From Candidatus Nitrosothermus koennekei (GTDB lineage: Archaea > Thermoproteota > Nitrososphaeria > Nitrososphaerales > Nitrosocaldaceae), in the NCBI GenBank assembly GCA_013538715.1, contig JACAFH010000002.1:124001-188000 (forward strand): a stretch of 64,000 bases of DNA. The letters are read 5' to 3'. Positions 1-64,000 of this stretch are shown one piece after another (positions within the stretch are counted from its first letter, which is position 1; each line of letters starts with the position of its first letter). The translations under genes and the position numbers were made by a program. Under the pieces are notes generated by a model. The model searched no databases and had not been told where the DNA came from. It saw only the letters and a list, made by a program, of their open reading frames with translations.

Positions 1-77
1 ATGAATATAGCTAGCGTTGCTAATATAATTACTCCTGTCTTAGAAAGTTTGAATTCGTTTATAGCTATACTTTTCAT
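1..77 (-). CDS. Start of a membrane or secreted protein, cut by window edge
   Basis: An ATG at 77 on the minus strand opens a reading frame that stays open to base 1, about 25 codons. The predicted N terminus begins MKSIAINEFKLSKTG and then turns hydrophobic (VIILATLAIF), like a signal peptide or first membrane segment. A TATA-like element (cttaaata on the minus strand, about 101-108) lies about 27 bases upstream, the leaderless spacing seen across this window. It is divergent from the DUF4443 gene. The rest of the gene is outside the window, so no function can be assigned. Confidence 0.5.
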   Translation of the reverse strand, partial: MKSIAINEFKLSKTGVIILATLAIF

Positions 78-158
78 ATACTCTCTTCTAACGAGAAGTA
101 TTTAAGTATTTGGATGGTTTATCCAAGATTTATAAATATTATATTACTATCAACAACC

Positions 159-779
159 ATGCTAGATATTTTAGATAAGATTACATATAGATATGCTCCA
201 AGTAGAGCTATCTCTTTTGAGACAGTACATGTATTCAAAGCATTACAACTTATCTCCAAGAGATCAAGTAGATCCAAACTTATTAAAGAATTAGAATTAG
301 GAGAGGGAAGTATAAAGACACTAATAAAACATCTAAAGATGTATAATCTCATTTATACTAATAAGTGTGGTACATATCTAACTGAAGAGGGGAGGGGATT
401 ATACAATAAATTATTCTCTTTTATAAGCGAGTGTGAATTACCATCCTCATCCATAGCCATTGGAAGATTTAACTATGCTATACTACTAAGAGGTTTTGCT
501 TATGTAATAAGATCTGGTATAGAGCAGAGAGATGCTGCTATTAAAGTGGGCGCTTTAGGAGCGACAACCTTAACATATAATCAAGGATTTATGATGCAAG
601 GAAATATCATAGAATCTTTAGAGAATGAACCTTATGAAATATTGATGAAATTAGAACCAAAAGATGGAGATGCAATAATAATAGGCTCTGCTAATGATAG
701 GTTAAAGGCTGAGTTAGGTGCAAAAAATGCAGTAATAGCAACTCTTAGGATGGCAGGAACAAGTTGTAAAATACGTTGA
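159..779 (+). CDS. wHTH transcriptional regulator with DUF4443 domain
   Basis: The product of about 206 residues has an N-terminal winged helix-turn-helix (roughly residues 20-80, with a recognition-helix-like stretch ELGEGSIKTLIKHLK) and a C-terminal domain containing GFAYVIRSGIEQRDAA and KPKDGDAIIIG-like segments typical of DUF4443, a family I associate with Thaumarchaeota. It is probably a DNA-binding regulator; the ligand is unknown. An upstream in-frame ATG exists at 114, but a TATA box (tataaata, 131-138) sits inside that extension and about 26 bases before the ATG at 159, so I chose 159 as a leaderless start. The target genes cannot be read from the sequence. Confidence 0.8.
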   Translation: MLDILDKITYRYAPSRAISFETVHVFKALQLISKRSSRSKLIKELELGEGSIKTLIKHLKMYNLIYTNKCGTYLTEEGRGLYNKLFSFISECELPSSSIAIGRFNYAILLRGFAYVIRSGIEQRDAAIKVGALGATTLTYNQGFMMQGNIIESLENEPYEILMKLEPKDGDAIIIGSANDRLKAELGAKNAVIATLRMAGTSCKIR

Positions 780-859
780 ATATATGTCACATTAAATGTT
801 ATGGTAGATATGACTAATAATAGAATGACTTTTATAATAGTGTTTGAATGATCAACTTT

Positions 860-1381
860 ATGAGAATAAATAATGTTGATCTAGATAAGATATCTAAAAC
901 TATAGATAATGGTAAGAAAGATAAGAGTACACTAAAGAAGAAGATATCATTGGAAGGGGAATGGATTATAGATAATAAAGGTTATCAGTTTGTAACAGAA
1001 TTAGTATATGAGAAGGGTATAGAGAGAATAGAGATCGACTCACCATCATTCTTAGGAGGCGATGGTAACAGACCAGGAGCTATGCAATATTGTATAGCAG
1101 GATTAACCTCATGTTTTATAGGAACATTTGTTAATATAGCAGCAAGCAAAGGAGTAAGATTATCTAAAGTTAGTATAAAGAGTAATTGTATTATAAACTT
1201 TTCAAAGACTTTTGATATATCAGATGAGCCTATAACAGAATCTATAAACTTTGAGATTGATGCCAAGAGTGATAATGCTAGTAAAGAGCAATTAGAAGAG
1301 ATTATAAAGATGGCAGAAGAGAGATGCCCAGCTATATATAGCATGACTCATATAATAAAACCTCAAGTGAAACTGCTCTAA
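860..1381 (+). CDS. OsmC/Ohr-family protein
   Basis: The protein has about 173 residues and an OsmC fold. The two cysteines that form the redox pair in this family are visible: one in AGLTSCFIGTF on the central helix and one in AEERCPAIYSM near the C terminus. OsmC/Ohr proteins reduce organic hydroperoxides in the cytoplasm using thiols. An in-frame ATG lies at 848, but the TATA-like box (tttataat, 831-838) is about 26 bases before the ATG at 860, which favours the shorter form. It is a monocistronic gene between a regulator and a secreted protein. The peroxidase role is inferred from the family. Confidence 0.85.
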   Translation: MRINNVDLDKISKTIDNGKKDKSTLKKKISLEGEWIIDNKGYQFVTELVYEKGIERIEIDSPSFLGGDGNRPGAMQYCIAGLTSCFIGTFVNIAASKGVRLSKVSIKSNCIINFSKTFDISDEPITESINFEIDAKSDNASKEQLEEIIKMAEERCPAIYSMTHIIKPQVKLL

Positions 1382-1414
1382 AAGATTAAATATAAAATAC
1401 GAAGAGGTTTTAAT

Positions 1415-2749
1415 GTGTATTATATACTCTTATTAGTATTATTTGTAATTGCGATAGAAGTAGCATATGCTGAGGTATACATACCAGAGAATGATTATAA
1501 AGGATACTATAATTCTGATGGATTATATACAGTAGTTGGCAAAGTGGTTAGCACAGAGCTAACTCCAGTAAAGCCTACTATACATCTAAGCATACGTGAT
1601 GAAAATAATATAATAGAGAAGAGTGTAGAATGGGTTCCTATAATGAATGTACCTTCATTAGCTAGAGAGATACCATTTAAAATAATAATTCCTGAGGTCA
1701 AGAACAAGAACGCTAGGATTAATGAGATAAATGTCACGTTTGAGTATCTTAATAGGAAACCAATATCTGTAGTTGCATTATATGATAATACTCTTACAAT
1801 GTATAGTGACCATGTTAAAGGAAGAGCAATAAATCTTGGTAACGAGACTGTATATAATATAAGGATTTATGCAGGTGCGCACGCTTTGGATGGCTCATGG
1901 TTAGATACATCTATAAGCCATGAGATAATTAATGAGTTAAAACCTGGAGAATCTAAACCATTCACATTATACATAGACCCAATCTTCTATGGTCAAGTAG
2001 GATACTATAGTTGTTTTGGTCCATCAGATCCATTTGTATTAAATTTAACTACAACTAGAAATAATGAAAAGTTTGAAGTATATTCTGAGAGTGTTATGTG
2101 GCTTTATAACCAAAGATTTGATGAAGATAGTAATACATTATATATTAATACATCAAGCAACTCTACACCTCTACCTATGAGAATCAATCTAAGAGTACCT
2201 ATCTCATCAATGAATGAGAAGTTGCAAGCATACATAGGAGGAAATAATACATATACTTTTCAAAGTATGGATGAGGATAGAATGAGCTGGCATCTAACGT
2301 TTGAGTACCCTCCATTATCAATAATTCATTATATAGAGATAAAAGGATTTGATGAACAACAATTCAAATATAGGAGTATAGATATTGATAATAGCACTAG
2401 AGCAACAATTCGAATGCCATCTAATATGATGATCTCCCAACCAAATAATATAACGCTTGTATTCTATAACAAGACAAATGATAAACTCTTGAAAGATATT
2501 CAATATAATATAAAACTCATACAAGATAACACAATCCTTCTTGATGAAGATAGAGATACTATTAATGGTATAGATGTGATAAACTATGTATTTGATAGAG
2601 AAGGTATAGTAAATGTAGAGATAACAATTAATGAGAATAAGACTAGCACAAATATCATAGTCGTACCAGAGTTTGGTGCAAGCATGTTAATTATGGTATC
2701 ATCTGTCTTAGTGACGCTATTAATAAGATACAAGTTTAGGCATATCTAA
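1415..2749 (+). CDS. Secreted surface protein with PEFG-CTERM anchor
   Basis: The 444-residue protein has an N-terminal signal peptide (MYYILLLVLFVIAIEVAYA), a long beta-rich extracellular region with many N-glycosylation sequons (NxS/T), and a C-terminal VVPEFG motif followed by a hydrophobic helix and a basic tail (RYKFRHI). That C-terminal arrangement matches the thaumarchaeal PEFG-CTERM sorting signal, thought to be processed at the membrane. The start is GTG at 1415, with a TATA-like box (aaatataaaat, 1389-1399) at leaderless distance. The extracellular region was not recognised as a known enzyme. A surface or S-layer-associated role is inferred. Confidence 0.75.
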   Translation: MYYILLLVLFVIAIEVAYAEVYIPENDYKGYYNSDGLYTVVGKVVSTELTPVKPTIHLSIRDENNIIEKSVEWVPIMNVPSLAREIPFKIIIPEVKNKNARINEINVTFEYLNRKPISVVALYDNTLTMYSDHVKGRAINLGNETVYNIRIYAGAHALDGSWLDTSISHEIINELKPGESKPFTLYIDPIFYGQVGYYSCFGPSDPFVLNLTTTRNNEKFEVYSESVMWLYNQRFDEDSNTLYINTSSNSTPLPMRINLRVPISSMNEKLQAYIGGNNTYTFQSMDEDRMSWHLTFEYPPLSIIHYIEIKGFDEQQFKYRSIDIDNSTRATIRMPSNMMISQPNNITLVFYNKTNDKLLKDIQYNIKLIQDNTILLDEDRDTINGIDVINYVFDREGIVNVEITINENKTSTNIIVVPEFGASMLIMVSSVLVTLLIRYKFRHI

Positions 2750-3444
2750 TACTTTGTATAAATTGCAATTAAAAAAATCTATCGCTATAAGTCTCGATTA
2801 TAATTTCTAGGCTTGTTTGTATCTATTTGGACTTACCTATTAATTGATAATAACTCATATTATTAGCTTAGAGCATCTGGCTGAAGTTGAATCCAAAATC
2901 TAGCATTTATAATATACTGAGTAGAAACACTTTCGCTATGTAATTACTACTGCTAATCTAAGCGATATGATATTATTAATTTTTCTAATTATTATAACAT
3001 ATTATACTTTTGTATATGAGATAAACAGATTATATGCTAGAAAGTAATAGTAGTTGCTAGTATAGTGTAGAATTATGCGACATTATAAGTTGTTCATAAT
3101 GTTATGGTGATTGTATTGAGGTTAGTATTATTTTCCATATTTTATTATTGAATTAAAATAAAAATATGTTATTTGATAGAATTTGCTAGATCAACGCGTC
3201 TAAAAGTAGATTTGCTGTAATGCTATATAGCTTGTTATAAAGAAAATTCAATCCTTGCATAGGATATGGTTCTGATAGTATGCCTTAGTAATACACTTAT
3301 AATAATTACTTTGCCTCTTCACTATCATAGTTAATGGGTTTGAATATGTCTCTTGAGCTTTTCTATTACTGTCATTACATTTCATCCAATTATATAATGT
3401 ATTCAAAAAACAATTAAGTTTAGGTATTATCTAATCTTGAACCG
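2750..3444. other. 695-bp stretch without a convincing gene
   Basis: The stretch is AT-rich with stop codons in all frames. Short open runs on the minus strand between about 3180 and 3400 (for example RDIFKPINYDSEEAK and LNFLYNKLYSITANLL) look like coding remnants, but they are separated by stops and match nothing I recognise. I saw no tRNA, rRNA or clear structured RNA. The promoter of the following gene lies near its 3' end. Confidence 0.5.
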
Positions 3445-4353
3445 ATGAGATCAATAAATATAGTAATATTAGGAGATTATTCAATAGCATCAGAATTAGG
3501 AAAGAAAGGTACTACTTCAGATCTAACTATATATGATAGGAAGATAGATAATTCTATCTACTCATTCATAGCACCAACATCATTTCCTGAGAAGATCCAA
3601 CCATTGATGCAAGCCATAAATATGGCAGAGTATGCTATTCTTAATATAAATAAGTTAGATAGATACATAGGAGAATCGATAATAGCATTAGATCTCTTAA
3701 GGTTCAGGAGAGGTTTCATCATAACAGAAGATGAGTTGACTGGTAAAGTTAAACATCTAATAAGTAATACATCTTTAGCATCGTTTGAATTCATTACTCT
3801 TGATGTATTAAAAAGGAGAATAGATGAATTGGAAGTTATTAAACAAGAAGGAGAACCTTTAATCTATATAGATCATGTGTTTGACGTTAAGGGAGTTGGT
3901 ACAGTTGTACTTGGTATACTGAGAAGAGGTAACATTAAAGTTTACGACGAATTAGAACTTATGCCAGCGTCTAAGATGGTTACTATAAAATCTATACAAT
4001 TACATGGAAAGGATGTTGATGAAGCATCTAGTCCAGCGAGAGTAGGCTTAGCACTTAAAGGTATAAAAGTTGATGAGATATCTAGAGGCGACATGCTTGC
4101 AAAACAAGGTTCCTTATCAAAGTCTGATTCATTAGGTATAAAATTTGTTAAGAGCAATTTCTTTAATGAGGAGGTAAGTGAGAAATCTTCGTACATGCTC
4201 TCACTAGGTTTACAAGTAAAGAGTGTGAAGTTTAAAGGCGACTCTCTCAAAGCAGAGAAGAGTATAGCATATAGTAAGGGGGAAGAGGGTATCTTATTGA
4301 AACCAGATAGTAAGGTTAATAGAATTGTAGGAAAGATTATAGTATTAGAATGA
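3445..4353 (+). CDS. SelB/EF-Tu-like protein with degenerate GTPase domain
   Basis: This 302-residue protein resembles the archaeal SelB paralogue family. The N-terminal third keeps the GTPase-like fold but not a proper P-loop: the usual GxxxxGK[S/T] region reads LGKKGTTSDLTIYDR, and no NKxD is evident. It is followed by an EF-Tu domain-2-like beta barrel from about residue 140 (YIDHVFDVKGVGTVVLG, then ISRGDML). Such proteins are too short and too divergent to be a working selenocysteine elongation factor. A GTP-independent translation or RNA-related role is possible but unproven. Its 3' end overlaps the convergent rhomboid gene by 9 bases. Confidence 0.7.
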   Translation: MRSINIVILGDYSIASELGKKGTTSDLTIYDRKIDNSIYSFIAPTSFPEKIQPLMQAINMAEYAILNINKLDRYIGESIIALDLLRFRRGFIITEDELTGKVKHLISNTSLASFEFITLDVLKRRIDELEVIKQEGEPLIYIDHVFDVKGVGTVVLGILRRGNIKVYDELELMPASKMVTIKSIQLHGKDVDEASSPARVGLALKGIKVDEISRGDMLAKQGSLSKSDSLGIKFVKSNFFNEEVSEKSSYMLSLGLQVKSVKFKGDSLKAEKSIAYSKGEEGILLKPDSKVNRIVGKIIVLE

Positions 4354-4896
4354 ATATCTCTCATATTTGCTTATTTTGATCAATTTACCTATAGAATATC
4401 CAGTTATAAAACCGCCTATATGTGCAAAAAATGCTATAGACTCTATGCCAGAGAAGATTGCTAAAGGTATTTGAGTCAATAGCCAGAATAATGCTAACCT
4501 ATCACCTGCTGCTGCAGCAATACCTATTATACCTGATATTGAACCAGACGCTCCTATAACTGGAGTATATATATTTTCACCATCAATAATAAATGTATAA
4601 AGTGTATGTGATATTCCTCCAGTTATACCAGATGAGATATATATTAGCAGAAAACGTTTAGAATTTATAAATGGTTCTATTATTCTTCCAAGAAAGAATA
4701 ATGCTGTAGAGTTAAAGATTATATGCAAATAATCTATATGTATAAAGATGGATGTAAATAAAGTTAAGATATATCTAGCATAATGACTTAATATATACGC
4801 TGGTACAAGATAATATGCTAATAGTTGTATATCAAGTAGTTTTACTAATAAAAATATAATTATATTTATGCCTATCATTATTAGAGTTACATACAT
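4345..4896 (-). CDS. Rhomboid-family intramembrane serine protease
   Basis: The 183-residue protein has six predicted membrane segments. It carries the rhomboid signature: HIIFNS on TM2, the catalytic serine in GASGSISG on TM4 (near residue 118) and the catalytic histidine in AHIGGFITG on TM6 (near residue 159). Rhomboids cleave transmembrane proteins within the bilayer, so possible substrates here are membrane-anchored surface proteins such as those with C-terminal anchors, but that link is inference. The gene is convergent with the SelB-like gene and divergent from the TerC gene. Confidence 0.92.
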   Translation of the reverse strand: MYVTLIMIGINIIIFLLVKLLDIQLLAYYLVPAYILSHYARYILTLFTSIFIHIDYLHIIFNSTALFFLGRIIEPFINSKRFLLIYISSGITGGISHTLYTFIIDGENIYTPVIGASGSISGIIGIAAAAGDRLALFWLLTQIPLAIFSGIESIAFFAHIGGFITGYSIGKLIKISKYERYSF

Positions 4897-4961
4897 GAAG
4901 TAGTTATGAGTAATCTATTATTTTAAATGTATGCTATTTATAGCACCAATGTTAACGAAAT

Positions 4962-5861
4962 ATGATGATAACAGAGATAGATTGGATAACCTTTCATGTT
5001 ATAATAGGTGTATTACTTCTTATAGATCTATTATTCCATAAAAAGGATCATATACAAACATTTAAAGAAGCATTGATATGGAGTATAATATGGATAGCAG
5101 CAGCATCTATATTTATACTCTATATATTTGATAAACTCGGCGCAGCGTATTCTTTGGAATATACAACAGCATATGTTATTGAGAAGATGCTTAGTGTAGA
5201 TAATCTATTTGTATTTGCTGTAATATTTGCTTATTTTGGTATACATAAGAAGTATGAGCATAAAATATTATTTTATGGAGTAATTGGAGCAATAGTTGCA
5301 AGGGCAGTATTCATGGTGGCTGGTATACATCTATTAGAGAATTTCCATTTCATGACATACATATTTGGAGCAGTGTTAATTTACACAGGAATTAGATTAT
5401 TAAGGAGTAGAGAGATGCCTACAGATCCTGCCAAGAACCCAATAATAAGATATGTTAAAAAGGTATTTCCAGTAGTAGAAGAACCAAGTGATAGATTTAT
5501 TGTTAGAAGTGGCACTATAGCGGTTACACCATTGTTTGTGACACTTATTGCTGTTGAGAGTACTGATATACTATTTGCTATAGATTCTGTCCCTGCAGTT
5601 CTTGCTGTAACTGATAATCTATTCGTTGCATATACATCAAACATATTTGCTGTATTAGGGTTAAGATCGTTATACTTCTTACTCATTAATGTACTCGAGA
5701 GACTTAAATATTTACATGTTGGTTTATTCGTACTACTTCTCTATTTAGGAGCAAAGATGATTGCTAGTAACTTCATAGAGATACCAACAGTAATCTCATT
5801 AGTAATAGTAGCAAGTATATTAACCATTACAACTCTAATATCGCTTAAATCTCATAAATAA
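4962..5861 (+). CDS. TerC/Alx-family integral membrane protein
   Basis: The 299-residue protein has about eight or nine membrane segments and the TerC signature, including EKMLSVDNLFVFAVIF near residue 85, acidic residues within membrane helices, and ESTDILFAIDSVPAVLAV near residue 200. TerC/Alx proteins are implicated in metal ion (Mn) export and tellurite resistance; the substrate here is unknown. The start ATGATG at 4962/4965 lies about 23 bases after a TATA-like box (tatttatag). The 3' end overlaps the convergent helicase gene by 10 bases. Confidence 0.9.
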   Translation: MMITEIDWITFHVIIGVLLLIDLLFHKKDHIQTFKEALIWSIIWIAAASIFILYIFDKLGAAYSLEYTTAYVIEKMLSVDNLFVFAVIFAYFGIHKKYEHKILFYGVIGAIVARAVFMVAGIHLLENFHFMTYIFGAVLIYTGIRLLRSREMPTDPAKNPIIRYVKKVFPVVEEPSDRFIVRSGTIAVTPLFVTLIAVESTDILFAIDSVPAVLAVTDNLFVAYTSNIFAVLGLRSLYFLLINVLERLKYLHVGLFVLLLYLGAKMIASNFIEIPTVISLVIVASILTITTLISLKSHK

Positions 5862-7390
5862 TCTATAATCTTCCTCTTACTAATCTTTTTAATTACATTC
5901 TTTGCACTTTTGATCTTCCTCTTACTTATCACTGAATAAGTCTCATCAAGTGTATCTTTAGTGATAAGCATTATAACCCTTCCAGCTTTGTGCCTTCCCG
6001 TCCTTCCTTTTCGTTGTATAAATCTTATGATACTAGGTACATTATCATAAAATATTACAAGATTACATTCGCTTATATCTAAACCCTCTTCACCTACTCG
6101 TGTTGCAATTAATATATCAATTCTCCCATCCTTGAACTCTTCTACAACATTAATCTGCTCTTTCTCCTTTAATCCATCCTCGCCAGCCTTACCTACAAGG
6201 TATCCTACCTTAAATCCTCTCTTCTTTAATACATCATATAATACTTCTACGTTATCTCTATAACTAGTAAATACTAATATCTTACCTTTCTCTTTCTCTA
6301 TTATCTCGCATAGTTTGTATATCTTTGGATGTTCTATCCCACTTAATATTGCTCCTCTAGCAATCTCATAAGCCATTTTAAAGTTATCATCCTTTAATAA
6401 AGAATCTATCCCTATACCTTTCCTCTCTCTTAATCTATCATAAAATAATACAAACGCATGTAGGCTTTGCGTATCAAAAATGTTTAAAGCATGATATAAC
6501 CTAATTGTTGAGAATAAAGCCTTTGCTATCAATCTATTCTTTTTTACTATCTCATAATCTTTAATTCTTATAAGTTCACTTATGCTGCCTTTATATGGTA
6601 AACCAGCACTTTTAAGTATATTAATCTGTGAACTCATTGCTTGCTCTAAATGTTCTCTGATCTTCTTTAGCAATAATGATAATTCTACATTAACATACTC
6701 TATCTTTGTATCATGAAGATAGGGTTTTACGTCTTTACTCTCCTCATCTCTATGTTCAATATTAATTATTGAAAGATTATTTATTATCTCTTTAGCTTTT
6801 GCCTGCTCATTTGGTATAGTTGCTGTCAACCCTATTATTCTTGCATTCTTTAGAAGCGATGCTATCTTTACATACGCATGATCCCCTATAGCCCTATGTG
6901 CTTCATCAAATATTGCTAAAGAGAATTCATTAGGATCTATAATTCCATGTTCTAGATCATTTTGTACTACTTGAGGAGTTGCACAGATTATACTATTATT
7001 CCAAACATCTACTCTCTTTTCTGCACTCTTCTCCCCTGTTACTATGCTTATATCTATTATATTCATATGCTTCTTTAGGAATTCATAATGTTGATGTACT
7101 AATACTCTAGTAGGAGCCATCAATAGTATACGCTTCTTACTTCTCTCAAGCATGTCAGCAATTATAAGTAATGCTATAGTAGTCTTTCCCAGTCCAGTTG
7201 GTAATAAGATTAGTGTGTTCGCATCTTTTGCAACTTGTGCTAGATTAACTTGATACTCTCTATACTCTATACTATCTTCTTTTATGTACTTATGCTTAAT
7301 ATATTGCTCCAATGATGAGCTTAAATACTTTGCATATCTAAAAATGTTTAGATTGCTACTTAAGCGTAGTACTAAAATTGCTATAAACAA
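5852..7390 (-). CDS. hef: Hef-type superfamily 2 DNA helicase
   Basis: This is a DEAD/DEAH SF2 helicase of the Hef/Mph1/FANCM group, acting on stalled forks and branched DNA. Visible motifs in order: EYREYQ (Q-like), LPTGLGKTT (Walker A), DEAHRAIG (motif II), TATIP (III), VFTSYRDN (IV), ATRVGEEGLDI (V) and QRKGRTGR (VI). The helical insert between the two RecA lobes is present. At about 512 residues it ends after the helicase core, so the ERCC4 nuclease half found in euryarchaeal Hef is absent and would have to be a separate protein. The only in-frame starts are TTG (7390) or an internal TTG near 7312, so the true start is uncertain. Confidence 0.88.
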   Translation of the reverse strand: MFIAILVLRLSSNLNIFRYAKYLSSSLEQYIKHKYIKEDSIEYREYQVNLAQVAKDANTLILLPTGLGKTTIALLIIADMLERSKKRILLMAPTRVLVHQHYEFLKKHMNIIDISIVTGEKSAEKRVDVWNNSIICATPQVVQNDLEHGIIDPNEFSLAIFDEAHRAIGDHAYVKIASLLKNARIIGLTATIPNEQAKAKEIINNLSIINIEHRDEESKDVKPYLHDTKIEYVNVELSLLLKKIREHLEQAMSSQINILKSAGLPYKGSISELIRIKDYEIVKKNRLIAKALFSTIRLYHALNIFDTQSLHAFVLFYDRLRERKGIGIDSLLKDDNFKMAYEIARGAILSGIEHPKIYKLCEIIEKEKGKILVFTSYRDNVEVLYDVLKKRGFKVGYLVGKAGEDGLKEKEQINVVEEFKDGRIDILIATRVGEEGLDISECNLVIFYDNVPSIIRFIQRKGRTGRHKAGRVIMLITKDTLDETYSVISKRKIKSAKNVIKKISKRKIIDYL

Positions 7391-7734
7391 GATATATACT
7401 GCTAGAATATTGCTTATAACTCAAAAAGATAGAATATTAGTTATCTAATAATATATAATAGATAGGATTTGAAAGACATATATTAATTACTTATCCAATT
7501 AAGAGTAGTTTCACTATAATTCAAACATATGTTAAAGGAAGTTTTTATATAGTATGATTTAAACACTTAGTTATATCAATATTCTTATGTTTGAATCGAA
7601 CTATAGTAGGATTGAAATAGATCGTTATTGCGAGAATATCTCTCTAGCGTCTATAAAAATGAAATTAATATTATAATACACAAATTTAGAATGAAAGATA
7701 AAATTATTTATAATTAGAGGAGATTTTTTATACA
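7391..7734. other. Intergenic region, no gene seen
   Basis: The 344 bases separate two minus-strand transcription units. The stretch is AT-rich and stop-filled. A single sequence near 7572-7600 ending in gattgaaatag resembles the 3' end of an archaeal CRISPR repeat, but there is no second copy and no spacer structure. The promoter of the Hef gene should lie at the left end. Confidence 0.5.
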
Positions 7735-8817
7735 TCAATATTGTTTTATAATATTATGAAATGTATCCCTTTGTGCTGGTATCCTATTTGCTGATTTAAT
7801 AATATAAGATAATTCTTCTATAGATATGTTATATTTTAATCCTGTAGCACTAAATATCTCTTCCTCAAAAGCTGTACCTACTAGATCGTTTCCTCCATAT
7901 GCCAACGCGATTTGTGCTAGTTTCTTGCCTAATGCTATCCAATATACAGATATGTTATTGATATAATTTGCAAGAAGTAATCTTGCTATTGATATAACTC
8001 TTAAATCATATAAAGATGATCTTTCTATAACCATACCTTTTATTGCTAGTTCTGTATTGTTAGCACTAAACCTTAATGGTATGAATGTCAAAAATCCATT
8101 ACTTCTCTTCTGTAACTCTCTTAATCTTAATATATGGTCTATAATATGTTTAGGTTCTTCAATATGACCGTAAAGCATAGTACAATTACTTTTTATGCCT
8201 AGGTTATGAGCCTCTTCTGCTACTTTTAGCCATTCGTCACCAGAGCATTTGCCTTTTACTATATACTTCCTAACATCTTCATGAAATATCTCTGCACCTC
8301 CACCTGGTAATGCGTCTAAACCTGCATCCTTTAATCTAGATAGTACTTCTCTAATGCTATTCCTTGTAACTTTTGATATGAAGAAGATCTCTGCTGGTGT
8401 CAATGCTTTAACTGTAACTCTATTAAATCTACTCTTTATTGCTTTGATCATTTGTTCATAATACTCCATCTTAAGGTCTGGATTAAAGCCTCCTACTATA
8501 TGGATCTCACTAGCACCAAGATCAACTGCTACATTTACCCTTCTTAAGATCTCATCTATGTTAAGTGCATATGCATCTTTATCATACTTCTTTCTATAAA
8601 ATGCGCATATAGGACAATTAGCAGCACATATATTTGTATAATTAATATAATATGAGACTGTAAATGTTACCATATCATTCTTTAATCTTTTTCTTATTTC
8701 ATCTGCTACTTTTCCAAGCATAAATATATCTTCGTTAAATAATTCTAAACCATCATTAAACGATAGCTCTTCATTCTTTAATGCTTTTTCTAATACATTA
8801 GATGTTACACTAAACAT
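7735..8817 (-). CDS. Radical SAM enzyme, MqnE/CofH-like (aminofutalosine synthase candidate)
   Basis: The 360-residue protein carries the Cx3Cx2C radical SAM cluster motif (CAANCPICAFYRKK, near residue 64) and a C-terminal half typical of the MqnE/MqnC/CofH family. The segment LPGGGAEIFHEDVRK is closer to MqnE/MqnC (futalosine menaquinone pathway) than to CofH, which normally has PGTSAEIL there. Known Thaumarchaeota make menaquinones, so aminofutalosine synthase is the best guess; FO synthase subunit 2 for F420 is the alternative. It is the last gene of the minus-strand cluster with the AKR-like, DUF1802 and HemQ-like genes, 42 bases after the AKR-like gene. Confidence 0.75.
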   Translation of the reverse strand: MFSVTSNVLEKALKNEELSFNDGLELFNEDIFMLGKVADEIRKRLKNDMVTFTVSYYINYTNICAANCPICAFYRKKYDKDAYALNIDEILRRVNVAVDLGASEIHIVGGFNPDLKMEYYEQMIKAIKSRFNRVTVKALTPAEIFFISKVTRNSIREVLSRLKDAGLDALPGGGAEIFHEDVRKYIVKGKCSGDEWLKVAEEAHNLGIKSNCTMLYGHIEEPKHIIDHILRLRELQKRSNGFLTFIPLRFSANNTELAIKGMVIERSSLYDLRVISIARLLLANYINNISVYWIALGKKLAQIALAYGGNDLVGTAFEEEIFSATGLKYNISIEELSYIIKSANRIPAQRDTFHNIIKQY

Positions 8818-8859
8818 ATAATTACTTTAATCTTCATGATAATAAGTTTATTGTTAGTA

Positions 8860-9843
8860 CTAAGCCTTTAATGGCTCTACTAAAAAGTTCTTATCATACA
8901 TATTCTTCAGATATTGATACTCATCCTTACTAAGATACTTACCATCTGAGAAACTAGCATACTCTTCCATCTCTTCAATACTAGTTACCGTAGGAAGTAT
9001 TCCACTAACACTATCCTCACTAAGTATGAATTTCATTGCTAACTCTTTTATGCTCCAACCTTTATTTTCTGCCATATCTTTGATATTCTCAATCTTCTTA
9101 AGAGACTCAATTATCCATTCTTTGCTCCTAAACCTCCTATGATCATTACTGCTAAATACAGTATTGGCATTAACTTTTCCAGTTAGTATACCAGATGCAT
9201 CTGGTACTCTAACCCATGTACCAACATCATTAGATTTTGCTATCTCGAATAGATCTCTTGAAGGTTGTTGCTCTAACAAATTATATACTGTAAGAAGTGT
9301 AGAGATCTTTCTATTCTCCATCGCAATTATACCTTCTTCTCTCCAACCTATTGCTGGTCCTAAACCAACTCCATAATGAATTATCCTCTCTTTTCTTCTT
9401 AACTCTTCAAGCATTCTAAAGACTTCATCATCTAATATAACTTCCATCTTTGGATTATGTAATATTAAGAGATCTACTTTTCTCCCAATTCTCGCTTCAG
9501 TCTGCTCTAGTGCATAATACATAAATTCTTCATCAAACCTTTGTGCTATTTCATCATGCCCTATTTGAGTATGTGAATATATGTCATAACCGAGCAGAGT
9601 TGAGATTATAACCTCATTCTTCATACCTTTAAATGCTTCTCCTATTAATTTATCACTCCTACCTTTTCCATAAATATCTGATGTTTGATAATAATTTATG
9701 CCGAGATCATATGCTCTTTTTAACATCTTTATCGCTTCTTCATCATCAAACTTCTTACCCCACCAATCTAATGCTATACTCCATGCTCCAAAACCTATCT
9801 CTGATACCATTAGATTGCTTCTTCCTAATCTTCTATACTTCAT
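8860..9843 (-). CDS. Aldo-keto reductase homologue lacking catalytic Asp and Lys
   Basis: The 327-residue TIM-barrel protein has clear AKR family features (LGRSNLMVSEIGFG, YGKGRSDKLIG, LLILHNP). Of the catalytic tetrad, Tyr (in SDIYGKG) and His (in LLILHNP) remain. The Asp five residues before Tyr is Gln (YQTSDIYG), and the Lys normally in a S/ATK-G motif is Leu (IISTLLGYD). The second AKR in this window, at 11354, keeps all four. It may therefore bind a nucleotide or substrate without normal ketone reduction. The gene overlaps the upstream DUF1802 gene by 11 bases, so it is almost certainly co-transcribed. Confidence 0.85.
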   Translation of the reverse strand: MKYRRLGRSNLMVSEIGFGAWSIALDWWGKKFDDEEAIKMLKRAYDLGINYYQTSDIYGKGRSDKLIGEAFKGMKNEVIISTLLGYDIYSHTQIGHDEIAQRFDEEFMYYALEQTEARIGRKVDLLILHNPKMEVILDDEVFRMLEELRRKERIIHYGVGLGPAIGWREEGIIAMENRKISTLLTVYNLLEQQPSRDLFEIAKSNDVGTWVRVPDASGILTGKVNANTVFSSNDHRRFRSKEWIIESLKKIENIKDMAENKGWSIKELAMKFILSEDSVSGILPTVTSIEEMEEYASFSDGKYLSKDEYQYLKNMYDKNFLVEPLKA

Positions 9844-10378
9844 TCATAACACCATCTATCTCTTCAGCTATACTCTCAAATCTGGTATTTGAGAGTATTG
9901 GTTTATCTCTAATTCTTGAATTAATATATAAATTAACCCATGATTTACATCCAGCGTACTCTAACTTATTCTCTAATAATAGTGGTTCATCAAGCATATA
10001 CGTCTTTATTAACAATACCTTTACTGGTCTTTCTTTATATGTATTTAGTCTATAATCAATGAAATTCTCATTATATATGTGATATTTAGATAATTTTAAT
10101 AGTTTATTCTTATCAAATGTCTCATATACTTTATGAATACTAGCAGCAGATCTTATCTCTATCTTCTCATTCATATCATTAAAGAGATATAAGAATTCGT
10201 CTCTAACATATTGCTTATGCTGATGCTCAAATGTAGGAAAGAGTAAGAAAGAAGTACTTGCTATGTCAAACCTTTGATCTAATATACCACCTTTCCTTAA
10301 CAATATAAATTGCTTACTATCTTCTAACGCTTTTATTACAACACTCCATTCCTTTAGTGCTTGATCTAATACTTGCAT
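9833..10378 (-). CDS. DUF1802 family protein
   Basis: The 181-residue protein opens with the DUF1802 signature (ALKEWSVVIKALED followed by FILLRKGGI) and continues through the length expected of the family. The function of DUF1802 is unknown. It has no signal peptide or membrane segment. It begins 1 base after the stop of the HemQ-like gene and overlaps the next gene by 11 bases, so it belongs to the same transcript. A role linked to heme or redox cofactors is suggested only by this context. Confidence 0.8.
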   Translation of the reverse strand: MQVLDQALKEWSVVIKALEDSKQFILLRKGGILDQRFDIASTSFLLFPTFEHQHKQYVRDEFLYLFNDMNEKIEIRSAASIHKVYETFDKNKLLKLSKYHIYNENFIDYRLNTYKERPVKVLLIKTYMLDEPLLLENKLEYAGCKSWVNLYINSRIRDKPILSNTRFESIAEEIDGVMNEV

Positions 10379-10379
10379 A

Positions 10380-11045
10380 TTACAAACCCTTAATTATATC
10401 ATACAATGGCTTATTTATTCCTACTATGAATGGCGTATCCCTTACCACATACTTACTCACTTGAGTCTCCCTTAACTGCATAACTAGATCATGGAAGGAT
10501 GCTAGATCGTTTGTCTCAAACGCTAACATAAAGTCTTGATCATCCAAGCCAAACGATGATGTTGTATTAAGTTTGATATCTGGAAATCTTCTACCTATCA
10601 TTGCATGTTCTTCCATCATCTTCCTCCTCTCTTCAAAAGGTAATAGATACCATTCTCTACTCTTAATGAAAGGATAAACTATTACATACCTTAATGGTGC
10701 TTCGCCCTTTACAAATGAAGGTACACTTGTTGGTGCATAGATAGATGGCTTTACTATGGATAGGAAACTATATCTTAACTCTAGATACTTTCCTAATACA
10801 GTAGTATTTAACTTACTCATTAGATCTTGAGTATAATCTAACTTATCTGCCAATAACCATAACATTAGATCAGCATCTTCTCTCAAACCTATGGTAGAGT
10901 ATGATCTATACTTTACATTATTAGTAGCATTAATTATCTCTACAAACTCCTTGGCAGATTCTTCCTTAGTAATATCATTTAACCATCTCCATTTCTCATT
11001 AGCCTTAAATACAGCAAAGTTAAAGAACTTTCTCTCTTCATTCAC
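10380..11045 (-). CDS. Chlorite dismutase/HemQ-family heme protein
   Basis: This 221-residue protein belongs to the chlorite dismutase superfamily. The C-terminal ferredoxin-like half is closest in pattern to HemQ: YPFIKSREWYLLP, then EEHAMIGRRFPD with the candidate proximal His, then SSFGLDDQDFMLAFE and RDTPF. HemQ/ChdC decarboxylates coproheme to heme; other members detoxify chlorite or act as peroxidases. The distal Arg of true chlorite dismutases is not obvious. It is the first gene of the minus-strand cluster, and hemA/hemB lie 4 kb away. It could complete a coproporphyrin-type heme route, but an archaeal siroheme (Ahb) route is also possible. Confidence 0.85.
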   Translation of the reverse strand: MNEERKFFNFAVFKANEKWRWLNDITKEESAKEFVEIINATNNVKYRSYSTIGLREDADLMLWLLADKLDYTQDLMSKLNTTVLGKYLELRYSFLSIVKPSIYAPTSVPSFVKGEAPLRYVIVYPFIKSREWYLLPFEERRKMMEEHAMIGRRFPDIKLNTTSSFGLDDQDFMLAFETNDLASFHDLVMQLRETQVSKYVVRDTPFIVGINKPLYDIIKGL

Positions 11046-11123
11046 AAAATAATCTCATTACACTCACTTAAAAATTTATTCTCAACGATAAAGAATTTAT
11101 TTTATATATAGGAAGAGTAAAAT

Positions 11124-11330
11124 ATGAAGAGTAATAAAAAATATATAATAGACTCGCTTGCCTCCATACTCTTTTGGGTACCTTTATATATATTATTTAA
11201 CTATTTTGTATTAAAGTTAGATATATGGCAGATACTTGCTATGGCAGCCTTCTCTGCTACAATAAACCTAATATTTGGAGGTTTATTCGGTAAGTTTTTA
11301 GATCGATGGAGAAGACTCTTTAATATATAA
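11124..11330 (+). CDS. Small two-helix membrane protein
   Basis: A 68-residue protein with two hydrophobic segments (around residues 10-30 and 36-54) and a basic C terminus (KFLDRWRRLFNI). The pattern D-x-x-A at the first helix and G-K-F-x-D-R after the second vaguely resembles half of the AlaE alanine-exporter family, but it is too short to call. A TATA-like run (tttatatata) precedes the ATG. It is divergent from the HemQ-like gene and sits 23 bases before an aldo-keto reductase gene, with which it may be co-transcribed. Confidence 0.6.
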   Translation: MKSNKKYIIDSLASILFWVPLYILFNYFVLKLDIWQILAMAAFSATINLIFGGLFGKFLDRWRRLFNI

Positions 11331-11353
11331 AGGAGCAAAATATTATCATATTC

Positions 11354-12448
11354 ATGATAGAAGGTTATGCTACGAGCAAAGGTACTAAACGATTCGTTGA
11401 TAGACTAAATGTGAAAGAGATGCATGTAAGAACTATCAATGGATTATATCTTACTAGTGTAGGTATGGGCACATACCTAGGAAGAGCGAGTAAAGAAGAG
11501 GATGAGATGATAATAAACGCTATAAAAATATCATTAGGGGGTGGAGCAATGAACGTAATAGATACAGCAATAAATTATCGCTCCCAAAGATCAGAGAGAG
11601 CAATAGGTAAAGCATTAAATGAGATGATCAATGATGGAAAGATATCAAGAGACGAGGTATTCATAAGTAGTAAGAATGGATATCTTACAGATGATGCAGA
11701 TCTTAACATGGATATATGGAAATATGTACAGAGTAGATTAATAAATACTGGTATAATAAATCCAGAAGATATATCGTCAGGATATCATTGTATGAAGATA
11801 TCATACCTTGAAGATCAGCTTGAAAGGAGTAGAAGAAATCTTGATTTAGAGTGTATAGATCTTATGTATCTTCATAATCCTATGGAGAGCCAAGTATATG
11901 ATGTTGGGAGAGAGAAGTTTATGGAGATGTTAAGAGATGTATTCGAGTTTTATGAAAAGAAGAGAGAAGAAGGAAAGATTAGATACTATGGATTAGCAAC
12001 ATGGAATTCATTTAGAGTTAAAGAGGATCACATAGAATATCTGAACCTTTATGATCTTGTAAATATGGCAAAGAGTGTAAGAGAGGATCATGGATTTAGG
12101 TTTATCCAATTACCATTTAACATAACCATGAATGAAGCGTTAACATTAAAGAATCAAAGTATTAATGGAGATAAGTTTAACATAATAGACGCAGCAGTAA
12201 GGTTAGGAATTAGCATCTTTACAAGTGTTCCATTAATGCAAGGAAGATTACTAAAGATGATAAGATATGATAGATTAACACCAGCGTTACTTGCTATACA
12301 ATTTGCTAGATCTACTGGGGTCATACCACTAGTAGGTCAAAAAAGAGAAGAGCATGTTAGAGAGAACATAAAGATAGCAGAGATCGAGCCATTTGATAGT
12401 AAAGAGTTTAAAGAGTTGTTTGGATATGACATGTCATCGCTTCTTTGA
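11354..12448 (+). CDS. Aldo-keto reductase, catalytic tetrad intact
   Basis: The 364-residue NAD(P)H-dependent oxidoreductase of the AKR superfamily has Asp and Tyr in VIDTAINYRSQRSER, Lys in FISSKNGYL and His in LMYLHNP, so it should be active. It is longer than the usual 320 residues because of an insertion (about residues 115-150) between the Lys and His motifs. The physiological carbonyl substrate is unknown. It follows a small membrane protein gene closely and overlaps the convergent GTPase gene by 15 bases. Confidence 0.88.
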   Translation: MIEGYATSKGTKRFVDRLNVKEMHVRTINGLYLTSVGMGTYLGRASKEEDEMIINAIKISLGGGAMNVIDTAINYRSQRSERAIGKALNEMINDGKISRDEVFISSKNGYLTDDADLNMDIWKYVQSRLINTGIINPEDISSGYHCMKISYLEDQLERSRRNLDLECIDLMYLHNPMESQVYDVGREKFMEMLRDVFEFYEKKREEGKIRYYGLATWNSFRVKEDHIEYLNLYDLVNMAKSVREDHGFRFIQLPFNITMNEALTLKNQSINGDKFNIIDAAVRLGISIFTSVPLMQGRLLKMIRYDRLTPALLAIQFARSTGVIPLVGQKREEHVRENIKIAEIEPFDSKEFKELFGYDMSSLL

Positions 12449-13645
12449 TGTTGAGACTATATTTATAACATCTCTATCCTTTAATACGTAATCATTTGGC
12501 AATCGTAATCCATCTCTGGCATCTATAGCATATAGTAAACCTTTTGCTAGATCAGTATGTATAGCCTTTGCTAGGTCTTCTACAGTACTTCCATCTTGTA
12601 AAAGATATACATCAGGTAATACATTACCGTCTTTATCAGCAAATGTAGAGATATCTGCTACTGGATATATAGTGTTCATCCTTAATAACTTGAAGACTGC
12701 AACGTTAATTGCGTGCTGAACACCAGTTCTCATGTACTCTCCTAGAACATCTCTTCTTATTAGGTTAAGAGCCCATTTCTGTTTCTCACTTAACTCTTGC
12801 TTAATAACCTCAAACCTCTCATCTCCTGGGACATATCTTATTAAACCTTTACTCTCTGCTCTCCTTAGTACTAGTTCTGCTTCAGCACTTGCAGAGACTA
12901 TTAATGTATCTTTGTATACTTCCCTTACTTTCTTGAAGTTCTCTGCTGCTGATGGTATATCTATCTTATTTGCAACTATTAATGTAGGTTTTGATATATC
13001 TCTTAATGCCCATGCAAATTGCTTCATCTCATCAAAGTCTAGTTCACCAAAATTCTTATCCTCTAACTTACACTCTTTTAATGCGTTTATTACATGTATC
13101 TCCTTTATACCAATACCAGCGAATGTCCTTGCTATTATACTCTCTAACTTATCTCCGCTCTTTAATGCTCTTGAAATCTTCTCTCTATTACCTTCAAGTA
13201 ATTTAAGATACCACATAACTAGTTCTTCCTCTATATCAGCTATATCTGCTAGTGGATCTCCACTTCCAGGATCTGTTACTCTTCCAGCAGCATCTACACT
13301 TCCTGAGATATCTATTATATGTAGTAGAGCGTCTGCTTGTGCAGCGATTGATAAGAATTGATTACCTAATCCCTTCCCAGCCCAAGCGCCTTTTATCAAG
13401 CCTGGAAGGTCTATTATCTCTATTGGTATAAACCTCCATCCATCTATACATGTAGAGTTCTTAGGATTATCTCTAACTTTTAACTCTTTATGTACACATA
13501 TAGTTATTGCATGAGCAATACCAATATTATGTTTCTTTGTTGTGAATGGATAGTTAGAGATCTCAGCAAAGCCTAATGTAGCAGCATTAAAAAATGTAGT
13601 CTTACCAGTGTTAGTTTTACCTATCAATCCTAGTTTTATTGTCAT
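12434..13645 (-). CDS. OBG/YchF-type GTPase with TGS domain
   Basis: This 403-residue P-loop GTPase of the archaeal/eukaryotic YchF-related (Ygr210-like) group has G1 GKTNTGKTTFFNA, G2/G3 region ending in IIDLPGLIKGAWAGKGLG, and NKID (G4, near residue 234). A helical insert follows the GTPase core, and a C-terminal TGS domain starts around residue 330 (DKDGNVLPDVYLLQDGSTVEDLA). Proteins of this group associate with ribosomes or translation factors. It is a single gene with a convergent neighbour on the left and a long AT-rich intergenic region upstream. Confidence 0.92.
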   Translation of the reverse strand: MTIKLGLIGKTNTGKTTFFNAATLGFAEISNYPFTTKKHNIGIAHAITICVHKELKVRDNPKNSTCIDGWRFIPIEIIDLPGLIKGAWAGKGLGNQFLSIAAQADALLHIIDISGSVDAAGRVTDPGSGDPLADIADIEEELVMWYLKLLEGNREKISRALKSGDKLESIIARTFAGIGIKEIHVINALKECKLEDKNFGELDFDEMKQFAWALRDISKPTLIVANKIDIPSAAENFKKVREVYKDTLIVSASAEAELVLRRAESKGLIRYVPGDERFEVIKQELSEKQKWALNLIRRDVLGEYMRTGVQHAINVAVFKLLRMNTIYPVADISTFADKDGNVLPDVYLLQDGSTVEDLAKAIHTDLAKGLLYAIDARDGLRLPNDYVLKDRDVINIVSTSKKR

Positions 13646-13946
13646 ATATTATCAACCTATTCTAGCATATTTATAGTTATACAAAATTTGTTTTATAATA
13701 AATTAATAAATTATTTAATATTGTGTCATTAAATAAATATAAATTATATATTTTATTTTATTTATATTATAATATACACTATGATAGAAAATAATAGTTT
13801 ATATCATTAATTTTATTCTTGGAAAATTATTGTTCATGCTTATAATCTTGCTTCATTATCTATCAAATCAATAATAGTATATTTAGATTAATGATATTAG
13901 AGAATATCTAAAAGGTATAAATAAGATTCCATCTATGTTTATTCTA

Positions 13947-14606
13947 ATGATAATAGATCTTAATGTTGAAGGTAAAAATATAATAGTTATTGGAGGTGGA
14001 GAAGAAGGAACAAGAAAGATTAGAGCATTACTTGGTCAAAATTGTAATATTACACTTATAAGTGATAATATAAACGATTATCTCTCTTCATTGGTTAAAG
14101 AAGGTAAGATAAGTTTTATACAGAGGCATATAAATGACGCCAATATACTAGATGAGATAAACATAAAACCTTTTATGGTATTAGCAACTACAGATGATAA
14201 AGCATTAAATAGAATGATAATAGAGAAGGCAAAAAGCATGAATGCATTTGCTTATGCTGCTGATGATCCAGAGGTAAGTGATTTTATACACCCAGCAGTT
14301 ATTAATATAGAAGGAGTACTGTTTATAGCAATATCTACAAAAGGTGCAAGCCCCGCAATGGCAAGAGTATTAAGGATGAAGATCGAAGAGATGATAAAGA
14401 GTATTATAAGTAAAGATGATCTTGAGATGATAAAGCTAACAAATTTTGCTAGAACAAAATCTATTACAAAATTAAAGACAGTAGAGGAGAGGAAGAAGTA
14501 TCTATATACTATAATAAATGATGCAAAGATCAATGAGATGATAAGAAATAATAAATTAGATGAGGCAAAGAGAGAAGTTATTGAGATATTAGAGAGATGG
14601 CAATGA
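13947..14606 (+). CDS. Precorrin-2 dehydrogenase / siroheme-type synthase (Met8/SirC-like)
   Basis: The protein has about 219 residues with an N-terminal Rossmann fold (IIVIGGGEEGTRKIRALL), then VLATTDDKALN and a Met8-type dimerisation segment (TKGASPAMARVLR). It oxidises precorrin-2 to sirohydrochlorin with NAD+. Like archaeal versions it lacks the methyltransferase domain of CysG. The ATG at 13947 is chosen over 13935 because the TATA box (tataaata, 13916-13923) is 27 bases upstream. It is the first gene of an operon and overlaps hemA by 10 bases, linking siroheme formation to tetrapyrrole precursor supply. Confidence 0.9.
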   Translation: MIIDLNVEGKNIIVIGGGEEGTRKIRALLGQNCNITLISDNINDYLSSLVKEGKISFIQRHINDANILDEINIKPFMVLATTDDKALNRMIIEKAKSMNAFAYAADDPEVSDFIHPAVINIEGVLFIAISTKGASPAMARVLRMKIEEMIKSIISKDDLEMIKLTNFARTKSITKLKTVEERKKYLYTIINDAKINEMIRNNKLDEAKREVIEILERWQ

Positions 14607-15823
14607 AGAGAATTATTAATGCTAAAGTAACATATAGAAACATACCAATACATAAACTTGAGAGAGTTATCTTTAAGGATAAAGATTCTGCATATCGAAA
14701 ATTTATAGAGAACGGACTTGATGAATGTGTTATAATTGAGACGTGTAATAGGGTAGAAGTATACGGGGTGGCTGATAATTATTATGATCCAAGCAATATA
14801 GCACATTTATGGTTTGATATGTGTAAATTAAATTTAGATGAATTAAGATGTATAGAATTAAGTTTGGATAAAGATGCTATTCTACACCTCTTTAGATTAG
14901 CATCAGGTTTAGATTCAATAGTTATAGGAGAGGAGCAGATCTTATCGCAAGTTAAGAGGGCATATGAATATGCAAAAGAAAAGTACTATAGTAATAGATA
15001 TCTCAACCTAATATTTGAAAAGGCTATTAAAGTAGGAGGGAAGGTAAGAGCTTTAACAGGTATTAGTAAAGGTTCTATATCTTATGGTTCTATGAGCATA
15101 AAACTTGTTGAAGAACATATTAAGGATCTTAATAATAAGAAGATACTTCTTATAGGTTCTGGAGAAGGTGCTACTATGATAGCTAAAGCCCTGAGAAGTA
15201 GAGATATAGATTTTATGATAACAAGTAGAACTATTAGTAGAGCTATATCTTTTGCTAATAGAATTGGTGGTAAACCTATAAAGTTTGAGGAAGCAATGAA
15301 CATACTTAAAGATATTGATGTACTATTTATAGCGACTAGTGCACCTTATCATCTAATCACTTATGATAAGGTTAAAGATAACAATCATCTAACCATAGTT
15401 GATCTTACAAATCCTACTACTGTAGATGATAAAGTTAGAGAAAATTTCAAAGTTATTACCATTGATGAGGTTGCTAAGAATATAGAAGAGAATATGAAGA
15501 ATAGAAAGGATGAGGTTAGTTATGCTGAGAAGATAACTAGAGAAGAATTAGATACATTTTATAATAGATTAAAGAGATTAGAGATAATGCCTCTAATAGA
15601 CACATTATTTAAAGATGCTGATAGAATAAGAGTAAAAGAGGTAACAAAGGCTTTAGAGATGCTCGGCAATATAAGCGAAGAAGAGAGAGAGATAATAGAA
15701 AGGATGAGCATATCAATAGTAGAGGGCATACTATATAATCCTATGAATAATCTTATGAAGGCTAGTGAGAATGGAGATACTGAATTAATAAGTATAATAA
15801 ATAGGTTGTTTAAATATGAGTAA
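14597..15823 (+). CDS. hemA: Glutamyl-tRNA reductase
   Basis: The 408-residue enzyme reduces glutamyl-tRNA(Glu) to glutamate-1-semialdehyde with NADPH, the first committed step of tetrapyrrole synthesis by the C5 route. Visible features: the catalytic cysteine in IIETCNRVEVYG near residue 50, GLDSIVIGEEQILSQVK, a Rossmann motif ILLIGSGEGATMIAKAL, and the C-terminal helical dimerisation domain. It overlaps the precorrin-2 dehydrogenase gene upstream by 10 bases and hemB downstream by 8, so the three are translationally coupled. No hemL is present in this window. Confidence 0.96.
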   Translation: MAMKRIINAKVTYRNIPIHKLERVIFKDKDSAYRKFIENGLDECVIIETCNRVEVYGVADNYYDPSNIAHLWFDMCKLNLDELRCIELSLDKDAILHLFRLASGLDSIVIGEEQILSQVKRAYEYAKEKYYSNRYLNLIFEKAIKVGGKVRALTGISKGSISYGSMSIKLVEEHIKDLNNKKILLIGSGEGATMIAKALRSRDIDFMITSRTISRAISFANRIGGKPIKFEEAMNILKDIDVLFIATSAPYHLITYDKVKDNNHLTIVDLTNPTTVDDKVRENFKVITIDEVAKNIEENMKNRKDEVSYAEKITREELDTFYNRLKRLEIMPLIDTLFKDADRIRVKEVTKALEMLGNISEEEREIIERMSISIVEGILYNPMNNLMKASENGDTELISIINRLFKYE

Positions 15824-16805
15824 ATTTCCTACTGTAAGACTTAGAAGATTAAGAAGCAATGAGAGTATTAGAGAATTATTTCAAGAGGTTAGATTAAGTG
15901 AGAAGGATCTCATTGCACCATTATTCGTTCAAGAAGGGATAGAGAGAGCTGTAGAGATAGAATCTTTACCAGGAATCTTTAGTTTCCCCCTCTCTTCTAT
16001 TGCTGAAGAGGCAATAAGAATTAAAGAATTAGGTATTAATAGTGTTATAATATTTGGTATACCAAGTCATAAAGATGAGGAAGGAAGTTCAGCCTTCGAT
16101 TATAATGGAATAGTTCAAAAAGCTGTAAGGGAGATAAGAAAGAAGGTTAACGATCTAACCATAATAACTGATGCATGTTTATGCCAATATACCTCACATG
16201 GACATTGTGGGTTTGTTAAAGACGGGAAGATAGATAACGATCTTAGTATAAAAGTATTAGCAAAGGTAGCAGTTAGTCAAGCAGAAGCAGGCGCAGATAT
16301 AATTGCGCCATCAGCGATGATGGATGGACAAGTAAAGGCTATAAGAGAAGCATTAGACGATCATGGATTTAGTAACGTGTCTATAATGTCATACTCCGCA
16401 AAATTTGCTTCATCTCTTTACACACCTTTTCGTTATGCTGCTAATTCTTCTCCATCATTTGGTAATAGAATGAGTTATCAATTATTCTATGCTAATGCTA
16501 GAGAGGCATTGAGAGAGATTCAACTTGATATAGAAGAAGGAGTAGATATAATTATGGTTAAACCTGCTATAGCATATCTAGATCTAATATATCGTGTAAA
16601 GAGTCTATTTAACCTCCCATTAGCAGCATATAGTGTATCTGGCGAGTATGCTTTAGTAAAGTTTACTGCTAAAGCAGGAATGATAGATGAGGATCAAGTT
16701 ATGCTTGAATTCCTAACCTCAATAAAGAGGGCTGGTGCAGATGTAATAATAACATACTTTGCAAAGAGAGCTGCAGAGATACTAAAGGATAAATACAGCC
16801 ATTAA
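15816..16805 (+). CDS. hemB: Delta-aminolevulinic acid dehydratase (porphobilinogen synthase)
   Basis: The 329-residue enzyme condenses two 5-aminolevulinate molecules to porphobilinogen. The active-site zinc cysteines are present (DACLCQYTSHGHCGF), as are both Schiff-base lysines (MSYSAKFASSLY and IMVKPAIAYLD). The length is typical. It overlaps the hemA stop by 8 bases and completes the met8-hemA-hemB gene set. A small membrane protein gene follows within 13 bases. Confidence 0.96.
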   Translation: MSKFPTVRLRRLRSNESIRELFQEVRLSEKDLIAPLFVQEGIERAVEIESLPGIFSFPLSSIAEEAIRIKELGINSVIIFGIPSHKDEEGSSAFDYNGIVQKAVREIRKKVNDLTIITDACLCQYTSHGHCGFVKDGKIDNDLSIKVLAKVAVSQAEAGADIIAPSAMMDGQVKAIREALDDHGFSNVSIMSYSAKFASSLYTPFRYAANSSPSFGNRMSYQLFYANAREALREIQLDIEEGVDIIMVKPAIAYLDLIYRVKSLFNLPLAAYSVSGEYALVKFTAKAGMIDEDQVMLEFLTSIKRAGADVIITYFAKRAAEILKDKYSH

Positions 16806-16817
16806 TAAGTAATTGGT

Positions 16818-17006
16818 ATGAGTCTTCTAAGGAGAAGATGGAAGAGATTTGCTGCATTAGGTATGTTATGGGTTATTGCATTATTTCCTATACCTATTTT
16901 ACCATTCTTAGGAGTTACTATACCAGAGGAAGCTATATCTGCAATAGCAATTATACTCATAGTTATAACAATACCATTCTTCCTTCTTGCTGTATTCATG
17001 AAATGA
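16818..17006 (+). CDS. Small membrane protein, two helices
   Basis: A 62-residue protein with a basic N terminus (MSLLRRRWKRF) and two hydrophobic segments (residues 12-32 and 38-60), consistent with a small integral membrane protein. An overlapping open frame at 16838-17029 is less plausible because it is rich in Cys and Tyr with irregular hydrophobicity. The gene lies between hemB and DUF432 with short gaps (12 and 19 bases) and may be part of the same transcript. Function not recognised. Confidence 0.6.
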   Translation: MSLLRRRWKRFAALGMLWVIALFPIPILPFLGVTIPEEAISAIAIILIVITIPFFLLAVFMK

Positions 17007-17025
17007 ATAAAAATGATATTGTTTT

Positions 17026-17739
17026 ATGATCAATGATATAAAATATGGGCAATATAGCATAGATGAAAAAGCTGTATTTACATTAAATGATCATAACAGA
17101 TTTGTTGTATATAGAAATAGATATAATTCATATGTTTATGAAAAGTACGAAGATGAAGAACTTAAAGAAAGTAAGCTCATTGCTAGTGAAGATACATTAA
17201 AGATGGATATATTACCTATAACGCCAATAAATGTACCTGGAAAATATGCTAGTTATATGATGCTTGAATTCAATCCAATTATATTAAGTCCAAAGAGTAG
17301 TTTTACATGTTACTTAACTATGCCTGTTGAGATAGGTGTATGTGTAGATAATACAATCATAGATACGTATTCTCTAGGATATACAAAATATGTATTATAT
17401 GGAAACCCAGAAAGAGGTATAATATGTAGATATAATAAGAGTAATATATACGAAGAGATTCCTCACTTAACACCTTTAATTGATGCAGCAGTAAGATGTA
17501 CATTAATCAATAATACTGATCAGTTAAAGAGTATAAGTAAGATAGTATATCCAATTGAAGGAGCTGATATGTATTATAAAGATGCATATGCATATTTTGA
17601 TGGTGTAGTAGCTACAATAGAGACTAAATTTATAGTTGATATAGTTAGCGTAGAAGTAAAAGAGGTTGAATGGAATGCTAATAAGACTAGACTTGGTAAA
17701 CAATTTAAGAGTAGTTACATAATGGAGTGGGGTTTCTAG
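17026..17739 (+). CDS. DUF432 family protein, partner of MscS
   Basis: The 237-residue protein matches DUF432 (COG2430) in its YGxY-type start (KYGQYSIDE), its PITPINVPGKYASYMMLEF and PIILSPKSSFTCYLTMPVEIGV segments and overall length. It has no membrane segments. DUF432 genes are frequently found beside archaeal MscS-type channels, and the MscS gene here begins 4 bases after the stop. A cytoplasmic regulator or accessory subunit of the channel is a reasonable inference, but no biochemical role is established. Confidence 0.85.
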   Translation: MINDIKYGQYSIDEKAVFTLNDHNRFVVYRNRYNSYVYEKYEDEELKESKLIASEDTLKMDILPITPINVPGKYASYMMLEFNPIILSPKSSFTCYLTMPVEIGVCVDNTIIDTYSLGYTKYVLYGNPERGIICRYNKSNIYEEIPHLTPLIDAAVRCTLINNTDQLKSISKIVYPIEGADMYYKDAYAYFDGVVATIETKFIVDIVSVEVKEVEWNANKTRLGKQFKSSYIMEWGF

Positions 17740-17743
17740 AGAT

Positions 17744-18562
17744 ATGTTACCAGATGCAATTAATATATTAGGAAATGAGATAGCGTTATCTAATCTAATA
17801 ACTGGAATAATAATAATAGCTAGTGGGTTTATTATAGCAACTTTAGTAAATCAGTTAATAAAGAGAGTATTAGGAAAATATATCCCAGATAATATAGAGA
17901 TAGTATTAAAGAGAATAATATATTGGTCTATAATCACATTCTCAATTATCTCGGCTCTTAGTTTTCTTGGTATAGATTTTACTGGTTTACTTCTTGCTGG
18001 TGGTATAGCAGGTATAATCATAGGATTTGCTACTCAATCAGTAGTATCAAATCTAATATCTGGTTTATTTTTACATTTAGATAAACCAGTAAAGATAGGA
18101 GACCCGATAGAGATCGTTGGTAGTGATATATCTGGTAGAATAGTTGATATTACAGCATTCTCAACTAGAATAATAACTTTTGATGGTATACTGGTTAGAG
18201 TTCCAAATGATAAATTCTTTACATCTCAATTAAGAAATTTCAACGCATATATAGCTAGAAGGATAGAATTTACGATGGATATTACATATGATCAAGATAT
18301 TAATATAGTGAAAGAGATAATAAGTAATCTGCTTGATAGACATCAAAAGATACTAGCCCAACCAAAACCTATCGTCACAGCATGGGAATTAGCAGACTCT
18401 AGTATAAAAATAAATGTACGTGCATGGATACCTAGCAGTGAATGGTTTAATATAAGGATAGAATTACTACAATTACTAAAGGAGGAGTTTGATAAACACG
18501 GAATAGAGATACCATTCCCACAAATGACTATATGGTTCGGTAAGTCAAATCAAGCTATTTAA
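17744..18562 (+). CDS. Small-conductance mechanosensitive channel, MscS family
   Basis: The 272-residue protein has three N-terminal membrane segments. The pore-lining TM3 is rich in Gly/Ala (LLLAGGIAGIIIGFATQSVVSN split around residue 92), followed by the MscS beta domain (DKPVKIGDPIEIVG, VPNDKFFTSQLRNF) and an alpha/beta C-terminal domain ending IEIPFPQMTIW. It releases solutes during hypo-osmotic stress. It directly follows DUF432 and overlaps the small convergent gene downstream by 18 bases. Confidence 0.94.
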   Translation: MLPDAINILGNEIALSNLITGIIIIASGFIIATLVNQLIKRVLGKYIPDNIEIVLKRIIYWSIITFSIISALSFLGIDFTGLLLAGGIAGIIIGFATQSVVSNLISGLFLHLDKPVKIGDPIEIVGSDISGRIVDITAFSTRIITFDGILVRVPNDKFFTSQLRNFNAYIARRIEFTMDITYDQDINIVKEIISNLLDRHQKILAQPKPIVTAWELADSSIKINVRAWIPSSEWFNIRIELLQLLKEEFDKHGIEIPFPQMTIWFGKSNQAI

Positions 18563-18769
18563 TATCTTCTTAACAGAATCTGAATCATTATTCTCCTTTA
18601 TCTTTTTAGCAACCTCTTCATCTTGTACCTCATAACAGCTTAATATCCCTACCTCATTCTTGAAAAAGAGAAATACTTTATCTTCATGTATACACGTATA
18701 AATCTTATCTTTCTCTATTAACTCATTCCTTATTATTATCTTTCCGTTATTAGACTCTATAGCATCCAT
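18545..18769 (-). CDS. Hypothetical small protein
   Basis: A 74-residue soluble protein with a beta-rich N-terminal half (GKIIIRNELIEKDKIYTCIHEDKVFLF) and a charged helical C terminus. Two cysteines are not in a metal-binding pattern. No family recognised. It overlaps the 3' end of MscS by 18 bases on the opposite strand and is divergent from the Dpo4 gene, 33 bases away. The compact placement and clean start make it a likely real gene. Confidence 0.55.
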   Translation of the reverse strand: MDAIESNNGKIIIRNELIEKDKIYTCIHEDKVFLFFKNEVGILSCYEVQDEEVAKKIKENNDSDSVKKILNSLI

Positions 18770-18802
18770 AAATTGAAATACCTTTAATGTTATTTAACTA
18801 TT

Positions 18803-19903
18803 ATGAATAGTATAAAGAAGAGAGTTATTATGCACATAGATTTTGATTATTTTTATGCTCAATGTGAAGAGTTAAGAAATACTAGTATAAAGGATAAACC
18901 AGTAGTAGTTTGTGTCTATTCTGCTAGAGGTAATGATGCGGGTGCTGTTAGTACTGCAAATTATAATGCAAGAAGATATGGTGTAAAATCAGGAATGCCG
19001 ATAAGATTTGCAAAGCAGCGGTTAAAATATACTAATGCTATATTCTTACCTGTAGATCATGCATACTATGATGAGATCTCTAACAAGGCTATGGAGATAA
19101 TAAGATCATTTGCTGATAAATTCGAATATGTTGGGGACGATGAAGCATACATAGATGTTAGTAATACTACAAATGGAGATTTTGATAAAGCTAGAGAATT
19201 GGCTCTTATTATAAAGAATGAGATTAGGCGAGTATTACATTTATCAATCTCTATAGGTGTAGCTCCAAACAAACTTATAGCGAAGATAGCATCTGGTTAT
19301 CAGAAACCTGATGGATTAACTATAGTTAAACCTAGCGAGGTTAATAATTTTATTGCTGATATGAATGTTGATGCTATAGTAGGGATAGGTAAGAAGACTA
19401 GAGAAAGATTAATTGAGATGAATATTAGAACTATCAAAGAACTTGCAAAGTTAGATGTATATACTCTTATGAATGAATTTGGGAGAAAGAATGGTATATA
19501 TCTTTATAATTCTTCTAGAGGGATAGATGAGGAAGAGGTTAAAGAAGAACAAACTGTAACACAATTTAGTAAGATAATTACGCTAAAAGAGGATAAAAAC
19601 GATATAAATTATATGATTAATGATCTTAACTATTTAACAAATGAACTCCATAAGATCATTGTTAATAATGGATATTCGTTTAGGAATGTAGGAGTAATTG
19701 TAGTATTAAATGATCTTAATATTAGAAGTAAGAGTAAGAGTCTAAAGAGGATAAGCAATAGTAATGAAGATCTTTATAACATAGCAAAAACATTGCTTGA
19801 AGATATTATGAGTGATAAACCTATTGTAAGAAGATTAGGAGTAAAAGTATCAGAACTCGTTAGTAGTAAGGGACAAGATACACTTTTGAAGTTTATACGC
19901 TAA
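18803..19903 (+). CDS. dbh: Y-family DNA polymerase IV (Dpo4/DinB)
   Basis: The 366-residue translesion polymerase shows the Y-family motifs in order: HIDFDYFYAQCEE (catalytic Asp), ARRYGVKSGMP, VGDDEAYIDVS (catalytic Asp-Glu region), SIGVAPNKLIAKIAS, and the thumb helix-hairpin-helix (VGIGKKTRERL). A C-terminal little-finger domain follows from about residue 245. It bypasses lesions in damaged template DNA. It is convergent with the radical SAM gene, with 3 bases between the stops. Confidence 0.94.
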   Translation: MNSIKKRVIMHIDFDYFYAQCEELRNTSIKDKPVVVCVYSARGNDAGAVSTANYNARRYGVKSGMPIRFAKQRLKYTNAIFLPVDHAYYDEISNKAMEIIRSFADKFEYVGDDEAYIDVSNTTNGDFDKARELALIIKNEIRRVLHLSISIGVAPNKLIAKIASGYQKPDGLTIVKPSEVNNFIADMNVDAIVGIGKKTRERLIEMNIRTIKELAKLDVYTLMNEFGRKNGIYLYNSSRGIDEEEVKEEQTVTQFSKIITLKEDKNDINYMINDLNYLTNELHKIIVNNGYSFRNVGVIVVLNDLNIRSKSKSLKRISNSNEDLYNIAKTLLEDIMSDKPIVRRLGVKVSELVSSKGQDTLLKFIR

Positions 19904-19906
19904 GCA

Positions 19907-20785
19907 TCAAAATCCTCGCAAAAATCGTGGTCTATACAATTCTGGTGACTTGAGAAGAGTATCTATCTTTCTTAGCAGTTCTTCCTTTTCATCTGGGAGT
20001 AAAGCCTTTAAAGGATATGGATTAGAAGCATGATTGACTCTAAATATTATCTTCCTTTTATTATTAATATTTTGTACCATTACCTTTAATTCTTCAAGTA
20101 CATCTTGATCGCTTAACATCTCAAATTGTTCTTCAAACTTACTACAAAATTCATCCTTTATACTATCATCTAGATAAAGTGTTAATGCTGCAAGATAATC
20201 TGGTTCTATAATATTAATGATTTTAGCACTCTCTATAGCATGGAGGGTACTATACTTCTTACCACCTAACCCTAAGATAAGCATACAAGAGATTATTATG
20301 TCAGCATCTTTTGCTTTCTTGCATCCTTCTATTATGCCCTTAGTATTAGCACCTTTTGTTACTTTTCTAAGTATAAGATCAGATCCACTCTCTATACCTA
20401 TATAAAGCATCTTTAGACCTTTCTCTCTTAACATCTTAAGCTCTTCCACACTCTTTTGTAATAGATTCTTTGGCATTGCATAAGACGATACTCTCTCAAG
20501 ATTAGGAAATGAGGTGCGTAGGTAATCAAGTATCTCTACTAATGTATTACTATTCAGATTTAAAGCATCCCCATCAGCAAGAAATACCCTCTTTATATTT
20601 GGATACTCTTTTGCTGCATAATCTATATCTGCTTTAATCTCTTCAATACTTCGTTCTTCATATCTCTTACTTCTATACATAGCACAGAAAGAGCATCTAT
20701 TATATGAGCAACCTATAGTAACTTGAAGTATAAGAGAATCTGCTTCTGATGGAGGTCTATATACTGGATCTATATATGTTAACAT
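19907..20785 (-). CDS. Radical SAM protein
   Basis: The 292-residue protein has a cluster motif Cx4Cx2C (GCSYNRCSFCAMYR, near residue 31), a glycine-rich SAM-binding stretch and the GIESGSD segment typical of the Elp3/HemN-like radical SAM fold. The conserved N-terminal RPPSEADSLILQVT places it in a widespread COG1032-like group of uncharacterised enzymes. The substrate is unknown, and no partner gene suggests one. A TATA-like box lies about 23 bases upstream of the ATG. Confidence 0.85.
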   Translation of the reverse strand: MLTYIDPVYRPPSEADSLILQVTIGCSYNRCSFCAMYRSKRYEERSIEEIKADIDYAAKEYPNIKRVFLADGDALNLNSNTLVEILDYLRTSFPNLERVSSYAMPKNLLQKSVEELKMLREKGLKMLYIGIESGSDLILRKVTKGANTKGIIEGCKKAKDADIIISCMLILGLGGKKYSTLHAIESAKIINIIEPDYLAALTLYLDDSIKDEFCSKFEEQFEMLSDQDVLEELKVMVQNINNKRKIIFRVNHASNPYPLKALLPDEKEELLRKIDTLLKSPELYRPRFLRGF

Positions 20786-21514
20786 AATGATAATAGTTAT
20801 AAATATTCTTAATATACCTTCTTAACCTTTAGATACTTGTGAACTATACTCTCAAGGCTGCGCTTCTTCCTCTACTGATCCGTTGTCTGATAAGATGTTT
20901 CATCTCTCTCTTCAAGACCCAATTTTAGAATATTCTTTGTATTATGTTTATATCAAGATACGTCTATCATAAACATGCATATTGTGAGATAAGCTTTTGA
21001 TTGAGCATTTCTATGTAGAGCATGTATTGATAGCTAGTTTATTGCACTAGGTAGTAAGTGACATTTATTGCTAGATGATATTCTTAACTATTTTTGATAT
21101 TCAACTCGCTTGAGCTTCTTTGTTTTTCATACCCTTCATTAGGCTAAATGCTAATTTCAGTAGCATATTACATTGCAATATGAAGGATGAATATCTATCA
21201 AATATAGTAATGATGATAAGTCATGAAGAGTGGATGAATAAAGGTTAGACTCGTTGATATAAGAATATACTAGTATTGGATGTTACTAAGATATACTTGA
21301 GATTGGTAAGGTATTAGAGTATTATAACAAGGAGAACTTAGATATACTATAAACTGAGATAGATACTATTACGAAGCATCATGTTAGAGCAGTTATCAAT
21401 TCATATTAAATGTAAATGTTCTAACAAAAATATCATTATACAATAACTAATAATCTAGTTATACAATAGATTATAAATTAGTGATATCTATTATATAAAA
21501 GAATTGCAGATAAT
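20786..21514. other. 729-bp stretch without an intact gene
   Basis: Stops occur in all frames. Around 21290-21410 on the plus strand a run reading EIGKVLEYYNKENLDIL, a stop, then TEIDTITKHHVRAV looks like degraded coding sequence. The minus-strand stretch near 20850-20940 also has short coding-like runs. Neither could be assigned to a family. I saw no RNA gene. The terminus of the large adhesin gene follows. Confidence 0.45.
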
Positions 21515-24139
21515 TTACCTTCTTACAACTTTAGTTACTATTATAGCAGCAACAACTATGATAGGAAGTAACAAACCTATGTAATCCATTCTATATACAG
21601 CCCTTATAGTCATACTCTCATTTGCTATCAATGTAAGATTATTCTCATTTTTATCATATCCCTCTGGTAAACCTTCCCAATGATCAAATACTTCTCTCAA
21701 TATAATAGGCACTATAGGTTTTTCATTTGCAGATATAACTACGCTACTTCCTACAGGATAGCTTCCACTCCCCTCACCATCCTCTACTGTTATAACAACA
21801 TTCCTTCCGTAAATTAGATTTAAAGTAGTATCACTATCCAAATGTAGCATAATATTATTCCTTACCATACTATCTGTTCCGTTTACAGTATTTATTATTA
21901 CTTTTTGAAGATCTAGATCGTTATACTTTTGAGGAAATGTCATATTTATTGAACCGACTTCTAATCTCTCTTTATATGGAGTTGTTAATCTCCCAAGAGT
22001 TGAATCAAATTGTACGTTAAGAGAATTTCTAGGACCTTGTGCGTTTATAGTAAGTGTTACAAATCTTTTAACTATTATCTTGAGATCTATTCTCTCATCC
22101 TTATAACCTTCTCTATATGCTTTAATAGATAGATTATATTCTCCTCTCTCGTTAGGTATAATTATGATTCTATTATCTTTAACTTCATAATCTATATCAG
22201 CATCTATATCTACAAAGCCATCAGTATCTATCTCTATGATATTCTCTTCTCCAACATTTGTATTGATAGTGTTATTCATCTTCTCACCATTAATAGTTAC
22301 ATTAAATCTTAGTTTGTTAAGAAAGAGATCTATATCCTTCTCTAATATGCCATTATCTGTAATTACTAAAACTTTATTAGTATTAACTATAACTTTGCTA
22401 TACTTTATCTTCATGATAGGTGTCTCATTATCCATTAGATGGATAGCCATAGGAAACTCTTCACCATGATGCACTAAGGATGGCGCATCTATCTCCAACT
22501 TTAATAATGAAATATTAGGACTTAATACTATATTTTCTACTCCATTCTTAGATATTGCTAATATAGTCTCCTTCTCTATTATACCAAAGACTATGGTGAT
22601 GTTATCCTTCTCTTTAACCTCTAAAGATAAATCTGGATTATTAGAAGTTATTTGATAGCCTATGCCTGGTAAGATAATTAAAGGCTGTTTTACTCCCTTT
22701 TTGATAGGTAAGATAGATGCATCTAAGCTGTTTTGAGCTTGAGGTATAACATTTACCTCAATGCTAGATGGGAATATATTAGAACCTCCTGCTACGAGAG
22801 TAAACTTTCCATCTCTTATAGCATATATATCAAATCTTATAGCATGCTCTTTAAATAATACTGATGGAGTTAATATAGATGGATGCTCTAAACCATCAGA
22901 TGATAGATCTATTATTCTAAAATTATTACCATCATTCTCAACAGGTATTATAGACTCAGCAGCAGAAGTATGTATAGATACAGTATTATTCTTACCTATT
23001 CTTACCTCTTGAGTATAATTCTTCTTTATTTGATACAATGCAACCAAACCTTCAGCTCTACTATCACTTTCTATAACATTAGGATATACCCATAATATTA
23101 CATCAGTAGCAGTAGCATCATTTGGTACATCTGTTATTGTAACATTTTGTGTTGAGAATGTCTTACCAATAGAGTCTGTTTGAGTAATGGTTAAAGTACT
23201 ATTGAACAATGCACCCACTATAAGATTTGTTGTCGTAGCACCTACACCATTGATAAATGCTGTAATGGTAGCATTTCCTATGTTATGTGTATATATCTCA
23301 CCACTCTCAAATCTCTCATCAATGACAATGGAGTGCTTCTCTTCATTTACTCCTTTGAAGAGTGGATTAAACGATGCTACAGCTATATTTGAGGAGGTTA
23401 GTATTACATTAAGAGGATCTTTTGGTATATATGGTCTTCCGTCTTTCTCTAACCACACATAAAAATATGCTTTTGAATCTGGTAATATTATATGTGGTGC
23501 AACTGCTAATCTTATATCTATCCTTCCTGTATCTCTCTTAATATCAATGCTTGTTGATCTAGCATCTTCACTAATAGCATATATCTTTCCATCACTCTCT
23601 ACTCTTGCTATAAAAGAAGCATAATAGTTACCTTTCTTGATGGTTATACTATCTATAACACTTACCCCTCCCTCAGCAATTAGGCGTATCTTCATATCCT
23701 TTTTAGCCTCTACTGGTATGCCGTTGTTATCTAGCAGGAAGATATAGCCAAATGCACTATCTACTATCTTCTTTTGTAATATTATCTTGAGAGAATTTGT
23801 TGTCTGTATATTTTTATAGATATTTGTACTTTTTGTTGCAAAATTTTCATCTAAAACACCAAATACTGTTGAATTGCCTATAATTAATGGTTTGATCTTG
23901 AATTTAGCATGATTTTGATAAGGTTTGATGGTTACATGATCTGATATACTTAACTTCTCATCACTTATTAACATAACATCCCTTGAATGATCGGTAGCGT
24001 TTCTAGCTATTACTATACCTTCATACTCTTCTCCTATCAGCATCTTCTCTGGAATCCAAATTATAAATTCGTTATCGGCATATGCATATGCAATACTAAT
24101 CATGAATATCAATACTATCAATACTATACCTTTCTTCAT
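21515..24139 (-). CDS. Large secreted adhesin-like protein, membrane-anchored
   Basis: About 874 residues with an N-terminal signal peptide (MKKGIVLIVLIFMISIAYAYA), a long series of beta-sandwich (Ig-like) segments, an InlB B-repeat-like module near the C terminus (VEDGEGSGSYPVGSSVVISA, then FDHWEG), and a C-terminal membrane helix with basic tail (IVTKVVRR). The ATG at 24139 is preferred to the TTG at 24157, because the TATA-like box (tttttaagtat on the minus strand) lies 25 bases upstream of it. It sits at the end of a row of pilin-like genes, which suggests a pilus-tip or cell-surface adhesin; that role is inference. Confidence 0.7.
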   Translation of the reverse strand: MKKGIVLIVLIFMISIAYAYADNEFIIWIPEKMLIGEEYEGIVIARNATDHSRDVMLISDEKLSISDHVTIKPYQNHAKFKIKPLIIGNSTVFGVLDENFATKSTNIYKNIQTTNSLKIILQKKIVDSAFGYIFLLDNNGIPVEAKKDMKIRLIAEGGVSVIDSITIKKGNYYASFIARVESDGKIYAISEDARSTSIDIKRDTGRIDIRLAVAPHIILPDSKAYFYVWLEKDGRPYIPKDPLNVILTSSNIAVASFNPLFKGVNEEKHSIVIDERFESGEIYTHNIGNATITAFINGVGATTTNLIVGALFNSTLTITQTDSIGKTFSTQNVTITDVPNDATATDVILWVYPNVIESDSRAEGLVALYQIKKNYTQEVRIGKNNTVSIHTSAAESIIPVENDGNNFRIIDLSSDGLEHPSILTPSVLFKEHAIRFDIYAIRDGKFTLVAGGSNIFPSSIEVNVIPQAQNSLDASILPIKKGVKQPLIILPGIGYQITSNNPDLSLEVKEKDNITIVFGIIEKETILAISKNGVENIVLSPNISLLKLEIDAPSLVHHGEEFPMAIHLMDNETPIMKIKYSKVIVNTNKVLVITDNGILEKDIDLFLNKLRFNVTINGEKMNNTINTNVGEENIIEIDTDGFVDIDADIDYEVKDNRIIIIPNERGEYNLSIKAYREGYKDERIDLKIIVKRFVTLTINAQGPRNSLNVQFDSTLGRLTTPYKERLEVGSINMTFPQKYNDLDLQKVIINTVNGTDSMVRNNIMLHLDSDTTLNLIYGRNVVITVEDGEGSGSYPVGSSVVISANEKPIVPIILREVFDHWEGLPEGYDKNENNLTLIANESMTIRAVYRMDYIGLLLPIIVVAAIIVTKVVRR

Positions 24140-24169
24140 GTCTCTAATACTTATCAATACTTAAAAACC

Positions 24170-24589
24170 CTACCTGCTAACTATAGCATTACCTAGCTCT
24201 GTTATCAATACTATCTTCTTAGTATTCATATTAGTAAGATCGCATCCTACCTCGATATCACTACTATTAATAGTTTGTGTCTGTAAAGGATTTACCACTA
24301 TCTCATTTACAAGTTTACATATGTATATATCATTAGTATCTTCAAACATTATTGCATTTATTACACTTCTCTTTAACCAATTACTCTTAACATCTATACT
24401 ATTTAGATTATTACCAGCATCAATTACTGCTGTTGCATTTAGATCTTCTCTAACCCTATCATTCTCTACCTCCATTACTTCTTTTGATGTAATTGTATAA
24501 TTTACCATCGAGCCTATTAATGAGATGAATACACCTATACCTACTGCTATAACCCCTGTGATTGCTAGTAAAGCTACTGGACTTACCAT
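24170..24589 (-). CDS. Pilin-like membrane-anchored protein
   Basis: The 139-residue protein has an N-terminal hydrophobic helix (residues 4-27, LLAITGVIAVGIGVFISL) and a soluble extracellular part with two cysteines (ICKL, VGCD) that could pair. There is no strong class III cleavage motif before the helix, so it may be a minor pilin-like subunit or a FlaF/FlaG-like stator. It has its own TATA-like box (ccttaaatata) about 24 bases upstream. It sits between a pilin gene and the large adhesin gene. Confidence 0.6.
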   Translation of the reverse strand: MVSPVALLAITGVIAVGIGVFISLIGSMVNYTITSKEVMEVENDRVREDLNATAVIDAGNNLNSIDVKSNWLKRSVINAIMFEDTNDIYICKLVNEIVVNPLQTQTINSSDIEVGCDLTNMNTKKIVLITELGNAIVSR

Positions 24590-24613
24590 ATCTTTAATGA
24601 TAATAAAATATAT

Positions 24614-25060
24614 TTAAGGACTTAATTTTATCTTTTTGATAAATCCATATGTTGAACCATCTGAAGTTATTGCATCTATTTTTAGTAGATACTCTTCGTC
24701 AAGCCTAGTATTCTCTATACTTATTATATTATCAATAGTTATACTTTTACTTACTCCTATTAGTGTAGTATTTTGCATAGATAGTATTACAGTTCCATTG
24801 TTATATTGTAATTCTATATTGGTATCTTTAAATGTAGTGCTGCCAGTATTCTTTAGAGTTAAGAAGAAGTATGCTTGAGTATGAGTAGAGTTACTTACAC
24901 TTAAACGTTTAAATACTAGATCTAATAATTCATACTTCCTCTCTATACTCTCTATACTTGCTTGTTTATACATCTGATCCCATACTATAATACTTACTAC
25001 ACTTGCAACTCCTAATAGCATTAGTATAGTCAATGCTTCTCCTATTCCTTTCCTTTTCAT
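24614..25060 (-). CDS. Type IV pilin with class III signal peptide
   Basis: The 148-residue protein begins MKRKGIGEALT, a class III (prepilin) signal with cleavage expected after the KRKGIG region, followed by a hydrophobic helix (residues 12-28) that would assemble the filament core. The C-terminal domain is beta-rich with NxT/S sequons (SNSTHT, QNTT) that STT3/AglB could glycosylate. It would be processed by the A24 prepilin peptidase encoded at 30503. Its own TATA-like box is about 25 bases upstream. Confidence 0.8.
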   Translation of the reverse strand: MKRKGIGEALTILMLLGVASVVSIIVWDQMYKQASIESIERKYELLDLVFKRLSVSNSTHTQAYFFLTLKNTGSTTFKDTNIELQYNNGTVILSMQNTTLIGVSKSITIDNIISIENTRLDEEYLLKIDAITSDGSTYGFIKKIKLSP

Positions 25061-25085
25061 CGATTATATTAGCATTAATATATTT

Positions 25086-25358
25086 TTAAGACTTTAAACT
25101 GATTCTCCTTCTAATAGGTTTAGTTGGCAGCAGTAACTTCTTCATTATAAACTCTCCATTCTTTAGAAGTGTTATTGAATACACTGTATATCCTTCAAAT
25201 GATAACAATCCATCTAGCTTTATTGTATAAACCGAAACCTGAAATGTATCATTAACCTTCATCTCTGCTATCTTACTTGCTAATACATAACTCTCTACGC
25301 CTAATATATCTGATATTAGGAACAAGTTCCTGTAATACTTATTAACTAATTGCATCAT
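25086..25358 (-). CDS. Hypothetical protein in the pilus island
   Basis: A 90-residue protein if translation starts at the tandem ATGs at 25358/25355, which lie about 23 bases after a strong TATA box (tttttatatattt, about 25373-25385 on the minus strand). A longer form from 25424 would add a hydrophobic stretch but has no promoter at the right spacing. The short form is beta-rich with a basic tail (KPIRRRISLKS). Not recognised; its place beside pilin genes is the only functional hint. Confidence 0.5.
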   Translation of the reverse strand: MMQLVNKYYRNLFLISDILGVESYVLASKIAEMKVNDTFQVSVYTIKLDGLLSFEGYTVYSITLLKNGEFIMKKLLLPTKPIRRRISLKS

Positions 25359-25435
25359 TAAGAAAAGAGATGAAATATATAAAAATGGTTTAAAGATAGG
25401 AAATATTAATATCCTATTTACCATGATATACTTTT

Positions 25436-26203
25436 ATGCCATTTAAAATAATCATAAAAGGCAAGGTTCATGATATAGGCTATAGGTTATTCTTATTAGA
25501 AGAGGCTGACAGTTTATGTATTGATAGATTTGATGCTAGGAATGTTATGATAGATAACAAAGAGACTGTAGTTGTATTGATAGATGGGAGTGATGAACAG
25601 TTGAATAATTTTGTAGAGTTTGTTAAGAATAACGTGCCAGAATATGCTAAGGTTGAAGAGATTAATATTGAGAGTTATGATGGAAGGATTAGAGAATTAA
25701 ATAGATTTAGAGCGAGTCTTGATACTCAACAATTATCAAAGATTGTAAATGTTGGAATCAACATGCTAGGAAAACTTGATAAGATAGAGAATAAGTTAGA
25801 TGAAGGGTTTACTAGGGTAGAGAATAAACTTGATAAGATAGAGAATAAGTTAGATGAAGGGTTTACTAGGGTAGAGAATAAACTTGATAAGATAGAGAAT
25901 AAGTTAGATGAAGGGTTTACTAGGGTAGAGAATAAACTTGATAAGATAGAGAATAAGTTAGATGAAGGGTTTACTAGGGTAGAGAATAAACTTGATAAGA
26001 TAGAGAATAAGTTAGATGAAGGGTTTACTAGGGTAGAGAATAAACTTGATAAGATAGAGAATAAGTTAGATGAAGGGTTTAAAGATCTCTCTAGTAAAGT
26101 TTCTAAAACTAATGAGTTGTTAGAGGATAGATTTAAGAATCTAGAAGAAGAGATAAGTAAGATCAAAAATGCACTGATCAGAGCTGGAATAGATATATCA
26201 TAA
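25436..26203 (+). CDS. Acylphosphatase-like domain with tandem-repeat coiled coil
   Basis: The 255-residue protein has an N-terminal acylphosphatase-like domain (residues 1-95; the loop KVHDIGYRLFL corresponds to the phosphate-binding GxVxGVxxR loop with its Arg). From residue 113 a long helical stalk is built from an 18-residue unit (KLDKIENKLDEGFTRVEN) repeated five times plus a partial copy, then a non-repeat helix to the end. No signal peptide is present, so it should be cytoplasmic. The domain may hydrolyse acyl phosphates or act as a binding module; the stalk probably oligomerises. It lies inside the pilus island. Confidence 0.75.
   Translation: MPFKIIIKGKVHDIGYRLFLLEEADSLCIDRFDARNVMIDNKETVVVLIDGSDEQLNNFVEFVKNNVPEYAKVEEINIESYDGRIRELNRFRASLDTQQLSKIVNVGINMLGKLDKIENKLDEGFTRVENKLDKIENKLDEGFTRVENKLDKIENKLDEGFTRVENKLDKIENKLDEGFTRVENKLDKIENKLDEGFTRVENKLDKIENKLDEGFKDLSSKVSKTNELLEDRFKNLEEEISKIKNALIRAGIDIS
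25772..26080 (+). repeat. 54-bp direct repeat, 5.7 copies, in frame
   Basis: Five copies of a 54-base unit beginning aaacttgataagatagag run from 25772 to 26041, followed by 39 bases of a sixth. The copies appear identical at the DNA level, including third codon positions, which points to recent slippage or unequal recombination. Each unit is exactly 18 codons, so copy-number change would lengthen or shorten the coiled coil without breaking the frame. The antisense open frame across this region is only a by-product of the repeat. Confidence 0.95.
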
Positions 26204-26277
26204 CCTAAATTACATTTCATAATTTATATATTATCAACAATATCAAGATCTGAGGTATATAATATAAAAGAAAAAAA

Positions 26278-26832
26278 TTATTGAATGATTGCTTTTGTTG
26301 TTATATCAGCTGTAGAGCCATCAGTGAAGGTTACTATCACATGTATTGGTATCTGTTCTCCAACGAATAGATCAACTTCTTCGTCTATATTCTGGTTGGT
26401 AGAAACAGTATCATCCTCATCAAAGTGATGCTCTGCTCTAGCTGTTCCACCCGGTGGTATTGTAACACCTGTTGCTAGTACATTACCACCACTTGTTGTG
26501 TGTGCATTACCATTAGCTGCCGTTACCATCAACTCGAACTCTACTTCACTTATCGTCTTAACTCCTGTATTCTTTATGTTTGCTACTACCATTAAACTAT
26601 CCTCATCACCTGTATCAGTATCACCAACAGTGCCTGTATCTACATCATTGCCAGTAGGATTTGTTACTGTCAACCCATCTATTGTGAATTGGTTTCTTAC
26701 ACCTGCTGCTCCACTACTTTGTGTGAATGATGTAAATACTACTACACCAGCAACTACTGCTATTCCTATCAGTATCAAAGCCATGATGGCTCCAGATATT
26801 GCTTTTCTCTCTCTTATTCTGTTCATGTTCAT
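26278..26832 (-). CDS. Type IV pilin (probably a major pilin)
   Basis: The 184-residue protein has a class III signal (RERKAISGAIMALILIG), a hydrophobic core helix to about residue 34, and a Thr/Asp/Gly-rich acidic extracellular domain (GNDVDTGTVGDTDTGDEDS). The acidic, low-complexity exterior and strong promoter (TATA-like tatttaagg about 27 bases upstream) suit an abundant surface filament subunit. It is divergent from the TadC-like gene across an intergenic region with a 42-bp palindrome. Confidence 0.82.
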   Translation of the reverse strand: MNMNRIRERKAISGAIMALILIGIAVVAGVVVFTSFTQSSGAAGVRNQFTIDGLTVTNPTGNDVDTGTVGDTDTGDEDSLMVVANIKNTGVKTISEVEFELMVTAANGNAHTTSGGNVLATGVTIPPGGTARAEHHFDEDDTVSTNQNIDEEVDLFVGEQIPIHVIVTFTDGSTADITTKAIIQ

Positions 26833-26877
26833 CCCTACACCTAATGATGGGAATCATATTTAAGGCGATAAAATTTA

Positions 26878-26919
26878 ACTAGCAACTTTTCTGCAAATTT
26901 TTGCAGTAGAATTGCTAGT
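26878..26919. promoter_or_regulatory. 42-bp imperfect palindrome between divergent pilus promoters
   Basis: The sequence has an outer 8-base arm (actagcaa / ttgctagt), a 5-base unpaired stretch on each side, and an inner 7-base arm (ctgcaaa / tttgcag) around a 2-base centre. It lies about 46-87 bases upstream of the pilin start and about 69-110 bases upstream of the TadC-like start, outside both TATA boxes. Position and two-fold symmetry suit an operator for a dimeric or tetrameric regulator controlling both genes. Both symmetry axes coincide at 26898/26899. Confidence 0.55.
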
Positions 26920-26987
26920 ATTACAAGTTATATAACACAAGTTACATATCATGCATCTTTATAAATCAACTCTATTATAGATGCTAT

Positions 26988-28988
26988 ATGAAGATAGAGA
27001 AGAAGATAGAGTATGGAGGAGTGATAGGGATATGGATTATAGTAGCATTAGTATCTTTCTTAACTATCTCTAACATACCATACTTAGAGATAAGTAATAC
27101 ATACCTTAAGATGTTAAGTGATACTTTAAGTTCATTCATAAACTCTGAGAGGGTAATATTACTCTTCATAATCTTAACAGCAATAGCATCTTTAACAATC
27201 ATAAAATCATCTATAATGAAGAGTAAAGAGAGGGTATCAAAGAAGAATCTAAAGAGGGTATCAAGAAGATTAAGAAAGGTATTAAGAGAGGAGAGGAGAG
27301 AACGAGTAGAGAAGAGTATAATCTCAAATTATGAAGAGAGATTAATTAAGAAGATGAAGAAGCTATTAGATTATTCACTCTTAAGTAAGACAAGAATTAC
27401 ATTAGCAGAATCATTAAGTAAGGATATCTTAACAGCAGGAATGACAGAAAGCCCAAGAAGAATAAGTAGTAAGAGCATTGCATATATGATAATCTCAGCA
27501 TCGATAATGATACCATTATCAATCTATCTCTCGACAATTAACAAAGCATACATAGCATTGATGCTAACCCCAGCAGTTATGTTATTGTATCCAAGTATTG
27601 AATTAAAGATGCTAATAAATAATAGGAAGAATAAGATCAGTGATGAATTACCATTCTTCATATCTTATGCTAGTATAATGCAAAGCATAGGAAGATCTTT
27701 AGTTGTATCACTAAATGACATTATTAACAAGCATATATTTGAGATAATTGAGAGGGAAGCAAGATTGGTAAGGAGGAATATTGAATTCTTTGGCATGGAT
27801 CCTTTGGATGTATTAAATGAAATAGCAATCAATCATCCAAACGAAGATTTTAGGACTGTAATGCTAGGTTATACTAGTGTAGCAAGGAGTGGAGGAGATG
27901 TAGTAAACTATCTAGAAGAGAAATCTAACGAGTTCTTCAATAATTTAAAGTTTAGAATGGAGAAGTATAAAGAACAAGCAGGAACATTGAGCGAGATGAT
28001 GCTTATAGCATTAATTGTATTCCCAACTCTAATAATCTCAAGTGCATTCATAATGGCAGCAGGGTTCTTTGATACCTTGGCTCCAATGATCTTGATAGTA
28101 ATGCCAATTGCATCAATTGGTTTGATAGTATTAGCAGATAGAGCACAGCCGCCAATGAAGGATGAGATAGTGCATACTAACTATACATTTGTAGTAGGAG
28201 GAATAGTAGCAATAATACTCTTTTATATGGTTAAGGATGGGAAGATAGATATTTGGTTAGGATTGGCAATAACAACTATCCTAACCTCACTAGTAAACTT
28301 ATTTTATGTATTACCTCAGATAAGGAGTGTAAATAGCATCAATAAAGAGTTGCCAAACCTCTTAAGAGATGTTACTGAGTATAGGAAGATAGGATATGAT
28401 CTTACTGCATCAATAATAAAGTTAAGTGAGGAGAGGACATACAACAAAGCATTTACTAAACTCTTAAGGGATATAACAATATTATTAAAATTAGGTTATT
28501 CTTTAGAGTATGCAACAAGCGTAGTAAAGATAAGATCATGGTTAGCAAAGCTGATCTTCTTTAACTTGAGTAAGATTAGCGAAACAGGTGGAGGAAGTGC
28601 ACAGATACTAGAGTATATGACCAATTTCATAAGGCAGTATCTTACAATAAAGAATGAGATGTATTCTAGTATAAGGGTATTTACAATAATAGCATATGTA
28701 GGACCATTCTTGATGGTATGGATAATGAGAAATGTAGTATCTATAATAGAGAAGATAGGACCAGGAGCAAAAGAGTTCTATGGAGCAGATATACTTAACA
28801 TAGCAATAACAAATGAGTTCTTAGGATTTATGAATATAATAGTTACAGTTGCTGCATTATGTTTAGGATTGGTAGTAACTAAGATAGTTAATTTCTCAAT
28901 GAAGAATACCTTAAGTATTATAATCACAATCTTGATAACTATAATCTCAATATACATAATGCCTTACATACCATTGCTTGGTGCATAA
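26988..28988 (+). CDS. Pilus assembly platform protein, TadC/FlaJ-like, double module
   Basis: The 666-residue membrane protein has two T2SSF-type modules: one around residues 210-390 (ELPFFISYASIMQSIG and ending in a pair of membrane helices) and one around residues 450-650 (ELPNLLRDVTEYRKIGYD and ending in more helices). The N-terminal part has two membrane segments and a highly basic linker. Such proteins anchor the secretion ATPase and support pilin assembly. The TATA box (tttataaat) is about 26 bases before the ATG. It is convergent with its ATPase gene, overlapping by 25 bases. Confidence 0.9.
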   Translation: MKIEKKIEYGGVIGIWIIVALVSFLTISNIPYLEISNTYLKMLSDTLSSFINSERVILLFIILTAIASLTIIKSSIMKSKERVSKKNLKRVSRRLRKVLREERRERVEKSIISNYEERLIKKMKKLLDYSLLSKTRITLAESLSKDILTAGMTESPRRISSKSIAYMIISASIMIPLSIYLSTINKAYIALMLTPAVMLLYPSIELKMLINNRKNKISDELPFFISYASIMQSIGRSLVVSLNDIINKHIFEIIEREARLVRRNIEFFGMDPLDVLNEIAINHPNEDFRTVMLGYTSVARSGGDVVNYLEEKSNEFFNNLKFRMEKYKEQAGTLSEMMLIALIVFPTLIISSAFIMAAGFFDTLAPMILIVMPIASIGLIVLADRAQPPMKDEIVHTNYTFVVGGIVAIILFYMVKDGKIDIWLGLAITTILTSLVNLFYVLPQIRSVNSINKELPNLLRDVTEYRKIGYDLTASIIKLSEERTYNKAFTKLLRDITILLKLGYSLEYATSVVKIRSWLAKLIFFNLSKISETGGGSAQILEYMTNFIRQYLTIKNEMYSSIRVFTIIAYVGPFLMVWIMRNVVSIIEKIGPGAKEFYGADILNIAITNEFLGFMNIIVTVAALCLGLVVTKIVNFSMKNTLSIIITILITIISIYIMPYIPLLGA

Positions 28989-30439
28989 TCATAATATCTC
29001 TGAACAAGATTAAATACATCATCTATACTATCTGCATTCTTCTCTATGCATATATTTATGAGCGATAAACGCTTCTCTAAATCCTCTTCTAATTTTACCC
29101 CTAACAGTTCTGCTGCTTGCTTGATTCTATTACTTTTAGTAATCAACTCCTTTATATTATCTATATTGAATCTGTCATTCTCTACATCATATTTGAAGAT
29201 CTCTTGCATTACTACTTTATCATCTTTAGGTATTATCTCTACTATACTCATTACCCTCCTTACAACTCTACCTCCTTTTAATCTAACCTTCTTTAGATGA
29301 ATTATAAACCAGAGGAGCATCTGCTGACTCGGCTTTATGTTTATAGGCTCAGCAGATAATCTATTTAATGCTGCTAATGGATCTGTAGCATGAAATGATG
29401 TTAACCCTCCATGACCAGTGGCAGCAGATTGAAAGAGTGTATAACTCTCTGTCCCTCTAACTTCACCAACGATCAGAAAATCTGGTCTCATCCTTAGTGT
29501 ACCTTTAACAAGCTCCATTATACCTATATCAAATTTAGTATCTACTATATTTGCACTACTCCTTGTAACCAATCTCGCCCATCTATAGTGAGGTATCTTA
29601 AGTTCTGGTGTCTCTTCTATAGTTATTATCTTCCATTTAGGATTGGTTAATGACATTAGTGAATTGATCATTGTAGTCTTACCAGAGCCAGTCTCGCCAA
29701 CAATAAGTCCAAACCCTTTAGCATCTAACAATAGCCAGATATATGCAGCCATTAATGGATTAAGGGTATTAAACTTTAGAAGATGGGTTATCACAAAAGG
29801 TTGTCTAGGAAACTTCCTTATATCTAATGTAGGACCTGGAAGAGATACCTCTTTTCCATATGTAACCATGATCCTATCTCCTTCTTTAGTAACTGCATCT
29901 GCTATTGGTGTAGCAGCAGTTATACTCTTTCCAGATCTTTGCATCAACCTTTGTACATATGAATTCATAGCATCCATTGTAGAGAATGTTACATTGCTAT
30001 CAAGTATATTGAATTGTGTATAATCTCTATGCACTACTCCTATATTTCTATCATATCTCTCACATGTTATCTCCTCTATCCTATCATCCTTCATAAAAGT
30101 ATCAAGTATACCATAGCCTAGAACATCTCTTACAAGATAATATCTTAATTGTGGAAATACTTGCTGCACGTTCTTTAAATCTAGTTCTTCTGCCTCTTTA
30201 TAGATGTGTTCTTCCATATACTTGAGAGGATCTTTAACCTCAGCTAAAGGTTTTAATGAGAGAAATAACGCTTCCATAAGCTTTTCATACATAGATTGCA
30301 ACTCGTCGTTTACTAAAGGTTCGTTTATTATATATTCTCCATTCTTTGTTATACTTACTCTTACTTCATCAAGTCTATACTCTTCTAATATCTCTTCCTT
30401 ATTTACATTAGCATGTAGTGAGATTATCTTAAACCTCAT
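28964..30439 (-). CDS. Type II/IV secretion ATPase (GspE/TadA-like)
   Basis: The 491-residue hexameric pilus-assembly ATPase shows Walker A (VGETGSGKTTMINS, near residue 250), an Asp box (TIEETPEL), Walker B (PDFLIVGEVRG) and a His box (ATGHGGLTSFHATDP). The N-terminal domain (residues 1-220) contains the usual basic patch and RKFPRQPF segment. It powers assembly of filaments from the pilins encoded nearby. It is divergent from the prepilin peptidase gene; the two start codons are only 63 bases apart and each has its own TATA box. Confidence 0.93.
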   Translation of the reverse strand: MRFKIISLHANVNKEEILEEYRLDEVRVSITKNGEYIINEPLVNDELQSMYEKLMEALFLSLKPLAEVKDPLKYMEEHIYKEAEELDLKNVQQVFPQLRYYLVRDVLGYGILDTFMKDDRIEEITCERYDRNIGVVHRDYTQFNILDSNVTFSTMDAMNSYVQRLMQRSGKSITAATPIADAVTKEGDRIMVTYGKEVSLPGPTLDIRKFPRQPFVITHLLKFNTLNPLMAAYIWLLLDAKGFGLIVGETGSGKTTMINSLMSLTNPKWKIITIEETPELKIPHYRWARLVTRSSANIVDTKFDIGIMELVKGTLRMRPDFLIVGEVRGTESYTLFQSAATGHGGLTSFHATDPLAALNRLSAEPINIKPSQQMLLWFIIHLKKVRLKGGRVVRRVMSIVEIIPKDDKVVMQEIFKYDVENDRFNIDNIKELITKSNRIKQAAELLGVKLEEDLEKRLSLINICIEKNADSIDDVFNLVQRYYDYAPSNGM

Positions 30440-30502
30440 CTACTATCTATCTATAAGATTACTTATAAATGGCATTTTTATTCTGTCTATCCATAAATAA
30501 TC

Positions 30503-31159
30503 ATGATAGAAGTAAGGATAGCAATTGCATTAATTATGCTAGCAACAGCAGCGTTCTTTGATCTAAAGAAGAGAGCAGTTAATGATATAATATGGATGGT
30601 ATTTGGTTCAATAGGCGCATTACTTTATATTTATGATTATAATGATTATGTGTTTCAAACAGTCATGATCAGTATAACTGCTGCAGTTGCTATAGCATTA
30701 CTAGCATGGTATGTAAGATTGTTTGGAGGTGCTGATGCACTTGCTATAGTTGCATTATCTATCTTAGTGCCTATCTATAATAATATTCCATTACCATTAA
30801 TTGTAATAATAGTAGCAGCAACACTCTCAATAATATATAGTATTATGTACAATTCAATAATTAACACTTATCACTATCTAAAAAAGAGAAGACTCTTTGA
30901 TGAATTTGATGAACCATTATATAGAAGAGTTATAGCATTCTTCTTCTTACATAAGATGATCAATATTGATAGGTTTGTTTATATTGCAGAGTATGATGAT
31001 GGAAATAGCAAAAGGTTTAGGTTTAAAACGAGTATAGATGATGTTGTAATAGATTATAGAGATAAATATGTATCACTATCCATTCCATTCCTCTTTTATA
31101 TGCTTATAGCATTAATTATGGTATATCTATATCAAATACATTACCTTTGGATGTTATGA
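30503..31159 (+). CDS. Prepilin peptidase, A24 (PibD/TadV-like) family
   Basis: The 218-residue membrane aspartyl protease has the two catalytic aspartates of the A24 family: FFDLKKRAVND after the first helix (near residue 20) and GGADALAIVAL after the third (near residue 77). It cleaves class III signal peptides such as KRKGIG and ERKAIS in the pilins of this island. A cytoplasmic loop of about 70 residues (YRRVIAFFFLHKM...) precedes the last helix. The 3' end overlaps the convergent pilin gene by 44 bases. Confidence 0.9.
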   Translation: MIEVRIAIALIMLATAAFFDLKKRAVNDIIWMVFGSIGALLYIYDYNDYVFQTVMISITAAVAIALLAWYVRLFGGADALAIVALSILVPIYNNIPLPLIVIIVAATLSIIYSIMYNSIINTYHYLKKRRLFDEFDEPLYRRVIAFFFLHKMINIDRFVYIAEYDDGNSKRFRFKTSIDDVVIDYRDKYVSLSIPFLFYMLIALIMVYLYQIHYLWML

Positions 31160-31589
31160 TCTGTATACTTCCATATGTATTAGGAGTTATTATTAGTGTC
31201 GGTTTGTATACCTCATCATTATAGATAAATTTACCATTAAGAACAGCAGGATCACAATTACTTGTAAGAGTAGATGCGTAAGAAGTTACATTATAAAATG
31301 CTAATGCTGCATTTATCACGCTTGCATCGCCTAGTATCTTATCTATACATATATCCTTCTCTCCATAATTAACAACAACGATCTTTATATGAGTGCCATT
31401 ATTAATTGCTCTTATAACTGATAATAACTCTCCTATCCTCTCTTTACTATTCTCTATAACACTAGAAGTAGTCTGCTTATCCATCTCTAATTGCTGATTG
31501 GCATATAGTGCTACACTACTAAATATGGCTGTGGTTATTACAAGTATTAGTATGACACTCAACGCTTCACTTATAGCCTTTCTTTCCAT
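31116..31589 (-). CDS. Type IV pilin
   Basis: The protein, about 157 residues, begins MERKAISEALSVILIL, a class III signal followed by a hydrophobic helix. The extracellular domain has two cysteines (DICIDK, SNCDPA) that may form a disulphide, and NxT sequons. The ATG at 31589 is preferred over 31595, because the TATA-like box (ttatttaaaa on the plus strand, 31607-31616) is 23 bases away. Its 3' part overlaps the prepilin peptidase gene on the other strand. Confidence 0.78.
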   Translation of the reverse strand: MERKAISEALSVILILVITTAIFSSVALYANQQLEMDKQTTSSVIENSKERIGELLSVIRAINNGTHIKIVVVNYGEKDICIDKILGDASVINAALAFYNVTSYASTLTSNCDPAVLNGKFIYNDEVYKPTLIITPNTYGSIQIITSKGNVFDIDIP

Positions 31590-31677
31590 AAGCATAATAT
31601 GTTTACTTATTTAAAAAGGAGTCTGTATGCTTATATTCTTACATAATATTATTAGCATAAGATAAGAGTAATTAACT

Positions 31678-32127
31678 ATGGCAAGTTCAATGGTTCTTAT
31701 GACACTTATAATGATGAGTGTAGCATCTGTAGGAGGATCTCTTATATATGATTCTATGATGGAGAAATTGAGTCTCTTAAATAAGTTTAATCAGGATAAG
31801 TTAAATGAGTTGGTTGAACATATTAATAATGATCCTTATAATAATACATTAAGTGAAGATAGAGAATACTCAGGCATGATAGTATCTAATGGCGAAGATA
31901 ATATATTATTGATAGTAATAAATAATAATAGTAATAAATTGATAGATGATATAATAATCTCATTAGAAGGGAGAGAAGTAGAATTTAATAATTTAATGGT
32001 AGAGCCAGATGATACATATACAATCACACTTAAGAGTAGGATAATAGTAGATTCTGTAGATGCTAGAATGAGATTTGATGACGGAGAGACTAAAACAATA
32101 TTGATACCAATAGAAAAGGTATTGTAA
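31678..32127 (+). CDS. Pilin-like protein with N-terminal hydrophobic helix
   Basis: The 149-residue protein opens with a hydrophobic, Met/Ser-rich helix (residues 4-24) but lacks a basic class III cleavage motif, then has a helical neck (LNKFNQDKLNELVEHI) and a beta-rich domain (IVSNGEDNILLIVINNNSN) with asparagine-rich loops. This is the layout of minor pilins or FlaG-like proteins. It is divergent from the pilin gene at 31589 and closes the pilus island. Function inferred from architecture and context. Confidence 0.6.
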   Translation: MASSMVLMTLIMMSVASVGGSLIYDSMMEKLSLLNKFNQDKLNELVEHINNDPYNNTLSEDREYSGMIVSNGEDNILLIVINNNSNKLIDDIIISLEGREVEFNNLMVEPDDTYTITLKSRIIVDSVDARMRFDDGETKTILIPIEKVL

Positions 32128-32224
32128 CATTTACCTATTTGATCTATTATCGTTGTATAGTTTAAAGTATCATTTTTAAGATTTCTATGGTAATTTTTTT
32201 ATATTAGTTTCGTGTTAATACTAT

Positions 32225-32506
32225 ATGAGCCTAATAGATATAGATTCGTTGATGAATGGAGCAGATCTTTTTGACAAACATACATGTAATGATGTAAGAT
32301 TAGATAAAGCTATCAAGATAATTATGGCTGCTGCAAAGATGACAGCTTATGCTGGTAATATTTTAAAATCATACTCAAATGATAATCCAGATCCTATAGC
32401 AAGGAGGTATGCTAGATTAGCAAGTGAGATAGTTCTAGAGGCTTCTACTCTTACAGCTGCAGCACGCTCGATATGTTTTGAATGTGATAAATTCAAAACC
32501 TCTTGA
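32225..32506 (+). CDS. Hypothetical alpha-helical protein
   Basis: A 93-residue protein that is almost entirely helical and alanine-rich (AIKIIMAAAKMTAYAGNIL, LEASTLTAAARSI), with three cysteines (HTCND, ICFECD). No signal or membrane segment is certain. Family not recognised. A TATA-like run (ttttatatt) following a T8 stretch precedes the start. It lies 68 bases before the phasin-like gene, so a related role is possible but only by proximity. Confidence 0.55.
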   Translation: MSLIDIDSLMNGADLFDKHTCNDVRLDKAIKIIMAAAKMTAYAGNILKSYSNDNPDPIARRYARLASEIVLEASTLTAAARSICFECDKFKTS

Positions 32507-32573
32507 AGGTTTTTATTACCATTATTTACCAAAGATTTATATTATGAATGTTTCTAATAGGTTATGATATATC

Positions 32574-33017
32574 ATGAGTGAGAAGAAACCTACAGATATA
32601 CCAGTAACACAAAAAGAGTCTAAAGATGTATTCGATACTATATTCGATACATGTGTAAATGCTATAGACGAAGCCGTTAGAACTCAAGCACAGTATATTC
32701 AGACTATAACAAACATACAGCAAGAGTATAATGATTCAGTTAAGAAGACTTTAGAGTCTTTGATTAGCATATCAAAGACAACTATGCATAATACATGGGG
32801 TTCAGTAAAGATCCCTACAATATTTACAAAAGGTATAAGTGATGCTGCTGATGTAACATCAAAGATAACAAGCATAAATAATAAGACAGTAATCTCTGTT
32901 CTAGAATTGGTAAGGCAGAATATGAGAGTGTTTAATGACAACATAGACTCATTCACAAAACTAGGCATAAACATGGTTAATACATGGAGCAGTATGATAA
33001 CTCCTCAAAGGAGTTAA
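32574..33017 (+). CDS. Phasin-like amphipathic helical protein
   Basis: The 147-residue protein is made of long amphipathic helices without cysteine clusters or membrane segments (TQAQYIQTITNIQQEYNDSV, VLELVRQNMRVFNDNIDSF). This resembles phasins that coat polyhydroxyalkanoate granules, a storage polymer some Thaumarchaeota may make, but the resemblance is compositional and no PHA synthase gene is in the window. Treat the name as a suggestion. Next gene: a zinc alcohol dehydrogenase 51 bases downstream. Confidence 0.5.
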   Translation: MSEKKPTDIPVTQKESKDVFDTIFDTCVNAIDEAVRTQAQYIQTITNIQQEYNDSVKKTLESLISISKTTMHNTWGSVKIPTIFTKGISDAADVTSKITSINNKTVISVLELVRQNMRVFNDNIDSFTKLGINMVNTWSSMITPQRS

Positions 33018-33068
33018 TATCTTAATTTTTTGATAACATTTATTTTGTTAACACAGCTAATCTCAATC

Positions 33069-34097
33069 GTGAAAGTAGTAGTTGCTAATAATGGGGTTGT
33101 TATAGATGAGATCTCAGAACCAAAAGTAGATAGTAATAGTATACTTGTAAAGATGAGGGTCTGTGGCATATGTGGCTCTGATCTAGAGAAGGTTTATGGT
33201 AAATATGGAGTAGTATCTAAAAGATTAGGACATGAACCAGCTGGAGAGGTTATTAAAACAGGAGATAATGTTAAAGAATTTAAAGTTGGTGATAGAGTAT
33301 TTGTGCATCATCACGTTCCATGTTATGAGTGTCATTATTGTAAGCATGGAGATCATACTATGTGTAAAGATTATCAGAGGAGCAATATAGAGCCATGTGG
33401 TCTAGCGGAGATATTCTTGGTGCCAGAATGGAATATCAAAAGGGGAGGGGTTCTCAAACTATCAGATAATATTACATTTGAAGAAGCAGCAATGATAGAA
33501 CCGTTAGCATGTTGTATAAGAGCTATAGATAAAGCAAGTATAATGAAGGATGATAATATAGCAGTAGTTGGAACAGGACCTACAGGTTTGATGCAGATCA
33601 TGCTTGCAAAATTATATGGAGCAGATAAGGTCTTTGCAATAGACATAAATCAATTTAGATTAAAGTTTGCAAGTAAATATGGTGCAACAAGTATAAATGC
33701 AAATGATAAGAATTTTAGTGAATATATAATAAGAGATACTAAGATAGGTGTAGATACTGTTATTGTATCTACTAGCAATATTAATGCATTTAAACTTGCT
33801 TTAGATATAGTTAGAAGTGGTGGTAAAGTAATTATCTTTGGTGTTCCATCAAAGGGATCGGTAGTTGATCTAGATCTTAATAAGGTATTTACTAAAGAGA
33901 TAAAGATATTGCCTAGTTTAGCAGCATCTGATATAGATACTGCAAAGGCATTTAGATTAATTGATGAGAAGAGAATAGATATATCAAGTATAATAACTCA
34001 TAGATTTAGATTAGAAGATAGTGAACAGGCATTTAGAACTGCTCATGAAGGTAAAGATGCTATGAAGGTAGTAATCACTAATTATGAGAGTGACTAA
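33069..34097 (+). CDS. Zinc-dependent alcohol dehydrogenase (MDR family)
   Basis: The medium-chain dehydrogenase has about 342 residues with catalytic zinc ligand Cys in RVCGICGSD, GHEPAG, four structural-zinc cysteines (CYECHYCKHGDHTMC), and a Rossmann motif (VVGTGPTGLMQI). It oxidises an alcohol or polyol with NAD(P)+; the pattern is close to threonine/sorbitol dehydrogenases. The GTG at 33069 is chosen over the ATG at 33030, because the protein then begins MKVVVANNG as in homologues and a TATA-like element (acatttatttt) lies about 25 bases upstream. Confidence 0.88.
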   Translation: MKVVVANNGVVIDEISEPKVDSNSILVKMRVCGICGSDLEKVYGKYGVVSKRLGHEPAGEVIKTGDNVKEFKVGDRVFVHHHVPCYECHYCKHGDHTMCKDYQRSNIEPCGLAEIFLVPEWNIKRGGVLKLSDNITFEEAAMIEPLACCIRAIDKASIMKDDNIAVVGTGPTGLMQIMLAKLYGADKVFAIDINQFRLKFASKYGATSINANDKNFSEYIIRDTKIGVDTVIVSTSNINAFKLALDIVRSGGKVIIFGVPSKGSVVDLDLNKVFTKEIKILPSLAASDIDTAKAFRLIDEKRIDISSIITHRFRLEDSEQAFRTAHEGKDAMKVVITNYESD

Positions 34098-34235
34098 TAT
34101 TAATTAATCTTATCAATAAATTAGTAATCTATAATCATCTATAATAAAGATGTATTAATAACGTATCTGTATGATAGTAAATATAGATAAGAAAAGTTTA
34201 ACTATATAAATGTAGAGAGAAGTATCGATAGTAAT

Positions 34236-35033
34236 ATGGAATGGGGAATGAAGAATAGATTATCTAGGATATTTAAGAGTGATGGAAGGACAGTTATGTT
34301 AGCAGTAGATCATGGATACTTCCTTGGACCAACAGAAAGGTTAGAAGATGCAAGAAAGACTATAACTCCATTACTACCTTATGCCGATTCTATAATGTTA
34401 ACTAGAGGTATATTAAGGAATTGTGTAGATGCTAGTATGAATGTTCCAGTAGTATTAAGAGTATCGGGGGGTGCAAGTATAATAAGTAAAGATCTTTCTA
34501 ATGAAGCAATAACTGCAAGTATTGAAGACGCTATAAGAGTAAATGCCTCTGCTGTTACTCTATCTATCTTTATAGGAGCAGAGTATGAACATCAATCCAT
34601 AGTAAACCTATCAAAGTTAGTAGATGAAGGAGAGAAGTATGGAATACCTGTATTAGCAGTAACTGCTGTTGGGAAAGAGATGGTTAGAGACGCTAGATAT
34701 TTAGGTTTAGCATGTAGAATAGCAGCAGAGATGGGCGCTCATATGGTAAAGACTTATTATTGTAAAGATTTTGAGAAGGTTGTAAATGGATGCCCAGTTC
34801 CAATAATTATTGCTGGAGGTAAGAAGATACCAGAAAAGGATGCGTTAGAGCTAACATACAATGCAATAAGAGAAGGTGCTGCTGGAGTTGATATGGGAAG
34901 AAACATCTGGCAATCTGATCATCCAGTAGCAATGATCAAAGCAGTTAGAAAAATTGTACATGAGAATGTATCTGCTGATGAGGCATATGAGTACTTCAAT
35001 AGTATAAAAGAAGAGATTGTTGTTAAAACCTAG
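34236..35033 (+). CDS. LsrF-like class I aldolase/thiolase
   Basis: The 265-residue TIM-barrel protein of the DhnA/LsrF family matches the pattern of bacterial LsrF closely: [52 protein letters not shown] (Schiff-base lysine in VKTYY), IIIAGGKK and [19 protein letters not shown]. In bacteria LsrF breaks down phosphorylated autoinducer-2 products. No other lsr gene is here, so a different substrate, such as a step in archaeal aromatic amino acid or sugar phosphate metabolism, is likely. The 3' end overlaps the convergent SnoaL-like gene by 11 bases. Confidence 0.85.
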
Positions 35034-35433
35034 AAAGATGCTCGTGTAGTATTAACCATTCATTACCTTCTTTCTTTAATACCATGCTTACTCTAGATTT
35101 AGTATTCATTATACTCCCAGTAAAGTTATAATTATCAACAAGTACACCTCTTTGCACTACTATGAATGTGCATAATGCTATATCATTAAATATATCTATC
35201 CTCAAATCTTCTATATCAAATTCATAATCTGATATGTTAGCAAAGTACAACTCTTCATATAAACATGCATCCTCATATGTTTGAAGATTATATGGAGGTA
35301 CATCACTAAATTTCGAGAATCTATTATGCATATGTATATCTCTTATGATTGAGATATCCTTATTCTTCCCTACATTAAATGCATTGAATATTACCTTCTC
35401 TATCCTCCCCTTCTCATCCATTATATTTTTCAT
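35023..35433 (-). CDS. SnoaL/NTF2-like domain protein
   Basis: A 136-residue protein with the cone-shaped alpha+beta NTF2 fold pattern: N-terminal helix, [11 protein letters not shown], a central beta sheet ([33 protein letters not shown]). The last strand matches SnoaL-like/DUF4440 proteins (WLILHEHLS). Members are small-molecule-binding or isomerase-like; the substrate is unknown. Convergent with the LsrF-like gene. Confidence 0.75.
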
Positions 35434-35476
35434 ATCATAAACTATTAAATAAACACTACCAAAAAATTATGATATG

Positions 35477-35749
35477 TTAACTTAGTTCCTTCTCTAACTT
35501 CTTAATCTCTGCTTCTGTCTCTGCTACTACACTAGTTTGTCCTCTTGCCTTTGCAATCTCTAGTAGTGTTTGTAACTCCTTTAATTTAGCATTAAGTTGT
35601 GTCTTCTCCTCTGAACTTAATGACTTGCTACTCTTCTGTACTTCAACCTTAGATTGTCCTAATGCTCGTGCTATAGTCTCAGCGAACTCTTTATATGTTT
35701 GATTTGTAACAGGAAGCCTAATAACTATCTCTATTTGAGCTGTTGTCAT
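35477..35749 (-). CDS. Hypothetical small protein
   Basis: A 90-residue protein: an N-terminal beta strand (AQIEIVIRLPVTNQ), a helix (FAETIARALGQSK) and a C-terminal charged coiled coil (ETEAEIKKLEKELS). The ATG at 35749 is preferred over in-frame ATGs at 35761 and 35770, since the TATA-like box (cttaaata on the minus strand) lies about 27 bases upstream of it. No family recognised. Confidence 0.6.
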   Translation of the reverse strand: MTTAQIEIVIRLPVTNQTYKEFAETIARALGQSKVEVQKSSKSLSSEEKTQLNAKLKELQTLLEIAKARGQTSVVAETEAEIKKLEKELS

Positions 35750-36576
35750 ATTACTATCCATTATATACATTTATTTAAGATTTACTCTCATAGAATTATT
35801 CACAAACAAATTATCAATGCTATATACATTAAATATCTCGCAACATTACACTATAGTTCTTAATATAGAAACGTTGTAGAGATGTATTAATCTATCATAA
35901 ATATTGTTGATAGAATTACATATCTATCCTTTTGATATATATGATACTTTATTAGCACTATGGAATATTCATTATTTAGCAAAGTAGCAAAGAGATATCA
36001 CATATTATTTCATATTTAGATTGTATTAGCACTTTTTAGTGTAGATTAGTGATTAATGTTTTATCTCAAATATCTTTATTACTAATGCTATAGATAATAT
36101 TAATATTATATTGCTATGATCTATAGCAGAATTCGAACTAGACAAAAAGCTACCCATATAACTCTACTATTTTTAACAATCCTCCATAAAGTATCATCTG
36201 CTTCAGAATGAATACTCCATTTATATTTGTAGACAAGAATACATCTGTCTAAATCTAGCCTAGGATACTTGTCAAGGTAGTGGCTATTTTCTTATCAGAA
36301 TTTCAATGTGGTTTCTCTTCTCAATCACTCTTTTGCTTATACGTGATTTAACAATGCCAAATATTTACTGCAATTTTGTCTCAGAACCATTGTTTCTGGT
36401 TTCTCGTAAACTATTGCAAGTAAATGTTTAGCCTTCATATATCATAATCCTCTTCATAAAGGTTAGTAAAATCAAGTCTCTTAATGCTAGTAAGGGTGGG
36501 TAAGCTTGACTGGACTGTTATCAATACTGAGTATTCCTTCTTGAGATATAAGTCATGCATAACTTTCATTTCCTCT
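35750..36576. other. Stretch of about 0.8 kb with decayed coding sequence, no intact gene
   Basis: The left half (to about 36120) is AT-rich noncoding sequence. On the minus strand from about 36570 down to 36120 there are coding-like runs broken by stops: one of 44 codons from an ATG at 36569, one beginning MKAKHLLAIVYEKPETMVL with an ATGA junction to the first, then YPRLDLDRCILVYKYKWSI and DDTLWRIVKNSRVIWVAF. Together they suggest a degraded gene of unknown family directly downstream of the STT3 fusion gene. Confidence 0.4.
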
Positions 36577-39201
36577 TCACTTACTGATAGTATAAGCCTT
36601 TTCTATTGTGACATCCAACAATGGTATACTTCTCTCATCTGTAGGAAGATTATTTATCCTATCTACTATCTCCATTCCTTCTATAACTTGACCAAATATT
36701 GTATATTCTCCATCTAGATGTGGTGCATCTTTTACTACAATGTAAAATTGTGAACCAGCTAGATTTGGATCTCCTGGATGAGCCATTGCTACTACACCTC
36801 TAGAATGTGTCATATTACTAATCTCAGCCTCAATTGTATAACCAGGTCCACCTAAACCCCATGTATCTTTACTCTTATCCTTTGTATTTGGATCTCCTCC
36901 TTGTATAACAAAATCTTTAACAACTCTATGTATCTTTATGCCATCATAAAATCCAGTGTCTATAAGTTTCTTGAAGTTATTAACCGTCTTTGGTGCTATA
37001 TCAGGCATTAATTCTATAACTACTGCTCCTTCATCTCTTCCATCTACACTAAGGTTTAGTATAGCATATTCCCCACTTGAAAGTCTTGATGAGATCTCTT
37101 TTACTCTAGCATCATAATCTACTTTCTCCTTCTCTACTACACCTTTGATCTTGTATATTAACACTCCAAATACAATATTAGATGATTTATCATTAAAACT
37201 TGGAGAAGAATATACTAATTCTAATGCACCATTCTCATCATATTTTACTTGCTCCATATATATGGCTGTACTTCCACGAGTAAACTGTGGTTGTACACTA
37301 ACAGTCCCATTCTCATTTATTGATGCATAGCCTACTGGTATTACAGGGAATGTCTTACCTAATAATGTAAACCAAAATTCTGCTGTTGGGGTAAATCCAT
37401 CATTCTGAATGTATCTACTCTCGTTAACACCAGCAATCCTCATGAACCAATGCTTCTTACTTTCATCTCCTCCACCTCCTAATGATAGGAAATTCTGATC
37501 TATTCTCTGTGCAACCATATATACTAATAGATAATCAGCCTTTAATTCGTCTTTTAATATTTTTATACCTTCCTCCTCTTCGGATGTTAAAGCAGCTGCT
37601 ATCCTCTCTATCCTTGTAGAATTGATTGTAGCGTTATCCGCTAATGTTGATCTCTCTCCTAATACAGTAATCCAATATCCATAATCCCACCATGATGCTA
37701 TAACAGCATCCTTCTCTGTATTATTCTTTATCCATTCTAATGCATCTATCCAATCTCTTGTCTCTACTCTTAATGATGTTGCGCCATTAGAGATAGTTGG
37801 AGGTATATCAGCCATTGCTACCCAATTCCCATTTGGCGGATAAAAGAGAGGTACTGAAAGCATTGTTATCATTAATGAACTATAGATTAATCTCGAATCC
37901 CTTGGATCAAATATACTTCTTACTCTATACCCCTTCTCAAATATTACTCTAGTTATCTCTACAAATGCTATTGCTGCTAAGACTATTATACTTAATGATG
38001 AAAATACCATAAGTCTAGCAAATGATGAGCTTATATAGATTCCAGTTAAACCAAGCACTAGAGCAAATATATGCATAGGAGTCCTTTTCCTAAACGATAT
38101 GAATGCACCATATCCTGCCAATAGCAGTAATGTAGAATAGTCTTGTGTATAATCTACTATTGTTGGCGTAAAATGTTCTGCAACTGATTCAACTAATGGT
38201 ATGTCACTCTTTGAAAATGGATTTACAACACTTATATATCTAAATGATGATGGTGCATATACACCAACTATTAAGATTGAAGAGGCTATACCAACAAATA
38301 TTGCTAATAATATAAACTTATTCCTAACCTCTTTTAAGGGATCTTTGCTTACAAAGTTGGCAGCTATTGCAAATATAGTAGACCCTATCAATCCTAAGCT
38401 TGGAAGTGAGAATAAGAATACTCCTCCAGGTCGTGGAAATGATGCTGCTGTTATTACAGTAAGAATAGTGAAGATAGGAAGTATATATATTATGCTTCTC
38501 TCTTTAGAGAAGAATGGTAATGTTACAAAGAATAGGCTTAAGAGTAATGCAAAATATTGAACGCCTCCCCATGCCGTCATACCAAAACCTAGTAATAATC
38601 CCCCTACGGCAGCTTTAATTATAGCAAATTTAAGATCCTTATGTTTTAAAGCACTAAGTAATAGATATATTGCTAATACACCATAGAATAGTCCTAAAGG
38701 TTCTGATTTAAACCAGCCGAGATTACCTCTCTGTATTATTGATGGAGATAATGAAGTAAATATTGATGCAAATACACCTGCTATATTCCCTGCTATTACC
38801 CTAACCAATCCAAATACTACTATTGTTAATAAAGAGCCAAAGATAACTGGGAACCATACTACAAAATCATATAATGGCATTCCAAAGCCAAAGATCTTAT
38901 AAAGTACTGCAGCAGTAATATGTAATCCAGTCTGAGAAGTCTTTGATATATCTCTGCCTTCTGGATACCATGACATATTATCATGCCAATTAAAATATGC
39001 ATCAAATCCATTCTCTACCAAATATTGAGTTGCTCTATAATCAAAGTATGGGTCAAATTCGTTAAGATAGAAACCATATTCTATCGGCAATGCTCTTAAC
39101 ATAAATGCTATAGAGAATGATATAGCAAGTATGCATATTATTATTAACCTTTTTTTATCAAACCTTAATAAAGGTATATTGATACTCTCTGTAGCCTTCA
39201 T
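36577..39201 (-). CDS. Oligosaccharyltransferase STT3/AglB fused to a C-terminal cyclophilin
   Basis: About 874 residues. The N-terminal part is an STT3/AglB oligosaccharyltransferase: EFDPYFDYRATQYL in the first extracellular loop (catalytic DxD-like acid), about 12 membrane helices, and WWDYGYW near residue 490 for sequon recognition. It moves a lipid-linked glycan to Asn of exported proteins. From about residue 710 a complete cyclophilin domain follows (VIELMPDIAPKTVNNFKKL, IHRVVKDFVIQGGDP with the catalytic Arg, GSQFYIVV), predicted outside the cell like the STT3 globular domain. The ATG at 39201 is preferred over the GTG at 39210 by TATA spacing (27 bases). Confidence 0.93.
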   Translation of the reverse strand: MKATESINIPLLRFDKKRLIIICILAISFSIAFMLRALPIEYGFYLNEFDPYFDYRATQYLVENGFDAYFNWHDNMSWYPEGRDISKTSQTGLHITAAVLYKIFGFGMPLYDFVVWFPVIFGSLLTIVVFGLVRVIAGNIAGVFASIFTSLSPSIIQRGNLGWFKSEPLGLFYGVLAIYLLLSALKHKDLKFAIIKAAVGGLLLGFGMTAWGGVQYFALLLSLFFVTLPFFSKERSIIYILPIFTILTVITAASFPRPGGVFLFSLPSLGLIGSTIFAIAANFVSKDPLKEVRNKFILLAIFVGIASSILIVGVYAPSSFRYISVVNPFSKSDIPLVESVAEHFTPTIVDYTQDYSTLLLLAGYGAFISFRKRTPMHIFALVLGLTGIYISSSFARLMVFSSLSIIVLAAIAFVEITRVIFEKGYRVRSIFDPRDSRLIYSSLMITMLSVPLFYPPNGNWVAMADIPPTISNGATSLRVETRDWIDALEWIKNNTEKDAVIASWWDYGYWITVLGERSTLADNATINSTRIERIAAALTSEEEEGIKILKDELKADYLLVYMVAQRIDQNFLSLGGGGDESKKHWFMRIAGVNESRYIQNDGFTPTAEFWFTLLGKTFPVIPVGYASINENGTVSVQPQFTRGSTAIYMEQVKYDENGALELVYSSPSFNDKSSNIVFGVLIYKIKGVVEKEKVDYDARVKEISSRLSSGEYAILNLSVDGRDEGAVVIELMPDIAPKTVNNFKKLIDTGFYDGIKIHRVVKDFVIQGGDPNTKDKSKDTWGLGGPGYTIEAEISNMTHSRGVVAMAHPGDPNLAGSQFYIVVKDAPHLDGEYTIFGQVIEGMEIVDRINNLPTDERSIPLLDVTIEKAYTISK

Positions 39202-39287
39202 TACTCTCACTATTCCTATCTCTCTATATTTTAATCTATAGAATTGTGTCTAATTTTAATATTCCTTGTATTAAACAAATATTATTA

Positions 39288-39944
39288 TTAAGGTTCTATG
39301 TCGAGAATATTTACATTGTATTCGCCTACTAATCTCTTAAACTTTACAGCATCATCTTTAGAACCTACTATTGCTCCATAATGCATAGGTATAATCAATT
39401 TAGGTTTTATCATTTTCACTGCTTCTACAGCTTCTTCTGGAGTCATAACATATGTGCCACTAACGGGTAGCAATGCTATATCAGTCTTTACTCCTTTCAT
39501 CTCCTCAATAGCATCAGTATCACCAGCATGATATATTCTAACATTATCTAAAGTAAATACATAACCTACCTTTTCATCATCTTTAGGGTGATATGGTTTA
39601 TTTGTAGCAGGGTTTATCTTATTGGTATTATAGGCTGCTATAGCCTCTATATCTACTCCCTGTACATTAATCTTATCTCTAGGCTTTACTATTATAACCT
39701 CCTTACATCTAATCTTCTTTAATTCAGCTTCGCATTGTTTAGGCGCAATTATGCTTGTGTTAGAATCAATAACCTTCTTAATATCATCTTCACTTAGATG
39801 ATCAAAATGTTCATGTGTTATTAGCAATAGATCTGTCTTGTATCGTTTCTTCAGCCTATACGGATCTATCATTATTACTTTACTATTGCTTATAATAAAT
39901 GAGTCATGTCCTAGCCATCTTATCTTTATCTTACCATACTCCAT
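39288..39944 (-). CDS. Metallo-beta-lactamase-fold hydrolase, UlaG-like
   Basis: The 218-residue MBL-fold protein carries zinc-ligand motifs THEHFDHL, YHAGDTD and PMHYGA plus the N-terminal WLGHDSFII. It is in the group of small UlaG/YhfI-type hydrolases annotated as metal-dependent hydrolases with unknown substrate. A TATA-like box (ctttaaaag on the minus strand) lies about 26 bases before the ATG. It is followed upstream by the PIN/aIF2 gamma pair on the same strand. Confidence 0.88.
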   Translation of the reverse strand: MEYGKIKIRWLGHDSFIISNSKVIMIDPYRLKKRYKTDLLLITHEHFDHLSEDDIKKVIDSNTSIIAPKQCEAELKKIRCKEVIIVKPRDKINVQGVDIEAIAAYNTNKINPATNKPYHPKDDEKVGYVFTLDNVRIYHAGDTDAIEEMKGVKTDIALLPVSGTYVMTPEEAVEAVKMIKPKLIIPMHYGAIVGSKDDAVKFKRLVGEYNVNILDIEP

Positions 39945-39977
39945 ACCATATATCTTCTTACAAAATTCTTTTAAAGT

Positions 39978-40343
39978 TTATCTCTCTATAATCACTTCGT
40001 CCTTTGATAATGTTATTACTCCTATACCTCTATCTTTTGCTTTCTTTTTCATCTCTTTATCTAATGTTGCTATATATGAACTATTTTTATCAGCATATTC
40101 TATTATCAAATCGTCTATCGGCTCTCCTTTGATATCTATTATCCTTACTTTCATCCTTTCTATCAATTCTAATGCTGTTCTTGCTGCTATTGCACGTTTT
40201 ACACTCTTACTTCCCTCTAAAGATTTAAGCTCTTTAATGATAGCAGATAATACTATACATTCTAAATCCTCGAGTATGTACATCCTCTTGATAGGTTTAG
40301 TAGCAATAGTGATTAGGAAACTAGAATCTAAAATAACATTCAT
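39978..40343 (-). CDS. PIN-domain protein, Fcf1/Utp24-like
   Basis: The PIN-domain nuclease has about 121 residues with acidic active-site residues in VILDSSFLI, the central Glu of IIKELKSLEG and ATLDKEMKKKAKDRG. This is the archaeal Fcf1/Utp24-like type, which is often encoded next to aIF2 gamma and is thought to act on RNA, possibly pre-rRNA. An ATG at 40376 exists in frame, but the start at 40343 forms an ATGA overlap with the aIF2 gamma stop, so translation is coupled. Confidence 0.82.
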   Translation of the reverse strand: MNVILDSSFLITIATKPIKRMYILEDLECIVLSAIIKELKSLEGSKSVKRAIAARTALELIERMKVRIIDIKGEPIDDLIIEYADKNSSYIATLDKEMKKKAKDRGIGVITLSKDEVIIER

Positions 40344-41602
40344 GTTAGTACTGTAGCAGCGCCTATTAATCGCCATCTATCTGATATCCTTCTACTTATA
40401 GCTACCTTACTATCCTTTAGTAAACATATAGGTTTCTTAAGTTTAAGAGTAATTATCTCATTTTTAACACTGCTCACAAAAGAGGTTATCACTGCTGTAC
40501 CTATATTAAGCCTTAATACTTCATTATTCTTTATAGGCTCAACTTGAATCTCGTCTGTAGTTCCAACTGCGCTATCAAAGAGTTGAGCTCTTACAGTAAT
40601 ACTGTTAACATTCTCTGGAAGTTGTCCAGGTTTACCTATAATATTACCTATCATAGAATCACTTTTTGTAAATGCTGGATCTATTTGTGTACCTATAGCT
40701 ATCAATCCTCCTGGCCTAACTTCATCTACTAAACCAGCACTAGTAGATAAACTCACTATCTTTGTTATTATAGATTCATACTTATTACTCCTCTCATTAT
40801 ATATGCCAGGTTTGATCTCTATCTCATCACCAACTCTTAATCTTCCTTGAAGCAACGAGCCACCTATAACTCCACCTTTTAGATCTTTTGGCTTCATACC
40901 TGGTTTGTTTATATCAAACGATCTTAATACATACATTATAGGATTCAATGTAGGATCTTTTTGAGGAGTTGGTATGTACTCTTCTATTGCTTCTATCAAT
41001 GCATCTATATTTATCCTCTGCTGTGCAGAGACAGGTATTATAGGCGCATCTTCGTTAACATCTTTTATAAATTCTCTTATAGCATTATAATTCTTTATGG
41101 CATCTTCTCTACTAACTAGATCGACTTTATTCTGCACTACAACTATATTCTTTATACCAAGTATTCCTAATGCAGTCAGATGTTCTCTTGTCTGTGGTTT
41201 AGGAACTACTTCATTTGCTGCTATAACCAATATTGAACCGTCCATTAACGCTGCTCCTGAGAGCATGTTAGCCATAAGACTCTCATGACCAGGAGAGTCT
41301 ACAAAACTAACAACTCTTAGTAATTCAGTCTCATTACCACAGTTAGGACATATATTTGATGTTGAATATGCGTCATGAGATTTACATACTTTGCATTTAT
41401 AAAATGCAGCATCAGCATATCCTACTTTAATAGTAATTCCTCTCTTAAGCTCTTCACTATGAGCACTTGTCCATATACCAGTTATAGCTTCAACTAATGT
41501 AGTCTTTCCATGATCTACATGTCCTGCTGTACCTATATTCACACATGGCTGTACGCCATATCTCTCCATATACCATTGTGGTAAAGTATCTCTCCAGTGC
41601 AA
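40340..41602 (-). CDS. Translation initiation factor aIF2 gamma subunit
   Basis: The 420-residue GTPase brings initiator Met-tRNA to the small ribosomal subunit. Motifs: GHVDHGKTTLVEA (G1), RGITI (G2), DSPGH (G3), NKVD (G4) and SAQQ (G5), plus a zinc knuckle (CKVCK ... CPNCG) between G2 and G3, followed by domains II and III. The start is TTG at 41602 (MHWRDTLPQWY), which resembles thaumarchaeal homologues as I recall them; an ATG at 41569 is the alternative. It heads a gene pair with the PIN protein. Confidence 0.96.
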   Translation of the reverse strand: MHWRDTLPQWYMERYGVQPCVNIGTAGHVDHGKTTLVEAITGIWTSAHSEELKRGITIKVGYADAAFYKCKVCKSHDAYSTSNICPNCGNETELLRVVSFVDSPGHESLMANMLSGAALMDGSILVIAANEVVPKPQTREHLTALGILGIKNIVVVQNKVDLVSREDAIKNYNAIREFIKDVNEDAPIIPVSAQQRINIDALIEAIEEYIPTPQKDPTLNPIMYVLRSFDINKPGMKPKDLKGGVIGGSLLQGRLRVGDEIEIKPGIYNERSNKYESIITKIVSLSTSAGLVDEVRPGGLIAIGTQIDPAFTKSDSMIGNIIGKPGQLPENVNSITVRAQLFDSAVGTTDEIQVEPIKNNEVLRLNIGTAVITSFVSSVKNEIITLKLKKPICLLKDSKVAISRRISDRWRLIGAATVLT

Positions 41603-41631
41603 ATTGATATGGGAATATAAAAAGGGTTATG

Positions 41632-42000
41632 TTAACCTTTGCTATTCTCTTCAATGGTGCCTTCTATTAACACAGCATTTATCTGATATATATCATCGCT
41701 TATAGTATTTCCTCTAACTAGTTTTCGTATCCTTTCTCCTTCTTTTAAAGCTCTTACTCCTTTTCCTTTTGTTAATAATACATATTTCTTAACAGCACCA
41801 TGGACATCATCATGCATAGGTATCCCAGCTTTGTCGCTTCCTCCTGTTATCTTTGCTTTACCTTGTATACCAAGTATGGAAGTATCAAATGTATCGTATA
41901 TTCTTAAACCTAATAATGGTTGAGCATTACTATCTTTTACTTCATAAGATCTAGATCTCTTATTCTTTGGATCTGATAGTGTTATCTTAAATGTAGGCAT
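41632..42000 (-). CDS. rps6e: Ribosomal protein S6e
   Basis: The 122-residue protein matches archaeal S6e throughout, including LLGLRIYDTFD, ITGGSDKAGIPMH and RKLVRGNTIS. It binds 16S rRNA in the small subunit. It lies 29 bases upstream of the aIF2 gamma gene on the same strand, so the order S6e, aIF2 gamma, PIN forms a translation-related operon as in other archaea. Confidence 0.96.
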   Translation of the reverse strand: MPTFKITLSDPKNKRSRSYEVKDSNAQPLLGLRIYDTFDTSILGIQGKAKITGGSDKAGIPMHDDVHGAVKKYVLLTKGKGVRALKEGERIRKLVRGNTISDDIYQINAVLIEGTIEENSKG

Positions 42001-42051
42001 GTTATACAGCTAGAAAATACCTTTAATTAACCTTACCAAATAATATTGAAT

Positions 42052-42300
42052 ATGAGAAAAGCAGTATTAATGATTGACTCTAGCAAAGAGTGTGATGAAG
42101 CATTAGAACTATTTAAGAAGGAGAATGTACCATATACACTTTATAAGATAGATGAGAGAGACATAGGTTGCTGTGGAAGTTATCAGACTAAAGTTCCTGC
42201 TGTGTTTGCACCAGAAGGTATATTCAGAGGTCTAGATGGAGTAAGAGAATATCTTAAGATTGCAAAAATTCCAAGAGAAAGCGAGAGCGCATATTGGTAA
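42052..42300 (+). CDS. Thioredoxin/glutaredoxin-fold small protein
   Basis: An 82-residue protein with a glutaredoxin-like beta-alpha-beta pattern (AVLMIDSSKECDEAL, VPYTLYKIDE, KVPAVFAPEGIFRGLDGVREYL) and a cis-Pro candidate in KVPAVF. There is no CxxC at the usual N-terminal active-site position; instead one Cys (SKEC) and a CC pair (IGCCGS). A redox or metal-binding role is possible. The ATG at 42052 is preferred over a TTG at 42046, with a TATA-like box (ctttaatta) about 27 bases upstream. Divergent from rps6e. Confidence 0.65.
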   Translation: MRKAVLMIDSSKECDEALELFKKENVPYTLYKIDERDIGCCGSYQTKVPAVFAPEGIFRGLDGVREYLKIAKIPRESESAYW

Positions 42301-42453
42301 CTATATATTTTCGTTGAGTATGTTAATAAGCCTCTCCTTCATATCCTCTATATAGTCACTATAAGATGCTTCATAGCCACATCTACATCTTACAAACTCT
42401 ATATCTTCGCTTAACTCTGCTATTTTATTGCATTTAGGACACTTTGCATCCAT
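42301..42453 (-). CDS. 50-residue zinc-ribbon protein
   Basis: A short gene easily missed: ATG at 42453, stop at 42301. The protein begins MDAKCPKCNKIAEL and has a second knuckle RCRCGYEA, giving four cysteines (CxxC, CxC) that should bind one zinc, and then a helical tail (YIEDMKERLINILNE). It abuts the convergent redox-fold gene exactly (stops adjacent) and lies 3 bases after the stop of the Lrp-type regulator gene on the same strand, so it is likely co-transcribed with that regulator. Confidence 0.75.
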   Translation of the reverse strand: MDAKCPKCNKIAELSEDIEFVRCRCGYEASYSDYIEDMKERLINILNENI

Positions 42454-42456
42454 ACT

Positions 42457-43314
42457 TTATCTTTCTCTAATCATAGATTTAAGATTATCTATGAACCAAT
42501 CTAACGAAATTTTCACATCTAATGCGATTAACGCTTCTATATATTTTATACCTATATTTCGTATATTTCTATAACATTCATCTATCCATGATATATTATT
42601 AGTATATAGTATTACTAACATGATATCTTCATAGACTATTGGCTTCATTAAGAAATTATCTTGTAAAATTTGGTATATTTTATTTATATCGTCATTCTTA
42701 TTTAATCTTATTATCATGCCAACATTAATATAACTCTCTAATTTTGACGGATCTAGAAGCATAGAGAATCTTATTATTGCATTATTTATAAGATAATCAA
42801 GATTCCTTTTTACAGTCTTTGGAGATATATTTAATGCGAAAGCAATCTCTTTATTGCTTGAAGATGGTTTTAATAAAAGGTATCTGATTATCCTAATTTG
42901 GGTCTGAGATAGTTTTATAGACGAATTAGTTCTATATGATATTATGATTGGTTCTAACGGATCTAATAAAGCCTTTACAAGCTCTAATGAATTCTCTCTA
43001 TTTTTGAGAGCTATACCTATAATATATGTAGCATTTATACATTTAACTAATATATAAACATTTCCTAGTAATCTTATCTTATTAATTAGAGATTCTATAT
43101 CATCTACCTGCTTTATCATTATATGAATAATATCATATCCGAAATTTACCAAATTTATTAATATATTATACCTTATTATGCCATTATCTAGCATCTTTTT
43201 TACCCTATTTCTAATACTGTTGTAGTTTAATCCAACCTTATCACTAATATCTTTGTAAGATATTTTACTGTTATCTAATAATATCTTGATTATGTTTAGA
43301 TCTACTTTGTCCAT
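42457..43314 (-). CDS. Lrp/AsnC-like regulator with two winged-helix domains
   Basis: The 285-residue protein has an N-terminal AsnC-type HTH (DLNIIKILLDNSKISYKDISDK...), a ligand/oligomerisation-like region, then a second HTH (SQTQIRIIRYLLLKPSSSNKEIA, LNISPKTVKRNLDYL, near residues 133-175) and a second sensory-like half. This duplicated architecture is known for some archaeal Lrp-family regulators. It is transcribed divergently from the ABC transporter operon, with a symmetric site overlapping its own TATA box, so autoregulation and control of the operon are plausible. Confidence 0.82.
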   Translation of the reverse strand: MDKVDLNIIKILLDNSKISYKDISDKVGLNYNSIRNRVKKMLDNGIIRYNILINLVNFGYDIIHIMIKQVDDIESLINKIRLLGNVYILVKCINATYIIGIALKNRENSLELVKALLDPLEPIIISYRTNSSIKLSQTQIRIIRYLLLKPSSSNKEIAFALNISPKTVKRNLDYLINNAIIRFSMLLDPSKLESYINVGMIIRLNKNDDINKIYQILQDNFLMKPIVYEDIMLVILYTNNISWIDECYRNIRNIGIKYIEALIALDVKISLDWFIDNLKSMIRER

Positions 43315-43323
43315 AATTATATT

Positions 43324-43337
43324 AGTATAAATATACT
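43324..43337. promoter_or_regulatory. Candidate operator overlapping the TATA box of the Lrp-type gene
   Basis: The perfect palindromic arms agtata and tatact flank two bases (agtataaatatact). The site overlaps the TATA-like element (tatatttata on the minus strand) for the leaderless start at 43314, and a related half site (aatatactaa) occurs near 43408, closer to the ABC operon. A repressor bound here would block the regulator's own promoter. AT-rich background makes a chance palindrome possible. Confidence 0.4.
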
Positions 43338-43443
43338 ACATAAATATAATGGTTATTGATAAATCTAAAAGTGCCATAATTTGTAATAAAGAGATGGTTA
43401 ATAATATACTAATGGAACACATATATAGAAGATTAGAGAAATT

Positions 43444-44169
43444 ATGATCATGTTGGCATCATTAACTTATAATGATTCTTTTAATATAGTACTTGAGACA
43501 AAGAATCTAACAAAAATATATGGTAGTGGACCAAATAAAGTAGTAGCAATAGACAATGTTAATATAAAGATAAGAAAAGGTGAGTTTGTATCAATAATAG
43601 GTCCGTCAGGGAGTGGTAAATCTACACTACTAAATATTCTAGGTGGTCTTGCTAGACCAACCAAAGGTACAGTCCTTATAGATGGAATAGATATATTTGC
43701 TTTAAATGATCATAACCTATCAATTATAAGGAATCGAAAAATTGGTTTTGTATTCCAATCATATAATCTAATAAATAGAACTAGTGTATTAAGGAATATT
43801 GAGATACCAGCAATAATAGCAGGAATAGATGAAAAGATTAGGAGAAAACGTATAATGGAGTTATTGGATATGTTAGGTATATCAGATAAGTCTAATTATA
43901 AACCTAACCAACTTAGTGGAGGACAACAACAAAGAGTAGCTATAGCAAGAGCATTAATCAATGAACCGAGTATAATACTTGCTGATGAACCAACTGGAAA
44001 CCTTGATACAAAGACTGGTAGTGAAGTATTCAATATACTTAAAATGCTTGTTAAGAAACAAAATAGAACTATAATTATGGTTACTCATAGCCCAGATCTA
44101 GCAGATGCAACTGACAAATCCATAATATTAAGAGACGGAATAATTGAAAAGGAGGTAGAGCATAAGTGA
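43444..44169 (+). CDS. ABC transporter ATPase, LolD/MacB type
   Basis: The 241-residue ATP-binding subunit has Walker A ([12 protein letters not shown]), Q-loop (FVFQSYNL), signature ([16 protein letters not shown]), Walker B ([12 protein letters not shown]) and H-loop (VTHSPD). The sequence is of the MacB/LolD/FtsE group that works with FtsX-like permeases, usually in export or envelope processes. It is the first gene of a three-gene operon, and its stop overlaps the next start by 4 bases (GTGA). Confidence 0.94.
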
Positions 44170-45764
44170 AGATACTTACAATCATAATAATCATGTTAAT
44201 CATTCCTATTGCTTATGCTAAGATACCTGAACCTAGAGATCCTAACTCATGTCCAGATGTTGAGATAGCAGGAGTTGAAAATCAGTGTGAAAGAGAACAA
44301 GTTGAAAGTAGTAAAGAGATCAAGTTTGTTAATGCGTATTTTGGATTTAGAGAAGGTTCTAATATAAAGAAGATCGAGGTAGCACCTAATGATGGTGTAT
44401 CTACACTTATTGTAGTGCTTGCAAATACAGGTCACTTCGAGCTAGCGGGTTTAAGAGGGTGGTTAACTCTACCTTCTGGTTTTGAATCAATTGATAAAGG
44501 TAGGGTAGCATTTGATACATTTGATTTTAATATAGCACCTGCTGATATGATCTATCTCGAATTCCCTATATATATTAAAGATGCAAAGATAGATCTTTAT
44601 AATACAAAATTATATGTTGAGTATTTTAGAGTTAGGGATCTAGGAATACAGTTTAGAAATATTGATATACAATTTAGAATTACTGGTAAGAATATTCTAG
44701 ATCTAACATCTAATACAGAGATGTTAGAGATAGGAGATAATAATATAGCGTTAAACATAATGAATTTAGGTGACGCTCCTATCTCTGCTGCCATATCTAC
44801 TTTATCGTCTGATAATTTGATATTATCATCAAAGATATTTAGGCTAGGTACAGTTGAACCAAATGGAAATGTAACTATCAATACAAAAGTATATGTCAAT
44901 CCATCATTAGCAAATACAATTCAAACATTAAATATCGATATAGCATATTTTGATTCGTATGGAGAAGAGAAGAGTAAAAGATTATCACGCGAGTTTATGA
45001 TTGCTGGAAGTGCTAATTCTATTGATCTAAGAATTAAGAGTGATAAAGAATTCATTAAAGTATTGCATAATGAAGAATTAACCATAACTATTAGTAACTA
45101 TGGTTATGAAGAAGCAAATAATGTAGAGATAATAGTAAACAATCAAGTAGGAGAACTCTCAATAATGGGCGAAAGATATAATCTAATAGATAAGTTAGAG
45201 GGAAAGAAAACTGATAGCATAAATGTAAGGCTATTTGCTAATGAGAATGCAAAAGGTAAGATATTCGAGTTACCATTGAGTATATCTTATCTAGATAGTA
45301 AGGGAGGCTTACATAAGATAGAGAGAAGCATTAGTATATATGCTCAAGGTACTATAGCCTTGAAGTTGTATGACGTTGGGATATCAACTATAGGAAATGT
45401 TCCTAACATTTCGGGTTATCTGCTTAATGAAGGAACAGATACTGCACTCTTTACAACTATAGAATTTGAAGGTTCTTCACAATATATAGGCGATCTAGAT
45501 CCTAACTCTCCTACACCATTTGCTATACCTATTGATAATAGAGAGATAAAAGGAGGAGATATATCAATAGTATATAAGGATGACCTAAGAAATGAGTATA
45601 AAGAGGTATTGCCTATAGATTTAACTTATACACCAACTATAATACAGCAAGAGAATATGGAGAAGGGTGATAATAGTCAACTAATAACATACATAATTGC
45701 TGGTGTTGCTGGAATTGGTTCTATCATAATGTACATCGCTAGAAAGAAAAGAACACAAATATGA
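44166..45764 (+). CDS. Secreted, membrane-anchored CARDB-like protein of the ABC operon
   Basis: The 532-residue protein has a signal peptide ([18 protein letters not shown]), several beta-sandwich segments of about 100 residues resembling CARDB/NEW3-type domains (for example VSTLIVVLANTGHFELAGLRG, IALNIMNLGDAPISAAI), and one C-terminal membrane helix with a basic tail (YIARKKRTQI). The start is GTG, overlapping the ATPase stop; its stop overlaps the permease start (ATGA). It is probably the extracytoplasmic partner of the transporter, playing the role that MacA plays in bacteria, though the fold is different. Confidence 0.75.
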   Translation: MKILTIIIIMLIIPIAYAKIPEPRDPNSCPDVEIAGVENQCEREQVESSKEIKFVNAYFGFREGSNIKKIEVAPNDGVSTLIVVLANTGHFELAGLRGWLTLPSGFESIDKGRVAFDTFDFNIAPADMIYLEFPIYIKDAKIDLYNTKLYVEYFRVRDLGIQFRNIDIQFRITGKNILDLTSNTEMLEIGDNNIALNIMNLGDAPISAAISTLSSDNLILSSKIFRLGTVEPNGNVTINTKVYVNPSLANTIQTLNIDIAYFDSYGEEKSKRLSREFMIAGSANSIDLRIKSDKEFIKVLHNEELTITISNYGYEEANNVEIIVNNQVGELSIMGERYNLIDKLEGKKTDSINVRLFANENAKGKIFELPLSISYLDSKGGLHKIERSISIYAQGTIALKLYDVGISTIGNVPNISGYLLNEGTDTALFTTIEFEGSSQYIGDLDPNSPTPFAIPIDNREIKGGDISIVYKDDLRNEYKEVLPIDLTYTPTIIQQENMEKGDNSQLITYIIAGVAGIGSIIMYIARKKRTQI

Positions 45765-46999
45765 ATATTTTAACTATAATATCGCTAACAATAGAGGCTA
45801 TTAGTGAAAGAAAGGCTAGATCTATGTTAACAACACTTATGGTGGTAGTTGGTGCTGGATTAATGATATCAATCAATGGTTTCTCTAATGGAATATTAAC
45901 TGAGGCGGAGAAGAATCTAAGCCAATTAGCACCAAATGTTATATTTGTAAATTCTGTTGCAGAACAGGATAACGAGATTAGAGGAGGGCCACCACCAACT
46001 CCAAAGATTGTCTTTAATGATGTAGTTGCTAATAGGATAAAAACTTTGCAAGGTGTTGCTGAAGTAATACCAAGTTATAGAGGTAGTGTAACATTAGAGA
46101 GTGGTAGCAAAAAGATTAGTGCAAGCGTAATATCATTTGACCCTCGAAAGATATATGCTATAGCACCAAATGTTAAACTTGTTGAAGGTAGCGTATTGAG
46201 TAATGATAGAAATACAATAGTCCTAGGCACAAACATTGCAAACCCACCAGGTGAGAACGTACCTTTTGTAGTTCTAGGCCAAACGTTAGTTGCAAAATAT
46301 ACATTTGTTGGTGAAGATGGTAATCAAATAACTAACAAGAAGAGTTTCGTAGTCAAAGGTATACTAAAGCAGACTGGAAATCCTAATGTAGATAATAGTA
46401 TTATTATAAATTTAGATGCTGGTAATACTTTAATGAATAAGAATAATAGGTATGACAATTTTATTGTATTGGCAAAGAACAAAGATTTAGTAGATACTGT
46501 TGTCGATGGATTAAAGAGGCTTTATGGTAATGATATAGGGATATCATCAGCTGAGGCTATATTAGATACAATAAGAAGTTTTAATAGAAGTATAAACTCA
46601 TTCTTAACGAGTATAGCTATAATGGCTCTGATTGTTGCTAGTATAGGAATAGTTACTACACTTTATACATCAGTTATTGAGAGAATTAGAGAGATAGGGA
46701 TATTCAGGTCTATAGGTGCTCAAAGCATACATATACTTTCATTATTTCTAGGTGAAGCTATAATAATTGGTATTGCGGGAGCAAGTATTGGTATACCTGT
46801 TGGAATGGGTGGAGGATATATTTTAGGCAGGATTGCAGCTATAGCATTTCCTGGAGGCACGCCTGTAATACCATCATATGATACATTAGCATTAATTCAA
46901 GTATGGTTATTATCAGTATCGTTAAGTGTTATCGCTGGTTTATATCCTGCGTTTAAAGCAACTAGGTTAGACCCAGTTATAGCTTTAGGAAGGAGTTAG
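45761..46999 (+). CDS. FtsX/MacB-type ABC permease
   Basis: The 412-residue permease has one N-terminal membrane helix (MLTTLMVVVGAGLMISING), a large extracytoplasmic MacB_PCD-like domain (residues 40-260), then three C-terminal helices of the FtsX domain (FLTSIAIMALIVASIGIVT, the ERIREIGIFRSIGAQ coupling segment, and LLSVSLSVIAGLYPA). It overlaps the preceding gene by 4 bases. With the ATPase it should move a lipid, peptide or lipoprotein across the membrane or transmit a mechanical signal. Confidence 0.92.
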   Translation: MNILTIISLTIEAISERKARSMLTTLMVVVGAGLMISINGFSNGILTEAEKNLSQLAPNVIFVNSVAEQDNEIRGGPPPTPKIVFNDVVANRIKTLQGVAEVIPSYRGSVTLESGSKKISASVISFDPRKIYAIAPNVKLVEGSVLSNDRNTIVLGTNIANPPGENVPFVVLGQTLVAKYTFVGEDGNQITNKKSFVVKGILKQTGNPNVDNSIIINLDAGNTLMNKNNRYDNFIVLAKNKDLVDTVVDGLKRLYGNDIGISSAEAILDTIRSFNRSINSFLTSIAIMALIVASIGIVTTLYTSVIERIREIGIFRSIGAQSIHILSLFLGEAIIIGIAGASIGIPVGMGGGYILGRIAAIAFPGGTPVIPSYDTLALIQVWLLSVSLSVIAGLYPAFKATRLDPVIALGRS

Positions 47000-47031
47000 A
47001 GATAATAAGTGTTATTTAGAATGATTATATA

Positions 47032-47340
47032 ATGGAGAAGATATTTGAGTTTAAAACCTTTAATGATGCTATAGATTATGTTAATGAGATATCGGCTATT
47101 ATCAAAAATAGAAAGGTTTACCCATTGATAACTATAGATAGTAATAAAGTTATTATAGGTAAATGTGAGGTGTTAGATGAAATATATATTGAAAAAATAG
47201 AAAAAATATACGAATTTTATAAAGACTCATATATAGATGAGACTGAACTAGATATGTTAAAGATGGAGGAAGAGAAAGAGAAAGCTAAACATAGAAGCAG
47301 AGGACCATATAGAAAATCTTCTAGTGCTGGTTTGTTCTAA
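47032..47340 (+). CDS. Hypothetical protein, weak pterin dehydratase-like N terminus
   Basis: A 102-residue soluble protein. The first 60 residues (FEFKTFNDAIDYVNEISAIIKNRKVYP, read in two parts) have the helix-strand pattern of pterin-4a-carbinolamine dehydratases but lack the His-His motif. The tail is acidic then basic (EEEKEKAKHRSRGPYRKSS). It ends immediately before the tRNA-Gly gene. No confident family. Confidence 0.55.
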   Translation: MEKIFEFKTFNDAIDYVNEISAIIKNRKVYPLITIDSNKVIIGKCEVLDEIYIEKIEKIYEFYKDSYIDETELDMLKMEEEKEKAKHRSRGPYRKSSSAGLF

Positions 47341-47341
47341 T

Positions 47342-47413
47342 GCGGGATTGATCTAGTGGTTATGATACTGGCTTCCCAAGCCAGCTGCGCGGGTTCGAAT
47401 CCCGCATCCCGCA
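47342..47413 (+). tRNA. tRNA-Gly (anticodon CCC)
   Basis: The gene is 72 bases with acceptor stem gcgggat/atcccgc, an anticodon stem ctggc/gccag around the loop ttcccaa (anticodon CCC, decoding GGG), and a perfect T-arm gcggg-ttcgaat-cccgc. The discriminator base is A and CCA is not encoded. No intron is present. A decayed tyrosine recombinase begins about 50 bases downstream, marking this tRNA as a former integration target. Confidence 0.96.
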
Positions 47414-47464
47414 TAATTATATATTAAATCAGATTTGTGCACTACCAGACGAAAGGAGTGTAAA

Positions 47465-48739
47465 ATGGGAAGGATAAGAAGGAAAGGGTTAGATGAAGAG
47501 GAGAAAGAGAAACAGAAAGTTAGAGGAAGATAAGGGCAGTAGTAAAAGAAGGGTAGACATGAATAATATAATAGGTATAATATGTCTCTACTACAACTAT
47601 TGAACCAACACTAATAGCAGAGATAGATGATATCCATGGCTATAGCACATGCCTTGCATACTATATAAACAGGATAGATGAGGTTAGGAGAGAGAAGATC
47701 TACTATGAGGAAGAGAAAAGGGATTCATAAATGCGCTCTTCGTTAATGGCATAAAGATAGAAAGGTAGTTACATATGCCCAGTTATCCTAAGTACCCAAG
47801 ATTAAGAAGTTAGGGTATAAAAGAGATTAGATGAACTTACAAAAGATGATGTAGATAGGATTATCTATAATAAACAATAGAGATGGAGCAACGCTATAAT
47901 AGAGGGGGTACTGAAGAGACGTACATTACGCAAAGCATAGAGAGGTTGCAGAAGGAGAGCAGAGATACTGAAGTGGCACATATAGTCATATAGGTATAAT
48001 AGAAGATCAACAATAAAGGAAGAGACTGTTAGAGCTACTAACCTCCTTACAAATGATGGTTCCTTAAGCTTATAGATGCAGTACAAGGAAGAGCATTGTT
48101 ATATGTTATGTATTTTTGTTGCAAGACCATCAGAGATCTTGAATATGCATGTAGCCAATGTTATGTTCCATGAGTGGTATATTGAGGTAACAACTAACGG
48201 GAAGACTGGGATCAAGGCGCTCATGTTAGTACATATATAACTAATTGAGTTGTACGAACAGCATCTACCAGGGATGAACCAAATGCTTATCTATGATACT
48301 CAAGATCAAATGCGAGAATATCTTATCCAAGGTTAAGGAGGTTCATAAAGGATTTGGCAGATGCAGTAGGTTAAAGAAAAGTGTATAGCTATATCTGATA
48401 AGGCATATAGCATTAACACATGTTGAGAAGTAATATGATTCCTCAATAACAGAGATATATGGAACTGGAGGAAGGACTCACCAATACATAACATGTACAT
48501 ACACATTGCAAGTTCTGATCGGAAGGAAACCATCTTGAAGAGGTATGGGTTATTATCAAGCAACAATAGTAGTAACAATATATCACTGAAGCACTGTCAT
48601 AGGTGCCAGAACCTCAATGAACTAAATACACATATCCACATACACTGCTCATGTTATAGATCCAGCTATGCAATGGAGTTGTATAAGATTGAGGGAGAAG
48701 ATTAAACACCTAAAGGAGAGGGTTGAGCATATAGAATAG
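47465..48739 (+). pseudogene. Decayed archaeal tyrosine recombinase (integrase)
   Basis: Pieces of an integrase can be read in shifting frames with many stops: an N-terminal charged segment (GLDEEEKEKQKVRGR), DELTKDDVDRIIYNKQ, the catalytic-domain start RPSEILNMHVANVMFHEW, then NGKTGIKALMLVHI (K of the active site and the box I/II spacing), and near 48493 the C-terminal part (ILKRYGLLSSNN, then CHRCQNLNELNTHIHIHCSC) which matches the zinc-ribbon tail of thaumarchaeal XerC/D-like integrases. It lies about 50 bases from the 3' end of tRNA-Gly in the same orientation. Confidence 0.72.
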
Positions 48740-49425
48740 TTATTTTACGAGCCATTTGTTATGGATCAAGGTAACAGATAATAGATAGATATAGTATAAG
48801 GTAACGTATCGGGAGTAATAATATCAAAGAGAGACTGCTACAGCTAGCATGCTCTCTGCTAGCCTAATGGGGTAACTTGTGTCTGTATAATATTCCTCTT
48901 TTTGTGCCTTCACTCAAATACCTGTTTAAATCTTTGCAATATACATCACTGTAATGTTTGCTTAAACGGTAATCCATCAAGACATAATCTGTATGATGTT
49001 TTCCTTATATACTAAAATACCAGTAAAGATATATGATTATATATGTTCTGGATAGCCATTCTTCAATAACATAAAAATATTATACTGATATTGCATTTTA
49101 TTAAGTAAATAACCTAGATTGGTATTTATCTCTTCCTCATCTTTATTTGAAACAAAATCAAGTGGATATAATTATTCTCTTCATATTTGAACAATATATC
49201 TTTGAATACATAAATTTTATTAGACCATATTTCTTATATCAGAATATTTAACGTCGCTATGATATATATTAAATTATATCTTTTATTATATCTGATATTG
49301 TGTGTATAACACATTCTCTATATCAGATTGTATGTTTTAGACAATTAGATATCATTATAATTATTAGATGCACTAAATAAGTGCAAAAAGATATATATTA
49401 ATTAATTAATTCTCTATCAATTATC
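48740..49425. other. Intergenic remnant between integrase scar and alaS
   Basis: About 690 AT-rich bases with stops in all frames. No second copy of the tRNA-Gly 3' end (which would mark the far attachment site) was seen here or elsewhere in the window. The last 60 bases hold the alaS promoter, with a TATA-like run (gatatatatt) near 49389-49399. Confidence 0.5.
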
Positions 49426-52134
49426 ATGAGTAAAGAAGAGTTGAAGAAGAGATTTAGATCAGAGCATGACAAATATTATAGAGTTGGATTATTTGATGAG
49501 GTAGGCTTTACTAGGCATGAGTGTAAAATATGTAATAATGGTTTCTGGTCTATCATTGATAGAGATTATTGTGCAGATTGTGAACCATATAGCTTCATAG
49601 GTAATCCTCCTACTGCTAAGAGATTTGATTATATAAAAACATGGAAAGAAGTAGAGGCATTCTTTGTAAGAAATGGACATGAGTCTATTAATAGATATCC
49701 TGTAGTATGTAGATGGAGGGATGATCTCTTCTTTACAGTTGCATCCATAGTAGATTTTCAGAGAGTTATAGGGGGTAAGATAGTATTCGAGTTTCCTTAT
49801 AATCCATTAATAGTTCCTCAAATATGCTTAAGGTTTAATGATATAGAGAATGTAGGTGTTAGTGGGAAACACTATACGTCATTCTGTATGATAGGGCAGC
49901 ATAGTCTCGCTAATGATAAAGGATATTGGAAGGATAGATGTATAGAGTTAGATTATAAGATGCTTACAGAAGTTCTAGGCATAGATAAGAGCGAGATAAT
50001 ATTTCAAGAGGATGTATGGATAGGATATGGTGCATTTGGTTACTCGCTAGAGTATTTTGTAAGAGGTTTAGAGTTAGGTAATGCTGTATTCACAGAATTT
50101 GAAGGTTCGCTAAGTAATTACTCGCAGATGAAAGAAAGGGTTATAGATATGGGCGCTGGTTTAGAGAGGTTCTCATGGATAACAATGGGTACACCAACTA
50201 GTTACGATTGTTGTTTTGGTCCAATAGTAAGTAAGCTTATAGATACTCTTGCTTTAGAATATGATATAGAATTTCTTTCAAAGTACTTTACAATCATATC
50301 AAACAGTCTTGATGAGGTAAATGATATAATAGAATTGAAGCGTATTGCAGCAAAAGAGTTGAATATAAGTATGGATGCACTATTATCTATAACTACACCT
50401 TTAGAATCATTATATGCTATACTAGATCATACTAGATCTCTCATATTTGCTATCTCTGATGGGGCATTACCAAGTAATGTTGGAGGAGGACATAATCTTA
50501 GAGTAATATTAAGAAGAGCGTTATCACTTGCAAGGAAGCTGGGATGGAACATCTCTCTAGCAGAATTAATAGATATGCATATAGATTATTTAAAAGATAT
50601 ATACCCAGAAGTTGATGAACATAGAGAAGAGATAAAAACTATACTTGATATAGAGAAGAAAAGGTATGACGAATCTATAAAAAGAGTTGGGAGTATAATA
50701 TCAAATATTAAGAAGAGTAAGAAAGGGCTTACTATAGATGATATGATAAAACTCTATGAATCTGATGGTGTAACACCAGAAACTCTGAAAGAGTATTCAA
50801 TTATAGATAGCATACCGACAAATTTCTATACAAAACTTGCTGAAAAATATACCGAACAAAAGATCGAAGAGCCAAAACCAATAGCAAAGATATCATCTGA
50901 ACATTCTACTAGATTATTATATTATGAGAATGAAGATCTATTTGAGTTTGATGCAGAGATAATTGATATATTCGAGAGATATATAGTCTTGAATCAGACT
51001 GCGTTTTATGCAAGAGGAGGAGGTCAGGAACCAGATCATGGATATATTGGCGAAGCATATGTTAAAGATGTTATAAAACAAGGAGATCTAGTCTTACATG
51101 AGGTTGATAATATAGGTAGTTTGAGTAAGGGTATGATTGTAAGATGTAAGGTTGATGAGATAAGGAGGAAGAGTATAACAAGGCATCATACAGCAACTCA
51201 TATAATAAACTCAGCCGCAAGAAATGCTTTAGGTTCATGGGTATGGCAACATTCAGCATTTAAGAATATAGATTATGCTAGATTGGATATAACACATCAC
51301 TCTCCTTTAAGCAGAGAAGAGATAATTAAGATAGAAGAACTAGCAAATAAGGTAACATTATCAAATGTTCCAATAGAAGTAGAGATATTTGATAGAAATG
51401 AGGCGGAGAAGAGATTTGGATTTAGAATATACCAAGGAGGATATGTTCCTAGTAGGAATGTAAGGATTGTTAAGGTTAAGGATTGGGATATAGAAGCATG
51501 TGCTGGAACGCATTGTAAGAAGAGTGGAGAGATAGGTTTAATAAAGATCACAAAGACAGAAAGGGTTCAAGACGGCGTTGTTAGATTAGAGTATGTTGCA
51601 GGTGAAAGATCTTTAAGATATATTCAAGAGATGGAGAAAGATATTATTGAGATAGCTAAGATGATAGGTTCTAGTAGAGAGAAGGTATTAGAAACTATCG
51701 AGAAGAGTCTAATAAAACCATTAGAAGAGAGTAGAAAGAAGATAAAGATAATGGAGAGAGAATTAGTAGATGCTATAGCACCAACTATAAGTAACAAGGC
51801 TAAGAGAATAGGTCCTATGAATCTTTATACAATATATGACGAGACGATGGATGAGAACTATCATATAACATTAGGAGAGAAGGCTATAGAATATGATCCT
51901 TCTCTAATCTATCTAGCATTAATAAAGAAAGATAGCTCTATTAAGATAGTGACGTTTGTTGGTAAGAGTGCGAGAGAAAAGATAAATGCTGCCTCAATTA
52001 CTAAAGAGATATCGAAGATATTAGGAGGATCAGGCGGAGGGAATGAGAGGTTTGGTCAAGGCGGAGGAAAGTTTATAGAAGCATATAAAGAAGCGTTAGA
52101 AGCAGCAGAGAATATGGTATATGATAGATTATAA
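49426..52134 (+). CDS. alaS: Alanyl-tRNA synthetase, archaeal type
   Basis: The 902-residue class II synthetase has the archaeal N-terminal zinc-containing extension (CKICNNGFWS ... CADC), the catalytic core (motif 2 near FCMIGQHS, motif 3 near MGAGLERFSW), the editing domain with zinc ligands HHTATHI and CAGTHC, and a C-terminal region ending in a Gly-rich GGSGGGNERFGQGGG linker and oligomerisation segment. It charges tRNA-Ala and clears mischarged Ser/Gly. leuS begins 14 bases before its stop. Confidence 0.97.
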   Translation: MSKEELKKRFRSEHDKYYRVGLFDEVGFTRHECKICNNGFWSIIDRDYCADCEPYSFIGNPPTAKRFDYIKTWKEVEAFFVRNGHESINRYPVVCRWRDDLFFTVASIVDFQRVIGGKIVFEFPYNPLIVPQICLRFNDIENVGVSGKHYTSFCMIGQHSLANDKGYWKDRCIELDYKMLTEVLGIDKSEIIFQEDVWIGYGAFGYSLEYFVRGLELGNAVFTEFEGSLSNYSQMKERVIDMGAGLERFSWITMGTPTSYDCCFGPIVSKLIDTLALEYDIEFLSKYFTIISNSLDEVNDIIELKRIAAKELNISMDALLSITTPLESLYAILDHTRSLIFAISDGALPSNVGGGHNLRVILRRALSLARKLGWNISLAELIDMHIDYLKDIYPEVDEHREEIKTILDIEKKRYDESIKRVGSIISNIKKSKKGLTIDDMIKLYESDGVTPETLKEYSIIDSIPTNFYTKLAEKYTEQKIEEPKPIAKISSEHSTRLLYYENEDLFEFDAEIIDIFERYIVLNQTAFYARGGGQEPDHGYIGEAYVKDVIKQGDLVLHEVDNIGSLSKGMIVRCKVDEIRRKSITRHHTATHIINSAARNALGSWVWQHSAFKNIDYARLDITHHSPLSREEIIKIEELANKVTLSNVPIEVEIFDRNEAEKRFGFRIYQGGYVPSRNVRIVKVKDWDIEACAGTHCKKSGEIGLIKITKTERVQDGVVRLEYVAGERSLRYIQEMEKDIIEIAKMIGSSREKVLETIEKSLIKPLEESRKKIKIMERELVDAIAPTISNKAKRIGPMNLYTIYDETMDENYHITLGEKAIEYDPSLIYLALIKKDSSIKIVTFVGKSAREKINAASITKEISKILGGSGGGNERFGQGGGKFIEAYKEALEAAENMVYDRL

Positions 52135-54883
52135 AGCATTAGAGAAGTGGATAGATAGATGGAGAGATGCCAAGATATTCTATGCTGACCCTAACGATAA
52201 GAAAAAATATTTTATAACAGTAGCATATCCATATCCAAATTCACCTCAACATATAGGGCATGGAAGAACATACACATTAGCAGATGTTCATGCAAGGTAT
52301 ATGAGGATGAAGGGTTACAATGTATTATTCCCGATGGGATTTCATTATACTGGTACCCCAATATTAGCAATGTCAAAGAGAATTGCTGAAAATGATATTG
52401 AATTAATTAAAACATTTACAGATATATATAAGGTTCCTAAGGAGATCATAGAAAGATTTGTAGAGCCAATAGAAATAGCTAAATACTTCAAAGAAGAGAT
52501 AAAACAAGGAATGATAGAGATGGGTTACTCGATAGATTGGAGGAGAGAATTTACTACAGTTGATAAATTATATAATAAATTTATTGAGTGGCAATTTAGA
52601 AAACTAAAGAATAAAGGGTATATAGTACAGGGTTCACATCCAGTAGGCTGGTGTCCAAAGGATAATAGTCCAGTAAGCCAGCATGATACTTTAGGAGATA
52701 TAGAGCCAGAGTTTAATGAATATACCCTTATAAAATTTGATTATAATGAGGCAAAGATATTAGTAGCAACTCTAAGACCTGAAACTATATTTGGTGTAAC
52801 TAATCTATGGATAAATCCAAATGGTAGATATGTTAAAGCAAGAGTTAACAACGAGATATGGATAGTAAGCGAGAGCTGCGCTAATAAATTATCATATCTA
52901 AACAAAAAAGTTGAGATACTCGAAAAGTTTAATGGTAGTACTTTAATAAATAAAGAGGTAAGGTCTATACATAATAGAACTATTAAGATACTTGAAGCAT
53001 CGTTTGTAGATGAGGAGAATGGAACTGGTATAGTTATGAGTGTACCAGCACATGCGCCTTATGATTATCAAGCTCTAGTAGATCTTAGATTGGATATAAA
53101 TCCAATAGTTATAATAAGGTCAGAGAAGTATAATGATAAAATTCCAGCATATGAGGTTATTAAAGAGTTTAATATCAAGGATCAAAATGATCCTAGATTA
53201 GAAGATGCGACTGCTACTCTTTATTCTTATGAATTCTATAATGGTGTAATGATCGTTGATGAGTATAAAGGTATAAAGGTATCTGATGCCAGAGATGCAG
53301 TAAAATCTACTCTAATAAGAGATAATTATGCAGATACAATGCTTGAGCTAACAAAAGATGTAAGATGTAGGTGTGGAACCAAATGTGTTGTAAAGATATT
53401 AAACGATCAATGGTTCATAGATTATTCTAAGAGAGAATGGAAGGATCTTGCACATGAATGCTTGAATAGAATGAATCTTCTACCTAATGATATAAGAGAA
53501 GAGTTCGAGTATACTATAGAATGGTTAAGAGAGAGAGCATGTGCTAGGAGATCTGGTTTAGGTACTAAACTACCATGGGATAAAGAATGGATCATAGAAA
53601 GTTTATCTGACTCTGTTATATATATGGCATATTATATAATTGCTAAATTCGCAGATAAGATAGATATTGATAGTGTAGATGATGCATTTTTTGATTACAT
53701 ATTTAATGGCGGTAAGAATGTAGAGCAAGCTATAGCAGAGGATATAAAGAGAGAGTTCGAGTATTTCTATCCAGTTGATAGTAGACACTCTGGAAGGGAT
53801 TTGATACCAAATCATCTAACATTCTTCATATTTAACCATACAGCATTATTTGAGAAGGAGAGATGGCCAAAAGAGATAGTAGTTAATGGAAGTGTTTTGA
53901 TGGAAGGTAAGAAGATGAGTAAATCGTTTGGTAATATAATACCATTACGTTCAGCAATAAAAGAACATGGAGCAGATGCAATAAGAGCAGCAATATTAAT
54001 AACATCAGAGCTTCTTCAAGATGCTGATTTTACATTTGATATATTGTCATCAGTGAAGAATAAGTTGGAGAAGATATATGAGAATTGCAAGGAACTAAAG
54101 GAGTATGAAAGTAATGATAGGATAGATAGATGGCTGAGAAGTACATTACAACATACAATTATAAGAGTTACAGCATCAATGGATAAATTAAGGGTTAGAG
54201 AAGCACTTCACGAGATCCTCTATAGTATGGACGATATGCTTGAATGGTATATAACAAGGAAATCTGCCAAAGGTGACAAACCTTCATTAAAACAATTCTT
54301 TGATGTAAGGATTAGACTATTGGCTCCATTCACTCCGTTCATATGTGAAGAGATATGGCATATGTTTGGTAATGATAGTTTTGTTTCTCTTGCAGAATGG
54401 CCAAACGCTGATGAGAGATTAATAGATTATGATGCTGATCATGGTGAGATATTAATAATGTCAGTCTTAGAAGATATAAAGAATATACTCAAGGTTACAA
54501 AGATCAAACCAAAAGATATCTATATATATACTGCATCAAATGATAAATGTGCAATATACTCTAAAATACTTCTATTAATATTAAAAGGAGAGAAGAATAT
54601 AAGTAATATAATTAAAGATCTTATGAAGAATGACAATAATGCTAAGAAGATGGTAGATATGATAAAGAAGATGGTAGATGATATATTATCAATATCTGAT
54701 GAGATTAGAGAAAAGAGAGTTATGCTTGATGAGAAGAGCGTATTAAATGATGCTAAAGAATTATTTGAAAGGGAATTTAATGCGAGTATTCACATATATA
54801 ATGAGGATGATAAAGAGATAATAGATCCAAAATCCAAAGCGAAGTATGCTAGACCATATAAGCCAGCAATATATATAGACTAA
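52121..54883 (+). CDS. leuS: Leucyl-tRNA synthetase, archaeal type
   Basis: The 920-residue class I synthetase has HIGH (PQHIGHGRTYT), the CP1 editing domain (ATLRPETIFGVTN), KMSKS (GKKMSKSFGN) and the archaeal/eukaryotic-type anticodon and C-terminal domains. It attaches leucine to tRNA-Leu. The overlap with alaS by 14 bases indicates one transcript. The length is close to the archaeal norm of about 930-960. Confidence 0.97.
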   Translation: MIDYKALEKWIDRWRDAKIFYADPNDKKKYFITVAYPYPNSPQHIGHGRTYTLADVHARYMRMKGYNVLFPMGFHYTGTPILAMSKRIAENDIELIKTFTDIYKVPKEIIERFVEPIEIAKYFKEEIKQGMIEMGYSIDWRREFTTVDKLYNKFIEWQFRKLKNKGYIVQGSHPVGWCPKDNSPVSQHDTLGDIEPEFNEYTLIKFDYNEAKILVATLRPETIFGVTNLWINPNGRYVKARVNNEIWIVSESCANKLSYLNKKVEILEKFNGSTLINKEVRSIHNRTIKILEASFVDEENGTGIVMSVPAHAPYDYQALVDLRLDINPIVIIRSEKYNDKIPAYEVIKEFNIKDQNDPRLEDATATLYSYEFYNGVMIVDEYKGIKVSDARDAVKSTLIRDNYADTMLELTKDVRCRCGTKCVVKILNDQWFIDYSKREWKDLAHECLNRMNLLPNDIREEFEYTIEWLRERACARRSGLGTKLPWDKEWIIESLSDSVIYMAYYIIAKFADKIDIDSVDDAFFDYIFNGGKNVEQAIAEDIKREFEYFYPVDSRHSGRDLIPNHLTFFIFNHTALFEKERWPKEIVVNGSVLMEGKKMSKSFGNIIPLRSAIKEHGADAIRAAILITSELLQDADFTFDILSSVKNKLEKIYENCKELKEYESNDRIDRWLRSTLQHTIIRVTASMDKLRVREALHEILYSMDDMLEWYITRKSAKGDKPSLKQFFDVRIRLLAPFTPFICEEIWHMFGNDSFVSLAEWPNADERLIDYDADHGEILIMSVLEDIKNILKVTKIKPKDIYIYTASNDKCAIYSKILLLILKGEKNISNIIKDLMKNDNNAKKMVDMIKKMVDDILSISDEIREKRVMLDEKSVLNDAKELFEREFNASIHIYNEDDKEIIDPKSKAKYARPYKPAIYID

Positions 54884-54915
54884 ATCTTTTATTATGTATT
54901 GATCTATACTCTTTT

Positions 54916-55914
54916 ATGAAGATAGCTGTAGTTGGTGTAGGCGTTGCTGGAGCGTATCTACTTAATAGATTGAGTAAAGAACATGAGGTTGTAGGATTTG
55001 AAAGGATGAAGGAGTGTGAGCATGATTCTATCTGTGCTTGGGCTACTACAATAGAAGGTATGAAAGATTTGATATCAAAGACTGGATTAAATTTTGAGGA
55101 TTATATACTTCACAAAGGGGTTAAGATGGATATAATTACTAATACTCCATTTTCATTAAGACTAAAAGGATTATGCACCTATGATAAGATTGGCTTGATA
55201 AAAGATTTAATCAAGGATTGTAAGATAATATATGGCTCAATGATAGGGAGAGAGATAAAAGACGAATTCGATCTTGTCATAGATTCTACCGGTTTTAACA
55301 GAACTCTGTTACCAAGATTAGATAATGAATTATGGATCCCAACAATACAATATAAAGTAAAGTATGATAAGATGCCATTTGAGGATTTTATGCTTAAACC
55401 ATTCCCTAACATGAATGGTTATTTTTGGTATTTCCCATTAAATGATAATTATGCTCATATAGGTGCTGGTGATAAGAATAAGATGCATAAGAGAATTGTA
55501 GATGAATTCGTTCAAGAATATGGTGGTGATATAGTAAAGAAAGTAGGAAGACCTGTTAGGCTAACACCTCCAACACTATGTGAACCATTCATAGATGATA
55601 ACGTGGTTGGTGTGGGTGAGTCTATAGGGACTGTATTTGCACTACTAGGAGAGGGTATAATACCGAGCACTACATGTGCGGATCTATTGATTAATAATAT
55701 AAATAATCTTAAATATTATAGAAAGAAAGTCCTTGAAGAGTTTAAAATATATTACGATGTATTTAGATTTGTTAGAGATAAGATAAATAATGAGTATACT
55801 CTTATTAAATATCTTCCATCCTTAATAAAGATATACTTGTATATGAAGAAAAGAGAATCAAGATTTGGAATGGAGATAAAGTTAAGTAATATGCTAAAGA
55901 TTAGTAGATTATAA
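54916..55914 (+). CDS. FAD-dependent oxidoreductase, geranylgeranyl reductase-like
   Basis: The 332-residue flavoprotein has an N-terminal FAD-binding motif (VVGVGVAGAYLLNRLS), the central DLVIDSTGF segment, and the GDKN and VGVGESIGTVFALLGEGI segments typical of the geranylgeranyl reductase family (the GEGI loop contacts FAD). In archaea such enzymes saturate the isoprenoid chains of ether lipids or quinones. It is shorter than the usual 390-450 residues, so it is a compact member. It follows leuS by 32 bases. Confidence 0.82.
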   Translation: MKIAVVGVGVAGAYLLNRLSKEHEVVGFERMKECEHDSICAWATTIEGMKDLISKTGLNFEDYILHKGVKMDIITNTPFSLRLKGLCTYDKIGLIKDLIKDCKIIYGSMIGREIKDEFDLVIDSTGFNRTLLPRLDNELWIPTIQYKVKYDKMPFEDFMLKPFPNMNGYFWYFPLNDNYAHIGAGDKNKMHKRIVDEFVQEYGGDIVKKVGRPVRLTPPTLCEPFIDDNVVGVGESIGTVFALLGEGIIPSTTCADLLINNINNLKYYRKKVLEEFKIYYDVFRFVRDKINNEYTLIKYLPSLIKIYLYMKKRESRFGMEIKLSNMLKISRL

Positions 55915-56022
55915 ATAATATTACTCATTCTATTATAAATCTTATATTTTTGATATATCTAATGTATGTATAACATAGCATATCCATAATATTTAAATAA
56001 TATCAGAAATTAGGTTAACCTA

Positions 56023-57010
56023 ATGAAACTAGCTGCTATAAGCATGCTTATATTGCTACTTATTAGTAGCAGGAGAAGAGGATAAAGTAGATTTTGTAGC
56101 AAATATAGAAATGATAAGAGGATATATTCATTCTTCATTATTAAACTTGGAGAACAATAATACTGAATTGGCAGCTGCACATGCTGGTCATCCTATAGGC
56201 GAGCTGTATATACTCATAAAAGATAAGATAGCAGAGAAGGATCCCGCTCCTGCAGAAGATGCAAAGAAACGATTAGAGGATATGTTTAATACAATGAGAA
56301 CGTCTCCAGAAGATTATCCAGTAAAAGTTAATGAGATAGAAAAGTTCCTTACAGAATTAGTAACAACGGTTGTTGGCGAAGATGTAAAAGAAGAATCGTT
56401 CATAGCAAGCGTAATAATAAGACTATTAGGAGATGCTTCAGAAGAGTATGAAGAGGCTATTGTTACTGCTGGAGAGATAAAGAATATAATAGAATAACAA
56501 GATGCTCAGGGTTTTATATTTAGAGCAAACCAGTTAATAAGCTAGATGATACTAAAGAAATTGTTCGATATTTTAATGTGTTAAAAATATAGAGGAGATT
56601 AAAGATGTAAATGAGATAGAGAATAATAGAGAAGCTTAAAGATAAGTTACAGGTTGTCAAGGATGATAGATTTGTATATACCAATAATATAGATGAGTTA
56701 TTAGATGCTATAATCACAAAGCTGGAGATTATGATGAGGTAGAAAGACGTGCAAAATATAACTAATGAAACGATAGAGATGGATGTAAGTAGTTATAACA
56801 ATACTCTAAACGAGGAAGTTACTAACTGTAGAATTGAAGAAGGAGATAGATGATAGGGAGAGTATAGGGTCTATACAATCAACTATAGATGAGATCAAGG
56901 AGAATATTAATACTATAGAGATGCATGTGATACCAGAATTTCCAATAGTATTAATTGTATTAGCATCAATAACAAGTATAGCCATACTAACAAGATTCAA
57001 GATAATATAA
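56023..57010 (+). pseudogene. Broken secreted protein with signal peptide and PEF-CTERM
   Basis: The parts of one secreted protein are present in order but in different frames. A signal peptide (MKLAAISMLILLLIS) is read from the ATG at 56023 and stops at once; one frame over, AGEEDKVDFVANIEMIRGYIH continues from about 56069 without a break to a TAA at 56497. After that TAA the same frame reads QDAQGFIFRANQLIS, where an intact gene would probably have Tyr. Further stops and shifts follow until VIPEFPIVLIVLASITSI with a TARFKII-like basic end, a PEF-CTERM anchor, closing at 57010. The longest open part (56111-56497) contains AHAGHPIGELYILIKDKI. At least one frameshift and one nonsense change are visible. 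Confidence 0.78.
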
Positions 57011-57020
57011 ATAAAATGTT

Positions 57021-59102
57021 TTATTTATTTACTAATGCTTTGGCAGCAACTGCCCATGGCATAATCTCATGATAGACTGGTATATTCCTTTTCTCGATCT
57101 CTCTACTCATCTTCTCTGTAAATGGACCACCTATACATCCTACCAATATTGGCTTCTTTCTTATCTTGTTAAAACGATCTAGAACATCAACTATGTTCTC
57201 TTCCAATGGATCGTCTTGAAATACAAACCATGGCATAATTATATCTACATTAGGATCCTCCATAAATTTCTCGATAGCAAACTCATAATCTGCTGCTGTG
57301 GCAGAACCTGTAACATCCATTGGATTTCCTGTTGGGTATGTTGGTGGATAATGCTCTTTTAATGATTTTAATGTATCGTCTGTTATAGGTGCTACATCTA
57401 ATCCTAATCTCTCAAATTGATCTATAACAGATATAACAGGACCGGCACCGTTTGTTACTAATGCTACTCTATTACCATTCGCTCTAGGCTGCCATGATAA
57501 TGCCTTTATAGTTCCTACTAGTTCTTGATAACTATCTACACTAATTACTCCTGCTTGGTCTAGAGCACCTTTTATAACTGCATATGTACCGCCTAAAGAG
57601 CCAGTATGTGATGCTGCTTGTTTTGCTCCTCTAGCTGTTCTACCACTCTTCCATATAACTATTGGTTTGTTATACTCTCTTATTACCCTCTTTGCTGTTT
57701 CTATAAACTTTCTACCATCACCAAAGCCTTCAACATACATGCCTATAACCTTAATTGATGGATCTTGTGCAAAATACCATATCATATCTGCTTCGTCAAC
57801 ATCAGATCTATTACCATAACTTACCATTTTACCTAATCCAAATGGTTCAGCACTCTCCATGAAGCTTATTCCTATGGTTCCACTTTGTGTTAAGAATGCT
57901 ACAGGACCCGCTTTAGGTCTTAACATTCTTGCATGCCCCTGAAATGCTGCATCTAATCTATTCTCTCCGTTAAACATACCTATACAGTTAGGTCCAATAA
58001 CCCTAATCTCATGTTTCAATGCTAGTTCCTTGATCTTTGCTTCAGCTGCCGCTCTTTCACCTCCTAACTCTTTGCCCCCTCCAGAGATTATTACAAAATT
58101 ATGTATGCCAAGTTTTGCTGCTTCCTCCATCAGTGCTGGAGTTTGTAATACATCAACACATACTATAACAAGATCTATAGGCTTCTTTATATCGCTTAAA
58201 GATTTATAGCATTTTAAACCCATTATCTCTGCTCTGTTAGGATTTATAGGATATATACTTCCTTTATAATCGTGATTTGCTATGCTATCTAGCACAGAAT
58301 AACCTATCTTACCAGGAGTCGCTGATGCGCCAACAACAGCTATAGATTTTGGGTAGAAGAATTTTTCCATATATTTTGAGTTAGGTTGAGCATTAGATAT
58401 TGAATTATTTGCCTGTTCTTTTAGTAATATCTTTGCATCTACAACTCTATAATCATTACTATATACAACAACTGGATTAAAATCTACGCTATCATAATAG
58501 TCAGAGATCGCAACTCCTAGATTCCCTATATTTACAAGAGCCTCTGCAAGCATATCCTTGTTAATAGCATCTGCCCCTCTAAATCCTTCCAATATCTTCT
58601 TCCCTCTTAGATCATTAAGCATTGATAATGCATCTTCCTTGGTTATTGGTAACATCCTAAATGAGACATCCTTGAATACTTCAGTGAATATTCCTCCTAA
58701 ACCAACCATTATAACTGGACCAAATTGTTGATCATATTGCAAACCGACTATCAACTCAATACCTTGGGGTATCATCTTCTCCATCAATACACCTTTTACA
58801 TTATATTGTTTACTTAACCTATTGTACATCTCATTAAATACATCTATAACTTCTTTCTCATTAGTAATACCTACCTTTACTCCTTGAACATCTGTTTTGT
58901 GTAGAATTTGAGGAGAGACTATCTTCATAACTAGAGGGAAACCTATTCTTCTTGCTTCTACTACTGCCTCCTCAGCACTCTTTACTAATGCATACTCTGG
59001 TATCTTAATATTATAGTTTTGAAGAATCTTCTTCGCTTCTTCTTCTGTAACAACCTTATCCTTGCTTTTTAAAACTGTGTCTAGTATGCTCTTTGTTGAC
59101 AT
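57021..59102 (-). CDS. ADP-forming acyl-CoA synthetase (single chain)
   Basis: The 693-residue protein has an N-terminal ATP-grasp (beta) part (residues 1-235, with [15 protein letters not shown] and [16 protein letters not shown]) followed by the CoA-binding and ligase (alpha) part ([28 protein letters not shown], and ASHTGSLGG with the phospho-His). The enzyme makes an acyl-CoA from an acid, ATP and CoA, releasing ADP. In ammonia-oxidising Thaumarchaeota homologues activate 3-hydroxypropionate and 4-hydroxybutyrate in the carbon-fixation cycle. That is the best guess; acetate is the alternative. It is convergent with the broken PEF-CTERM gene. Confidence 0.9.
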
Positions 59103-59357
59103 ATCTATTAAGATATGGAAGACTTTTATATATATTTATATATAATCTTCATCTATTATTATTGTATTTATAACCTAATATGGATAATATTGACACATAA
59201 ATTACTATAAATAGATAATTACATTATTATATATGTTTAATTTACATAAATAATATTTTTATTAAGATATATACTAACAATACATTATATAAATAAGAAA
59301 TCTAATATATCATTTATATAGCTAAAATATTTAAAGATGTTACGCTATAATTACTAT

Positions 59358-59648
59358 ATGAATAGCTATGATTACTGCAATAGCTGTGGTAGAGTATATG
59401 ATTATCTTGATCTAAAACCTCATAGACTTAAATGGTATTGCAAAAGTTGCTACAAAGAAGTATTAAAGAATGATATAGAAGAACCAATGTTAAAAGAAAG
59501 TCAGAGAATATTATATAGTGCGGATTATTGTACTAAATGTGGTAAATTATTCGACTATTTAGAACTTATTCCTCATGAATTAAAATGGTATTGCAAAACT
59601 TGTTATAAAGAGATGATTGCTAGAGTTGCAAAACTAAATAAGCAGTAG
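59358..59648 (+). CDS. Tandem duplicated small zinc-finger protein
   Basis: A 96-residue protein made of two near-identical units: YCNSCGRVYDYLDLKPHRLKWYCKSCYKE and YCTKCGKLFDYLELIPHELKWYCKTCYKE in two halves, each with CxxC...CxxC and a conserved His for one zinc. A short linker separates them. The ATG at 59358 is favoured over 59337, since the TATA-like box (atatttaaag) lies about 26 bases upstream. No DNA- or RNA-binding role is shown, but each unit resembles zinc knuckles of that kind. Confidence 0.75.
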   Translation: MNSYDYCNSCGRVYDYLDLKPHRLKWYCKSCYKEVLKNDIEEPMLKESQRILYSADYCTKCGKLFDYLELIPHELKWYCKTCYKEMIARVAKLNKQ

Positions 59649-59681
59649 AGATTTATACCTATTTTTATTAACATAATAAGA

Positions 59682-60323
59682 ATGAAGATAATAATAGTAA
59701 TACTTCTGTTATTGAGTAATATTATAAATGTGTATGCTCAAGAATCTAGAAAGAGTGAGAGCATAGAGATACCGTTCTCAGTATTCAATAAAGTAGAGGA
59801 TTCTCCTGAGATATTTAAGCTGAAGTATAGTCATATGGCAAATTTTATAGTTAGTATAAAGAATGAATTGATATATAAAGAGAATAATGATGCAAAAGCT
59901 GTGATTAGGCTTGGAGATAGCGAAGATGATAAGATTATAGAATTAATGATGTATTCAACAAAGAGATTGATAGTATCTATTTTTACATCTTCTACTGGGT
60001 ATTTTAAGTTACACGATAGTGAAAATGGATGGTTTAGTGATAGGGCAGTAGTAGTATCATTTGTACAGAACGATAAATTAAGTATGCATAATGGACAGAG
60101 AAATATAATGGATAGATTAAGTATAAAGGAGTTTACTTTAGATACTCTAGAAGTTTATGGAAAGGATTCGATAGATTCATTAGATAATACTATAGGAGGG
60201 AGAGTAGTAATAGATATACTCTCTGGAAATCCATTAGATAATCCAATCTCATTCATGCCAGCAGTAGTAGTTATTATAGTTGGAGTTATAATAGCATTAC
60301 TTATCAAGACAAAGAAGAGATGA
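59682..60323 (+). CDS. Secreted protein with C-terminal membrane helix
   Basis: The 213-residue protein has a signal peptide (MKIIIVILLLLSNIINVYA), a soluble extracellular domain of about 160 residues, and a C-terminal helix (SFMPAVVVIIVGVIIALLI) with basic end (KTKKR), so it is anchored facing outside. It has no cysteines in the mature part and no recognised family. It overlaps the convergent endonuclease III gene by 20 bases. Confidence 0.65.
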   Translation: MKIIIVILLLLSNIINVYAQESRKSESIEIPFSVFNKVEDSPEIFKLKYSHMANFIVSIKNELIYKENNDAKAVIRLGDSEDDKIIELMMYSTKRLIVSIFTSSTGYFKLHDSENGWFSDRAVVVSFVQNDKLSMHNGQRNIMDRLSIKEFTLDTLEVYGKDSIDSLDNTIGGRVVIDILSGNPLDNPISFMPAVVVIIVGVIIALLIKTKKR

Positions 60324-60963
60324 CTTTATAATACTTACAAATATCTCTTAATGAACATTCATTACAAGAGGGTTTTAAAGGCTTACATATATTCTGACCA
60401 AATATTACAAAAGTATCATTTATCTGCTTCCAATATCTCTTATCTATCATCCTCATCAACTCTCTCTCTGTCTCTTCTACATCTTTTGTATCAACGATTC
60501 CTAATCTATTAGATATTCTATGAACATGTGTATCTACTGGTATAGCATCTATATCAAATGCATATACTAATACACAGTTTGCTGTTTTCCTTCCAACACC
60601 TGGTAAGTTAAGTAATTTATCTATGCTTCTAGGCACCTCGTCATGATAAACTTTATGTATGATCTTTGCTATCTCTTTTATCCTTCTTGCTTTTACTCTA
60701 TAAAATCCTGCTACTCTGATAGCGTCAGCAATCTCATCTATATCAGCATCTGATAACTCTTTTGGATTACCGAATCTTGCAAACAAATTTCTTACAGCAA
60801 TTTTTGAATTTTCGTCTCTAGTCCTTGCAGATATAACGGTTCCTATTAATATCTTGAAAGGATCTCTATTCTCTTCTTCTTGTAATTCTCTTAAAGCAGT
60901 TAGTCTATTACTTTTGCATCTCTTAATACTCTCTTGCATAAGTAAGAGTATATTGCTTATCAT
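60304..60963 (-). CDS. nth: Endonuclease III
   Basis: The 219-residue base-excision repair glycosylase/lyase has the helix-hairpin-helix LLNLPGVGRKTANCVL with catalytic Lys, the catalytic Asp in IPVDTHVHRISN, and a C-terminal 4Fe-4S cluster motif (CKPLKPSCNECSLRDIC, spacing Cx6-7Cx2Cx5C). It removes oxidised pyrimidines. It is divergent from the glutamate dehydrogenase gene. Confidence 0.95.
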   Translation of the reverse strand: MISNILLLMQESIKRCKSNRLTALRELQEEENRDPFKILIGTVISARTRDENSKIAVRNLFARFGNPKELSDADIDEIADAIRVAGFYRVKARRIKEIAKIIHKVYHDEVPRSIDKLLNLPGVGRKTANCVLVYAFDIDAIPVDTHVHRISNRLGIVDTKDVEETERELMRMIDKRYWKQINDTFVIFGQNICKPLKPSCNECSLRDICKYYKVISSLS

Positions 60964-61021
60964 AACAACTGATAGTATATAGCAAAGGTTTTAAATAACT
61001 ATCTTCTCTGCTAAAAATAGA

Positions 61022-62266
61022 ATGAATATAAATCCATACGAGAATGCGTTGACACAATTAGATGCAGCAGCAAAGATAATAAAGCTAGATGAAGGATTGC
61101 ATGAGTTCTTAAGAACACCAAAGAGGGTATTAACAGTATCTCTGCCAATAAAGATGGATAATGGTAAGATTAAAGTATTTACTGGCTATAGAGTCCAACA
61201 TAATGATGCAAGAGGACCTTACAAAGGAGGAATAAGATATCACCCAAATGTAACACTTGATGAAGTTAAAGCATTAGCAACATGGATGACATGGAAATGT
61301 GCAATAACAGATATACCTCTAGGAGGAGGAAAAGGTGGCATTGTTTGTGACCCAAAAAGTATGTCAATATCAGAACTGGAGCGTTTAACAAGAAGATACG
61401 CATATGCTATCTCTGATATCATAGGAGCAGAGGTTGATGTTCCAGCACCAGATGTTTATACTAGCAGTAGAGAGATGGCATGGATAATGGATACATATAG
61501 TACTTTAAAAGGAAAAATGGTGCCAGGAGTGATAACTGGTAAACCGTTATCAATAGGAGGTTCTAAAGGAAGAGCAGAAGCTACTGGAAAAGGCTTAGCA
61601 TTCTGTGTTAGAGAAGCAGCAAAGAAGATTAATCTTAACATCAAAGGTGCAAATGTAGCAATCCAAGGATTTGGAAATGCTGGAACGTATAGTGCTAGAT
61701 TCTTACATGAGATGGGTGCTAATATAATAGCTGTAAGCGACTCTACTAGTGGTATTTATAATAGTGATGGGTTAGATGTAGAAGAGGTTATAGCACATAA
61801 AGCAAAGACAGGAAAGGTTAGAGGAGTTGCCAAGAGTAAAGAGATAACTAATCTTCAATTACTACAGATTGAATGTGATATCTTAGTACCAGCAGCATAT
61901 GAGAATCAGATAACTAAGGATAATGCTAAAGATATTAAAGCAAAGATAATTGCAGAGGCAGCTAATGGACCAACTACACCAGATGCAGATAAATTGCTTT
62001 ACAAGAATGGTAAAATGGTAATACCAGATATACTTGCTAATGCTGGAGGAGTTACTGTTAGTTACTTCGAATGGGTTCAAAATCTAACAAGAGACTATTG
62101 GAGTCATGAGAAAGTTATCAATATGTTAGAAGAGAAGATGGTTAATGCATTTAATGATGTATATAATACTGCTAATGAATATGAAAAAGAGCTAAGAATG
62201 GGAAGTATGATACTTGCAATAAATAGAGTAGTAGAAGCGATAAATGATAGAGGCATATGGCCCTAA
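61022..62266 (+). CDS. gdhA: Glutamate dehydrogenase
   Basis: The 414-residue enzyme interconverts 2-oxoglutarate plus ammonium and glutamate with NAD(P)(H). Catalytic and substrate residues lie in GPYKGGIRYHP, TWKCAITDIPLGGGKGG (active Lys) and VPAPDVYTS; the Rossmann motif is IQGFGNAGTY. The length is typical of hexameric archaeal GDH. It is probably a main route of ammonia assimilation. The TATA-like box (ttttaaata) is about 27 bases before the ATG, and the stop is followed by a T6A7 run. Confidence 0.96.
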   Translation: MNINPYENALTQLDAAAKIIKLDEGLHEFLRTPKRVLTVSLPIKMDNGKIKVFTGYRVQHNDARGPYKGGIRYHPNVTLDEVKALATWMTWKCAITDIPLGGGKGGIVCDPKSMSISELERLTRRYAYAISDIIGAEVDVPAPDVYTSSREMAWIMDTYSTLKGKMVPGVITGKPLSIGGSKGRAEATGKGLAFCVREAAKKINLNIKGANVAIQGFGNAGTYSARFLHEMGANIIAVSDSTSGIYNSDGLDVEEVIAHKAKTGKVRGVAKSKEITNLQLLQIECDILVPAAYENQITKDNAKDIKAKIIAEAANGPTTPDADKLLYKNGKMVIPDILANAGGVTVSYFEWVQNLTRDYWSHEKVINMLEEKMVNAFNDVYNTANEYEKELRMGSMILAINRVVEAINDRGIWP

Positions 62267-62276
62267 ACATTTAAAT

Positions 62277-62291
62277 TATTTTTTAAAAAAA
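62277..62291 (+). terminator. Candidate U-tract terminator after gdhA
   Basis: T6 followed by A7 (62279-62291) begins about 12 bases after the gdhA stop. Archaeal termination mostly uses such U tracts. The A run read on the other strand could also end transcription of the decayed minus-strand gene that finishes here. Confidence 0.35.
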
Positions 62292-62790
62292 TAGAGGAGT
62301 TATTCTCTTAAAGAGTCCTACTACAGCTCTATTACTATAATGATTACAGCTACTATTATTTACTATCGTTCTATCATACACCCAGATCTCTACTATATAA
62401 CCGCTCTTGGCATACCAGAAGTATCTAACTTTCATGTGCCACTCTCACCAGTTGTAGGAACTGTAGGATATGATCTTGTGATGGAGTTATGCTTCCTCCT
62501 AAAGCTGGTTGCACACCTATACTTCCAAAGTATTCTGTATCATATGCGTTATAAGTTCCTGTTATTGTATCGTCGATCTTGAAATCTGCACATAATCCTC
62601 GCCATAAGTAATAGTTATTGATGCTCTTGGTGCTTTATTATTGATCATTACATATCCTATATCACTATAATATGTATTGTTCATATCATCTTTTACTTCC
62701 ACCTTGATTCTGTATAATCCTTGTTTACTACCAGTATCCCATATTGCTAATACATTCTCTGCAACATGTCTTTGATAAGAACTTGTAATA
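62283..62790 (-). pseudogene. Decayed fragment of a secreted beta-sandwich protein
   Basis: On the minus strand, a run without stops (about 62560-62780) encodes HVAENVLAIWDTGSKQGLYR, IKVEVKDDMNNTYYSDIGYV and NNKAPRASITITYGED, a surface-protein-type beta domain. After a stop the reading continues in other frames as SYPTVPTTGESGT, KLDTSGMP and then GYIVEIWVYDRTIVNNSSCN and VVGLFKRITPLFF to a stop at 62283. Three frames are needed for one continuous domain, and there is no N-terminal signal peptide, so it is a degraded, truncated gene. The small plus-strand open frame here is a shadow. Confidence 0.62.
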
Positions 62791-62892
62791 TATCATATAT
62801 TTAAAGTATAAAATGTTCTATCAACATATTTTTGATAGTATTATCTATATCTGAAACGATAGAATAAATAAGAGATTGAAATTAAATTATCT

Positions 62893-63459
62893 GTGAGTAA
62901 AGAACTGTATGTATATCCTGGTGATAGACTAGCAACAATAGAAGAGTTTGAAGGAAAAGAAGGTACTTATGAAGATGATGGAATCGTAAGAGCAAGTATA
63001 ACAGGTAAGGCTATATATGATATAAAGAGTAGAACTATTACTGTAATACCATTTAGCACTAATGTAAATATGCCAAAACATGGAGATATAGTAAAAGGGT
63101 TAATAACCATGGCAACACCAACGATGATAGAGATGAGAATATTATACATTAATAACAATAAAGAGGAAGTTAATCTCTCTGCTATATATTATAGCAAGAC
63201 AAAGAAAGATACCCAATTTAGAGTTGGAGATTTAGTAAGGGCGAGTGTTACTAATATATTAAATTCGTTCATACATGTAACATTCAGAAATAAGCGACTA
63301 GGAGTTATCTATACACGCTGTCATTTATGTCATGGTAAGATGGTTAGGATAGATAATGCTCTTAAATGCACTGAATGCAATACAAGAGATGAGAGGAAGC
63401 TAGCAGAGGATTACGGTTCTATAGAGAATATATTGCCAATCTATAGTGTAGTAACATGA
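62893..63459 (+). CDS. csl4: Exosome RNA-binding protein Csl4
   Basis: The 188-residue subunit of the archaeal exosome cap has an N-terminal Csl4 domain (YVYPGDRLATIEEFEG), a central S1 domain (FRVGDLVRASVTNILNSFIHV) and a C-terminal zinc ribbon (CHLCHGKM ... CTECN). It recruits RNA and DnaG to the degradation complex. The start is GTG at 62893, with a TATA-like element about 27 bases upstream. It overlaps pheA by 4 bases (ATGA). Confidence 0.94.
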   Translation: MSKELYVYPGDRLATIEEFEGKEGTYEDDGIVRASITGKAIYDIKSRTITVIPFSTNVNMPKHGDIVKGLITMATPTMIEMRILYINNNKEEVNLSAIYYSKTKKDTQFRVGDLVRASVTNILNSFIHVTFRNKRLGVIYTRCHLCHGKMVRIDNALKCTECNTRDERKLAEDYGSIENILPIYSVVT

Positions 63460-64000
63460 AGGTAGCATATCAAGGAGAGAGAGGGGCATATAGTGAGATA
63501 GCATCAATAAAATATTTTGGTAACAATGCTACACTAATTCCCTGTAAGACATTATCTGATCTATTTGATATGACAGACAAAGTTGATTATGCTATAGTGC
63601 CAATAGAGAACAGTATTGAAGGGAGTGTTAATGAGGCAAACGATCTTTTATTAACTACTAATCTTAATGTAATAGGTGAGATTTATGTTAGGATTATCCA
63701 TTGTTTAATAAGCTATGAAGAAAATAATATAGAGGATATTAAACGTGTATATTCTCATCCTCAGGCACTTGGACAATGTAGAAGATTCATAAACTCTCAC
63801 GGCTTTGAGACAATTCCGTATTATGACACTGCAGGAAGTGTTAAAATGCTTGCTAGTAGTAATCTAAAAGATGCTGCTGCAATAGCAAGTGCTAGAGCTG
63901 CAGAAGTTTATAACATGAAGATAATTAAAGAAGGGATTGAGGATGATAAGAATAACTATACACGTTTCATTATATTGGGTAGAGATGATACAAAGCCTAC
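63456..64000 (+). CDS. pheA: Prephenate dehydratase, 3' end beyond window
   Basis: About 181 codons are open to the window edge. The protein begins MKVAYQGERGAYSEIA and shows the PDT family motifs VPIENSIEGSVNEANDLL, SHPQALGQCRRFI, and NYTRFIILG with the essential Thr in the TRF motif. It converts prephenate to phenylpyruvate in phenylalanine synthesis. There is no chorismate mutase domain at the N terminus; a C-terminal ACT regulatory domain would lie outside the window. The start overlaps the csl4 stop, so the two are co-transcribed. Confidence 0.93.
   Translation, partial: MKVAYQGERGAYSEIASIKYFGNNATLIPCKTLSDLFDMTDKVDYAIVPIENSIEGSVNEANDLLLTTNLNVIGEIYVRIIHCLISYEENNIEDIKRVYSHPQALGQCRRFINSHGFETIPYYDTAGSVKMLASSNLKDAAAIASARAAEVYNMKIIKEGIEDDKNNYTRFIILGRDDTKP

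Follow-up and report, generated by a model that had tools for sequence, protein, structure and literature searches.

We found that the window, the whole 64,000-nucleotide stretch of DNA under study, encodes in one minus-strand frame an AglB oligosaccharyltransferase (OST) joined at its C-terminus to a cyclophilin, and comparison with relatives strongly implies that this fusion is old and has been maintained across the ammonia-oxidizing archaea (AOA). The persistence of a fusion through deep divergence counts as evidence for a link between its two activities; here a prolyl isomerase is joined to the core N-glycosylation enzyme, in archaea with an STT3 close to that of eukaryotes, and the fusion also bears on the S-layer of globally important nitrifiers. 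No description of an AglB-cyclophilin fusion was found in the open-access literature, although the architecture may be listed in subscription papers or automatic domain databases. Neither the papers on AOA N-glycosylation nor those on archaeal prolyl isomerases (PPIases) mention the fusion. A 2025 study reported N-glycans for two cultured AOA and a single aglB gene each for N. viennensis and Np. piranensis, with no mention of a cyclophilin or isomerase (PMC12153357), and a survey of archaeal PPIases, which retained 106 of its 122 sequences on curation, noted multi-domain cyclophilins but set them aside and placed the domain at the N-terminus (PMC8530231).

Gene and domain architecture

The frame at 36577-39210 on the minus strand reads without an internal stop and comprises 877 codons from the GTG at 39210, or 874 residues from the ATG at 39201, which bears out the single open frame with both domains described in the original prediction. 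The features of the locus are as follows, in window coordinates.

36577..39210, minus strand: aglB-cyclophilin fusion gene (GTG start 39210, alternative ATG 39201, stop 36577-36579)
37840..39156, minus strand: AglB membrane part, aa 19-456 (PF02516, AlphaFold2 helices, invariant columns)
37147..37770, minus strand: extracytoplasmic AglB ectodomain, about aa 481-688 (PF22627/PF21436, alignment to STT3A through aa 614)
37042..37146, minus strand: AglB-cyclophilin linker, about aa 689-723 (aa 695-710 modelled with low confidence)
36595..37041, minus strand: cyclophilin domain, aa 724-872 (PF00160, Foldseek)
39288..39944, minus strand: metallo-beta-lactamase-fold (MBL) hydrolase, directly upstream of aglB (PF13483, synteny)
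39978..42000, minus strand: remaining conserved upstream block (domain calls and synteny), with the three genes below
39978-40376, minus strand: PIN-domain protein
40340-41602, minus strand: aIF2-gamma
41632-42000, minus strand: ribosomal protein eS6

Upon searching Pfam, STT3 (PF02516) matched aa 45-410 (E 4.7e-31), the AglB core (PF22627) aa 504-563 (E 3e-7) and Pro_isomerase (PF00160) aa 724-872 (E 1.1e-48), the last scoring 165.9 bits where 21.7 is the cut-off. The membrane part holds the E51-F-D53 loop, the K168-S-E170 loop, the S342-VAEH346 motif and R399, and the ectodomain contains WWDYGYW (aa 507-513) together with a double sequon, N526AT/N530ST. Both AglB profiles and the motif thus agree with the full STT3/AglB enzyme that had been called from the letters, and the earlier wording "DxD-like loop" is apt because the second DxD motif reads K168-S-E170. 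Key residues of the cyclophilin are R762, F767, Q770, M809, A810, Q821, F822 and L832, corresponding to R55, F60, Q63, M100, A101, Q111, F112 and L122 in human CypA numbering; the domain is complete, as predicted, and its catalytic arginine (R762) is kept.

Predicted structure and topology

With 47 aligned fused proteins as input, AlphaFold2 gave a model with mean pLDDT 81.6 and pTM 0.72, in which 13 membrane-type helices, the last ending by aa 456, are followed by a mixed ectodomain, a badly predicted linker (aa 695-710, the worst-predicted region, pLDDT 35-45) and a well predicted cyclophilin with blocks mostly at pLDDT 87-95. The original estimate was about 12 helices. In Foldseek searches, the OST half matched solved STT3 and AglB structures, with TMt 0.70-0.79 against eukaryotic STT3 chains, and the C-terminal domain matched solved cyclophilins with TMt up to 0.92. 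By sequence, human and canine STT3A come closest among solved OSTs, with alignments that start at aa 17-21 and reach aa 614, and the best matches in sequence and fold are human and yeast STT3 (E 2.7e-62).

The N-terminus is K/R-rich, the predicted helix number is odd and the ectodomain with WWDYG follows the last helix, a combination that would place the cyclophilin extracytoplasmically. No hydrophobic segment was seen downstream of the AglB ectodomain, so the cyclophilin should face outside, on the same side as the glycosylation site. This orientation, which rests on homology and prediction, is the one first proposed, and a cytoplasmic cyclophilin, named beforehand as its refutation, is dismissed on the 13 helices and the lack of any further hydrophobic segment.

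Linker length varies from 26 to 97 residues across the 47 fusions and model confidence is low there, so it is unlikely that the active site is held in place over the sequon/acceptor groove, and a flexible tether is the better picture. Sequon density in the linkers is 4.6 per 100 residues, versus 0.83 elsewhere, and is highest in Nitrosocosmicus; given this richness in N-x-S/T sequons, AglB may glycosylate its own linker. Among the linkers of the window (37042-37146) and its relatives, up to 10 such sequons occur within a single one.

Conservation of the active sites

Conservation was counted in 47 fused proteins, and 16 unfused AglBs were compared for the second DxD motif. The equivalents of R55, F60, M100, A101, Q111, F112 and L122 are invariant (47/47 fusions) and that of Q63 (Q770) is kept in 46 of 47. 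The position of H126 is an invariant Y, that of N102 is R or H and that of W121 is variable (H/F/W). With its active site conserved in this way, the cyclophilin is probably catalytically competent. Furthermore, conservation is stronger in the cyclophilin, with a mean pairwise identity of 60% in the 47 fusions, versus about 54% in the AglB part.

In the AglB part, WWDYG (aa 507-511) is invariant in 47/47 fusions, the E51-F-D53 first loop is likewise invariant, and the SVSE/TIXE motif of external loop 5 is present as S342-V-A-E345-H346, with S342, A, E345 and H346 invariant and V343 in 45 of 47; the alignment strongly implies that these OST motifs are intact. The second DxD reads K-S-E (GWFKSE, 38688-38705, aa 168-170) where human STT3A has D-N-E, and metal binding by AglB may therefore differ. 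Lysine replaces the first acidic residue of this motif in every AglB checked, 47 fused and 16 unfused.

Distribution among relatives

We read 101 distinct full-length AglB loci from relatives, and 58 of them, besides the window's own, carry a cyclophilin in the same frame, several on long or single contigs. One further fusion (L071), the sole frameshifted case, is split, and two more run off a contig end. A hidden stop between the domains, set beforehand as a refutation, is absent, the same architecture being present in these 58 other full-length ORFs. The proposed search for proteins with both STT3 and Pro_isomerase domains returned the fusion from most sampled non-marine ammonia-oxidizing lineages, and, among the relatives checked, from ammonia-oxidizing Nitrososphaerales only, in keeping with the Thaumarchaeota suggested as its home group. 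Fused lineages are of soil, thermal and freshwater types, and the unfused are marine Nitrosopumilus. Among 29 genomes, amoA marks exactly families f1, f2, f7 and f9, which are also those with the fusion, and the fusion is missing from the amoA-negative relatives checked.

Across 300 genomes of the phylum, cyclophilin frames outside the order reach at most 646 aa, which is too short for such a fusion; the three longest of these frames are solute-binding-protein fusions. In family f40 of the same phylum (L123, L124, L125), a cyclophilin lies at the C-terminus of an anchored, solute-binding-protein-like extracellular protein. Viral homologues were sought in a viral collection and none were found.

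The gene order eS6 - aIF2-gamma - PIN - MBL - aglB is common to fused and many unfused genomes, which confirms the orthology of aglB; in marine Nitrosopumilus the MBL gene is absent from the eS6-aglB block. Additionally, two thaumarchaeal aglB contigs (L049, L062) are filed under "bacterium" and Chitinophagaceae MAGs, a case of binning contamination in public records, and one Nitrosopumilus-like genome (G122) has two AglB-like frames, C1:141591-142994 (480 aa, apparently partial) and C11:1633-3723 (711 aa).

Evolutionary origin of the fusion

In an AglB tree of 100 rows, all ammonia-oxidizer sequences form one fully supported clade and every checked row outside it is unfused; within the clade, the fusion label takes 6-7 changes, versus about 32 in shuffles. 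This fits one gain at the base of the ammonia-oxidizing clade and then several losses, the largest in the marine Nitrosopumilus/Nitrosarchaeum clade and the others in L066 and in the Nitrososphaeraceae L031, L070 and L032/L040. The cyclophilin tree is compatible with one fusion event or with two: in it, the window and f2 fused domains stand beside stand-alone cyclophilins (91/85 support), apart from the other fused ones, but the topology test did not reject a single clade holding every fused domain (p-AU 0.163). Since the single clade is unrejected and the AglB tree needs one gain plus losses, a single origin is favoured, not proven. Nitrosocosmicus (L111, L119, L122) has a second, probably secreted protein of 450-480 aa; its C-terminal cyclophilin falls within the AglB-fused cyclophilins in the tree (99/99) and looks like a copy taken from the fusion.

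Prolyl isomerases and glycosylation genes by genome

In the window's genome (96% complete) we found one STT3, hence a single AglB oligosaccharyltransferase, and a lipid-linked-sugar initiator (GPT/AglH-like, PF00953, E 4.4e-30). Its single cyclophilin is the fused domain, no parvulin was found in it, and the ORF of its one FKBP has no visible signal peptide, so among these three families the fused cyclophilin is the only exported prolyl isomerase found in this genome.

The sister genus (G001-G006; L142-L146) is amoA-positive. None of its six genomes has an STT3 or a cyclophilin match to the 877-aa query, a Pfam search of three (G001-G003) gave no cyclophilin, and parvulin and PF00953 were absent from the three and four genomes searched, respectively. 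Five genomes retain the whole eS6-aIF2gamma-PIN-MBL block, with no remnant of aglB; the genus looks to have lost N-glycosylation. A 2022 paper listed only two archaea without AglB (PMC8993221).

Among Nitrosopumilaceae-like (f9) genomes, 13 of 43 have the fusion, and all of the remaining 30 have another long cyclophilin protein (419-923 aa; 29 of about 420-550 aa and one of 923 aa). The 923-aa multi-domain frame with a cyclophilin (G136:C134:1985-2431) was rejected as a fusion for want of STT3 and is left out of the fusion counts. Two of these proteins, of 515-533 aa, were read whole, and both start with a hydrophobic signal-like segment. An exported cyclophilin seems always to be kept in f9, fused or free, a pattern that is suggestive only, because the genomes are not independent. 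The Nitrosopumilaceae secreted protein of about 515-533 aa (L110:159-1758, L112:339-1884) consists of a signal-like segment, a cyclophilin and a further domain, and its C-terminus is a GGCLIATAAYGSEL-type segment with hydrophobic stretches. In the amoA-negative relatives L115, L117, L118 and L128, stand-alone cyclophilins have an N-terminal hydrophobic anchor.

Proposed function and alternative explanations

We propose that the tethered cyclophilin works on surface proteins during export and glycosylation; for its coupling to glycan transfer, which we infer, the chances appear evenly balanced. As a surface protein leaves the Sec channel, AglB would scan the chain for sequons and the tethered cyclophilin would isomerise prolyl bonds of the same chain, either holding sequon regions extended long enough for modification or folding the chain immediately once the glycan is attached. 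Because the flexible linker would let the cyclophilin reach along the chain, it would act by local concentration and not by fixed placement at the groove. In favour of coupling we count the 58 other fusions, found within the ammonia-oxidizing clade only, the conserved catalytic residues, the outward topology, the single-copy STT3 and cyclophilin, the PF00953 initiator and the precedents of NmPin and FKBP11; the apparent retention of an exported cyclophilin across the 43 f9 genomes is suggestive in the same direction. Against it, the fusion was lost several times and AglB stayed, so glycosylation does not need the fusion, and the nominal catalytic site is buried in human FKBP11, so a PPIase at the OST need not be catalytic.

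The variable linker and the stand-alone exported cyclophilins of relatives fit simple anchoring equally well, and this is the main rival to coupling: AglB would hold a general extracellular cyclophilin at the surface, mechanistically uncoupled from glycan transfer. The fusion could replace the N-terminally anchored cyclophilins of amoA-negative relatives, Nitrosopumilaceae without it carry signal-peptide cyclophilins instead, and linker length ranges from 26 to 97 residues. However, a stand-alone anchor would suffice, yet the AglB fusion has been kept over several families with the STT3 part at only about 54% mean identity, and the adjacency to an OST would be coincidence; we regard anchoring as possible but doubtful. 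Another alternative, which we consider improbable, is docking, in which the pocket binds proline-containing stretches or a partner and recruits substrates to AglB, isomerisation being secondary. The buried catalytic site of human FKBP11, read as an adaptor (PMC12804085), is in line with docking, and the changed or variable N102 (R/H) and W121 (H/F/W) positions suggest a pocket specificity different from that of CypA, but the catalytic R55, F60, Q63 and Q111 equivalents are retained despite about 60% mean identity. Mis-assembly or a frameshift joining two neighbouring genes is effectively ruled out by the 58 full-length fusions in independent genomes, the frameshift in L071 being the opposite artefact, one that splits a fusion, and no support for mis-assembly was found.

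Taking coupling further, we tentatively suggest that a covalent glycosylation-folding machine was present at the base of the AOA radiation, in which the cyclophilin would govern sequon choice and S-layer folding, and that it was taken apart in marine lineages, which would rely on free exported isomerases. If true, the machine would be a covalent counterpart of the isomerase-bearing eukaryotic OST translocons. Because lineages are naturally split into fused and unfused, comparing the glycoproteomes of cultured strains could show whether an isomerase affects glycosylation.

Comparison with known systems

The fusion shares with archaeal AglB and eukaryotic STT3 the 13 membrane helices, the EFD first loop, SVxEH, WWDYG and the double sequon, and it differs from them in adding a C-terminal cyclophilin and in its second DxD, which is KSE, as in the other Nitrososphaerales AglBs checked. 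Compared with cyclophilin-type PPIases (PF00160; CypB, PPIL1, PPIL3), the whole domain and the catalytic residues are alike, whereas the fused domain is neither free nor exported by a signal peptide but joined to an OST, and it has R/H at the N102 position, a variable W121 position and Y at the H126 position. In eukaryotes, the isomerases and oxidoreductases found at the OST are recruited as separate proteins. The OST subunits Ost3/Ost6 (TUSC3/MAGT1) put a folding-type enzyme on the OST, where it is thought to delay folding for sequon modification; unlike the fused cyclophilin, this is a thioredoxin-fold oxidoreductase and a separate subunit.

At the OST-A secretory translocon, human FKBP11 is docked with its catalytic site buried in the solved complex; like the fused cyclophilin, it belongs to a prolyl isomerase family and lies next to STT3, on the lumenal face, but it is non-covalent, has an FKBP fold and is recruited in a substrate-dependent manner (PMC12804085, PMC11617091). 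The fusion has no FKBP fold with a ribosome-binding C-terminal helix; its domain is a cyclophilin at the OST C-terminus, and the arrangement alone is alike. Finally, the parvulin NmPin of Nitrosopumilus maritimus is extracellular, membrane-bound and proposed to fold S-layer proteins, and it is likewise a prolyl isomerase at the outer membrane face of an ammonia-oxidizing archaeon, but it belongs to the parvulin family and is held by a lysine patch, not covalently (PMC4922055).
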